This document shows positions 1 through 37,721 of a DNA stretch of 37,721 nucleotides, piece after piece (the stretch's first letter is position 1; every line of letters begins with the position of its first letter). The position numbers and the translations under genes are program-made. The stretch comes from Pirellulales bacterium (lineage in GTDB: Bacteria; Planctomycetota; Planctomycetia; Pirellulales; JADZDJ01). The stretch spans positions 1-37,721 of the forward strand of contig DASRSD010000071.1 in assembly GCA_035656635.1 (NCBI GenBank), given 5' to 3'. Below the pieces are notes generated by a model. That model searched no databases. It was given only the letters and a program-made list of their open reading frames with translations, and was not told where the DNA came from.

Positions 1-392
1 CTCGCTATGCTCGACCCTAGCAACCCTGCCGGCACGAGCCGTGTCGACACTTGTCCCTACCCTCCATCCCCTAATCCCTAACCTCTGATGTATTCGCCAA
101 CAATTCCCATGGGCGGACGTAAATCGGAAGCATTCTGTCCCCCCGCGGCTGTGAATCGCTCGGAAAACTTCGGGCAAACGTCACAGCTTGATGCGCAGAA
201 AGGAGGAGTTTTGTCAGCAAATAAAAAATCCTGAACAGAAGCAAAAACCCCGAACCCACTTCTCGCTTCCTGCGGCGATTGTAAACCAAAATGCCGGAGA
301 ATTGCAAGCAAAAGTTTGCCGCTGCGGCGAGGTCCGGCCTGAGAATTGCGGCTTGAGTTACCAGGGCTTCACAAATTCCAGGGAACCGAACC
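1..392. other. Intergenic stretch, no gene recognised
   Basis: I see no convincing gene here. Open frames on both strands have no recognisable motif and disagree with each other. The last bases before 393 carry an AGGGA that can serve as ribosome binding site for the small gene that follows. The first 90 bases are rich in short CCCTAA/CCCTAC-type words of the kind that litter planctomycete intergenic DNA. Confidence 0.5.
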
Positions 393-545
393 ATGATTCG
401 CAAGCTAAGTTCCGGACATTACCGGCTGTATTCGCGGAAGAAAAATCCGAAAACCGGCAAGCGCCGCAACCTGGGCACGTTCAACAGCCGAGCCGCGGCC
501 CAAAAGCATGAACGGGCGGTGCAGTTTTTTAAGCGCGGCGGATAA
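393..545 (+). CDS. Small basic conserved protein (50 aa), Arm-DNA-binding-like
   Basis: This 50-residue frame starts MIRKLSSGHYRLYSRK, continues with NPKTGKRRNLGTFNSRAAA and ends in HERAVQFFKRGG. It is strongly basic, with about a third Lys/Arg/His. The pattern of a short strand, a basic turn (PKTGKRRNLGTF) and a closing helix (SRAAAQKHERAVQFF) resembles the three-strand-plus-helix Arm/AP2-like DNA-binding fold at the N-terminus of tyrosine recombinases, here standing alone. I recall very similar small proteins in many unrelated bacteria, but their function is unknown to me. AGGGA lies about eight bases before the ATG. The gene converges on hppA with only seven bases between the stops. No recombinase lies beside it, so a DNA- or RNA-binding housekeeping role is more likely than an integrase remnant; that is inference. 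Confidence 0.75.
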   Translation: MIRKLSSGHYRLYSRKKNPKTGKRRNLGTFNSRAAAQKHERAVQFFKRGG

Positions 546-552
546 CGAACCG

Positions 553-3162
553 TTAGTTATCGGCCATTTCAGGCGTATCGCGCTTCGATTGCCACACAGC
601 CCAAATGAGCGCCACGGCGCTGACCACGACCGCGATCCAGAAGAAGCCGTCGAGCGGTTTCACTTCCAGGCCGGTCACGCCCAAACCCTGTAGCACCCCA
701 ATGGCGTTCTTATCATAGGGCAACACCAGGGCGATAATCAGCAGGCTGACCATGTTCATCACTTTAATGAGTGGATTGATGGCCGGGCCTGCGGTGTCTT
801 TGAGCGGATCGCCCACTGTGTCACCAGTAATGGCGGCCTTGTGCTTTTCGCTCCCCTTGCCGGTGTTCTTTTCCATGTCGCGTGGTTCGTCTTCGACGGT
901 TTTCTTGGCGTTATCCCACGCGCCGCCGGCGTTGGCCATGAACACGGCCAGCAACTGGCCTGACACGATGATGCCGGCCAAAAATCCAGCCAAGCCGATG
1001 ACGCCCAAGCCGAAGCCAACGATGATGGGCACAAATAGCGCGAGCAGACCGGGTCCGACGAGTTCTTTTTGCGCCTCGCCGGTGCAAATGGCCACCACGC
1101 GGCCGTAGTTGGGCTTTTTCTTTCCTTCCCAAATTTCTTTATCGCGGAATTGCGCGCGGCACTCTTTTACAATTAAAAATGCCGCCCGGCCGACGGCGCG
1201 GATGGTCATCGAACTGAACAAGAACGGCACGGCGCCGCCGATGAGCAGGCCGATGAACAGCGTCGGGTTGGAAACGGTGAGCATGGCCGCGACGCCGTGA
1301 TACACGGTCTCGGGAATGCCTTTATCTTCCCCTTTGCCACCGGAGCCGATGGTGACAATGAAACTGCTGAACAGCGATACGGCCGCAATCACGGCGGAGC
1401 CAATCGCAATACCCTTGGTGATGGCCTTGGTGGTGTTGCCCACCGCGTCGAGGTCAGCCAAGGTTTGGCGCGCCTCTTTGTATTTGGCTTCGCCCATGGC
1501 GGCTTTATCGTAACCCATTTCGCCAATGCCGTTGGCGTTGTCGGCTACGGGACCGAACACGTCCATCGAAATGGTGTTGCCCGTCAGCGTAAGCATGCCG
1601 ATGCCGCACATCGCCACGCCAAACGCAATGAAGGTGGGCGTGGTGCCGGAATAAACCAGAGCGCTAGCCATAATGGCAGCCGCAATAATGAGCACGGCAG
1701 CCACGGTGCTTTCGTAACCGACGGCAAAACCTTGAATGATGTTGGTGGCGTGGCCGGTTTGACAACTCTTGGCTAAACTTTTCACCGGCGAGTATTCCGT
1801 GCCAGTGTAATACTCCGTGCATTTGTTCAAAAGCACGGCGAGAATGATGCCAATCAGGCACGTCCATGCCGGACGCATGTCGAGGCCGGCCACGCCGAAT
1901 GTCGCCCACATAGGCAGGCCAGCGGTGACGTTATCGGCGGTAGCTCCAGGAAAGCCAGGAACCGCCTGTGTGTATTGCTGCAAATAAGCGGGCTCGAAAT
2001 GCAGGTACAACAAACCCAAACCCATGAAGCCGACAATGCTGAGAATTGAGCCAATGATGAAGCCGCGGTTGACGCTTTTCATGGCTTCCGCGGCGGTGCC
2101 TTTGTCGCCCGCCTTCACGCTGTACGTGCTAATGATGCTGGCCACGACGCCGATGGCCCGCACCAACAAAGGAAAAATTACCCCTTTGTGGCCGAAGCTG
2201 GCGATGCCCAAAATCATGGCGGCGACAATCGTAACTTCGTAGCTTTCAAAAATGTCGGCCGCCATGCCGGCGCAATCGCCGACGTTGTCTCCCACGTTGT
2301 CGGCAATGGTGGCGGCGTTGCGCGGATCGTCTTCGGGAATGCCGGCTTCCAGCTTGCCGACTAGATCAGCGCCGACGTCCGCGGCCTTGGTGTAAATACC
2401 TCCACCGACACGCATGAACAAAGCCAGCAGCGTGCCGCCGAAGCCGAAGCCGAGCAGCGCTTGATAGGCGTTTTCGCCATATGCCAGGAAGATGATCGAG
2501 CCGCCGAGCAAACCTAGGCCATCGGTCAACATGCCCGTAACGGTGCCGGTGCGATAACCCAATTGCAATGCGCCGCCGAAGCTATCGCGTGCGGCAGCGG
2601 CCACTCGCAAGTTGCCGACGGTGGCCAATCGCATGCCGAAAAAGCCGACCATCGCGGAAAACGTGGAGCCAACCAAAAACGCAATGGCCCGCCCCCAAGA
2701 GATTTCTGGCGGCGCTCCGGAAGATTGCGCTGCAAAATACAGTGCCACAGTAATAATCACAATCAGCACGCCGACCACGCGAAACTGCTTGAACAAATAA
2801 GCATCGGCTCCTTCACGCACGGCATGTGCAATTTCCTGCATGCGGGGAGTGCCTTGATCGGCTTTCTTCACCTGGCCGACCAGCATCAACGCATACAACA
2901 ACCCCGCCAGCGCGACGCCGACGTTCACTAATAGCAGAGTTTTTTCGACCGTGCTGAATTTGTCACTGGTCAATGGTTCCCAGAGCACAATGCCGCTGCC
3001 TTCGGCAGTAGCCGTTGGGCTGCCAACGGTGTCTGGCGCGGGTGGACCAGGTTGTGGCTGGGCATGGGCCGCACCTCCCGTCGCCAGCCACATGGCGCCA
3101 ACCAATAGACCCACGACAAATAAAACCAACACCAGTAGCGGAAGCGGCTTGCGATTCATCAT
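553..3162 (-). CDS. hppA: Membrane-bound H+-translocating pyrophosphatase, K+-independent type
   Basis: The enzyme splits pyrophosphate and pumps protons across the membrane. The 869 residues give many hydrophobic segments. The substrate site is seen in GGGIYTKAADVGADLVGK (about 253-270), EDDPRN (277-282) and DNVGDNVGDCAGM (288-300), with a second acidic cluster near the C-terminus (DNAKKTVEDEP, then GDTVGDPLKDTAGPAINPL). The ion-type signature reads GNTTKAITKG (575-584): Lys at 579 where K+-dependent enzymes have Ala, which marks the K+-independent, proton-pumping class. The N-terminus carries an extra signal-peptide-like segment (LVLVLFVVGLLVGAMWLATGGAAHA) and a Pro/Gly/Thr-rich linker before the first core helix near residue 75, making it longer than the usual 670-770. 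Two ATGs are adjacent (3160-3162 and 3157-3159). It stands alone on its strand. Confidence 0.97.
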   Translation of the reverse strand: MMNRKPLPLLVLVLFVVGLLVGAMWLATGGAAHAQPQPGPPAPDTVGSPTATAEGSGIVLWEPLTSDKFSTVEKTLLLVNVGVALAGLLYALMLVGQVKKADQGTPRMQEIAHAVREGADAYLFKQFRVVGVLIVIITVALYFAAQSSGAPPEISWGRAIAFLVGSTFSAMVGFFGMRLATVGNLRVAAAARDSFGGALQLGYRTGTVTGMLTDGLGLLGGSIIFLAYGENAYQALLGFGFGGTLLALFMRVGGGIYTKAADVGADLVGKLEAGIPEDDPRNAATIADNVGDNVGDCAGMAADIFESYEVTIVAAMILGIASFGHKGVIFPLLVRAIGVVASIISTYSVKAGDKGTAAEAMKSVNRGFIIGSILSIVGFMGLGLLYLHFEPAYLQQYTQAVPGFPGATADNVTAGLPMWATFGVAGLDMRPAWTCLIGIILAVLLNKCTEYYTGTEYSPVKSLAKSCQTGHATNIIQGFAVGYESTVAAVLIIAAAIMASALVYSGTTPTFIAFGVAMCGIGMLTLTGNTISMDVFGPVADNANGIGEMGYDKAAMGEAKYKEARQTLADLDAVGNTTKAITKGIAIGSAVIAAVSLFSSFIVTIGSGGKGEDKGIPETVYHGVAAMLTVSNPTLFIGLLIGGAVPFLFSSMTIRAVGRAAFLIVKECRAQFRDKEIWEGKKKPNYGRVVAICTGEAQKELVGPGLLALFVPIIVGFGLGVIGLAGFLAGIIVSGQLLAVFMANAGGAWDNAKKTVEDEPRDMEKNTGKGSEKHKAAITGDTVGDPLKDTAGPAINPLIKVMNMVSLLIIALVLPYDKNAIGVLQGLGVTGLEVKPLDGFFWIAVVVSAVALIWAVWQSKRDTPEMADN

Positions 3163-3175
3163 CTAACATCCCCGA

Positions 3176-3204
3176 AATCTAAAGAATTCTGGTCAATTTG
3201 TCAG
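3176..3204 (-). promoter_or_regulatory. Possible hppA promoter
   Basis: On the minus strand CTGACA (3204-3199) and TAGATT (3181-3176) are 17 bases apart, five and four of six matches to the sigma-70 boxes. The start of transcription would fall only a few bases before the hppA ATG, giving an almost leaderless message, so the match may be chance. The rest of the 3163-3470 gap shows only a small inverted repeat, GAAAAT-CATC-ATTTTC, near 3333-3348. Confidence 0.3.
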
Positions 3205-3470
3205 TTCGTTAATCCGCACACGTTAAAGCACGCCAACCACTTACGTCAAGACGGGCCGGCGGCGACGGCGGCAGGGCCATGCCAGACACATCGGCAGGCA
3301 TCGAAATATAGAACATTTGGCGTTCAATTTGACGTGAAAATCATCATTTTCTGGGCTTCATTTGGCCGTGAACCGCAACCCAAAACGACATCGACGGCAT
3401 AGTGAAAAACGGTTACCTTTCGCGACCTTGGCAGCTATCTGGGTAATGGGAACTGCGTGGAGAACGAGGC

Positions 3471-6400
3471 ATGGATGCGATTTGGCTTTCGGCCGCAATC
3501 TGCGGAACGTGGAAACTTTGCAAACGGCTTGCGATGAGCCTGGCCTGTCTCCTGGCCCTCGGCGCGCTGGCGCTGCCAACAGCGCTGGCCGCTCGCGGCA
3601 GTGGCACAACGGGCTCGGCCAATTCGCGCTCTACTACCGTCGCTCCAGCGGCCGCTGGAAGCACGGCCAACGGCGTCGCTGGAGAAACAGGCAGCGTGGG
3701 GGGCACCAGTATTTCGCAGGCTCAGCCTGCAGTAGCGCCGCCCACCTCCAACGGAACGCCGGGGAACGATTCCAAAACCGACGCCGACAAATCGGACGCC
3801 GGCAATTTCACAGCCGATGCCATTGCCGCACGCATTAAGGAATTGGAAGCCGCCAGCGATGCCGATCAGCCGGATCGCGCCGCGCAATTGGAACTTTACC
3901 GGCAGGCGCTGGACGACTTGAAAAAGACCGACGCGGAAAAAGCCCGCATCACGGAATTGGAAAAGCAGCGCATCGCCGCACCCTATCAATTGGAAATCCG
4001 CCAGCGAGAAAGTGCTGCTAAATCGGCCGGGCAAACCAATACGGCCCCCGCGTTGCCGGCCGGCGCGCCGCTGGATCATTGGGAGCAAATGCTAAGCTCG
4101 GCCGAGCAAGATTTGGAAACTGCCCAGAAAACACTTGCCGCAAAAGAGAAAGAAAAGCAACGGCGAGCCGCGCGGCGTTTGGAAATTCCGCAAGCGATTG
4201 CCGCGGCACGGATCAAGCTCGACGAACTACACCAGGCTGCTTCGGATGCGTCAGCCGCCAGCCCAGATACCTCGGCGATCACCCAAGCGCGGCATGTGGC
4301 CAGGCATGCACGCCGGTTGGCGCTCGAAAGCGAAATTGCGCTGGCGGAAAAAGAACTCCAAGCCTACGACGCCACGGCGTCGGAATTGCTCAGCCTGGAG
4401 CAAGATGAGGCAGCACAGGCCGTGGAGGAAGCGCAACAACGGGTCGCTGCCTGGCAAGAGGCGGTGAACACACGCCGGGAAGCGGAAGCCAATCAGCAAG
4501 TGTCGGAAGCGCATTGGGCGGCGGCGGCGGCGGTGCCGGCCATTCGCCAACTAGCCGAAGACAACAGCGCCCTGGCCGACGAACGGCAGCAACTGGCCAA
4601 GACTGTCGCACAATTGGCCGGCGAGCGCGCAGCCGTCCTGGCCAAGCTCAGCAAAGTCAGCGATCAATTCAAGCAAGCCACCGATAAGCTCAGCGCCACC
4701 GGGTTGACTGAATCGATCGGTCAAATGCTGCTCAAACAGCGCAGCGAGTTGGGCCAGGTGGAAGCCGATCGTCATGCGCTGCGGCAGCGGCAAGATGAAA
4801 TTTCCCGCGTGCAACTGGAACTGTTTGAATTTCAAGAACAGCAGGACGATTTGCGGAACCTGGATTCGCGCGTGAAGGAAATTTGCGGCAGTTTGCCCAC
4901 AGGGACCGAAGTCAAGCCGGACGATGTACACCGCTTGTTGGATACAAAACGCAAATACTTGCAGGCCTTGGTCGAGGACGACAATTCATACTTCAGCGCT
5001 CTGGTTGACGTCGATTCCAAACAGCGCGAGTTGTTGACCAAAGCCGACGCCTTTCGCGATTACATCGACGAGCGCGTGTTATGGATTCGCAGCACGCACC
5101 CGCTGTCGCTGGGCGATGTCGGCAAGGCGGTTGCCGCGGTCGCCTGGTCGGTCAAACCGGCCAATTGGTGGGCTGCTTTGTCGGAATTGGCCGATGGCCT
5201 GCGCGGCAATGTGTTCTGGAGCCTGTTGGCCATCGCCCTGTTTGTGCCCTGGGTATGGGCGCAGCGCCGCTTGAGACAGGCAATTCTCCACTGGGGGCAG
5301 GCGCCGCCAGTGGAGAACAGTTCGCATGGGCATGCCGCGCTTCGCCGGGCCTGCCAGACGGCGGTCGCTACGCTGTTGATCGCTGCCGTGTGGCCGGCCA
5401 TGGTGTGGTTCGTAGGCTGGCTCCTGGTCGGCGGAACCGCGGGCCACGGCGAATTTCCGGAAGCCTTGGGTGCCGCCTTGCAAACCACGGCTTGCGTCTT
5501 GTTGCCGCTGTTGTTGATTCGGCAAATTTGCCGCCACGATGGCTTAGCACAATCGCATTTCGGCTGGCCCGGGGATTTGCTGCTGGCACTGCGTAGGCAA
5601 CTCACTTGGCTGGCGGTTTTCGGTACGCCGGCCATCTTAATCGTCACCATGCTGGAAGCGCAATCGGTCGATGCCTGGAAAGATTCGCTGGGCCGGATCG
5701 CGTTCATTGCCGGTCAATTACTCGCTGCCGGATTTGTGTATGCAGCCCTGAAGCCGCCGTTGGGAACGCTGCACCGCCTGATGGTGTTGCGATCGGATAC
5801 TTGGACCAATCGCTTGGCGCTGCCGATGTTTTTCATCCTGCTGGCTTTGCCTTTGGCGCTGGCGGCCTTGGCGAGCGCAGGCTATTACTACACGGCGCTG
5901 CGGCTGGCCTGTCGGCTGCAAACTACGGTTTGGTTCATTTTGGGGTTGGTAACCGTCCATGCACTGGCCTCGATTTGGCTGACCGGCGTGTATCGTCGGC
6001 TGGCGATCAAAGCGGCGGCCCGCAAAATCAATTCGCTTCAGCCGCTGCATCGACACGCCGGATTCGCCGCTGGCGGCAGTTCGCCGACGCTACACCCATC
6101 GGCTGCCATCTCGCAACCAACGTATGCCATTGATGAAGAAAAAGTTGACGCCCAAACGCACCGGCTGCTGCACAACCTGGCGACTCTGGCTTTGGTTGTG
6201 GGTTTGTGTTGGGTGTGGTTCGATATGTTTCCGGCGCTGCAATTTTTCAACCAAGTAACGCTGTGGCATGATGCCAGCGATTCCAATCATCCCATCGACA
6301 TCACGCTGGCCAACCTGTTGGCCGCCGGCATGATTGCGGCGCTAACGATTGTGGGAGCCGGCAATTTGCCCAGCCTGTTGGAAATTGCAGTTCTGGAGCG

Positions 6401-7127
6401 CGTCGCGCCCGACCACGGCATCCGCTACGCTTTGGTGGCGGTAACACGGTACATAATTGTCGTCGTGGGATTGGCTTTGGCCAGTGCCGCGATTGGCATC
6501 GGCTGGGGTAAGCTGCAATGGCTGATCGCGGCCATGTCGTTCGGACTGGGTTTCGGCTTGCAGGAGATTTTCGCCAATTTTATTTCCGGCCTGATTGTGC
6601 TGCTGGAACGGCCCATTCGCATTGGCGATACGGTCACCGTCGGCGATGTGACCGGCACCGTTTCGCGCATTCAAATGCGGGCCACCACGATTGTCGATGC
6701 CGACCGCAAGGAATTGATTTTGCCCAACAAAGATTTAATCAGCGGCCGGCTAGTGAATTGGACCTTAACCGATTCGGTCATTCGGCTGGTGGTGCGCGTG
6801 GGCGTGGCTTATGGCTCCGATACCGAACAAGCACAGCGCCTGCTGCTGGAAGTGGCTGCCCGCACGCCGGAAGTGTTAAAAACTCCGCCGCCGAAGGCCG
6901 TGTTCATGGGCTTTGGTGAAAAGTCGCTCGATTTTGAGTTACGGGTGTTCGTGGGCCACGTCGACGCGCTATTGCCCGTGCGGCATCAATTAAATATGGC
7001 GATCGACCGCTCGTTCCACGCCGCTAGGGTGGAACTGGCCTTTGCCCAAGCCGACACGTTCGTTCGCCATGTCGAGGAATCGCAAAGGGCACTATCGCAA
7101 CCGGCGGAACAACCCAAAGCGGCGTAG
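3471..7127 (+). CDS. Large MscS-family mechanosensitive channel (MscK/MscM-like)
   Basis: The 1218-residue product is built like the big MscS relatives MscK and MscM of E. coli (about 1100 residues). A signal peptide (KLCKRLAMSLACLLALGALALP region, 16-40) leads into an Ala/Gln/Glu-rich, coiled-coil-prone periplasmic domain to about residue 560. A block of transmembrane helices follows (about 580-1020). The MscS pore helix and beta domain occupy about 1024-1200, with GLGFGLQEIFANFISG, the hallmark PIRIGDTV, and ADRKELILPNKDLI. The role is release of solutes on hypo-osmotic shock; ligand gating is possible in such large members. I keep the start at 3471 because it gives the signal peptide its positive n-region (KLCKR); a later ATG at 3534 would remove it. 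The gene begins divergently from hppA. Confidence 0.93.
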   Translation: MDAIWLSAAICGTWKLCKRLAMSLACLLALGALALPTALAARGSGTTGSANSRSTTVAPAAAGSTANGVAGETGSVGGTSISQAQPAVAPPTSNGTPGNDSKTDADKSDAGNFTADAIAARIKELEAASDADQPDRAAQLELYRQALDDLKKTDAEKARITELEKQRIAAPYQLEIRQRESAAKSAGQTNTAPALPAGAPLDHWEQMLSSAEQDLETAQKTLAAKEKEKQRRAARRLEIPQAIAAARIKLDELHQAASDASAASPDTSAITQARHVARHARRLALESEIALAEKELQAYDATASELLSLEQDEAAQAVEEAQQRVAAWQEAVNTRREAEANQQVSEAHWAAAAAVPAIRQLAEDNSALADERQQLAKTVAQLAGERAAVLAKLSKVSDQFKQATDKLSATGLTESIGQMLLKQRSELGQVEADRHALRQRQDEISRVQLELFEFQEQQDDLRNLDSRVKEICGSLPTGTEVKPDDVHRLLDTKRKYLQALVEDDNSYFSALVDVDSKQRELLTKADAFRDYIDERVLWIRSTHPLSLGDVGKAVAAVAWSVKPANWWAALSELADGLRGNVFWSLLAIALFVPWVWAQRRLRQAILHWGQAPPVENSSHGHAALRRACQTAVATLLIAAVWPAMVWFVGWLLVGGTAGHGEFPEALGAALQTTACVLLPLLLIRQICRHDGLAQSHFGWPGDLLLALRRQLTWLAVFGTPAILIVTMLEAQSVDAWKDSLGRIAFIAGQLLAAGFVYAALKPPLGTLHRLMVLRSDTWTNRLALPMFFILLALPLALAALASAGYYYTALRLACRLQTTVWFILGLVTVHALASIWLTGVYRRLAIKAAARKINSLQPLHRHAGFAAGGSSPTLHPSAAISQPTYAIDEEKVDAQTHRLLHNLATLALVVGLCWVWFDMFPALQFFNQVTLWHDASDSNHPIDITLANLLAAGMIAALTIVGAGNLPSLLEIAVLERVAPDHGIRYALVAVTRYIIVVVGLALASAAIGIGWGKLQWLIAAMSFGLGFGLQEIFANFISGLIVLLERPIRIGDTVTVGDVTGTVSRIQMRATTIVDADRKELILPNKDLISGRLVNWTLTDSVIRLVVRVGVAYGSDTEQAQRLLLEVAARTPEVLKTPPPKAVFMGFGEKSLDFELRVFVGHVDALLPVRHQLNMAIDRSFHAARVELAFAQADTFVRHVEESQRALSQPAEQPKAA

Positions 7128-7169
7128 CAGCGCAGCAGATTCAGCCGTTTATTCTGGCAAAGAGTTTCG

Positions 7170-7199
7170 TTTCCAAAGTATGCGCCGGCGGGCTATAAT
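7170..7199 (+). promoter_or_regulatory. Possible promoter of the toxin-antitoxin pair
   Basis: A perfect TATAAT (7194-7199) lies 18 bases after TTTCCA (7170-7175, four of six matches to TTGACA). Transcription would start about where the GAGG (7206-7209) used as ribosome binding site for the antitoxin ATG at 7217 begins, so the leader would be very short. The -10 box is good; the rest is weak. Confidence 0.35.
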
Positions 7200-7216
7200 G
7201 ACGAAGAGGTTATGCG

Positions 7217-7435
7217 ATGACCACGTTACTACAAGAAGCAATCGATGCGATGGCAAAGCTTCCCCCTGACGATCAGAATGCCATTGCCGCACTGATTCTC
7301 CAAGAACTTGCCGACGAACAACGCTGGCAAGAAAGCTTTTCACGCTCGATCGACGTGCTGGCCAAATTAGCCGAAGAAGCAAAGCAAGAAATTCGCTCCG
7401 GCAAAGTGCGAAACGTGGGCTTCGACGAGCTATGA
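7217..7435 (+). CDS. Antitoxin of a type II toxin-antitoxin pair
   Basis: A 72-residue acidic, helical protein that reads MTTLLQEAIDAMAKLPPDDQ, then AIAALILQELADEQRW, and ends KVRNVGFDEL. The central helix followed by an E/D-rich tail is typical of small antitoxins whose C-terminus wraps the toxin. Proteins of this layout, with a PxxxQdaIAalIL-ELxDE-xW core, are common antitoxin partners of RelE/ParE-type toxins in planctomycetes and cyanobacteria. The stop overlaps the start of the downstream toxin by four bases (ATGA), so the two are translationally coupled. GAGG lies seven bases before the ATG. Self-repression of the operon is expected from the class but no clear operator is seen. Confidence 0.75.
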   Translation: MTTLLQEAIDAMAKLPPDDQNAIAALILQELADEQRWQESFSRSIDVLAKLAEEAKQEIRSGKVRNVGFDEL

Positions 7436-7701
7436 ATTCCCGGGTTACCGAAGGGTTCGCGGCTCTTTTCTCAAAACTGCCGGATGCAGTAAAAGAACAA
7501 ACACGAAAAAGCTATCATTTTTGGCGGCAGAACCCGGCGCATCCAAGTTTGCACTTCAAACGAATCGAGGGCCAAGAGCAACTTTATTCAGTGCGGGTTG
7601 GACTGGGATGGCGTGCAGTTGGACTGCTGGAAAACGATACAATCACGTGGCACTGGATTGGCTCGCACGCTGATTACGATAAACTTCTGAGGCGACACTG
7701 A
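7432..7701 (+). CDS. RelE/ParE-superfamily toxin
   Basis: This 89-residue basic protein matches the RelE/ParE toxin fold: an N-terminal helical hairpin (ALFSKLPDAVKEQTRKSYHF) followed by the sheet PSLHFKRIEG, YSVRVGLGWRAVGLLEND, TITWHWIGSHADYDKLLRRH. The Ser-Val-Arg-Val strand and the closing W-I-G-S-H-x-x-Y-D-K-L segment are the family pattern. RelE members cut mRNA in the ribosome while ParE members poison gyrase; which applies cannot be read from the sequence. The ATG overlaps the antitoxin stop, and the order antitoxin-toxin is the usual one. A large hairpin follows 48 bases after the stop. Confidence 0.82.
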   Translation: MNSRVTEGFAALFSKLPDAVKEQTRKSYHFWRQNPAHPSLHFKRIEGQEQLYSVRVGLGWRAVGLLENDTITWHWIGSHADYDKLLRRH

Positions 7702-7749
7702 TGACTGCGACGCAAATGGATTGCCGGCCACTCACAATGATGGCATGAC

Positions 7750-7806
7750 CGGCCGCTGAATTAGTGCGTCTTGCGGCGTTACAAGTTGCAGATTATTCAG
7801 CGGCCG
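7750..7806. terminator. Hairpin between convergent toxin and ppx genes
   Basis: CGGCCGCTGAAT (7750-7761) and ATTCAGCGGCCG (7795-7806) form a perfect 12-bp inverted repeat around a 33-base loop. The right arm includes the ppx stop codon. Lying between two convergent genes, it probably serves as a two-way transcript end or 3' stabiliser. There is no T-run, so a classic Rho-independent mechanism is not shown. Confidence 0.5.
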
Positions 7807-9563
7807 AGGTTACGTTGATCACGCCCAGACTTCCGTGCATGGCCATTGCGTGATTTGCCATTGCCGAAAACGCTGTCGTGCTTTGTGCCATTGGAAAAAG
7901 CGCCCGTGGTGTCCGCATGGGCTTTGGCTTTTAAGTCCGCGGATGGGGAACCCGGAGCCGGCGGAGATTCCTCGATGGTCGAATGGTCGTGTGCGGTGCA
8001 CTCCACGCTCAACTTGATACCGAACACGCGCTTAAAAAGTTTGGTGCGGCGACGAGCCCCCCACAAATCGACTTCCGGATTGAAGTCGGCGTGAACCAAC
8101 AACTCCATTTGTTTTGCGCTGTGCGGACTGGGCTGGAGCGTAACATCTTTCACTTGCTGGCTGTGGCTGCGGTCTAATCCCCCGGCCAAACGCAAAATGG
8201 CCGCCAATTGTTCCACCCGCTGTTGATCATCAGGCGAAAGCTGCCGAAAATTCGCATGCTTTTGCTTGGGTCTCGCGCCACGGTGATAGCGGGCAATGTT
8301 GGCAATTAACTCCAACTCGCGCGGGCGGAAACCAGCCAGGCGGCTGTTCAAAATCAAATGATAACTGTGCTTATGGTGCTGATCGTAATTGATCAAGTAG
8401 CCCACATCTTGCAACCGCGCGGCCGCTTCCAATAGCGCGCGGTCATCCGGATTCAGTCGAAACCGTTCCGCCATTTGTTCGAAAATGCGGCCCGCCAGCC
8501 GTGCTACTTGCCGACCGTGCGCTAATTCGTATTCGCCGGTGCAGGCGGCGGCGAAACGGCTAATGGCTGCCTCGCGATCAGCCGGATTGGCGCTGGGCAC
8601 GCCCAGCGTGTTGTCAATCATCGTGAGCAGCAAGCCATCGCGCACTCCGCGGCTGTGCACTTGCAACAAGTTGACATTGAATCGCCGCATCAGCCGATCG
8701 ACCACGGCAATGCCGGCCACGATGATGTCGGCCCGATCGGGCGCTAACCCCGGCACTTGCCGACGGGCCTTCAACGGCATTTTCCGCAGCCGATCCAGCA
8801 TGTGGCTCACTTCGGCCCGGGACAGCAAGTAACCGCGGGTCGGCAATCCGACTTGCTTCCGCGAAGCCATCATCATTTCGGCCATGCTGGTGAAGGTGCC
8901 GCCGGACCCGATGAGCAAATGCGGCGCGAAGAATTCGCGTTGGGCTTGCTTTTTCAAGGTGCGGTCGATGCTTTCGACCATGTGCTCGTAATCTTCGCCA
9001 ACCATGCCGGGGCCGTTCCCATAAATTTCGGTCAGACGCACGGCGCCCAGCGAAGTGCTGGCAATGGATTCAATCACGTTGCCGCTGGCCAGTACAATTT
9101 CGGTGCTGCCGCCGCCAATATCGGCGACCACGACGTTTTTGCCAGTTAGATCAAACGCCCGTTGCACGCTGTAAAACGCCAGATGAGCTTCCAGATCGGA
9201 ACTGATGACTTCCACGTCGATGCCGACTTCGTCCTTCACCCGGCGGCAGAATTCCGGCCCGTTGACCGCCTCGCGCACGGCACAGGTGGCAATGGTTTTT
9301 AGCTCCGCAACTTGGTATCCGGCGGCAATTTGTTTGAAGCGCCGCAAGGCAGCCAGGGTCAGCTCCACGGCTTGCGGATCGAGCGTGCCGGTGGAACTGA
9401 GCGTGCGGCCTAACCGCGTGGGTTCGCGCTCTTCGTCCAAAATGCGGTAACTGCCGCCGCGCAACGGGTCGGCCACCATGAGCCGCACGCTGTTGGAGCC
9501 AATGTCGATCGCCGCCAGCCGATGGGCTAAATCGGTCGACAGGAAAATTTGCTTGTCATCCAT
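7797..9563 (-). CDS. ppx: Exopolyphosphatase / pppGpp phosphatase (Ppx/GppA) with HD domain
   Basis: The protein hydrolyses polyphosphate ends and/or the pppGpp gamma-phosphate. Its 588 residues show the ASKHA phosphate-binding loops AAIDIGSNSVRLMVAD (about 17-32) and VVVADIGGGSTEIVLA (about 144-159). Glu125 in ISSDLEAH sits where the catalytic Glu of the ISGxEEAR segment lies; the preceding Glu of the family is Leu here. The C-terminal half (about 340-500) is HD-domain-like, with ARLQDVGYLINYDQHHKHS and LILNSRLAGF. The last 80 residues are low-complexity, rich in Gly/Ser/Asn/Lys, and probably disordered. It is transcribed alone, opposite ribF. Whether it prefers polyphosphate or pppGpp cannot be decided. 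Confidence 0.93.
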   Translation of the reverse strand: MDDKQIFLSTDLAHRLAAIDIGSNSVRLMVADPLRGGSYRILDEEREPTRLGRTLSSTGTLDPQAVELTLAALRRFKQIAAGYQVAELKTIATCAVREAVNGPEFCRRVKDEVGIDVEVISSDLEAHLAFYSVQRAFDLTGKNVVVADIGGGSTEIVLASGNVIESIASTSLGAVRLTEIYGNGPGMVGEDYEHMVESIDRTLKKQAQREFFAPHLLIGSGGTFTSMAEMMMASRKQVGLPTRGYLLSRAEVSHMLDRLRKMPLKARRQVPGLAPDRADIIVAGIAVVDRLMRRFNVNLLQVHSRGVRDGLLLTMIDNTLGVPSANPADREAAISRFAAACTGEYELAHGRQVARLAGRIFEQMAERFRLNPDDRALLEAAARLQDVGYLINYDQHHKHSYHLILNSRLAGFRPRELELIANIARYHRGARPKQKHANFRQLSPDDQQRVEQLAAILRLAGGLDRSHSQQVKDVTLQPSPHSAKQMELLVHADFNPEVDLWGARRRTKLFKRVFGIKLSVECTAHDHSTIEESPPAPGSPSADLKAKAHADTTGAFSNGTKHDSVFGNGKSRNGHARKSGRDQRNLGR

Positions 9564-9741
9564 GCATGTTTTCCGGAAAGCGGGATGAAATTCGCAACAA
9601 CCCCACTATATTCTAGGATAACACAAAGCCAGCGGGCCGACGACGCGAGTTGAACGAGGCGAGAAAACTGCCAATAATTTGGGGCCGATTGGGTCGCTGG
9701 GAATGGTGGATTGTTATTTTTCATCTAGTGGGCGAAATTGC

Positions 9742-10689
9742 ATGAAGTTGTTGCGCGATTTGGTTTACGTGCCCGCTGCGGTCCGCGGCGGCGCCGTGGC
9801 CATTGGCAATTTTGACGGCGTGCACAAGGGGCATGCGCGCATTGTGGAACGCTTGCTCGCCGAGGCCCGCGAATGTGCCGGCCCGGTAGTCGTGTTCACT
9901 TTCGATCCGCACCCGGTGCGCCTATTGCGGCCGGAGCAAGCTCCACCGCCGCTGACGTGGACCGATCGCAAAGCGGAGTTATTGGCGGAACTCGGCATTC
10001 ACACCACGATTGCTTATCCCACCGATGAAGCGCTGTTGCAGCTTTCGCCCGAACAGTTTTTCCAATACATCGTTTGCGATAAGCTCCAAGCCCGTGCGAT
10101 GGTCGAGGGAACAAACTTTTTTTTCGGCCACCGTCGGGCCGGAAATATCGAAGTGTTGCGGCAACTGTGCGCAGGGCAGGGGATTCCACTGGAAGTGGTC
10201 GAGCCGGTGACGGTCGATGGCGCGCCGGTTTCCAGTTCTCGCGTGCGGCAATGCATTGCCGCTGGAAAAATTGACGAGGCCAATCGCATGCTGACGCGAC
10301 CGTATCGAATTCGCGGCATGGTCCGGCACGGAGCGGCGCGGGGAGCAAAAATCGGCTTTCCCACTGCCAATGTGGATGCCATCGATACGCTGCTCCCCGG
10401 CGTGGGCGTGTATGCCGGCCGGTGCGAAGCGGAAGGCCGGGCCTGGCCGGCGGCCATTAGCGTGGGTCCTAATCCCACGTTCGGCGAGCAAACCCTGAAG
10501 GTGGAGGTGCATTTGATCGGCTTTCACGATTCGCTGTACGGCCAGCCGTTGGAGGTTGACTTCCTGGCCCGTCTCCGCGACATTGTGCAGTTCGCTAGCG
10601 TGGAGGCGTTAAAAACCCAGCTGGCGCAAGATGTGACCGCAGCCGAAAAGTCATTCCAGCAAATCGAAAATGAGCAGCCCCGGGCGTGA
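9742..10689 (+). CDS. ribF: Bifunctional riboflavin kinase / FAD synthetase
   Basis: RibF converts riboflavin to FMN and FMN to FAD. The adenylyltransferase half opens with AVAIGNFDGVHKGHARIVERL (the GNFDGVHxGH nucleotide-binding loop), followed by VVFTFDPHPVRLLRP and the VSSSRVRQCIAAGKIDEANRML region. The flavokinase half carries GAARGAKIGFPTANVD, where GxPTAN binds ATP/Mg, then GVYAG, NPTFG and VEVHLI. I start at the ATG at 9742 (MKLLRDLVYVP, 315 residues, normal family length). The open frame reaches back to 9679, but those residues look non-coding. It lies 28 bases upstream of the DHH phosphoesterase and probably shares its transcript. Confidence 0.95.
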   Translation: MKLLRDLVYVPAAVRGGAVAIGNFDGVHKGHARIVERLLAEARECAGPVVVFTFDPHPVRLLRPEQAPPPLTWTDRKAELLAELGIHTTIAYPTDEALLQLSPEQFFQYIVCDKLQARAMVEGTNFFFGHRRAGNIEVLRQLCAGQGIPLEVVEPVTVDGAPVSSSRVRQCIAAGKIDEANRMLTRPYRIRGMVRHGAARGAKIGFPTANVDAIDTLLPGVGVYAGRCEAEGRAWPAAISVGPNPTFGEQTLKVEVHLIGFHDSLYGQPLEVDFLARLRDIVQFASVEALKTQLAQDVTAAEKSFQQIENEQPRA

Positions 10690-10717
10690 TTCGCCGCACC
10701 CTTATCGAGTATCCTGC

Positions 10718-11701
10718 ATGAGCATCAACTGGCCGCGGTTTGTAGAAGTCATTAAAGCACACGAGCGGTTTCTGCTGGTCAGCCATATTCGTCCCGATTG
10801 CGATGCCCTGGGGAGCGAATTGGGCATGGCTAGCATTCTCGATGCGCTGGGCAAACGCGTGCGGATTGTCAACGGGCAGGCCACCCCGCCGAATTACCGC
10901 TTCATCGATCCCCACCGGAGAATTCAAACCATCCACGTGGAGGTGCAGCCCGCCGATTTGAACGATGTGCAAGTTTTGATGATTTTGGATACCAGCGCCT
11001 GGGCGCAATTGGGGCCGATGTCCGACGTGGTGCGCGCGACCCCGGCCAAAAAAATCGTGCTCGATCATCACGTGAGCGCCGACGATTTGGGCGCCGAATT
11101 ATTCAAAAACACCGAAGCGGAAGCCACCGGCCGGTTGGTGTTGGAAGCGGCCCAACATTTGGGCGTGCGGCTGACGCCGGAAATTGCCACGCCCCTGTTT
11201 GCCGCGATTGCCACCGATACCGGTTGGTTTCGTTTTGCTTCGACCCGCGGCGATACTTTCCGCGCCGGCGGAGCACTGATCGATGCCGGCGCCAAACCCA
11301 CTGCCATTTTCAATGCGCTGTACGAGCAGGAAACATTGGCGCGGCTAAATTTAACAGGCCGTATTTTGACCGGCGCCAAAAGCGAACTCGACGGCCGCTT
11401 CATTTACACAGCGGTGCGGCAGGACGATTTCAAAGCCACGGGCGCCATTCCGTCCGATACCGAAGATATTATCAACATGACATTGAACGTGGCCGGCACG
11501 CAAATGGCCGTCATCCTTGTCGAGCAGCCCAGCGGCGATGCGAAAGTTAGCTTTCGGAGCCGATGCGCGGTCGATTGCAGCAAATTGGCGGAGCAATTCG
11601 GCGGCGGCGGACACAAAGCGGCGGCCGGGGCATTTGTGAAAGGACCTTTCGAGCAAGCCCAAGCGAAGGTGTTGGATGCCGTTCGCGCCGTGTTGAAGTA
11701 A
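10718..11701 (+). CDS. nrnA: DHH-family phosphoesterase, NrnA-like (nanoRNase / pAp phosphatase)
   Basis: NrnA-type enzymes degrade 2-5-nucleotide RNAs and dephosphorylate pAp. The 327-residue chain has the metal motifs in order: SHIRPDCDALGSELGM (DxD), MILDTSAW, LDHHVSADD (the DHH itself), ATDTGWFRF, and the DHHA1 substrate motif GGGGHKAAAGAFVKG near the C-terminus. Length and order fit the family. The ATG at 10718 is chosen; the frame opens earlier at 10670 inside ribF, but MSINWPRFVEVIKAH is the natural N-terminus. The link to ribF is probably co-transcription rather than a shared pathway. Cyclic-di-AMP phosphodiesterase activity is an alternative within the superfamily, but no GGDEF-like domain is present. 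Confidence 0.9.
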   Translation: MSINWPRFVEVIKAHERFLLVSHIRPDCDALGSELGMASILDALGKRVRIVNGQATPPNYRFIDPHRRIQTIHVEVQPADLNDVQVLMILDTSAWAQLGPMSDVVRATPAKKIVLDHHVSADDLGAELFKNTEAEATGRLVLEAAQHLGVRLTPEIATPLFAAIATDTGWFRFASTRGDTFRAGGALIDAGAKPTAIFNALYEQETLARLNLTGRILTGAKSELDGRFIYTAVRQDDFKATGAIPSDTEDIINMTLNVAGTQMAVILVEQPSGDAKVSFRSRCAVDCSKLAEQFGGGGHKAAAGAFVKGPFEQAQAKVLDAVRAVLK

Positions 11702-11911
11702 CCGCGCGCAGCACAGCTCCCGCAGCATTTTGCTAGCACGATCTCCAGTCTCTCGCAGCTTATCCCGGCGGCAAAGCAATGCTCTCTCGTCGGAAAAGTC
11801 TTCCGAACCGCTACAGTTTGCCATCGCATGTGTCGATTGGCTACTGGGCGAAGCTATTTCCCCGCGCAGCAGCCATGCGCGCTTCGCTCCGGTTTCAAAC
11901 TAACATCGATT

Positions 11912-12718
11912 ATGTGGTGTCAGCATTGCCAACAAGATGTGCCTGCCATTGCCACTGGCGATGCCGCCCGGTGTGCGCAATGCGGTCAGTTTCTCAAGCG
12001 CACCTGCCAGTCGATGCCCGAGGAATCTGACTTGGCGGAAGTAACGGTTTGGGAAGCGGGCCTGGCCGATGACCCCTCCAACGAAATCGTGATGGCCACT
12101 CCGGCAACCGCCCAATCCGCTGGCGTCCGGCGGCCCGCCTTCGAGGACGATTGGGAATTGACCGAGCAAATTCGCAGCCTGCAACACCGTTTGAATTTGC
12201 CTGTCGTACCCAGCGGCACGAAACAGCAATTAACTGCACAATCCGATGGTTTGGCGACGCAGACGGCCACACCGGCGCGTCACTATACGCCCATCGCAGC
12301 CGGCCAAGGGACAGCAACGGCACGGTCGATTGTCGCCTGGGGGCTGATGTCACTGGGATTAATGTGCTTCGTTTGCGGCGGCGTGCTGCTGGCCTGGTCG
12401 TTCCTAGGCCACCGCAACGATTTGTGGAATCTCGGCATGCCGCTGACACTGGCGGGCCAATTTGGATTGCTGCTGGGTCTGGTGTTCCAATTGGACCATC
12501 TATGGCACGCCAACCGCCGCACGACCGAAACGCTGGAAAACGTCGACCGCCAGCTCCACGAAATCAATCACAATGCCACGATGCTGCGCACTTCGCACGG
12601 CACCCCCGGTCAATCGTTCTATGCCCACCTGGCGGAGGGCGCTCATCCACACTTGTTGCTGACCGATTTGAAAGGGCAACTCGATCTGCTGGCGAACAAA
12701 CTTTCGCAGCAGCGCTGA
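11912..12718 (+). CDS. Zinc-ribbon membrane protein of unknown function
   Basis: No known family is recognised. The 268-residue protein starts MWCQHCQQDVPAIATGDAAR and continues CAQCGQF, so Cys3/Cys6 and Cys21/Cys24 form a compact zinc ribbon. A variable, Ala/Thr/Gln-rich linker follows (about 30-135). Two transmembrane helices lie at about 139-162 (IVAWGLMSLGLMCFVCGGVLL) and 174-195 (LGMPLTLAGQFGLLLGLVF). A charged coiled-coil-like tail closes the protein. The ribbon and tail would face the same side of the membrane. The frame opens at 11828, but the ATG at 11912 puts the ribbon at the N-terminus, as is usual for such proteins. It follows nrnA by 210 bases in which nothing is seen. Confidence 0.75.
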   Translation: MWCQHCQQDVPAIATGDAARCAQCGQFLKRTCQSMPEESDLAEVTVWEAGLADDPSNEIVMATPATAQSAGVRRPAFEDDWELTEQIRSLQHRLNLPVVPSGTKQQLTAQSDGLATQTATPARHYTPIAAGQGTATARSIVAWGLMSLGLMCFVCGGVLLAWSFLGHRNDLWNLGMPLTLAGQFGLLLGLVFQLDHLWHANRRTTETLENVDRQLHEINHNATMLRTSHGTPGQSFYAHLAEGAHPHLLLTDLKGQLDLLANKLSQQR

Positions 12719-12760
12719 GGTACGTCGTCGCCAGAATTCCGCCGCCTCTCTCTCAACCAT

Positions 12761-13582
12761 TCAGTCCATGCTCGCCAAGCCAAGCACTTTGCGCAGCGCT
12801 GTCACGCCAACTTCGCCGAATTGTCGCGGCGGAATTTGCCAAATGGCCGAGTTCAAGAGCTCCACCGAGACACAGCCGCGATAATCAATTTCTCGCAGCC
12901 GCTCCACAATGGCCGCTAGGGGAAAATCGCCGTCGCCCGGCAATATCCGATCACCATCGGCGGCAAATTCGCGCGGCTGGCCAATCAAGTCGCACAACTG
13001 TACGTGGAATAAATTGTCCGCGTTCAAATACGCCAAATCGGCTTCCTTGCTTGGGCCGGTGAAGAAATGAAATACATCCAGACACAGCCCCAGGTTGGAG
13101 CTGCCGATTGTCTCCACTAGCGCCGCGGCCGATTGTAAATTGTTGGGATACGTCGCTTTCGCTTGAAATTCCAGCGCCAGCCGCACACCATGCTCGCCCG
13201 CTTTGGCAGCCGCCTGAGTCAACGATCCTTGCAGCCGCCCAAAACTCTGCTCATCGAGCGGGCCGGCCACATCTCCGGCAATGACTAACGTTTTAATTCC
13301 AAGTGAACGACATAATTCCAAGCGCCGCTCAAAATGGTTCCAGTGCTCACGGCGTGCATCTCCTTGGGAAACAAGCAGCCCGCCTTGGAAACTGGCGACC
13401 GGCGCGGTGACTTCGTGCTGTTGGAGCAGCCGCCGCACATCGTCCAGGCTGTGCGATTGAAGATAGGTTTCCAACTTCGTCAGCCAAACTTCAATCGCTT
13501 GGCAATGTCCCGCCGCGTAATCCTCGACATCTTTTTCAAACGGCGAAGGGAGCGAGCAAACCTGGCTAATCGCGGGAAGCAT
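12761..13582 (-). CDS. Sugar-phosphate isomerase/epimerase-like TIM barrel (AP endonuclease 2 superfamily)
   Basis: The 273 residues follow the xylose-isomerase-like TIM-barrel pattern. Metal-ligand strands can be seen as RLALEFQAKA (Glu), LGLCLDVFHFFTG (Asp and His), LFHVQLCD (His and Asp) and CVSVELLNS (Glu). Early strands read AIEVWLTKLE and VASFQGGLL. Substrates of such enzymes range from sugars to inosose and hydroxypyruvate, so the reaction cannot be named. It is the last gene of a minus-strand group after glyQS, but a 194-base gap with a palindromic element separates them. It converges on the zinc-ribbon gene with 42 bases between. Confidence 0.85.
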   Translation of the reverse strand: MLPAISQVCSLPSPFEKDVEDYAAGHCQAIEVWLTKLETYLQSHSLDDVRRLLQQHEVTAPVASFQGGLLVSQGDARREHWNHFERRLELCRSLGIKTLVIAGDVAGPLDEQSFGRLQGSLTQAAAKAGEHGVRLALEFQAKATYPNNLQSAAALVETIGSSNLGLCLDVFHFFTGPSKEADLAYLNADNLFHVQLCDLIGQPREFAADGDRILPGDGDFPLAAIVERLREIDYRGCVSVELLNSAIWQIPPRQFGEVGVTALRKVLGLASMD

Positions 13583-13602
13583 GCGTTTAATAGCAGAAAA
13601 TT

Positions 13603-13768
13603 ACCACGGAGACACAGAGGACACGGAGCGACAATTTTTATAAGGATGGGCAAGAAAGTCTATCGAACAATTTGCTCTTTCAAACCTGTGCTGCTTCATA
13701 AATTCCTGAATTCTTGGTTTCCTTATATATTTTTCTGCCCTCTCTGTGCCTCTCCGTGTCTCCGTGGT
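13603..13768. repeat. Interspersed palindromic element with CCACGGAGACAC ends
   Basis: ACCACGGAGACAC (13603-13615) is matched exactly inverted by GTGTCTCCGTGGT (13756-13768). Both arms continue imperfectly inwards with ACAGAGG/ACACGGAG-type words. The 140-base centre is AT-rich and codes for nothing I recognise. Such arms recur in intergenic DNA of planctomycetes and other bacteria; only this copy is in the window. It could be a non-autonomous mobile element or a REP-like repeat. Confidence 0.6.
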
Positions 13769-13776
13769 GAGTTATA

Positions 13777-15231
13777 TCAACCAATTCGCTTGCAGATATC
13801 GTCCACTACGTCGTCCATTTTAATGCGCTGCTGCTCCAAGGAATCGCGGTCACGCACGGTGACGGTTTTATCTTGCAGCGATTGGCCATCGACGGTAATG
13901 CAAAACGGCGTGCCGGCCTCGTCCTGGCGACGGTAGCGGCGGCCGATGGCCCCTTTTTCGTCGTAGTACACGTTCATTTGCTGCTTCAGCGCCCGATAAA
14001 TTTCCTGGGCCATTTCCGGCATGCCGTCTTTTTTCACCAGCGGAAACACGGCCGCCTTCAGCGGCGCCAATTTGGGATGCAGCTTCAGCACCACACGGGT
14101 TTGCATTTCCCCTTTTTCGTCGGGCGCCTGATCTTCGTGATACGCTTCGCACAAGAAGGCCAAGGTGGCGCGATCGGCACCGGCCGCGGGCTCAATGACG
14201 TGCGGAATGTAGCGTTCTTTTTTCATGTCGTCGAAGTAGCTCAAATCTTTCCCGCTGCCTCGGTAGCGCGGCTTGCCATCGGGCCCTTTTTCCAATTCCA
14301 GCGGACGAGTTTTCGGATCGAGCTTGCCTTCCATGTGGCTGCGCAAATCGAAATCGCCACGGTGGGCAATGCCCTCCAGCTCGCCATATTCGCCCGCCGC
14401 CAAAAACGGAAAGGCATATTCAATGTCGGAAGTACCGCACGAATAGTGGCTCAGTTCGTCCGCGCCATGCTCGCGCAATTGCAGCCGGGTGCTCGACAGG
14501 CCCAGCCCGGTGTACCACTTCATCCGTCGATCGCGCCAATAGGTATACCACTGCGGCGATTGGCTGGGGTGGCAGAAAAACTCCATTTCCATTTGCTCGA
14601 ACTCGCGGCTGCGGAACGTGAAGTTGCGGGGCGTAATTTCGTTGCGAAAGCTTTTGCCCATTTGCGCAATGCCGAACGGCACTTTGACGCGGCTGGAGTC
14701 GCACACGTTTTTGAAATTGACGAACATGCCTTGCGCGGTTTCGGGCCGCAGGTACGCTGCATCTTCTTCCCCGCCCAGCGCGCCGATGATCGTTTTGAAC
14801 ATTAAATTGAAATCGCGCGGGGCGGTCAGTTGGCACTTTTCAAACTCGCCGGGATGTTTGCTGGGCTTCAGCGGACACTGGCTGGTGGGAATGTGATCGA
14901 TGCGAAACCGGCCCTTGCACCCGTCGGTGCGGCAATCGACCATTTTGTCCACGAATAAATCATAATGGCCGGAGCACTTCCAGACTTGCGGGTGCATGAT
15001 GATGGAGCAATCCAGCCCGACCATTTCGTAGGCTTCGGGGGCTCCTGGCGGCACGGCAATGTCATCGTGGCCGGTAACCATTTCGCGCCACCAGGCCTCT
15101 TTGACGTTGCGTTTGAGCTCCACGCCCAGCGGGCCGTAATCCCAAAAGCCGTTGAGGCCGCCGTAAATTTCGCTGCTTTGAAAAATAAAGCCCCGCCGTT
15201 TACACAGCGAGACCAGTTTGTCCATATCCAT
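13777..15231 (-). CDS. glyQS: Glycyl-tRNA synthetase, single-chain alpha2 type
   Basis: Charges tRNA-Gly with glycine. The 484 residues match the dimeric archaeal/eukaryal-style class II enzyme found in many bacteria, not the alpha/beta (GlyQ + GlyS) form. Visible are the N-terminal KRRGFIFQSSEIYGG, motif 1 region GFWDYGPLGVELKRN, motif 2 SFRNEITPRNFTFRSREFEQ, motif 3-proximal GIAHRGDFDLRSH, and the anticodon-binding domain from about 380 (KLHPKLAPLKAAVFPL and VTVRDRDSLEQQRI). VIEPAAGADRATLAFL carries the class II motif 3. ATG at 15231 gives a normal length. It lies 97 bases downstream of the ComB-like gene on the same strand. Confidence 0.97.
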   Translation of the reverse strand: MDMDKLVSLCKRRGFIFQSSEIYGGLNGFWDYGPLGVELKRNVKEAWWREMVTGHDDIAVPPGAPEAYEMVGLDCSIIMHPQVWKCSGHYDLFVDKMVDCRTDGCKGRFRIDHIPTSQCPLKPSKHPGEFEKCQLTAPRDFNLMFKTIIGALGGEEDAAYLRPETAQGMFVNFKNVCDSSRVKVPFGIAQMGKSFRNEITPRNFTFRSREFEQMEMEFFCHPSQSPQWYTYWRDRRMKWYTGLGLSSTRLQLREHGADELSHYSCGTSDIEYAFPFLAAGEYGELEGIAHRGDFDLRSHMEGKLDPKTRPLELEKGPDGKPRYRGSGKDLSYFDDMKKERYIPHVIEPAAGADRATLAFLCEAYHEDQAPDEKGEMQTRVVLKLHPKLAPLKAAVFPLVKKDGMPEMAQEIYRALKQQMNVYYDEKGAIGRRYRRQDEAGTPFCITVDGQSLQDKTVTVRDRDSLEQQRIKMDDVVDDICKRIG

Positions 15232-15328
15232 GGGCGAAAGAAGGGGTTCAGGGTTCAGCAGTCAAACGTCATTAGCCGCGGTGTCGACGCCGCACTTTAC
15301 GGCTTAGCAATTCCACGGCAGCATATCG

Positions 15329-16195
15329 TTATGACGGCGACCTGACAATGCGCCACCCGTCAGGATCGAATACCGGCACAAAATCGTAGCGATCGACTTG
15401 CGCCGCATCGGCAATATCGCGCGCCAGCCCAACGCCGAGGAGATTGCTCCCGCCCTGAGTTTCTTTGAGCACTTCAACCAGGCGTTGGTTCGCGCGGCGG
15501 TCGGGGGGACGAACCTTTCCCATGGCCTGGCGCCACACATCGCGGGCGATGCGGGCTTCGTCGTTCAGGGCCTCTTCCTCGACAATTCGGCCGGCCAGTT
15601 GTTCGACCAGCGATCCAGCAAACAGCACGTCTTCCCGCGTGATTCGGCCACGGGTGCCCGCGCACAGCAAGTGCATGGGCAAATCGCCGGTCAGTTCATT
15701 CAGCACCGCGGAAAAATTCACGAAGGAGCCAATCAACACGCGCCGCGAAGTGCTGCACGCCACCAGCGCCTGCGTGCCGTTGGTGGTCGTGAACACGATG
15801 GTTCGGCCGGCAACCACTTGCGGCGTATATTCGCAGGGAGAATTGCCCAAATCGAAACCGTCGATGGGTAATCCACCCCGTTCGCCTCCCAGCAACGGTT
15901 CGGATTTCGCACTGTGAATGGCTGGCGCTACCGTGGTTGCAGTGGCGCCGCTGAGTTCTGCTGCCGCGGCCACCAGCGCTTTGGCCGAGGCCTGGCGATG
16001 CCGACCCAATTCCGCAGCTTTGTGCCGCGCTTGCTCCACTTCGGCACAGGCAATCACTTCGCGCGCGCCGGCAGCCAAAGCCGTCGTGATGGTAGTCGTG
16101 GCGCGCAACACATCAATCACCACCACGACACCGGCGGCCAACTCCTCAGGAGTTGTCAGGGCCGGCAGAAAGTGAACGGATAAAGTGCTATACAT
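15329..16195 (-). CDS. comB: 2-phosphosulfolactate phosphatase-like protein (ComB)
   Basis: ComB releases phosphate from 2-phosphosulfolactate in archaeal coenzyme M synthesis; bacterial members are common and their real substrate is often unknown. Family segments are VVVIDVLRATTTI, GERGGLPIDGFDLGNSPCEY, IVFTTTNGTQAL and LLCAGTRGRITREDVLFAG. The product from the ATG at 16195 is 288 residues, longer than the usual 240, partly because of an Ala/Thr-rich stretch of some 35 residues before LLGGERGG. The frame opens at 16348, but that would run into the divergent methyltransferase gene, so the internal ATG (MYSTLSVHFLPA) is preferred. The neighbouring gene is glyQS. No coenzyme M genes accompany it. 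Confidence 0.85.
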   Translation of the reverse strand: MYSTLSVHFLPALTTPEELAAGVVVVIDVLRATTTITTALAAGAREVIACAEVEQARHKAAELGRHRQASAKALVAAAAELSGATATTVAPAIHSAKSEPLLGGERGGLPIDGFDLGNSPCEYTPQVVAGRTIVFTTTNGTQALVACSTSRRVLIGSFVNFSAVLNELTGDLPMHLLCAGTRGRITREDVLFAGSLVEQLAGRIVEEEALNDEARIARDVWRQAMGKVRPPDRRANQRLVEVLKETQGGSNLLGVGLARDIADAAQVDRYDFVPVFDPDGWRIVRSPS

Positions 16196-16362
16196 GGTCT
16201 CTGGTGGCTGGTGGTCTTGGGGATGGTCGTCTGGGATGGCGGCTGGTGCGAGCCCAATTTGCCATCTGACGGGAAAGCGGCAATCGCCATACAATCTTAT
16301 TGAATCATACGGCATGGTTCGATGGCCGGGGGAGCGGGAATAACTCAAAATCGAAAATTGCC

Positions 16363-17103
16363 ATGGCGGTTGATAAATCGGAAAGTCGGGTGCGGCGGAT
16401 GTTTGCGGAAATTGCGCCCCGCTACGATTTTCTCAACCATTTGCTCTCGTTCGGCATCGATCGGTATTGGCGGTGGCAAACCGTCCGCCGGGTGCCGATG
16501 GCGGGCGATGCGCCGCTGCTGGATTTATGCACTGGCACCGGCGATTTGGCCCTGGCTTATGCGCGCCGCATGTCTGCGGCGGGGCACATTATTGGGTCCG
16601 ATTTCTGCCACGAAATGTTGGCCATTGGCCGCGAAAAGGGAACCCGTGCCGGATGCGATGGCCGGTTGACTTTTGTCGAAGCCGATGCCCAACGGTTGCC
16701 GTTTCCGGACAATCAATTTCAAATTGTATGCGTGGCCTTCGGCCTGCGGAATATCACCAACACCGATGTGGGATTGCGCGAAATGGTGCGGGTGTGCCAG
16801 CCCAGCGGCCGTGTGGCCGTGCTGGAATTTTCGATGCCCCGGAGGCAGCCCGTCCGCGGACTATATCGCTGGTTTTTCCGACGCGTGCTGCCGAAAGTAG
16901 GCCAGGCGGTATCCCACAGCACGTCGCAAGCCTACAATTATTTGCCAGAAAGCGTGGGCGAATTTCCCGATGGCGAAGCTTTGTCCGCGCGCATGAAAGC
17001 GGCCGGATTGAGCGGCGTGCAATTCTGGCCGTTGACGTGCGGCATCGCCACGCTGTATGTGGGAGTGAAATCAGAGGATAGGGGAGTGCGGGGTGCGGAG
17101 TGA
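16363..17103 (+). CDS. menG: Demethylmenaquinone methyltransferase (UbiE/MenG)
   Basis: Adds the C-methyl group in the last step of menaquinone synthesis. The SAM-dependent Rossmann fold is clear: MFAEIAPRYDFLNHLLSFGID (UbiE signature 1), LLDLCTGTGDLALAYA (motif I), GSDFCHEML, FVEADAQRLPFPDNQFQIV, VAFGLRNITN (UbiE signature 2) and the YNYLPESVGEFPDG region. Start at the ATG at 16363 (MAVDKSESRVRRMF), 246 residues; the frame opens at 16300. The last ten residues (SEDRGVRGAE) are coded by the G-rich intergenic repeat that follows, so the original stop may have been shifted. It heads the menaquinone run and is divergent from comB. Confidence 0.94.
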   Translation: MAVDKSESRVRRMFAEIAPRYDFLNHLLSFGIDRYWRWQTVRRVPMAGDAPLLDLCTGTGDLALAYARRMSAAGHIIGSDFCHEMLAIGREKGTRAGCDGRLTFVEADAQRLPFPDNQFQIVCVAFGLRNITNTDVGLREMVRVCQPSGRVAVLEFSMPRRQPVRGLYRWFFRRVLPKVGQAVSHSTSQAYNYLPESVGEFPDGEALSARMKAAGLSGVQFWPLTCGIATLYVGVKSEDRGVRGAE

Positions 17104-17226
17104 GGAATGCGAAGTGGGGAATGGGGAATGAATAATTTAGCCGGCGAGCCAAGCCCGCGGATGGAGCGCCGAATGATGCGTGTGAATTGCGGAAGGCGGA
17201 AAGCGGAATGATCGGCGGAATTCAAC
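17078..17226. repeat. G-rich low-complexity spacer
   Basis: From about 17078 the DNA is built of degenerate GGGGAGTG, GTGCGGAG and GGGGAATG words, overlapping the end of menG and reaching towards ubiX. It is purine-rich on the plus strand and codes for nothing recognisable. Such words are typical spacers of this kind of genome. Confidence 0.45.
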
Positions 17227-17883
17227 GTGATTGATGTTGATAAAAACATGCGTCCACTGGTTCTGGCAATCACCGGCGCAAGCGGAGCCGTGTATGGCGT
17301 GCGGCTGTTGGAAGTGCTGCTGTCGGCCGGCCGCACCGTGTATTTGACGATCAGCCCGTCCGGCCAATTGGTTTTGGAAACCGAGTTGGGAGTGAAGGTC
17401 GATTTGGAGCGGTTTTCGGCGGAAGAATTGCTCTCTCGCGATGGCCGCGGCACCCTTACCGCAGCTCTTTCTCAAGAGGAAAAGAAGAGGACGGGTGCGA
17501 TTCATTACTGTCATTTTCAAGATCTGATGTCGCCGATTGCTAGCGGTTCGTTTCTCACCGGCGGCATGGTGGTCTGCCCTTGCTCCGGCAGCACGCTGGC
17601 AGCGATTGCACATTCGCTAGGAAGCAATGTAATTCATCGTGCGGCCGAAGTGCATTTGAAAGAACGGCGAAAATTGATTCTAATGCCCAGGGAAACGCCG
17701 CTGTCGCTGCCGCAAATCGACAACCTGCGCAAGGCCGCCGAAGCCGGCGCGGTGGTACTGCCAGCCAGCCCGGGCTTCTATCATGGGCCAAAATCCATTG
17801 ACGACCTGGTCGATTTTGTTGTAGGACGCATCTGCGACCAACTGGGTGTGGAACACCGCTTGACCAAGCGCTGGGGTATTTAA
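17227..17883 (+). CDS. ubiX: Flavin prenyltransferase UbiX
   Basis: UbiX joins dimethylallyl phosphate to FMN to make prenyl-FMN, the cofactor of UbiD-type decarboxylases. The flavin site is LAITGASGAVYGVRLLEVL near the N-terminus. The FLTGGMVVCPCSGSTLAAIA segment and KLILMPRETPLSLPQIDN (phosphate and prenyl pocket) follow, then ASPGFYHGPKSIDDLVDF. An insert of acidic and basic residues (about 75-92, SRDGRGTLTAALSQEEKKR) is longer than usual. The frame starts with a GTG at 17227 preceded by GGCGGA; the ATG at 17248 (MRPLVLAITGASG) is equally likely and gives a more standard N-terminus. No ubiD gene is in the window. Placed among menaquinone genes, it probably serves a futalosine-route decarboxylase. 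Confidence 0.94.
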   Translation: MIDVDKNMRPLVLAITGASGAVYGVRLLEVLLSAGRTVYLTISPSGQLVLETELGVKVDLERFSAEELLSRDGRGTLTAALSQEEKKRTGAIHYCHFQDLMSPIASGSFLTGGMVVCPCSGSTLAAIAHSLGSNVIHRAAEVHLKERRKLILMPRETPLSLPQIDNLRKAAEAGAVVLPASPGFYHGPKSIDDLVDFVVGRICDQLGVEHRLTKRWGI

Positions 17884-17932
17884 TTAGCGATTAGCAGCTA
17901 GCAGTTAGCCGCTTGGATTTTCTAATCGCTAA
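17884..17932. repeat. Inverted repeat TTAGCGATTAG / CTAATCGCTAA
   Basis: TTAGCGATTAG (17884-17894) is exactly inverted at 17922-17932 with 27 bases between. It directly follows the ubiX stop. The loop repeats AGCAGCTAGCAGTTAGC. The same GCGATTAG core forms a perfect palindrome at 37400-37415. It may fold in the ubiX-ubiA message. Confidence 0.55.
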
Positions 17933-17957
17933 ATGCCAACTGTTAATTTGCTCTCTC

Positions 17958-18992
17958 ATGCTGACCCGCATTCGTCATATTTTGGAGATGATTCGCTTCA
18001 GCCACACGCTGTTTGCGCTCCCGTTTGCACTGTTGGCGACATTATTGGCGTGCCGCTTGCTGGGCGCCGAGGCCGCATTGAAGCAGGGAATTATGCAGGA
18101 GGCTGATGCCACACACGCCGGCGTAATACGCATCGTAAGTCTCAAAAATCCAAATTTGAGCGAATTGCGTTCGATGGTGCAAATGTATCCTGCCATCCGG
18201 CGGCCGGTTTTTGTTTGGCCCTGGTTGCGAATCGTGGGCATTTTGTTGTGCATGGTGGCCGGACGAAGTGCGGCAATGGCGTTCAATCGGTTGACAGATC
18301 GGAAATTTGACGCCCTCAATCCGCGCACGGCCCAGCGCCATTTGCCAGCGGGCATTCTCAGCGTGGGTAGCGTGGCGGTGTTTGCGGCCATTAGCTCGGT
18401 TGCGTTCATCGTAAGCACGCTGTTGTTTTTACCGAATCGGTTGCCACTGTATTTGTCGGCGCCGATGTTGTTGTTTTTGTTGGGCTACAGTTACACCAAG
18501 CGATTCACGCTGCTGGCACATTTTTGGCTCGGCGGAGCCTTGGGTTTAGCGCCCGTGATGGCTTGGATTGCTCTCCGCGGCGAAAATGTGATGGCCAACT
18601 TTTGGGATTTGCTCCCTGTCATTGTGCTGGGCGGGGCAGTGAAAATGTGGGTCGCGGGGTTCGACATCATTTACGCTTGCCAAGATGTCGAGTTTGATCG
18701 CGCCCAAGGCTTGCACAGCATTCCCGCCCGCTGGGGCGTAAAACGGGCCTTAGATATGGCAGCCACCTGCCACTTGTTGATGGTAGTCCTTCTCCTCGTG
18801 CTGCCGTTGGTTTATCCTTTGATAGGTTGGATGTGGTGGGTTGGGGTGGCGGCCATTGCCGTGTTGTTGGTGTACGAACATCGCTTGGTAAACCCCGACG
18901 ATTTGGCCCGCGTGAACACGGCGTTTTTCAACGTGAACGCCGTAGTCAGCGTGGGGCTATTGCTGGTGGGCGTGGCCGCGCTGTGGGTGTGA
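17958..18992 (+). CDS. mqnP: UbiA-family prenyltransferase, probable MqnP
   Basis: An integral membrane enzyme that attaches a polyprenyl chain to an aromatic acid; next to mqnE and ubiX it is probably the futalosine-pathway enzyme. The two Asp motifs are NRLTDRKFD (110-118) and DIIYACQDVEFD (236-247), the latter followed by GLHSIPARWG. About eight hydrophobic helices are seen. Between helix 1 (ends about 33) and helix 2 (starts about 87) there is an unusual polar stretch of roughly 50 residues, where relatives have a short loop. The ATG at 17958 (MLTRIRHILEMIRFSH) gives 344 residues; the frame opens earlier at 17913 in the palindromic spacer. It is co-directional with ubiX (about 75 bases) and mqnE (about 40). 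Confidence 0.9.
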   Translation: MLTRIRHILEMIRFSHTLFALPFALLATLLACRLLGAEAALKQGIMQEADATHAGVIRIVSLKNPNLSELRSMVQMYPAIRRPVFVWPWLRIVGILLCMVAGRSAAMAFNRLTDRKFDALNPRTAQRHLPAGILSVGSVAVFAAISSVAFIVSTLLFLPNRLPLYLSAPMLLFLLGYSYTKRFTLLAHFWLGGALGLAPVMAWIALRGENVMANFWDLLPVIVLGGAVKMWVAGFDIIYACQDVEFDRAQGLHSIPARWGVKRALDMAATCHLLMVVLLLVLPLVYPLIGWMWWVGVAAIAVLLVYEHRLVNPDDLARVNTAFFNVNAVVSVGLLLVGVAALWV

Positions 18993-19031
18993 CGATTCCG
19001 AAATCCTACGAAATTATTTCCATTTCTAAAA

Positions 19032-20168
19032 ATGGTCAGCTTCAAAAAACCATCGTTTGACGACGTGCGGTCTAAAGTAGAGGCGGACGAGCGCCTGACC
19101 GTGGAAGATGGGCTTCTGCTGTATTCGCCCGATGTGCATTTGAACGACGTGGGCGAGCTGGCCAATTTGGTGCGCGATCGGAAAAACGGCAACAGCGCTT
19201 ATTACAACATCAACGTCCATCTGAATCCAACCAACGTGTGCGTGTATCGGTGCATTTTTTGTGCGTTCCGATCCGACTTGCGCGAAGCCAAAGGTTACCG
19301 GATGAGCGACGAGCAAATTTTGGCCCGTGGACAGGAAGCCGTTGACGCCGGCTGCACCGAGATGCACATCGTCGGCGGGCTGCACCATCAAATGGATTTT
19401 GAGTGGTATTTGAATTTGATCCGCTTGCTGCACGATCATTATCCAGCGTTGCATCTCAAAGCCTGGACCGCGGTGGAAATCAATTGGTTCACGCACCTCA
19501 CCAAGCGCAGCGTGCGCCAGGTGCTGCAAGAGTTGAAAGATGCGGGATTAGGCAGCCTGCCCGGCGGCGGGGCGGAAATTTTTCATCCCGAAGTGCGCGA
19601 CCGAATTTGCGAACACAAGGCCGATGCCCACAATTGGCTGGAAATTCATCGCACGGCCCACGAATTAGGCCTCCGCAGCAACGCCACCATGTTGTACGGG
19701 CATTTGGAGAATGCGTATCATCGCGTCGATCATTTGCTGCGCCTGCGCGAACTGCAAGACCAAACCGGCGGCTTTCAAACATTCATTCCGCTGGCATTCC
19801 ATCCGGAAAACACCAAGCTTTCGCACATCAAAAAGCCATCAGCCTTGATGGATTTGCGGACCATGGCGGTGAGCCGGCTGATGCTCGATAATTTCGACCA
19901 CATCAAAGCCTATTGGATTATGCTGGGCCTGGGCACGGCCCAAACGGCGCTCGCTTACGGGGCTGATGATTTGGACGGCACCGTGCGGCACGAATTGATT
20001 TATCACGATGCCGGGGCCGTCACGCCGGAAGTGCTTTCGGTCGAGCAAATTCGCCGCCTGATTGTGGAGGCCGGCCGTGAACCGGTGGAGCGCGACACGC
20101 TTTACCACCGTGTCGTTCGTGATGGCAATGCTTGGCGCACGGGAGAAGCCATTCTGGCCGCGCGCTAA
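19032..20168 (+). CDS. mqnE: Aminodeoxyfutalosine synthase (radical SAM)
   Basis: MqnE joins 3-[(1-carboxyvinyl)oxy]benzoate with the adenosyl radical to form aminodeoxyfutalosine, an early step of the futalosine menaquinone route. The radical-SAM cluster motif CVYRCIFC places cysteines at 70, 74 and 77 (CxxxCxxC), followed by AFRSD as in the MqnE/MqnC group. MHIVGGLHHQMDFEWY, WTAVEINWF, LPGGGAEIF and the C-terminal YWIMLGLGTAQTALAYGADDLDGT segment are family features. The 378-residue length is normal. MqnC (dehypoxanthine futalosine cyclase) is the nearest alternative, but the HVGG-type segment and length favour MqnE. The ATG at 19032 has no clear Shine-Dalgarno site. Confidence 0.93.
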   Translation: MVSFKKPSFDDVRSKVEADERLTVEDGLLLYSPDVHLNDVGELANLVRDRKNGNSAYYNINVHLNPTNVCVYRCIFCAFRSDLREAKGYRMSDEQILARGQEAVDAGCTEMHIVGGLHHQMDFEWYLNLIRLLHDHYPALHLKAWTAVEINWFTHLTKRSVRQVLQELKDAGLGSLPGGGAEIFHPEVRDRICEHKADAHNWLEIHRTAHELGLRSNATMLYGHLENAYHRVDHLLRLRELQDQTGGFQTFIPLAFHPENTKLSHIKKPSALMDLRTMAVSRLMLDNFDHIKAYWIMLGLGTAQTALAYGADDLDGTVRHELIYHDAGAVTPEVLSVEQIRRLIVEAGREPVERDTLYHRVVRDGNAWRTGEAILAAR

Positions 20169-20207
20169 ATGCCGCAGCCGAAACGGCCTGGTTCCATCTT
20201 TTGCTGG

Positions 20208-21116
20208 TCACCGTGGCCAATGAGTTTTCACAAAGTCGATGAATTGCTGCGCCGCTGGCGACGGCGTTTCTCCGCGCCGGACCAAAATTCCTGAGTGGAT
20301 GGGTCGAATTAAATTACCCAGCGACTTCGTGGCCACGGCCCGCCCACGTGTAACTATGCCATTGGACAATAACGGCACAATCGATAGGCCCAAGCCGGCT
20401 TCCACCATGCGCACGATGATTTCAGTGGTCGTGGCTTCCATTTCCACTCGCGGCGAAAGGCCGTGCAGATGAAAGGCATCGATCACGTGCTGGCGGCCGG
20501 TGGAATTGCGTTCGAAAAAAATCAGCGGTTGATTTGCCAGGTCGCGCAGACGAATTCGTTTTTTCTTGAGCAGCGGATGCCGCGGCGGCGTTATCAAGCT
20601 CCAGTTCATCGAAAACAGGTGGTGATAATCTAATTCGTGCGCCGGTTCATGCGGTGCGGCAATGCCCAGGGCGACATCGGGGTCGGAAAGCAGCTCCGCT
20701 TCAATTTCCCGCTCGGTGCGAGTGCGTAAGCGAATTTGAATTTGCGGCGCCGCTGCATGAAAGCGGCGGATGATGGCCACCAGGCCATACAAAATTAAAT
20801 ACTGGCTAGCGGCCACATGAACTTCGCGCACCGGCTGTGATCGGAAGCGATCGGCCAATTCCCGCGCACGCTCCAGGAAGGCCGTAGCATGAGGCAGAAA
20901 CTGGCGGCCCTGCACCGTCAGCGGCGTGGAGCGGCGCATACCGCGGCGCTTATGATACAGTTGCACGCCCAAGCGTCGCTCTAAAGCAACCAAACGGTTT
21001 CGCACTCCCTGCTCGGAAATGTGCAGCACGTCGGCGGCCCGGCGCAAGTTTCCCTGTCGGGCAACTTCCACCAGCGCCGCCACTTGATCGGTGGAAATGC
21101 TAAAAAATTTACTCAT
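20208..21116 (-). CDS. LysR-family transcriptional regulator
   Basis: A 302-residue regulator of standard LysR length. The winged helix-turn-helix occupies about 1-62: FSISTDQVAALVEVARQGN, LRRAADVLHISEQGVRNRLV, LERRLGVQLYHKR. The rest is a periplasmic-binding-like effector domain (VHVAASQYLILYGLVAII to the C-terminus) with the typical second lobe VEMEATTTEIIVRMVEAGLGLSIVP. The effector is unknown. I start at the ATG at 21116 (MSKFFSISTDQ); the frame reaches 21167, but the added residues are an AT-rich leader. It converges on mqnE (39 bases) and is divergent from the secreted-protein gene at 21285, the natural candidate target together with itself. Confidence 0.93.
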   Translation of the reverse strand: MSKFFSISTDQVAALVEVARQGNLRRAADVLHISEQGVRNRLVALERRLGVQLYHKRRGMRRSTPLTVQGRQFLPHATAFLERARELADRFRSQPVREVHVAASQYLILYGLVAIIRRFHAAAPQIQIRLRTRTEREIEAELLSDPDVALGIAAPHEPAHELDYHHLFSMNWSLITPPRHPLLKKKRIRLRDLANQPLIFFERNSTGRQHVIDAFHLHGLSPRVEMEATTTEIIVRMVEAGLGLSIVPLLSNGIVTRGRAVATKSLGNLIRPIHSGILVRRGETPSPAAQQFIDFVKTHWPR

Positions 21117-21156
21117 AGCCGGCTGACTAAATACAATAAAAAAGATTATGAGGTTC

Positions 21157-21162
21157 ATTATA
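21157..21162 (-). promoter_or_regulatory. Probable -10 box of the lysR gene
   Basis: On the minus strand a perfect TATAAT (21162-21157) sits in an AT-rich island 41 bases before the lysR ATG. A CTGGCA about 19 bases upstream is a weak -35 candidate. The AT-rich stretch 21120-21185 between the divergent genes is the likely regulatory region. Confidence 0.4.
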
Positions 21163-21284
21163 AACAATATAAATAGCTAATTGCCAGCATGTTCCAAATG
21201 TGTCTAATGAATGCGCCAGCCCGATGGAGGGCGAGGCACCGGCGTTTACAACAATTTTCCGCAATGTTCGCCAGGAGATGATTT

Positions 21285-22721
21285 ATGAAGCTTCTCAAAT
21301 GCCTTTTCATTCATGGGTTCGTCAGCGTGCTTGGAATTCTTGCGGGAATAGACTGCTTCGCGAACAAAGCGGCGGCCGTTGAAACCGCGGCACCTCAGCA
21401 CGACAAGCTCGTGGTTCACGAATGGGGCACGTTCACTTCGCTGCAAGACGAAACGGGCAAAGCACTGGGGGGCATCAACGTGGACGACGAGCCTGTGCCG
21501 CCGTTTGTACACCAGGTGATGGGCTCTTACGTGCTGGGCTCGCAGCACTACGATTTGGCGCGCGAAAACAACAAGGGAGCGCCGGACCGCTATCCCTTCG
21601 TAACCATGCGGTTGGAAACGCCGGTGATGTATTTTTATCCGCCGAAATCCCTGACCAAGCCGCTTGATTTGGACGTGCACGTGCAGTTTCGCGGCGGCTG
21701 GCTTACGCAGTTCTATCCCGCAGCGCAGAGCGATTTGCCGCAGCCCAAAACGCTGGGCGAATGGGCCAAGCTAAAGCTCGATCACAATACAATCAGCAAT
21801 TTGGAATGGAACCATTTGCAAGTGGGCACCCAAGGCGACGGTCCGGAGACAACCGAGCCCGTGTGGCTGGCGCCGCGAAATGTCGCCGCCGCCAATGTCA
21901 CCACTCCGGCCGGTGAAAGCGAGCGCTATTTGTTTTACCGCGGCGTGGGAAATATCGATTCGCCACTGTCCGTGAGCACCGTTGCGGCCCAAAATACGCT
22001 GACGCTGCAACCCCGGTTTGCAGAATTGCTGGAGGCGGCCCGAGCGCCGGTCATCCGCTGGCTGTGGCTGGTGAAAATCGACGACCACGGCGCCGTCGCT
22101 TACCGGGCGCTAAAGCCGATCGAATCCAGCGGCATAGGAATCACGCCCAAAACGACGGTCGACTCCACGTTTACCCCGTCCGATTTTGCGCCGCAAAACC
22201 TGGCCCGGCTGCAACAGGAAATGCATGCAGCCTTGGTATCGGAAGGGCTGTTCGACGACGAAGCGACCGCCATGTTAACCACCTGGGAACACTCCTATTT
22301 TCGCAGCGGAGGCTGGCGGCTATTTTTTATTGTGCCGAGCAGTTGGACCGAGCATTACTTGCCGCTCCGCGTTTCCCAACCGGCGGAAATCAAGCGTGTC
22401 ATGATGGGGCGCATCGAGTTGGTCAGCCCCGAGCAGCGCGCCCTGCTGAAGCAATTGGCGAATTCGGCGATTAGCACCGATGCGTGGATCAAAGCGATGC
22501 CGCATTCGCCCGCCGCGCAAAAGTTTTTCGCCGGCCGGTCTGACTTCGGCGATTTGGGCGTGGCGATTCCGCCCGACTATCAACTGTATTTATCGTTGGG
22601 CCGCTTTCGCAATGCGCTGCTAAACGACGAGCAAGCGCACCATCCCAGTGCGGCGCTGGCCAAGTTCATCACCAACTACAGTTTGCAGCCGTTTCAAGTG
22701 GCCGCGCCCCAGGGGCATTAA
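21285..22721 (+). CDS. Secreted protein with HEWGTFTS motif, function unknown
   Basis: A 478-residue exported protein. A signal peptide (MKLLKCLFIHGFVSVLGILA to about residue 30) is followed by the conserved-looking opening KLVVHEWGTFTSLQDETG. I have seen this HEWGTFTS opening in other secreted proteins of planctomycetes and related bacteria but know no function for it. Further landmarks are MRLETPVMYFYPP, VHVQFRGGWLTQFYP, NHLQVG, ERYLFYRGVGNID, EGLFDDEATAMLTTWEHSYF and GWRLFFIVPSSWTEHYLPL. The predicted chain is soluble and mixed alpha/beta, without further membrane helices. AGGAG lies seven bases before the ATG. It is divergent from the LysR gene and convergent with the giant repeat protein. 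Confidence 0.8.
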   Translation: MKLLKCLFIHGFVSVLGILAGIDCFANKAAAVETAAPQHDKLVVHEWGTFTSLQDETGKALGGINVDDEPVPPFVHQVMGSYVLGSQHYDLARENNKGAPDRYPFVTMRLETPVMYFYPPKSLTKPLDLDVHVQFRGGWLTQFYPAAQSDLPQPKTLGEWAKLKLDHNTISNLEWNHLQVGTQGDGPETTEPVWLAPRNVAAANVTTPAGESERYLFYRGVGNIDSPLSVSTVAAQNTLTLQPRFAELLEAARAPVIRWLWLVKIDDHGAVAYRALKPIESSGIGITPKTTVDSTFTPSDFAPQNLARLQQEMHAALVSEGLFDDEATAMLTTWEHSYFRSGGWRLFFIVPSSWTEHYLPLRVSQPAEIKRVMMGRIELVSPEQRALLKQLANSAISTDAWIKAMPHSPAAQKFFAGRSDFGDLGVAIPPDYQLYLSLGRFRNALLNDEQAHHPSAALAKFITNYSLQPFQVAAPQGH

Positions 22722-22852
22722 GGAATGCTAACTTGCCTGCTGTCGCGCTCAACGCACAGTTATTGCTCGTGAAACTGCAAGTGAATCCGTGCGGAATAGC
22801 CCGAACTCAAGCTGCCGAATATGCAGGCGGGTGGCACCCGGCAGGAAGCCGC

Positions 22853-22895
22853 CGAGCCCGGCCAGGCGGGGGGGAAGATACCCGGCTCGGGCTCG
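22853..22895. terminator. Possible hairpin between convergent genes
   Basis: CGAGCCCG (22853-22860) pairs with CGGGCTCG (22888-22895) across a G-rich 27-base loop, in the gap between the HEWGTF gene and the giant repeat gene. No T-run follows, so this is a weak terminator call. Confidence 0.3.
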
Positions 22896-22926
22896 ATTTC
22901 GGCTAAGTAACAAATTCCTAGACGAT

Positions 22927-25900
22927 TCAGCAAATCTTAATTGTCTGATTGATCTGGTTTCGCTGTGGCTTTTGCATCTTCGAACGCCTGACGCACGCTA
23001 GGCTGCACAGCCCACACAAGCCGAGCAAGGTAATGCTGGCGGGCTCTGGAACCACGCTTTGGCTGCCTCCCCCGGAAATCAGAAGATTAATGAGTGCCTG
23101 AACATCAATGTTGGTGGTCTTGCCGTCGCCATTAATATCCATGACGTCCGCAAGATCGAAGGAGTCCAAGCTTGGTTTACTTGCTTCGTACGCGGCCAAA
23201 TTGGTGAGGGCACCTTCCAAAACCGGAATATCGGCTGCATCGACGTGGCCATCCTGGTTGAGATCTCCACGCAACAGCGTGGTGGTCGTGGCCGGCACAA
23301 TTTCACTGTTGCTACCATTCGCAACGAGAATGGCGCCGGTTAAGTAACCTGTAAAGTGAATTTGATTCAGCTGGCTGGTAAGGCCGGTCAGTGTGGCGCC
23401 GTCGTTGGCAATGAGAATTTGATCGGTACCGCTGCCCCCGCCACTGCCGGGATTACCGGTCCAATCGCTGATTCTCAATACACCCGACCAGCTTTGAGTA
23501 TGACTATCGGCCAAGGTAAGCTGCGTGCCGGTTTTACTGGGATCCACATCAAGCGTGGAATTGGACAACACACGCAGGGTGGTATTCGTCATAGTTTGGC
23601 TATTGCCGCCCAGGGCCAGCGTACCGCCATTTAGCACTAGGCTGGAGGTATTTGTGATCGCATTGCCTGCAGCCAAGGTTAGCTTCGCGCCCGAATTGAT
23701 GGTGGTGGCGCCGGTGTATGTGCTACTGCCGGATAAAGTTAAATTTCCGCTATTCACTTGCAGCGCCAGCGTGTTGGTGCCGCCGCTTTGCAGCGACCCG
23801 TTAAACGTGCTGGGGCTAGCTGTTGAACCGGCGTAAATAACCGTGGAATTTGATGTGCCGTTATTAATAATCGCGGGCGAATCCGATCCGACGTTGGTCA
23901 AACTGCTCACCGTAATGCTATGGCCGTTAAGATCTAATGTGGGTGAGTCATTGTTTGTGTCGCCCATCGTCAAGGCGGTGTTTGTCGGCAAGCTAGCGGC
24001 AGCGCCCAAAATTAGCGTGCCATTTTGAATGTTGGTGGCGCCGGTGTAGTGTACCGTGCCCGCCAAGGTCAGTGTCGAAGGCCCAGCGTAAGTGAAGTTG
24101 CCCGTGGTGTTGATGTTGCCATTCAACGTGGACGTGCCCGACGAGCCCAAATTCACGTTACCGGTGGTGTTACTGCTCGTGAACGACAAATTGCTGGCAT
24201 AGCCATTAAATTGCAAAGTGCCGCCATTGAATTGAATACCGCCAACGCCGTTATTAATTGCGGCGTCAGAATTGATTCCAAGAATTCCACCTTGGAGGAT
24301 GGTTCCCCCCTGATACATATTCGAGTTGGCCAACGTGGTTTGCGTTCCAGCACCCGTTTGCGTAACCGTTCCAGTGCCAAAAATCACGCCATTTATACCC
24401 AAGAAACCCGAACTGAAGACGAGCGAACCGTTGTCAGTAATGGTCGTGTTGCCTAGACCTGCGCTATTTGCACTCGCGCCATTGCCCAGTTGCAGGGTGG
24501 CGCTGGGCTTAACGAGCGTCGCACCGCTGTAGCTGCTGCTCGATGTTAAAACCAGCGTCCCGCTACTAACCGTCAGGGCTGTCGTTTGACCGAAGCCACC
24601 GTTGACGCTGTCCTGGATGCTGCCGTTAAAAACATTAGGATTGTTGTTGGGCGCAGCATAGGTTAAGGTAACGCTCAGGGTGTTGCTGCTACTGCCAATC
24701 GTGCCTGAGCTTGTGCCCGCGGTGGTTAAGCCGGTTACCGTGATGCTTTTTCCGGCCAGATCTAACGTGCCAGATTCGTTGGCCGCATCTCCAAAAGCCA
24801 GGGGGGTACTCGTGGGAAAGGCTCCTGCAGAGCCTAATACGAGCGTGCCATTCTGGACGGTCGTTGTTCCCTGATAGTTGTTTGTTCCCGTGAGCGTAAT
24901 AGTGGCGTTCCCGCGAACGCTGAGCCCGCCCACGCCGGTAATGTTGTGAGCCAGCGTAATGGTGTTTCCGTTGCTGTCGACCGTGCCGCCCCCCGCGTTC
25001 AAGGTGATTCCCAGCGAGGAAACGTCGTCCGCGATATCTCCCGTGGGATACTGTACGGCACCCCCATCAAAGGTTAACGGCCCGGTGCCCAGGCTGGCCA
25101 ATGCGGCAAATTGCAATGTGCCGCCGTTAAAGTGCGTGCCGCCGGAATAATTATTGGACGCATTGCCCAACACAATTAACCCCGGGCCGGTTTTGGTAAT
25201 GGAGCTACCGGAAACGCTTTGAGTAATGGCCCCGTTCAAATTCAGCGTCGCTGTTGCATTTGCATCGCTCAACGTCAGGCCACCTTGCAAGGCGATCGTG
25301 CTGGCCACCGTGGAAGTGGTCCCTGCGCCGGAATTGTCGTTGATGATTGCGCTGTCGCTCGCTTGAATTGGCCGGGCGATGTTGCCGGTGTTGCCAAAAA
25401 ACTGCAGCGTAGCGCCGGAATTCACCGTGATGTTATCGCTTCCATCGTTGGCGACTACCGTGGAACCATTGAGCTCCAAAATTCCCTGATTGATGGCGAT
25501 ATTCCCTGCACTCACCGTGGCGTTGGTGATGGAAAACTGATTAGTGCCGGTTTTCGTCAGCGTAAATCCCGCGAGATTTAAGGTTGGTGTTCCACCGCGA
25601 ATGTCAAAGCGGCCGGTACCGCCGACACTGGCATTGTTGGACAAAGTGACGTTTTCATAAGCGTTCTGCTGCGAAACCGTACTGGAGTTGGTCAATGCGC
25701 CGGTGCTATTCACGCCAGTGCCGGCGATTGTGACCGGCGTGGCACCAAAGCCATTGGTCACATTGGCCTGCACGTATCCGCCAATATCTAGCGCACCGCC
25801 GGCGGCAATCGTAATCGATGTGGGCGTGCCCAAGGCATTGAAACTAGTGAGCCCCGTCGTGGCGGGATTCCCAACTTGGACCGTGCCGGAATTGATGGCC

Positions 25901-28900
25901 ACCGGTCCGGCGAATGTGCTGTTTGCGGCGAGGACCAATGTTCCGTTGCCGTTTTTGGTGATGCCGACACTGGCAGTGTTCTCGGTAATTGGGCCGCCGA
26001 TGGTTAAAGTGCCGGCAATGATGTTAAAAGTCCGAACGCTGCCGGTGGTCGTCGACGAAACGGCGCCGGTGCCCAGGTTCAAATCGTTGGGACCGTTGAA
26101 GGTAATATCGGCCGTCCAAGTTTGCGTTGGGTTGTTGGTGAGAGAGACCAACTGACCGCTGGTATTGCCCAGCGTGCCGCCGCTGATCGTCAAAGTGCCG
26201 GTGCCCAAAGCAGTATTGTTGTTGACATTCAATAAGCCTGCTTGCAAGAACGTTCCACCGGAGTACGTGTTGCTGGTGGCGATGGTCACGGTGCCCGTGC
26301 CGCTTTTCGTTAAACTGGCAGTGCCCACAATCGATCCGCCGCCAGAGATGGTAAAATCGCTGGAGTTCCCATTGCCCGTGGTATTGGTAAATACAACGGA
26401 TTGCGGAGCCAGCGAGCTTCCCAAGGAGACCGATACGCTAGGAGTGCTGGCGACATCAGCAAAAGTTACATTATCGTTGTTGAAATACAAATTCGGGTTT
26501 GAAGATGCGGTACTCGTCCAATTTGCGGTGTTGTGCAAATCCCAAGTGGTGCCGTCGGCTGCTCCGGTCCAGGTCAAGTTCGCTGGAGGGCCGGTCAAGT
26601 CGATCACGATGCTCGTGGCGCTGGTGTTGGTTAAGCTGTAGGAACTGGAGTCGTAGGAAAACGTTGTTCGGGTATCACCAGCATTCACCAGAGTAGGTAC
26701 AGTGCCCGTAATCGGGCTGCTGGATGTTAGCACGGTGTATGTGCCGACATTGGCGGCACCCGCCGGAGTAATTGTGGAAGCTCCGTTGAAAGCCACCGCG
26801 CCTTGAACGGTAAGAACGTCGCTGGAAGCTCCGCTAAAGTCGAACTGCAACGCGGCGCCTGAATTGACGGTCAGGCTGCTGACCGTCAAAGTGCCAATGG
26901 TAGCGGCTCCTGATGCGCCTGGATTGATGACAGCCTTATTCGAGCCAGTGTTCGTGAACAAAGTTACCGCGCCCACCGTGCCTGTACCAGCTAAGGTTCC
27001 AGCACTCGTTGCCGAGGTGTTCACGTTCACAACACCACTGCTGTTTAGTGTACCTGTTACAGCCAGTGTGCCACCGTTGATGTTTGTCGGACCGCTATAG
27101 TTGTTCGATCCGGATAATGTTTGAATACCTTTGCCGATTTTCGTAATCGCAGTGGTTCCACCACCGTCGTTAATTGCGCCGGCAAAGGAAGCAGATTGGT
27201 CGTTATTGCCGACGGTCAATGTCGGCGTGGTTGATGCCAATAGGTTTTCAATGATGATCGTTCCAGTAACCCCGGCGCCAGACGACAAACCATTCACCGT
27301 ATCGCTATTTCCGTTCAGGTCTAACGTGATCGGCGAGACATCGAGTGTTGTCGCATTGTTGGCGCCAAAAATCAGATTCCCGAATCCAGGACCGTCGGGA
27401 ATAACATTACTGGCGCCCAGGTGGACCATGGTATTGGTGCCCGAGCCTGGGCTAACAATTGTTGTATTTCCGTGATAATTGTTGTTTGTGTTGCTAATGG
27501 TGAGGTTGGTATCGATGCCGGTATTGCCCGAGCCGAAGTCGATACCGTAACCGGCCCCGTTGTCGGTAATCTGTCCACTAATCACGTTTGCGTTGGCTAG
27601 TGCAGTTCCGTTGCCACCCGCGCTGCTACTGCCGCCAATGCGCGCGTTCCCGGTAAGAATAATTGCCATTCCCGCAGTTGCTCCGGTTGCCGGGCCAGTC
27701 AAATTGACGCGGTTACTTGGAAATCGAATGGCGCCCAATGCTTCCTGTGAATCGCCATCGCCGGCAATAAAAAAAGTGTTGGAGACAGGATTAATGGTGC
27801 TGCTCGAGAAGGCAGCACCAAACAGGTAGGCATACGCGCCGGGAAAGATAAAGACCGGGCCCGTGCCGAAGCCGTTGGGATTGGCGCCGGTTACATTCGT
27901 TCCGCCCGGCTCAGTACCGGAGAGCTGAAGACGCCCATCAAGGATGTACGTTCCTCCCGAATAACTGCTGTGGCCGTCGATTTTTGCGGCGCCTGGACCT
28001 GATTTCACGAGAGTAACCGCGCCACCGGAAACCGAGCCGCCAGCGTTGTTATCTACAATTTTGGATTCCAGAATTAGCGAGCCACTGGTTTCGCTGGTGT
28101 TATCAATGATCAGGTCAATTTCACCTGGGATGCCGGCGACCGGCCCGCCGGCGGTGATCGAACCGGCGTCTTGCGATTGTCCATTGCCGGTTTGATTGGT
28201 GCCATTTGCCAACCCACCAATAAACCAAGAACTGCTGACAGTATCTTGCTTAAAGATTGCGCCGGTTTGCCCTAGCACTAGCGTGTTGCCGGTGCCGATC
28301 GACAGTTGATAGATCGTCGCGGCAGCAATCCCGGTACTGTTAAAAGAAATACTGTTTAAATACGTGGTGCTGTTGGCGTGTTCCGCATCGACGTTCACGT
28401 TGCCGTTGGTATTGGCGTTAATTTTGAGATTTGTGGTCGGGCCCAAGGCGCCGCCTGGACCGCCAGTAATTGTGGCGCCGTGGATATTTGCGTTGGGAAT
28501 GGTTCCGCCAGTGTCGGTACCGATCACCGCGCCGCCGAAATCCGTGTACCCTGCATAAGCTACGATGTTGCCGCCACTGACGGTTGCAAAATTGGTCCCC
28601 TCAGTCACATTCTGCGCCACCGTTCCCACGCCCGGCGAAGTCGTTGGACTGATCGTCGCCCAACCTCCGATGATTCCGTTCACGTTGCTGCTGCTGGTTC
28701 TGATACCGTTGGTGGCCGATTGCGTTCCGCTGGGCAGCACGAAAGCGGCAACACCTCCTGCCGTATGTGTCAGGGCGCCAAGGTTGAGTACCGTTCCAGA
28801 ACCGCCATTGTTGTTGACCGCAATGATGCCAGGGCCAACCGTCACGTTCGTGTTATTGAACGACTGCGAATTGCTTCCGGTCGTTTTTCCCGTGACCAAT

Positions 28901-29889
28901 AGCTCGTCGTAACTACTCTGCGCAAAACCTGCATTCGCTCCACCTAGCGTTAATGTCGAATTGCTGTTGACAATGTTGTTGGAGTTTGCCGCCAAGCCGG
29001 TAAAATCAAGCGTCATTTGGCCATTAGCCACATCGGTAGCGCCCGTGTAGGTGTTTAGCCCGCCCAGAACAATCGTCCCAAAGCTGGTTTTGGTGAGGCC
29101 GGCGTTGGAGCCGTTATCGGAAATCACGCCTGCATAAGTCACCGTTTGGCCACTGGCAACATTAAACGTAGCTGCTGGCGGGGTAGCGCCGCCGGCATTC
29201 AAAATCGCGATGCCCCGGCTGGAGTTAATGCTGAAATTCGCGCCGCTGGTGGAAAGAATTGAGCCGCCATTCAGGACGAGCGATCCCGCTCCGGTATCGT
29301 TCCCCAGGTTGCCGTCGGAAGTGATGGCCAGCGTGGCGCCATTGCCGACGTTGACCGGGCCTGTAAACGAATTCGTTCCGGACAGCGTTAACACGCCGGC
29401 TCCCGTTTCGCTGCCAGTCTGATTAAACACCACGTTCAAGCCGTCGCCACTGCCGGAAATATTGCCGCTCAACATTAGTTGGGTATTGTTGGTTAACGAA
29501 ATTGTCGGCGTCGACAATAAGAGGAGATTCAACGCCACCGTGTCGGTGTAAGATTGCGAGCTATCGGTAATAAATCCGTTCAAATCAATGGCGTTGCCGT
29601 TCACGGTGAAGTTGGCAGTGGCCGTGGCGTCAAAAATTATTCCATCAAAGAGGGTATTTGCGGCGAAATTGTTGTTCGGGTTCGGGCGAGCATTGCCTTG
29701 GAACAAAAGAATATCGCCCGGCGTAGGCGCAGCGCCGGAAAGCCAATTTTGCGATGTTTTGAAATTATTGTCGCCGCCGTTGCCAACCCAGGTATCCGTG
29801 GCGGCCTGAATAGATGCCGGCGTTACCACGGCGAAAATCACCACAATCGAGAGACAAATGGTAGTTACAGTCACAAAGGATCGACGCAT
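22927..29889 (-). CDS. Giant secreted repeat protein: PATR-type beta repeats, dockerin-like domain, PEP-CTERM signal
   Basis: A surface or exported protein of 2320 residues. Signal peptide RRSFVTVTTICLSIVVIFAV then IQA|ATDTW. Most of the chain consists of autotransporter-associated beta-strand repeats of the type GTLVLxxxNxYxGxTxVxxG, predicted to form a long beta-helix. A WxGxG...W..NW cap is seen twice, near residue 35 (DTWVGNGGDNNFKTSQNW) and near 1105 (LTWTGAADGTTWDLHNTANW), so the protein looks like two repeat arrays joined. The C-terminus has two Ca-binding dockerin-like loops, GDLNQDGHVDAADI and MDINGDGKTTNIDVQ (about 2205-2270). A PEP-CTERM sorting signal follows: VPEPAS near 2280, a short hydrophobic helix and RRSK. 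An unusual 16-residue tail trails the basic end. I chose the ATG at 29889 because AAAGGGAG precedes it; another ATG lies at 29910. There is no beta-barrel domain, so it is not a true autotransporter. Confidence 0.88.
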   Translation of the reverse strand: MRRSFVTVTTICLSIVVIFAVVTPASIQAATDTWVGNGGDNNFKTSQNWLSGAAPTPGDILLFQGNARPNPNNNFAANTLFDGIIFDATATANFTVNGNAIDLNGFITDSSQSYTDTVALNLLLLSTPTISLTNNTQLMLSGNISGSGDGLNVVFNQTGSETGAGVLTLSGTNSFTGPVNVGNGATLAITSDGNLGNDTGAGSLVLNGGSILSTSGANFSINSSRGIAILNAGGATPPAATFNVASGQTVTYAGVISDNGSNAGLTKTSFGTIVLGGLNTYTGATDVANGQMTLDFTGLAANSNNIVNSNSTLTLGGANAGFAQSSYDELLVTGKTTGSNSQSFNNTNVTVGPGIIAVNNNGGSGTVLNLGALTHTAGGVAAFVLPSGTQSATNGIRTSSSNVNGIIGGWATISPTTSPGVGTVAQNVTEGTNFATVSGGNIVAYAGYTDFGGAVIGTDTGGTIPNANIHGATITGGPGGALGPTTNLKINANTNGNVNVDAEHANSTTYLNSISFNSTGIAAATIYQLSIGTGNTLVLGQTGAIFKQDTVSSSWFIGGLANGTNQTGNGQSQDAGSITAGGPVAGIPGEIDLIIDNTSETSGSLILESKIVDNNAGGSVSGGAVTLVKSGPGAAKIDGHSSYSGGTYILDGRLQLSGTEPGGTNVTGANPNGFGTGPVFIFPGAYAYLFGAAFSSSTINPVSNTFFIAGDGDSQEALGAIRFPSNRVNLTGPATGATAGMAIILTGNARIGGSSSAGGNGTALANANVISGQITDNGAGYGIDFGSGNTGIDTNLTISNTNNNYHGNTTIVSPGSGTNTMVHLGASNVIPDGPGFGNLIFGANNATTLDVSPITLDLNGNSDTVNGLSSGAGVTGTIIIENLLASTTPTLTVGNNDQSASFAGAINDGGGTTAITKIGKGIQTLSGSNNYSGPTNINGGTLAVTGTLNSSGVVNVNTSATSAGTLAGTGTVGAVTLFTNTGSNKAVINPGASGAATIGTLTVSSLTVNSGAALQFDFSGASSDVLTVQGAVAFNGASTITPAGAANVGTYTVLTSSSPITGTVPTLVNAGDTRTTFSYDSSSYSLTNTSATSIVIDLTGPPANLTWTGAADGTTWDLHNTANWTSTASSNPNLYFNNDNVTFADVASTPSVSVSLGSSLAPQSVVFTNTTGNGNSSDFTISGGGSIVGTASLTKSGTGTVTIATSNTYSGGTFLQAGLLNVNNNTALGTGTLTISGGTLGNTSGQLVSLTNNPTQTWTADITFNGPNDLNLGTGAVSSTTTGSVRTFNIIAGTLTIGGPITENTASVGITKNGNGTLVLAANSTFAGPVAINSGTVQVGNPATTGLTSFNALGTPTSITIAAGGALDIGGYVQANVTNGFGATPVTIAGTGVNSTGALTNSSTVSQQNAYENVTLSNNASVGGTGRFDIRGGTPTLNLAGFTLTKTGTNQFSITNATVSAGNIAINQGILELNGSTVVANDGSDNITVNSGATLQFFGNTGNIARPIQASDSAIINDNSGAGTTSTVASTIALQGGLTLSDANATATLNLNGAITQSVSGSSITKTGPGLIVLGNASNNYSGGTHFNGGTLQFAALASLGTGPLTFDGGAVQYPTGDIADDVSSLGITLNAGGGTVDSNGNTITLAHNITGVGGLSVRGNATITLTGTNNYQGTTTVQNGTLVLGSAGAFPTSTPLAFGDAANESGTLDLAGKSITVTGLTTAGTSSGTIGSSSNTLSVTLTYAAPNNNPNVFNGSIQDSVNGGFGQTTALTVSSGTLVLTSSSSYSGATLVKPSATLQLGNGASANSAGLGNTTITDNGSLVFSSGFLGINGVIFGTGTVTQTGAGTQTTLANSNMYQGGTILQGGILGINSDAAINNGVGGIQFNGGTLQFNGYASNLSFTSSNTTGNVNLGSSGTSTLNGNINTTGNFTYAGPSTLTLAGTVHYTGATNIQNGTLILGAAASLPTNTALTMGDTNNDSPTLDLNGHSITVSSLTNVGSDSPAIINNGTSNSTVIYAGSTASPSTFNGSLQSGGTNTLALQVNSGNLTLSGSSTYTGATTINSGAKLTLAAGNAITNTSSLVLNGGTLALGGNSQTMTNTTLRVLSNSTLDVDPSKTGTQLTLADSHTQSWSGVLRISDWTGNPGSGGGSGTDQILIANDGATLTGLTSQLNQIHFTGYLTGAILVANGSNSEIVPATTTTLLRGDLNQDGHVDAADIPVLEGALTNLAAYEASKPSLDSFDLADVMDINGDGKTTNIDVQALINLLISGGGSQSVVPEPASITLLGLCGLCSLACVRRSKMQKPQRNQINQTIKIC
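23660..24870 (-). repeat. Long internal duplication in the giant repeat gene
   Basis: Two segments of about 115-120 residues, coded near 24870-24480 and 24035-23660, align from end to end. One reads GTLVLGSAGAFPTSTPLAFG, then TLDLAGKSITVTGLT and VFNGSIQDS; the other GTLILGAAASLPTNTALTMG, then TLDLNGHSITVSSLTN and TFNGSLQSG. This points to repeat growth by duplication of several beta coils at a time, on top of the short PATR unit. Confidence 0.6.
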
Positions 29890-30634
29890 GATTCGGCTCC
29901 CTTTCCGCATGATTGAGCAACGATGAATATCTGTGCTTCCTCGGTATGGGCATTAGCAGCATTTCGATCGCTGCAATTTGCTCGAAAATCCCCCCACAGT
30001 GTTCGAAGATGTTTTCGAGTGCCTCCCCGTAACGGTAAAAGATTCGTTGGAAGTAACCTGTTTTGAACTTGATTCGCGCATGTTGGCCGGACTTCATGAA
30101 CGGCGCACGGCATTCTCAAACGCTGCCGCATCAATCGGCAGCAAGCGACCAGCGGCACTCAGACCCCCACCCAGCGCAGCCTGAGATTTGCAAATCTCAC
30201 TCAGGCATACGCAACGAACCTTATCCCCTAATACAGCAATGCCTTAGGATGCCGTTTCACCCTTGAACTGGCGAGTGCAGAAAATCGCTCCGTAAGTAGT
30301 CGTACAAACTGAAAAGTCTTTACGAAGGAATTTCCACAGAAATTAGAAATATTTGCCTGCGTTCCGACCCTCCGATCCCAAATCGCGAGCTTCGTGCCGC
30401 AAGATTTCAGACGGCGCCTCCAGGGGAAGGCGGGCTCGGGGGGATCGCAGGACCGTTATGGGCAGCTCCGTTATGGGCGGCCACGTAGAGTGCGCAGCAG
30501 GCAGAACGCCCGAGAGCCAAAATGGTGGCGTGCGAGGTGGCGCCGCCAGCGGCAACAGACTGTTGCCAATCGTTGTGAAGTGCGTTGCTGCAAATGTCTA
30601 AGTCGACAAGAAAACGGGGGGGCGATCGAACGGA
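29890..30634. other. Gene-free upstream region of the giant gene, with palindromes
   Basis: About 740 bases between two minus-strand genes. Open frames here disagree and carry no motif. A perfect 16-base palindrome GAGATTTGCAAATCTC lies at 30183-30198, flanked by CCT and ACTCAGG that extend it imperfectly. CCGTTATGGGC is repeated directly at 30453-30463 and 30468-30478. The giant gene's promoter should lie in the left part, but I find no convincing -35/-10 pair. Confidence 0.4.
30183..30198. promoter_or_regulatory. Perfect 16-base palindrome, possible operator
   Basis: GAGATTTG|CAAATCTC is exactly self-complementary, about 290 bases upstream of the giant surface-protein gene. It could bind a dimeric regulator or fold as a hairpin within the longer imperfect CCTGAG...CTCAGG arms. 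Confidence 0.4.
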
Positions 30635-30946
30635 CTATTCGCCTACCGCTAACGGACAGCGAACTTCATAGCGACTTCGCCCGTTCACCTTTTGCGGCAA
30701 CTCTTTGACCGAGCAGTTTTCCTTGCGACACTGCGCGATGCTCAACCCATACGGAAGCCACGCGCCGGCGGCATATTCAAAGGTGTTTAAGTCGCTGTCT
30801 TCCAACAAAACGAATGGCTTGCCGTATTGGGTCGGAGGCTTGGGTTCATACATGATCCTCGGCGTGGGATTGTTCTGAGGGGCCATCCTGGGTCGGGAAG
30901 ATTGCGGCTTGTTCCGGTTACGACTAAAGCGATGCTTTTGAGCCAT
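30635..30946 (-). CDS. Small conserved-looking protein (103 aa), function unknown
   Basis: A basic, Gln/Arg/Pro-rich N-terminal third (MAQKHRFSRNRNKPQSSRP) precedes a compact domain: QYGKPFVLLEDSDLNTFEY, GAWLPYGLSIAQCRKENC, VKELPQKVNGRSRYEVRCPL. Three cysteines (QCRKENC and VRCP) could bind metal. GGAG lies ten bases before the ATG, which supports the start. I have an impression of similar short proteins in other planctomycetes but can name no function. It lies downstream of the RRM protein gene on the same strand, with about 100 bases between, so the two may be co-expressed. A role with RNA would fit the basic N-terminus but is only a guess. Confidence 0.68.
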   Translation of the reverse strand: MAQKHRFSRNRNKPQSSRPRMAPQNNPTPRIMYEPKPPTQYGKPFVLLEDSDLNTFEYAAGAWLPYGLSIAQCRKENCSVKELPQKVNGRSRYEVRCPLAVGE

Positions 30947-31044
30947 GTTGTTGTATCTCCGATTGTCGAAGTAAACGAAACAGCGCGCACGCGTACCCTC
31001 TGGCCCGAGCCAAGCGTTGCAATCTTTCTTAAGGTGATGATCGC

Positions 31045-31374
31045 TTAACGGCGACCGTAGCCGCCCCGGCCACCACCACCACCGCCGCCGCCATAACCAC
31101 CCCGTCCGCCGCCGCCGCTACGTTCTTCGCGCGGCCGGGCTTCGTTCACCGTAAGTGGACGACCATCGTGCGGTTGATCGTTTAGGCCACGAATTGCTTC
31201 TTGTGCGGCATTATCGTCGCTCATTTCGACGAAGCCAAAACCCTTGCTGCGTCCAGTGTCGCGGTCCATGACCACCTGTGCGCTTTGAACCGCTCCAAAC
31301 TGAGCAAACAATTCTTCCAGACTTTCGTTGGTGACATTGTAGCTCAAATTACCGACATACAAACGTTTACCCAC
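31045..31374 (-). CDS. RRM-domain RNA-binding protein with Gly-rich tail
   Basis: A single RNA recognition motif followed by a glycine/arginine/tyrosine tail, as in bacterial cold-responsive Rbp proteins. With the start I choose, RNP2 is LYVGNL (5-10) and RNP1 is KGFGFVEM (44-51); the tail (about 85-109) reads GGGGRGGYGGGG then GRGGYGRR. Start: the sequence AATGAGGAGCGTCGTCGTGG has an ATG at 31389, but GAGGAG is an ideal ribosome site seven bases before the GTG at 31374, which gives the typical N-terminus MGKRLYVGNLSY (109 residues). A long AT-poor leader (to about 31540) may hold cold-response structure; a TATACT lies at 31539-31534 on this strand. Confidence 0.92.
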   Translation of the reverse strand: MGKRLYVGNLSYNVTNESLEELFAQFGAVQSAQVVMDRDTGRSKGFGFVEMSDDNAAQEAIRGLNDQPHDGRPLTVNEARPREERSGGGGRGGYGGGGGGGGRGGYGRR

Positions 31375-31563
31375 GACGACGCTCCTCATTGACAGTAGTT
31401 AACCCAACGACACGAATGCCATTTAGGTCGAAAAAAGGGCAGAATGGCGGCCCGCCAAGTAGCAGAGGCGAAGAACGGGCAGCGGGCTAAGAAGCCGAAT
31501 GCCACTAATTGCGTCGTCAAAGCAACTGCAAGCAGTATAGCGAATGCAAGGCATTCTTGGTAG

Positions 31564-31584
31564 GGCGGTAGCACCGCCGTTTTT
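31564..31584 (+). terminator. Rho-independent-like hairpin with T-run
   Basis: GGCGGT-AGC-ACCGCC (31564-31578) is followed by GTTTTT (31579-31584). It has terminator form on the plus strand, yet no plus-strand gene lies just upstream. It may stop antisense transcription from the RRM gene or be part of that gene's leader on the other strand. Confidence 0.4.
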
Positions 31585-31651
31585 CGCAAGAAAGACGGCA
31601 ATGGCTGGCAATCAACCTGCGTTCAGTGCCCGGCCGGCATTGCATTTTTCG

Positions 31652-31665
31652 AATTAGGCGACGAC
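31652..31665 (+). repeat. Solitary copy of AATTAGGCGACGAC
   Basis: The 14-base word AATTAGGCGACGAC equals the terminal repeat of the palindromic element at 31755-31877. It could be the remaining end of a second, decayed copy. Confidence 0.6.
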
Positions 31666-31754
31666 GCGACGACCAAAACAGGCGGAGTATAGGCTACGTA
31701 ATTGCCTCCACCATTGGAATTAGGAGGCGGCGTTCGCCAACGTCCAAACTTTGG

Positions 31755-31877
31755 GGTCGTCGCCTAATTTGAAGAAATGTAGCGGCGTCTGTCCCTAGAC
31801 GCCGGCGGTTTTCTCGAACAAAAACGGCTGAGGACAGCCGTCGCTACATCGCTGAGCGGCCAAATTAGGCGACGACC
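31755..31877. repeat. 123-base nested palindromic element (MITE- or REP-like)
   Basis: Perfect 16-base inverted ends, GGTCGTCGCCTAATTT (31755-31770) and AAATTAGGCGACGACC (31862-31877). Inside, ATGTAGCGGCGTCTGTC (31777-31793) pairs with GACAGCCGTCGCTACAT (31833-31849) at 15 of 17 positions. A further local hairpin GGCGTCT-GTCCCT-AGACGCC lies at 31784-31803. Nothing is coded. It lies between the RRM gene and the beta-propeller gene. No clear target duplication flanks it. Confidence 0.75.
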
Positions 31878-31986
31878 AATTTTGGACAATAGCAGACAGG
31901 AAAGCGGTTTTGCATTACGATTTTCTATTTACCGGCGGCGAAAGACCAATCGCCAAAACCACTAAATTCCACTCCGGAGAACGACA

Positions 31987-33102
31987 ATGCACCGCTCAAT
32001 GTCCACTTTTTCGGTCATCGTTGCGGCGGGCGCATTATTCATTGTCGGCAGCGCCATTCGCGGCGCAGGCACTTCGGCCTCCCAAGCTGCGCCGGCTGCA
32101 CCGTTGATGGCAGTCCTCGATCGTTTTACTGCTCCCGATGTGCCGGCGCTTGGTCCGGCTGAGGCGGAGGTCGCCGCGCGGAAATCGGACCAGCCGATTC
32201 CGACCGGACTGCCAGGCAAAGGTTTGGCAGAACATCCAATGCTTTACATCGGCGAGGGCTACAACAAAATGTTCCTGGTGAACAATGGCAAAATCGTTTG
32301 GACTTATTCCACAGGCAAGGGAAACGAATACGACGACGTGTGGATGCTTTCCAACGGCAATATTCTCTTCAGCCGCATGGCGTATGTTGCGGAAATCACG
32401 CCAAAGAAAAATGTGGTCTGGCGCTATGACGCCCCGCCAAGGACCGAAATTCACTGCTGCCAGCCCATCGGGCTCGATAAGGTGCTGTTCATCCGCAATG
32501 GCTTGCCGCCCAAATTGATGGTGATGAATATCAACAAAAGCGCGATCGAAATCGAACACGATTTGCCGGCGATCGAGCCGCCCGATCCTAAAACCGTGCA
32601 TCCACAATTTCGCCGCGTTCGTTACACCGCCCAGGGCACGTACCTGGTTCCATTCCTGAACTTGCACAAAGTGGTGGAGTACGACAAGGATTTCAAAGAA
32701 ATTTGGAGCTTCCCAGATGCCGATTCTTTACCTGCCGGCGAAAAATTCTCTCCCTGGGCTGCCATCCGATTGAAAAACGGCAACACGCTCATCACCAACG
32801 AAGCGGGAAAATCACACCTTGAAGTCACGCCCGATAAAAAAATTGTCTGGCAACTTAAGCCTGACGATTTGCCGGAAGAATATCGTTACCCGAACACACA
32901 AACTTGCACGCGTTTAGCCAATGGCAACACTATCGTTTGCTCCCGCGGCACAGGCGGCAAAGGCCCGCAATTAATTGAAGTCACCCCCGACAAAAAAGTG
33001 GTGTGGGTGCTGGAAGATTGGGCCACTCTGGGGCCCGCCACGGCCGTGCAGATTCTCGATGACCCGGGCATTCCAGAAAATCCAGGCGACTCGGAACATT
33101 AG
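31987..33102 (+). CDS. Secreted beta-propeller protein (PQQ-/arylsulfotransferase-like repeats)
   Basis: A 371-residue exported protein. The signal peptide covers about 1-27 (MSTFSVIVAAGALFIVGSAI); a 50-residue linker precedes the propeller. Blades repeat as NGN-x-L/I followed by E-I/V-T-P-x-K-x-V-V-W: MLSNGNILFSRM...EITPKKNVVWRYD, IRLKNGNTLITNEA...EVTPDKKIVWQLK, TRLANGNTIVCSRG...EVTPDKKVVWVLE, with weaker ones between (LVPFLNLHKVVEYDKDFKEI). This blade type is seen in arylsulfotransferase-like and PQQ-like propellers. No catalytic signature is clear, so binding or scaffold roles are as likely as an enzyme. GGAG lies eight bases before the ATG. Confidence 0.82.
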   Translation: MHRSMSTFSVIVAAGALFIVGSAIRGAGTSASQAAPAAPLMAVLDRFTAPDVPALGPAEAEVAARKSDQPIPTGLPGKGLAEHPMLYIGEGYNKMFLVNNGKIVWTYSTGKGNEYDDVWMLSNGNILFSRMAYVAEITPKKNVVWRYDAPPRTEIHCCQPIGLDKVLFIRNGLPPKLMVMNINKSAIEIEHDLPAIEPPDPKTVHPQFRRVRYTAQGTYLVPFLNLHKVVEYDKDFKEIWSFPDADSLPAGEKFSPWAAIRLKNGNTLITNEAGKSHLEVTPDKKIVWQLKPDDLPEEYRYPNTQTCTRLANGNTIVCSRGTGGKGPQLIEVTPDKKVVWVLEDWATLGPATAVQILDDPGIPENPGDSEH

Positions 33103-33159
33103 AACTGAATTTAATCGAACCAGGTGAGTTCAGATTCCATGGACGAACGTGTCGGCAGC

Positions 33160-33300
33160 CCGTGCAACGCTATTTGTTATGCTACACCGGCCACGGCAAC
33201 GCCCAAGAGCTCGAACGGAGATTTTGACAGCGCAATCGAAGATTACAACAGTGCCATCAAGCTCGACCCGAAATTCAATTACGCTTGTGAACGCAACGAA
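33160..33300 (+). pseudogene. TPR-protein fragment
   Basis: In one frame the DNA codes NGDFDSAIEDYNSAIKLDPK (33214-33273), an almost perfect tetratricopeptide repeat, followed by FNYACERNES which decays from the usual FxxAyxNrG. Upstream NAICYA looks like the preceding helix end. The flanks show no further repeats, and the frame runs on into tRNA sequence. I read it as the leftover of a longer TPR gene cut by deletion. Confidence 0.6.
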
Positions 33301-33385
33301 TCGAACAGCGATGCAAACCCCTTGGGTGATAACGAAATTCTGCAAAGCGATGGGGTATTGTGCAATGCCGTGCAAAATGCCAAAG

Positions 33386-33426
33386 TACACCCCACTGGAT
33401 TCGAACCAGTAACCTCGGTTCCGTAG
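33386..33426 (-). tRNA. 3' half of tRNA-Arg (anticodon ACG), truncated
   Basis: On the minus strand an anticodon loop CTACGGA (33426-33420, anticodon ACG), the 3' anticodon strand ACCGA, a GGTT variable loop, a perfect T-arm ACTGG-TTCGAAT-CCAGT (33410-33394), the 3' acceptor strand GGGGTGT and an A discriminator follow each other correctly. The 5' side does not fit: the anticodon stem cannot pair, and no ACACCCC acceptor strand or proper D-arm lies within tRNA distance. So only the part from the anticodon loop to the 3' end is present, exactly the piece duplicated when an element integrates into a tRNA gene. Confidence 0.6.
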
Positions 33427-33689
33427 CCGGGAATTACCGCTCCGCGAACAGGTCTTGAAGCTGATACCTTCTAATACTTTAAAACCATTGGAATGGCTTG
33501 GCGAACCATCGCACTCTATCGCATTTTCTAGCAGTATCAAGTGGTAGCCACAATGCAAAGTGGTAGCAGTGGTATGCGAGGACGCGCTGCAACGAATGAG
33601 TCACAAGTGTACTAAATCGACAACTGCAGTTGAGTCGACGGTCAACCAACTCATTCTCCTGAGTCTGATCATTATTTCGGGGAGTGCTC

Positions 33690-33860
33690 CTATGCTCCTG
33701 GTCCCATTGGAGCGCGAGCAGTCGCCCCAACACTTCGGCAAAATTCCTTTGGGCGGCAGTAAGCGGGTCGTTTGCCACGTGGGCTCTCTTGGGACATTGC
33801 GATACGATGCCTGACCCAATAAGCAAAGGGCAACTGCGGCGATAATTTCTTCTGCGTCAT
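33690..33860 (-). pseudogene. Small gene, probably frameshifted
   Basis: An ATG at 33860 with a strong GGAGG eight bases before it opens a 56-codon frame beginning MTQKKLSPQLPFAYWVRHRI and ending in improbable sequence. A second frame on the same strand, over 33775-33686, codes NDPLTAAQRNFAEVLGRLL followed by ALQWDQEHRS, which looks like a real amphipathic helix segment. The simplest reading is one short protein broken by a frameshift near 33780. I recognise no family. Confidence 0.35.
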
Positions 33861-34359
33861 TATTTAATCCTCCAAGGCACGAACTCATGCGAAAGCCCCA
33901 CCCCGATGTCACGGTGGTGCGGACGGGGTCCCCTCCATCACTTGTGACGTAAAAGCGACGAAAATTTAGCCATAGCGTGCGGTCACAGCTGCCAAACAGA
34001 GAATCGACGAGGCGCTGGCGGCATATCCTGCGGCTCGCTACTGCCGGTCTAGGCAATTAGATAACCAAGCGCTGGCTGTGTCATGATGCTAATTCGCGAA
34101 GAGTTGTCGGCATTTTGATAGATGGCACGGGTTTAGAGACGTGGGCAGAAAGTTTACTGACCACAAAATATACGTCGATCAGTGCCGACAACCGACACTC
34201 GGTCTTTCCAGAGGATACGCTCCAGCGGTTTTCCTCAAGCTGCAGAGCCGAATTTGGTTCATTCGGTCGGATCGAAGCGGTTTCGCTAGGGGACGGGACG
34301 AGAATTGAGGGATGAGCTACAAATAATTTCAAAACATCTCGCTCGTCGCTTGCCGATTC
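33861..34359. other. Gene-free stretch, no feature recognised
   Basis: Several short frames lie on both strands (for example 34081-34332 minus and 34115-34315 plus), but none has a ribosome site, a motif or an internally convincing composition. It belongs to the decayed region around the tRNA fragment. I see no RNA gene here. Confidence 0.4.
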
Positions 34360-34761
34360 TCAAGTTCTCTGTGGCACAAGGGACGATATTTTGATGTTCC
34401 CCAATTGCTGGCGCGCTCGCGCCGTCACCTGTTGCAGTGCGGCGGTTAGTCGCTCGACCGACTCCGGCGGCAGCGCTTCCGCCAGAGGCGCGTGCGCAAA
34501 AACCGGACCGTCGATGGCTTCAATCAAATCAAGCAGCGAAATCTCCTCCGGCTTCCGCTTCAGGGTGTAGCCGCCATCCACGCCGCGCGTCGAATGTAAG
34601 ATGCCATGTGTCACCAAATTCCGCAGAATTTGTAGCAGAAATCGCTCCGGCATCTTACCTTGCGCGGCTAATTGGCTGCAGGGAATAGGCGTGCCAGATT
34701 TGGCTTCGGCCAATTGTAGCGTGGCCTGCAGTGCGTAGCCAACGGTGCGTGAAAGTTTCAT
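34360..34761 (-). CDS. Rrf2-family transcriptional regulator lacking Fe-S cysteines
   Basis: A 133-residue winged-helix protein of the Rrf2 family: MKLSRTVGYALQATLQLAEA, QLAAQGKMPERFLLQILRNL (recognition helix region) and HSTRGVDGGYTLKRKPEEISLLDLIEAIDGP (wing and start of the dimer helix) are standard. IscR, NsrR and RsrR-like members have three cysteines near residues 90-110 that bind an Fe-S cluster; here the only cysteine is Cys28, so it cannot bind a cluster in the usual way and may sense something else, like CymR. The ATG at 34761 is the natural start; the frame opens at 34830. Nothing functional lies next to it, so its target is unknown. Confidence 0.88.
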   Translation of the reverse strand: MKLSRTVGYALQATLQLAEAKSGTPIPCSQLAAQGKMPERFLLQILRNLVTHGILHSTRGVDGGYTLKRKPEEISLLDLIEAIDGPVFAHAPLAEALPPESVERLTAALQQVTARARQQLGNIKISSLVPQRT

Positions 34762-35029
34762 CGCAGTGTGACGAAGAACATCGAGATCGCGAAATACAGT
34801 TCTCAAACTAATGCCGCGATGGACTGCCAAAGAATTAACGTTGTGTCCGTTTCCAGACTAAAGCAAGTTGATCATTCGCAGTATTCGAGTGAGTCAATTG
34901 CCGGACAGCCCTGTCGCAGGCCACCGAGTATCAGTTCGGCTAACGCCATTTTGGCGCGCTTTATTATGGCAGGTGGGACACCTCCTAAACGTCGAAGCTG
35001 GGGCGTACGTAACGAATCACGTGAGTTTT

Positions 35030-35062
35030 AAAACGCGCCCGCGCTTCGCACTAAGCGGGCGC
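35030..35062 (-). terminator. Rho-independent terminator, minus strand
   Basis: Read on the minus strand, GCGCCCGC (35062-35055) pairs with GCGGGCGC (35042-35035) over a 12-base loop and is followed by GTTTT. It sits just after the tRNA-like remnant, as a terminator would after a tRNA gene. Confidence 0.55.
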
Positions 35063-35069
35063 GGCCTCT

Positions 35070-35100
35070 CCCTGCTCTACCAGCTAGTCGCAAACCGCGC
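35070..35100 (-). pseudogene. Degraded tRNA 5' half
   Basis: The minus strand reads GCGGTTT, GC, GACT, AGCTGGTA, GAGC, AGGGAG: the layout of acceptor strand, positions 8-9, D-stem, D-loop and D-stem. AGCTGGTAGAGCAGGGA is an exact tRNA-type D-arm word, but the 5' D-stem strand is GACT where GCTC is expected, and no anticodon or T-arm follows; a terminator does. A tRNA remnant is the best reading. Confidence 0.4.
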
Positions 35101-35379
35101 CGCGAGTCCGCCAACTATTTTGCCGTTTTTACAGAAATTTTTTCTGAGCAACAAAAACGTCTTCCTGCGAGAAACGGGAACTCCCCGACCGGCGGTTAAA
35201 CGTGCTCAAATAATATGCCCATGTCCCACCTATACATTCCAGGCTCGGATGCGAGCCCCAATTGAGTGCGTTAATGCAGCTGCACCATTTACCGCGGTAT
35301 GTTCTCAAATCTCCATCGAGATGGTAGCTTTAGGCATCTTGTCAGCTGTCAATAGTTGCTAACAAGCGATAGTGCCGGC

Positions 35380-36393
35380 ATGAAAATGCTGTATTTCAAA
35401 CATCGAAATACTCGTTCAGCATTCTCACTGGTGGAATTGCTGGTGGTGATTGCCATCATTGGCGTTTTGATCGCGCTTCTACTACCAGCAGTACAATCTG
35501 CTCGTGAGGCCGCAAGGCGATCAAGTTGTCAAAACAATTTGAGGCAGATCGGCGTGGCCTTACTCAATTTTGAATCCGCACACAAACGGCTGCCTATTGG
35601 TGCACGATATACGGCGGGTTGGGGTACATGTTGGTGGTATGACCTGCTTCCGGATCTAGAAGAAAGCGTAATTTATCAGAAGCTTAATTTGCAAAGCCCG
35701 AATGCCGGCCTTCCTTCGGTTGGATCAACAAATGGTCAAGCGAGCAACGGCGTCAACATCGCGGCGATGCGTTGCCCATCTTCTCAGATTCCAACTTTTT
35801 CTCCGGTCACGCTCCCGTTTCCATACCAGATCTGTTTACCTTCCTATGTCGGTATCGCGGGCTCGACGAACGAAGGTGGATTGTCAGAGCCAAGGGTATC
35901 AACCTGCTGCTCGCCAGCAATGGACGGACAAATTTCGGCCGGCGGCACACTCGTTCCAAACCAGGCCATCAGGATATGCCAGGTCAACGATGGCACTTCA
36001 AATACCTTGAGCGTCGCGGAAGAATCGGATTTCGCAACCGACAAATCCGGAAACGAACAAAACGTGGACGGTGGCTACCCGCTTGGTTGGTTAAGCGGCA
36101 CTAATGCCGTTGGAACACCTCCAAACTATGTGAGTGCCACAGGCCCGATGATGACGCCCCCGCCATCGTCATGGAATATTACGACAATTAGATACCAACC
36201 TAATAGCATGTATGGCCAAAAGGGTGTCGCAGGTAATCCTCGTGGACCAAATAATCCATTAACATCACCGCATCCCGGCGGCGTGTACGGTCTGATGTTA
36301 GATGGCTCTGTGCATTTCATCAAAGAGACCATTGATCCACTTACCCTGCGTCGCTTAGCAACCCGTGACGATGGCGGGCAAACGTCCTTCTAA
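35380..36393 (+). CDS. DUF1559 pilin-like protein
   Basis: A type IV pilin-like prepilin of the family greatly expanded in planctomycetes. The 337-residue chain starts with a short basic leader and the class III signal [21 protein letters not shown] (cleavage after Ala14, Glu at +5), followed by [20 protein letters not shown] and the DUF1559 body. The body ends in the usual [23 protein letters not shown] and a short tail. The -1 residue is Ala rather than the standard Gly. Such proteins probably form pseudopili or sit at the cell surface; the individual role is unknown. Of three possible starts (TTG 35356, ATG 35380, ATG 35386) I prefer 35380. Its only plausible partner is the secreted cysteine-rich protein that follows on the same strand. 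Confidence 0.93.
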
Positions 36394-36482
36394 ACGCCAT
36401 TCTTGGCATTGAATGGGCGCCACATGGCACCGGATTTTAGATCTCCGAATCCGTGCTGAATTGTTTGCTAGGCCCTCCGACT

Positions 36483-36496
36483 ATTCGCTAGCGAAT
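36483..36496. promoter_or_regulatory. Perfect 14-base palindrome
   Basis: ATTCGCT|AGCGAAT is exactly self-complementary and lies in the 261-base gap between the DUF1559 gene and the next gene. It may be an operator or a small hairpin. Nothing else is seen in this gap except an AT-rich stretch near 36540-36575. Confidence 0.3.
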
Positions 36497-36654
36497 TGCC
36501 TTCAGCATATTCGCTCTTTAACTCTATTCTGCAGCAGTGTTTATGAAATTAGACAAATATTTTTAGTTTTAATTGGCGGTTCGGGAGCTGCATTTACGAC
36601 TCATTGGTTGGAGGCGTTTACCACGTCCGAAACCGCAAAATTAGGAGTTCTATT

Positions 36655-37395
36655 ATGCAACGTCTGCGAATCCTGGCGGTGCTTTCCGCTCTGCTGATAT
36701 TGGTGGGAATACGTAGTGCAGCTGCTCAAACCACCTATCAAATCATATGCCCGCTTTTTGCTTTGTATGACACCGACGACGGATGGTTGACCTATTGCAA
36801 TGCATATCCAACCAGTTGCGATGACGTACCCGATGCATTTCTTGAAGCATGGCCGGTTTATCCGGAGCCATGCGATTGTCCTGACACCAGTGGCTGTGAA
36901 GTTCTCGCTGGGGGGTTTACTCTGAATAACGTAATCAAGCCAATTAAATCCAAGGTTGCGCTTACTGGCGGACCGGAAGGACTCGACCCTCATGTAAAAA
37001 TCGCCAAGTCACAAGCGGTGTACTTTATGAAGGACGATGAGCCCATCTATATGCGCCTTTTCGATTTTGTATCCGTCGATGACAAACACTTGGATCATAC
37101 CTGTTCCTTAGTGATGGGCATCGAAATGAAATCGCCAACCACCGGTACGTCAAGCTTGCAAGAACTTAAAAATGTGCAGTCGACTGAACATTCATACCTA
37201 TTCACGCTCAGCCATGAAGGACGAATCACTTATTTAGTTCGTGCGAAAGGAGTTTCTGCGAATGACGAAGGCAAGTCGCCGACTCCTGCTGCGGCGAAAG
37301 CTGACGTATCGCAAGAGTTAACGTCGGTGGTGCTCCGGAACCATAACGAAAAAGTTGGGAAGAGTGCGCCGCCAAGCGCCGCGAATGATAAATAG
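36655..37395 (+). CDS. Secreted cysteine-rich protein, function unknown
   Basis: A 246-residue exported protein. Signal peptide MQRLRILAVLSALLILVGIR, cut after SAAA|Q. The mature N-terminus holds six cysteines at 32, 48, 55, 73, 75 and 81 (IICPLFA, YCNAYPTSCDD, EPCDCPDTSGC), enough for three disulfides. A second domain follows: VKIAKSQAVYFMKDDEPIYMRLFDFVSVDD and a lone Cys in HTCSLVMGIEM. The tail is Ala/Lys/Ser-rich. No family is recognised. AGGAG lies eight bases before the ATG, which fixes the start; the frame opens upstream at a TTG. Its place after the DUF1559 gene suggests a surface role with that pilin-like protein, which is inference. Confidence 0.75.
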   Translation: MQRLRILAVLSALLILVGIRSAAAQTTYQIICPLFALYDTDDGWLTYCNAYPTSCDDVPDAFLEAWPVYPEPCDCPDTSGCEVLAGGFTLNNVIKPIKSKVALTGGPEGLDPHVKIAKSQAVYFMKDDEPIYMRLFDFVSVDDKHLDHTCSLVMGIEMKSPTTGTSSLQELKNVQSTEHSYLFTLSHEGRITYLVRAKGVSANDEGKSPTPAAAKADVSQELTSVVLRNHNEKVGKSAPPSAANDK

Positions 37396-37399
37396 ATTC

Positions 37400-37460
37400 G
37401 CGATTAGCTAATCGCTCAAGGCAGAGGACGAGGTTGGGGCAGCCTCGTCCTCGCTTGAGC
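37400..37460. terminator. Palindrome plus large hairpin between convergent genes
   Basis: GCGATTAG|CTAATCGC (37400-37415) is a perfect 16-base palindrome. It runs into a long stem: GCTCAAG (37414-37420) with CTTGAGC (37454-37460), and inside it GAGGACGAGG (37424-37433) with CCTCGTCCTC (37443-37452) around a nine-base loop. Only a three-base bulge on the left and a one-base bulge on the right break the 17-bp stem. There is no T-run. It should end or protect the transcripts of the two convergent genes. Confidence 0.6.
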
Positions 37461-37721
37461 CATTTGAATTACGATGTAATTGTAGAAATTGAGGTCTCAC
37501 GCTCACGGCACATCGAACCCCAACCCTCTCATAGAACTGGCTGGGCCGCAGTACAACCCACTTGCTTGGTGCAAAGTCAGACTCGACCAGATTTGCGAGA
37601 TTATGCACCAATTGCTCAGAACCGCCGCAGGCGATTTGGCCAGTTTGTAAGTCATCTTTCGTTTTTATCAAGGCCGAATTGGATGTCCATTCGGCGCGAC
37701 TCAGGCTTGTCCGTGGGGGCA
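37408..37721 (-). CDS. 3' end of an unknown protein gene, cut by the window edge
   Basis: On the minus strand the frame is open from the window edge to a stop at 37408. The visible 103 residues include LSRAEWTSNSALIKTKDD, QTGQIACGGSEQLVHNLANL, VESDFAPSKWVVLRPSQFYE, RVGVRCAVSVRPQFLQLHR and an acidic/serine tail coded inside the hairpin. Composition looks protein-like, but no family is recognised. A TTG at 37671 could be a start, yet the frame continues upstream without stop, so I treat the gene as partial. The chance that this is not a gene is real. Confidence 0.45.
   Translation of the reverse strand, partial: PPRTSLSRAEWTSNSALIKTKDDLQTGQIACGGSEQLVHNLANLVESDFAPSKWVVLRPSQFYERVGVRCAVSVRPQFLQLHRNSNGSSEDEAAPTSSSALSD

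What the first reader, a model, noticed from the sequence alone, without database searches (positions are those of the whole stretch)
22927..29889. Giant surface protein seems to be two capped repeat arrays joined
The WxGxG...W..NW cap that normally begins such proteins appears near residue 35 and again near residue 1105, each followed by about 1,100 residues of beta-repeats. This suggests fusion of two genes or duplication of a whole module.
Basis: partly seen in the sequence, partly recalled or inferred. Interest (0 to 1): 0.58.

Follow-up and report, generated by a model that had tools for sequence, protein, structure and literature searches.

The report
Two capped beta-helices in one protein
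A very large bacterial surface protein appears to be built from two separately capped beta-helical rods joined end to end, and the joint, an autotransporter-type end piece plus a fresh start cap, recurs in many related giant proteins, which suggests a standard way of building such proteins from prefabricated segments.

Summary
The gene (window 22927-29910, minus strand; likelier start 29889) encodes about 2,320 residues: signal peptide, cap 1 (38-118), array 1, cap 2 (1111-1204), array 2, dockerin, PEP-CTERM-like tail. Cap 2 is a real cap but of another subfamily: profiles built from other genomes give cap 2 68 bits (cap 1 only 4) and cap 1 60 bits (cap 2 only 3). The two subfamilies are remotely homologous (profile-profile 96.7%, shuffled maximum 1.5%). 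Array 2 ends differently. The halves are not close copies, so whole-module duplication is not supported. Terminators next to caps lie mostly apart from C-terminal ones, and terminator and following cap vary together, so the joint looks like an old, heritable cassette rather than a recent fusion. Seven of 20 cap-bearing frames here have two or three caps. Likely mechanism (inferred): each unit folds as its own beta-helix, sealed or nucleated by its end modules. New variant of a known kind.

The parts
22927..29910 (-). giant surface-protein gene, 2327 aa from the first ATG; likelier start at 29889 (2320 aa)
   Evidence: AAGGGAG before the second ATG read by eye
29803..29889 (-). signal peptide (residues 8-36), cut inferred after ...ASIQA so that the mature protein would begin with cap 1
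   Evidence: sequence; hydropathy maximum 2.75 at residue 13; no signal-peptide predictor was run
29557..29799 (-). cap 1, N-type (residues 38-118)
   Evidence: hold-out profile 60.2 bits; AF2 pLDDT 91-98 in the first twelve blocks of ten modelled residues
27022..29556 (-). array 1 of unit 1 (residues 119-963) with 4 PATR places
26629..27021 (-). terminator T of unit 1 (residues 964-1094), autochaperone-like; the structural match runs to about residue 1108
   Evidence: hold-out profile 69.9 bits, best of 500 shuffles 10.9; VIA-align Z 14.7 to 7jvi, 13.6 to IgA1 protease 845-989, 11.8 to IcsA autochaperone region; terminator profile to Ssp 8e7f 473-610, E 2e-11
26299..26580 (-). cap 2, B-type (residues 1111-1204), the internal restart cap
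   Evidence: hold-out profile 68.4 bits against 3.9 for cap 1; tree branch separating B from N, SH-aLRT 98
23686..26298 (-). array 2 of unit 2 (residues 1205-2075); 7 PATR places counted for unit 2, the first overlapping the cap's end
23275..23685 (-). second-type array end of unit 2 (residues 2076-2212), not the T type
   Evidence: phmmer finds it in 9 other ORFs at 18 bits or more, by eye mostly with a dockerin-like stretch soon after; T profiles give at most 1.9 bits outside 964-1094
23080..23268 (-). dockerin type I domain (residues 2215-2277), two EF-hand-like loops
   Evidence: PF00404 30.4 bits, cut-off 22.9
22984..23052 (-). PEP-CTERM-like tail (VPEP, hydrophobic stretch, RR; residues 2287-2309)
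   Evidence: PF07589 17.1 bits, below its cut-off of 20.7; one exosortase match in the genome

Best explanation
The protein is a chain of two self-contained right-handed beta-helices. Unit 1 is laid out like an autotransporter passenger: N-cap, PATR array, autochaperone-like terminator. In place of the usual beta-barrel or membrane anchor a fresh cap of another subfamily (B-type) follows and starts a second helix, which ends in a different end module, a dockerin and a PEP-CTERM-like anchor. Shown by computation: two cap subfamilies, the terminator fold, their adjacency and the recurrence of the terminator-cap joint. Inferred: (1) the protein leaves by the Sec route and is handled by the exosortase; (2) cap and terminator seal the open ends of each helix so that the units do not merge or aggregate; (3) the terminator also nucleates folding of its own unit, as autochaperone regions do in autotransporters but here without a barrel; (4) the terminator-cap joint is inherited as one cassette while the array after it is exchanged or diverges fast, which lets these bacteria lengthen surface proteins unit by unit. 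The biological role of the finished rod (adhesion, cell-surface coat) is not shown.
For: Hold-out profiles for both caps and the terminator. AF2 of residues 960-1314, pLDDT 81.8, pTM 0.74. Of 50 PDB rows re-aligned by VIA-align, 7 end at model residue 147-149 (autotransporter passenger ends and 7jvi) and 26 begin at 148-165, so the break mostly falls between terminator and cap. Terminator profile matches Ssp 8e7f at 473-610; the paper, whose PDB code is 8E7F, says Ssp's last three rungs resemble an autochaperone domain (PMC9977779, passages). Distance from terminator match to next B-cap match at most 9 residues in 50 of 62 cases (the window's is 17). In this genome, among 23 terminators of 25 bits or more in frames of 400 aa or more, 10 precede a B-cap (the window's included), 1 an N-cap, 8 lie near the C-terminus, 4 other, one of these in the genome's only PF03797 autotransporter match. 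A B-cap also starts a single-array protein after its N-terminus (L013). Terminators before caps cluster on the tree (6 changes against a shuffled mean of 22.9, 0 of 500). Terminator and B-cap co-vary across the unit border (partial Mantel 0.37, 0 of 2000 permutations), B-cap and its own following array do not (-0.01).
Against: Foldseek alone gave no PDB match with E below 0.07; the Z-scores come from re-alignment of Foldseek's own list. Of the 50 rows, 12 begin at 112-122, 4 begin at 1-92 and run across the break, 1 begins at 193. No autochaperone or pertactin Pfam family matches the terminators well (PF03212 in 1 of 33 at E 0.035). AU test does not reject cap 1 and cap 2 as sisters (p 0.168). 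Proteins outside this genome were chosen for cap or joint matches, so frequencies there are biased. Clustering of joint terminators may partly reflect kinship: four of the window terminator's five nearest rows are from its own genome. The arrays before and after the joint also co-vary in the full set (0.21, p 0.0015), though not within the order (0.06, p 0.22), so some lineage effect remains; contact between terminator and cap could also explain their co-variation. PEP-CTERM is below cut-off and this gene is not among the 35 TIGR02595 matches of the genome. The folding role has no experimental support here.
Confidence: 0.65

Rival explanations
1. Tandem duplication of a whole capped module inside one gene (one of the reader's two options).
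For: Both halves have a cap of the same superfamily and similar length; sisterhood of the two caps is not rejected (p 0.168).
Against: No phmmer match between the halves at 1e-3, 41 bits by blastp, against 189 bits of unit 2 to a protein of another family. Different cap subfamilies (branch 98) and different end modules. Over 184 units of 77 multi-unit frames the best match is a sibling in 14, another protein in 162, none in 8 (the set holds near-orthologues, which inflates the 162, and counts uncapped leading stretches as units).
Confidence: 0.06
2. Fusion of two complete neighbouring genes by loss of a stop codon.
For: An apparent case exists in this genome: L002 carries an internal PEP-CTERM and a second signal-peptide-like stretch, and a same-genus protein has the same layout.
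Against: The window's joint has no hydrophobic remnant (17-residue hydropathy at most 0.73 for starts between 1060 and 1140, against 2.75 at the N-terminus and 2.1 at the C-terminus). Its terminator groups with terminators that precede caps, and its cap is nearest to other internal B-caps.
Confidence: 0.15
3. The second W-rich segment is just a tryptophan-containing rung, a chance match, and the protein is one continuous solenoid.
For: Plain pairwise alignment of the two segments is at chance level.
Against: Cap 2 scores 68.4 bits with a profile from other genomes, best of 500 shuffles 6.6. A terminator precedes it, and the pair recurs at short spacing.
Confidence: 0.03
4. Assembly chimera: two repeat genes wrongly joined in a draft assembly.
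For: The genome is in 190 contigs and repeat genes do break contigs (L001 and L020 end in the same kind of unit, 77% DNA identity over 648 bases).
Against: The same joint occurs ten times in this genome, the window's included, and in 19 of 33 named loci from other assemblies that were fetched by a cap and joint query; the frame is open throughout and GC is even, 0.53-0.56.
Confidence: 0.04

Closest known systems
PATR / autotransporter-associated beta-strand repeat proteins (PF12951, TIGR02601)
   Same: 12 PATR and 11 TIGR02601 stretches; beta-helix of the same kind
   Different: Two arrays, each with its own start cap and end module; dockerin and PEP-CTERM-like tail instead of a beta-barrel
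Classical (type Va) autotransporters, e.g. IcsA, IgA1 protease, Ssp
   Same: Unit 1 has a passenger layout ending in an autochaperone-like region; a protein of this genome (L008) has N-cap, terminator and PF03797 barrel
   Different: No PF03797 barrel in this protein; the terminator lies in the middle and is followed by another cap
PEP-CTERM/exosortase surface proteins (Haft 2006, PMC1569441, seen in a search listing and as a reference only)
   Same: Signal peptide, C-terminal VPEP plus hydrophobic stretch plus RR; exosortase match in the genome
   Different: PF07589 score below its cut-off
Planctomycete giant genes over 5 kb (Fuerstia paper, PMC5177795, abstract and passages)
   Same: 6.98 kb gene, presumed surface protein
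   Different: The paper's main text has 0 occurrences of autotransporter, PEP-CTERM and beta-helix

Membership tests
PATR beta-strand repeat protein | PF12951 repeats above the curated cut-off | tested here: met
   146.8 bits, 12 stretches, cut-off 27
Type Va autotransporter | C-terminal PF03797 beta-barrel | tested here: not met
   no match in the protein at E up to 1; the one PF03797 match listed for the genome is on another contig
Type Va autotransporter | passenger ending in an autochaperone-like region | tested here: met
   residues about 963-1108: Z 11.8 to IcsA autochaperone region, 130 aligned, rmsd 3.1; profile of 33 terminators to Ssp E 2e-11
Autochaperone region (function) | drives folding and secretion of its own passenger | not testable with these tools
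   needs expression and refolding assays
PEP-CTERM/exosortase substrate | C-terminal PEP motif, hydrophobic stretch, basic end | tested here: inconclusive
   all three visible in the sequence, but PF07589 17.1 bits under its cut-off 20.7; not among the 35 TIGR02595 matches listed
PEP-CTERM/exosortase substrate | exosortase in the same genome | tested here: met
   PF09721 144.2 bits on contig 81
Dockerin type I protein | PF00404 above cut-off | tested here: met
   30.4 bits, cut-off 22.9
Cellulosome-type dockerin partner | cohesin in the genome | tested here: not met
   no PF00963 match in the genome; genome 95.6% complete
Protein made by duplication of one module | the two halves are each other's close relatives | tested here: not met

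The most novel reading that the evidence does not exclude
The terminator plus B-cap joint is a dedicated building cassette of PVC-group bacteria: an autotransporter-type autochaperone, freed from its barrel and placed inside a protein, ends one beta-helix while the attached cap starts the next. Giant surface proteins are thereby assembled from independently folding helices, whose number changes by gain or loss of cassettes.
Probability: 0.4. Interest if true: 0.66.

Novelty: new variant of a known kind. Interest (0 to 1): 0.5.

Why it matters
[quoted passage not shown] A recognisable joint of end module plus start cap gives a rule for cutting such proteins into folding units that can be expressed and solved one by one, and for counting units across genomes. 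It also bears on what autochaperone regions do when no barrel is present: this protein has one in its middle. Neither the caps nor the terminators match a Pfam family in more than 2 of the members scanned (19, 9 and 33), best E 0.0084, 0.15 and 0.012.

Tried and rejected
No full-length orthologue was seen: in 57 genomes, own included, the 241-residue joint matched in 13 at E up to 1e-3; outside this genome identity was at most 57%, and above 46% only in stretches of about 50 residues. In the one same-genus genome the place next to the orthologous neighbour gene holds a 766-aa frame that looks like recG (recall), not the giant gene; the contig ends about 2.8 kb further on, and the neighbour on the other side had no match. 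Pfam scans of caps and terminators: only scattered weak matches. phmmer of the protein against PDB sequences: nothing at 0.01. The cap 1 model gave general beta-helix matches, Z 11.7 and lower, and no Foldseek match below E 0.3.

Literature searches, full text: no paper with both 'autochaperone' and 'PEP-CTERM'; none with 'autotransporter-associated beta strand repeat' and Planctomycetes, 2 with the first term alone (listing only); none for 3 of 4 terms autotransporter, Planctomycetes, beta-strand repeat, giant. One search gave 3 papers, one, one, four, ten, two; of these I read passages of PMC9977779, PMC4960237, PMC8111173 (not used) and PMC5177795, the rest only in listings. Most subscription papers are not in the library, so absence there shows little.

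The tree of 118 caps needs 2 changes between N and B (rows under 35 bits, or under 45 outside this genome, were dropped; its clade test did not finish); the 75-cap tree (rows under 50 bits, or under 62 outside this genome, dropped) needs 1. The stretch of 150 residues before the terminator may hold some of the terminator's own first rungs, which would raise the pre-T value.

One search was an incomplete second attempt.

Full report
What was checked. The finding lies on the minus strand in one open frame of 2327 codons, 22927-29910. Residue numbers below count from 29910. The window is contig 71 of a 4.9 Mb draft genome, 190 contigs, 95.6% complete. The tools give it no name; the named loci fetched with the joint are from Verrucomicrobiota and Planctomycetota, among them Pirellulales, and I take the genome for a planctomycete by inference.

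Domains. Pfam finds 12 PATR stretches, a dockerin (2215-2277) and a sub-threshold PEP-CTERM; NCBIfam finds 11 beta-strand repeats. Neither W-rich segment has a Pfam match of its own. For the genome the tools list 91 PATR matches, one exosortase, one autotransporter barrel, 35 PEP-CTERM matches by TIGR02595 without this gene and no cohesin.

The two caps. Plain alignment of the two W-rich segments is at chance level (274 of 2000 shuffles reach the score). I collected frames around the PATR matches of this genome and saw two kinds of cap: an N-type mostly after signal peptides and a B-type mostly inside proteins. Profiles built only from other genomes (82 B rows, 27 N rows) give cap 2 68.4 bits and cap 1 3.9 bits with B, cap 1 60.2 and cap 2 2.7 bits with N; best of 500 shuffled copies 6.6 and 9.0. 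So each cap is clear, and they belong to different subfamilies. The subfamilies are related: profile-profile probability 96.7 over 76 columns against at most 1.5 for 60 column-shuffles (with the first, smaller alignments 88.2). In a tree of 75 caps one branch with SH-aLRT 98 parts N from B; the AU test of cap 1 and cap 2 as sisters gives p 0.168, not a rejection.

The terminator. Residues 960-1314 were modelled with an alignment of 17 rows (pLDDT 81.8, pTM 0.74). Model residues 1-149 align with the C-terminal parts of autotransporter passengers: IgA1 protease 845-989 Z 13.6, IcsA autochaperone region Z 11.8 (130 aligned, chain of 156), EspC, SepA, EspP and Ag43 Z 9.9-10.9, and with a metagenomic beta-helix domain, 7jvi, Z 14.7. 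Of the 50 rows, those 7 end at 147-149; 26 begin at 148-165; 12 begin at 112-122; 4 begin at 1-92 and run across; 1 begins at 193. Foldseek itself had no match below E 0.07. Independently of structure, a profile of 33 terminators matches the solved Ssp passenger (8e7f) at 473-610 of 618, E 2e-11; its authors say that the last three rungs resemble an autochaperone domain (PMC9977779, passages). A terminator profile without own-genome rows gives 69.9 bits at 965-1094 and at most 0.5 elsewhere in the protein (1.9 with the profile that lacks only the window). Array 2 ends in another module (2076-2212) that phmmer finds in nine other frames at 18 bits or more, by eye mostly with a dockerin-like stretch soon after it.

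How common. Among the frames collected here around PATR matches, 20 of 400 aa or more carry at least one cap at 25 bits; 7 have two or three, some frames being cut by contig ends. Of 23 terminators at 25 bits or more in such frames, 10 precede a B-cap, 1 an N-cap, 8 lie near the C-terminus, and 4 are other: L002's before dockerin and an internal PEP-CTERM, L008's before the barrel, L013's before a proline-rich stretch, and L010's before a cap-like stretch under threshold (one terminator in a 244-aa frame and one of 22 bits were not counted). Of 14 B-caps at 30 bits or more, 10 follow a terminator, 2 are internal without one (both in L002), 1 is N-terminal and 1 lies at a contig edge; of 12 N-caps, 9 are N-terminal, 2 internal without a terminator, 1 after one. 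Outside this genome, in loci chosen for cap or joint matches, 45 of 83 B-caps follow a terminator, 33 are internal without one, 5 N-terminal; of 40 N-caps 15 are N-terminal, 19 internal without one, 6 after one, so the N-type is not confined to N-termini. Over the whole set the distance from terminator to next B-cap is at most 9 residues in 50 of 62 cases, and 19 of 33 named loci have the joint. In 57 genomes, own included, the B profile matches in 11, the N profile in 38.

Duplication or fusion. Unit 1 and unit 2 do not find each other by phmmer at 1e-3; blastp gives 41 bits. Unit 2 finds a protein with at least three caps from another family of the order at 189 bits over 609 residues, and stretches of L001, L007 and others. 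Among 184 units of 77 multi-unit frames the best match is in the same protein for 14, elsewhere for 162, nowhere for 8 (near-orthologues inflate the 162). The third unit of L020 and the last of L001 are 50% identical over 767 columns although the proteins' other units have other best matches, which suggests that units move between proteins. There is no hydrophobic remnant at the window's joint. Terminators before caps (50 of 78) need 6 changes on the terminator tree (shuffled mean 22.9, 0 of 500); the window's lies in a starred set of 9, all of this kind, but four of its five nearest are from its own genome, so kinship plays a part. Terminator and B-cap similarity co-vary with flanks and composition held constant (0.37, 0 of 2000; 0.44 within the order), about as strongly as terminator and the array before it (0.42; 0.44); B-cap and its following array do not (-0.01; 0.11, p 0.086). 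The two flanking arrays co-vary in the full set (0.21, p 0.0015), not within the order (0.06, p 0.22).

Reading. The simplest account is a modular protein of two capped helices. Unit 1 resembles an autotransporter passenger; the genome's only PF03797 match, L008, has the order N-cap, terminator, then barrel. The joint seems to be an old cassette rather than a fresh fusion or a duplication. That terminators seal and nucleate the helices is inferred from autochaperone regions of autotransporters (recalled, and stated in passages of PMC9977779). The rod's function on the cell is unknown; adhesion or a surface coat is a guess.

Limits. Loci outside this genome were picked for cap or joint matches. 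Cap trees rest on 92 columns. No coordinates of the models could be inspected, so whether the two helices are coaxial or hinged is open.

Noticed in passing
L002:2948-8026 (G000 contig 145) and L099:3533-8461 (same-genus genome): One open frame seems to hold two complete secreted proteins: B-cap, terminator, dockerin, PEP-CTERM, then a second signal-peptide-like stretch and a polysaccharide-lyase half with B-cap, terminator, dockerin and a PEP motif. 80% identical over 1587 columns in the two species. Possibly a polyprotein cut by exosortase and signal peptidase.
   Followed up: partly
L008:3407-7093 (G000 contig 3): The only PF03797 autotransporter match listed for this genome; it shares N-cap and terminator with the PEP-CTERM proteins.
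   Followed up: partly
L001:1-3000 and L020:1-2400: Two giant genes break off at contig ends inside the same kind of unit (50% protein identity over 767 columns; 77% DNA identity over 648 bases), although their other units have other best matches.
   Followed up: partly
L093:700-7650: Internal PEP-CTERM-like stretch at residue 857 followed by an N-cap at 907: perhaps another whole-gene fusion.
   Followed up: no
window 31045-31389, minus: Small frame that reads by eye as a glycine-rich RNA-binding (RRM) protein; not searched.
   Followed up: no
window 31650-31880: The string AATTAGGCGACGAC or its reverse complement occurs several times in the intergenic stretch (by eye).
   Followed up: no
window 22927-29910 compared with L119:5824-8124: In the same-genus genome a 766-aa frame that looks like recG (recall) lies next to the orthologous neighbour gene where the window has the giant gene, so the gene's place seems not conserved.
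   Followed up: partly
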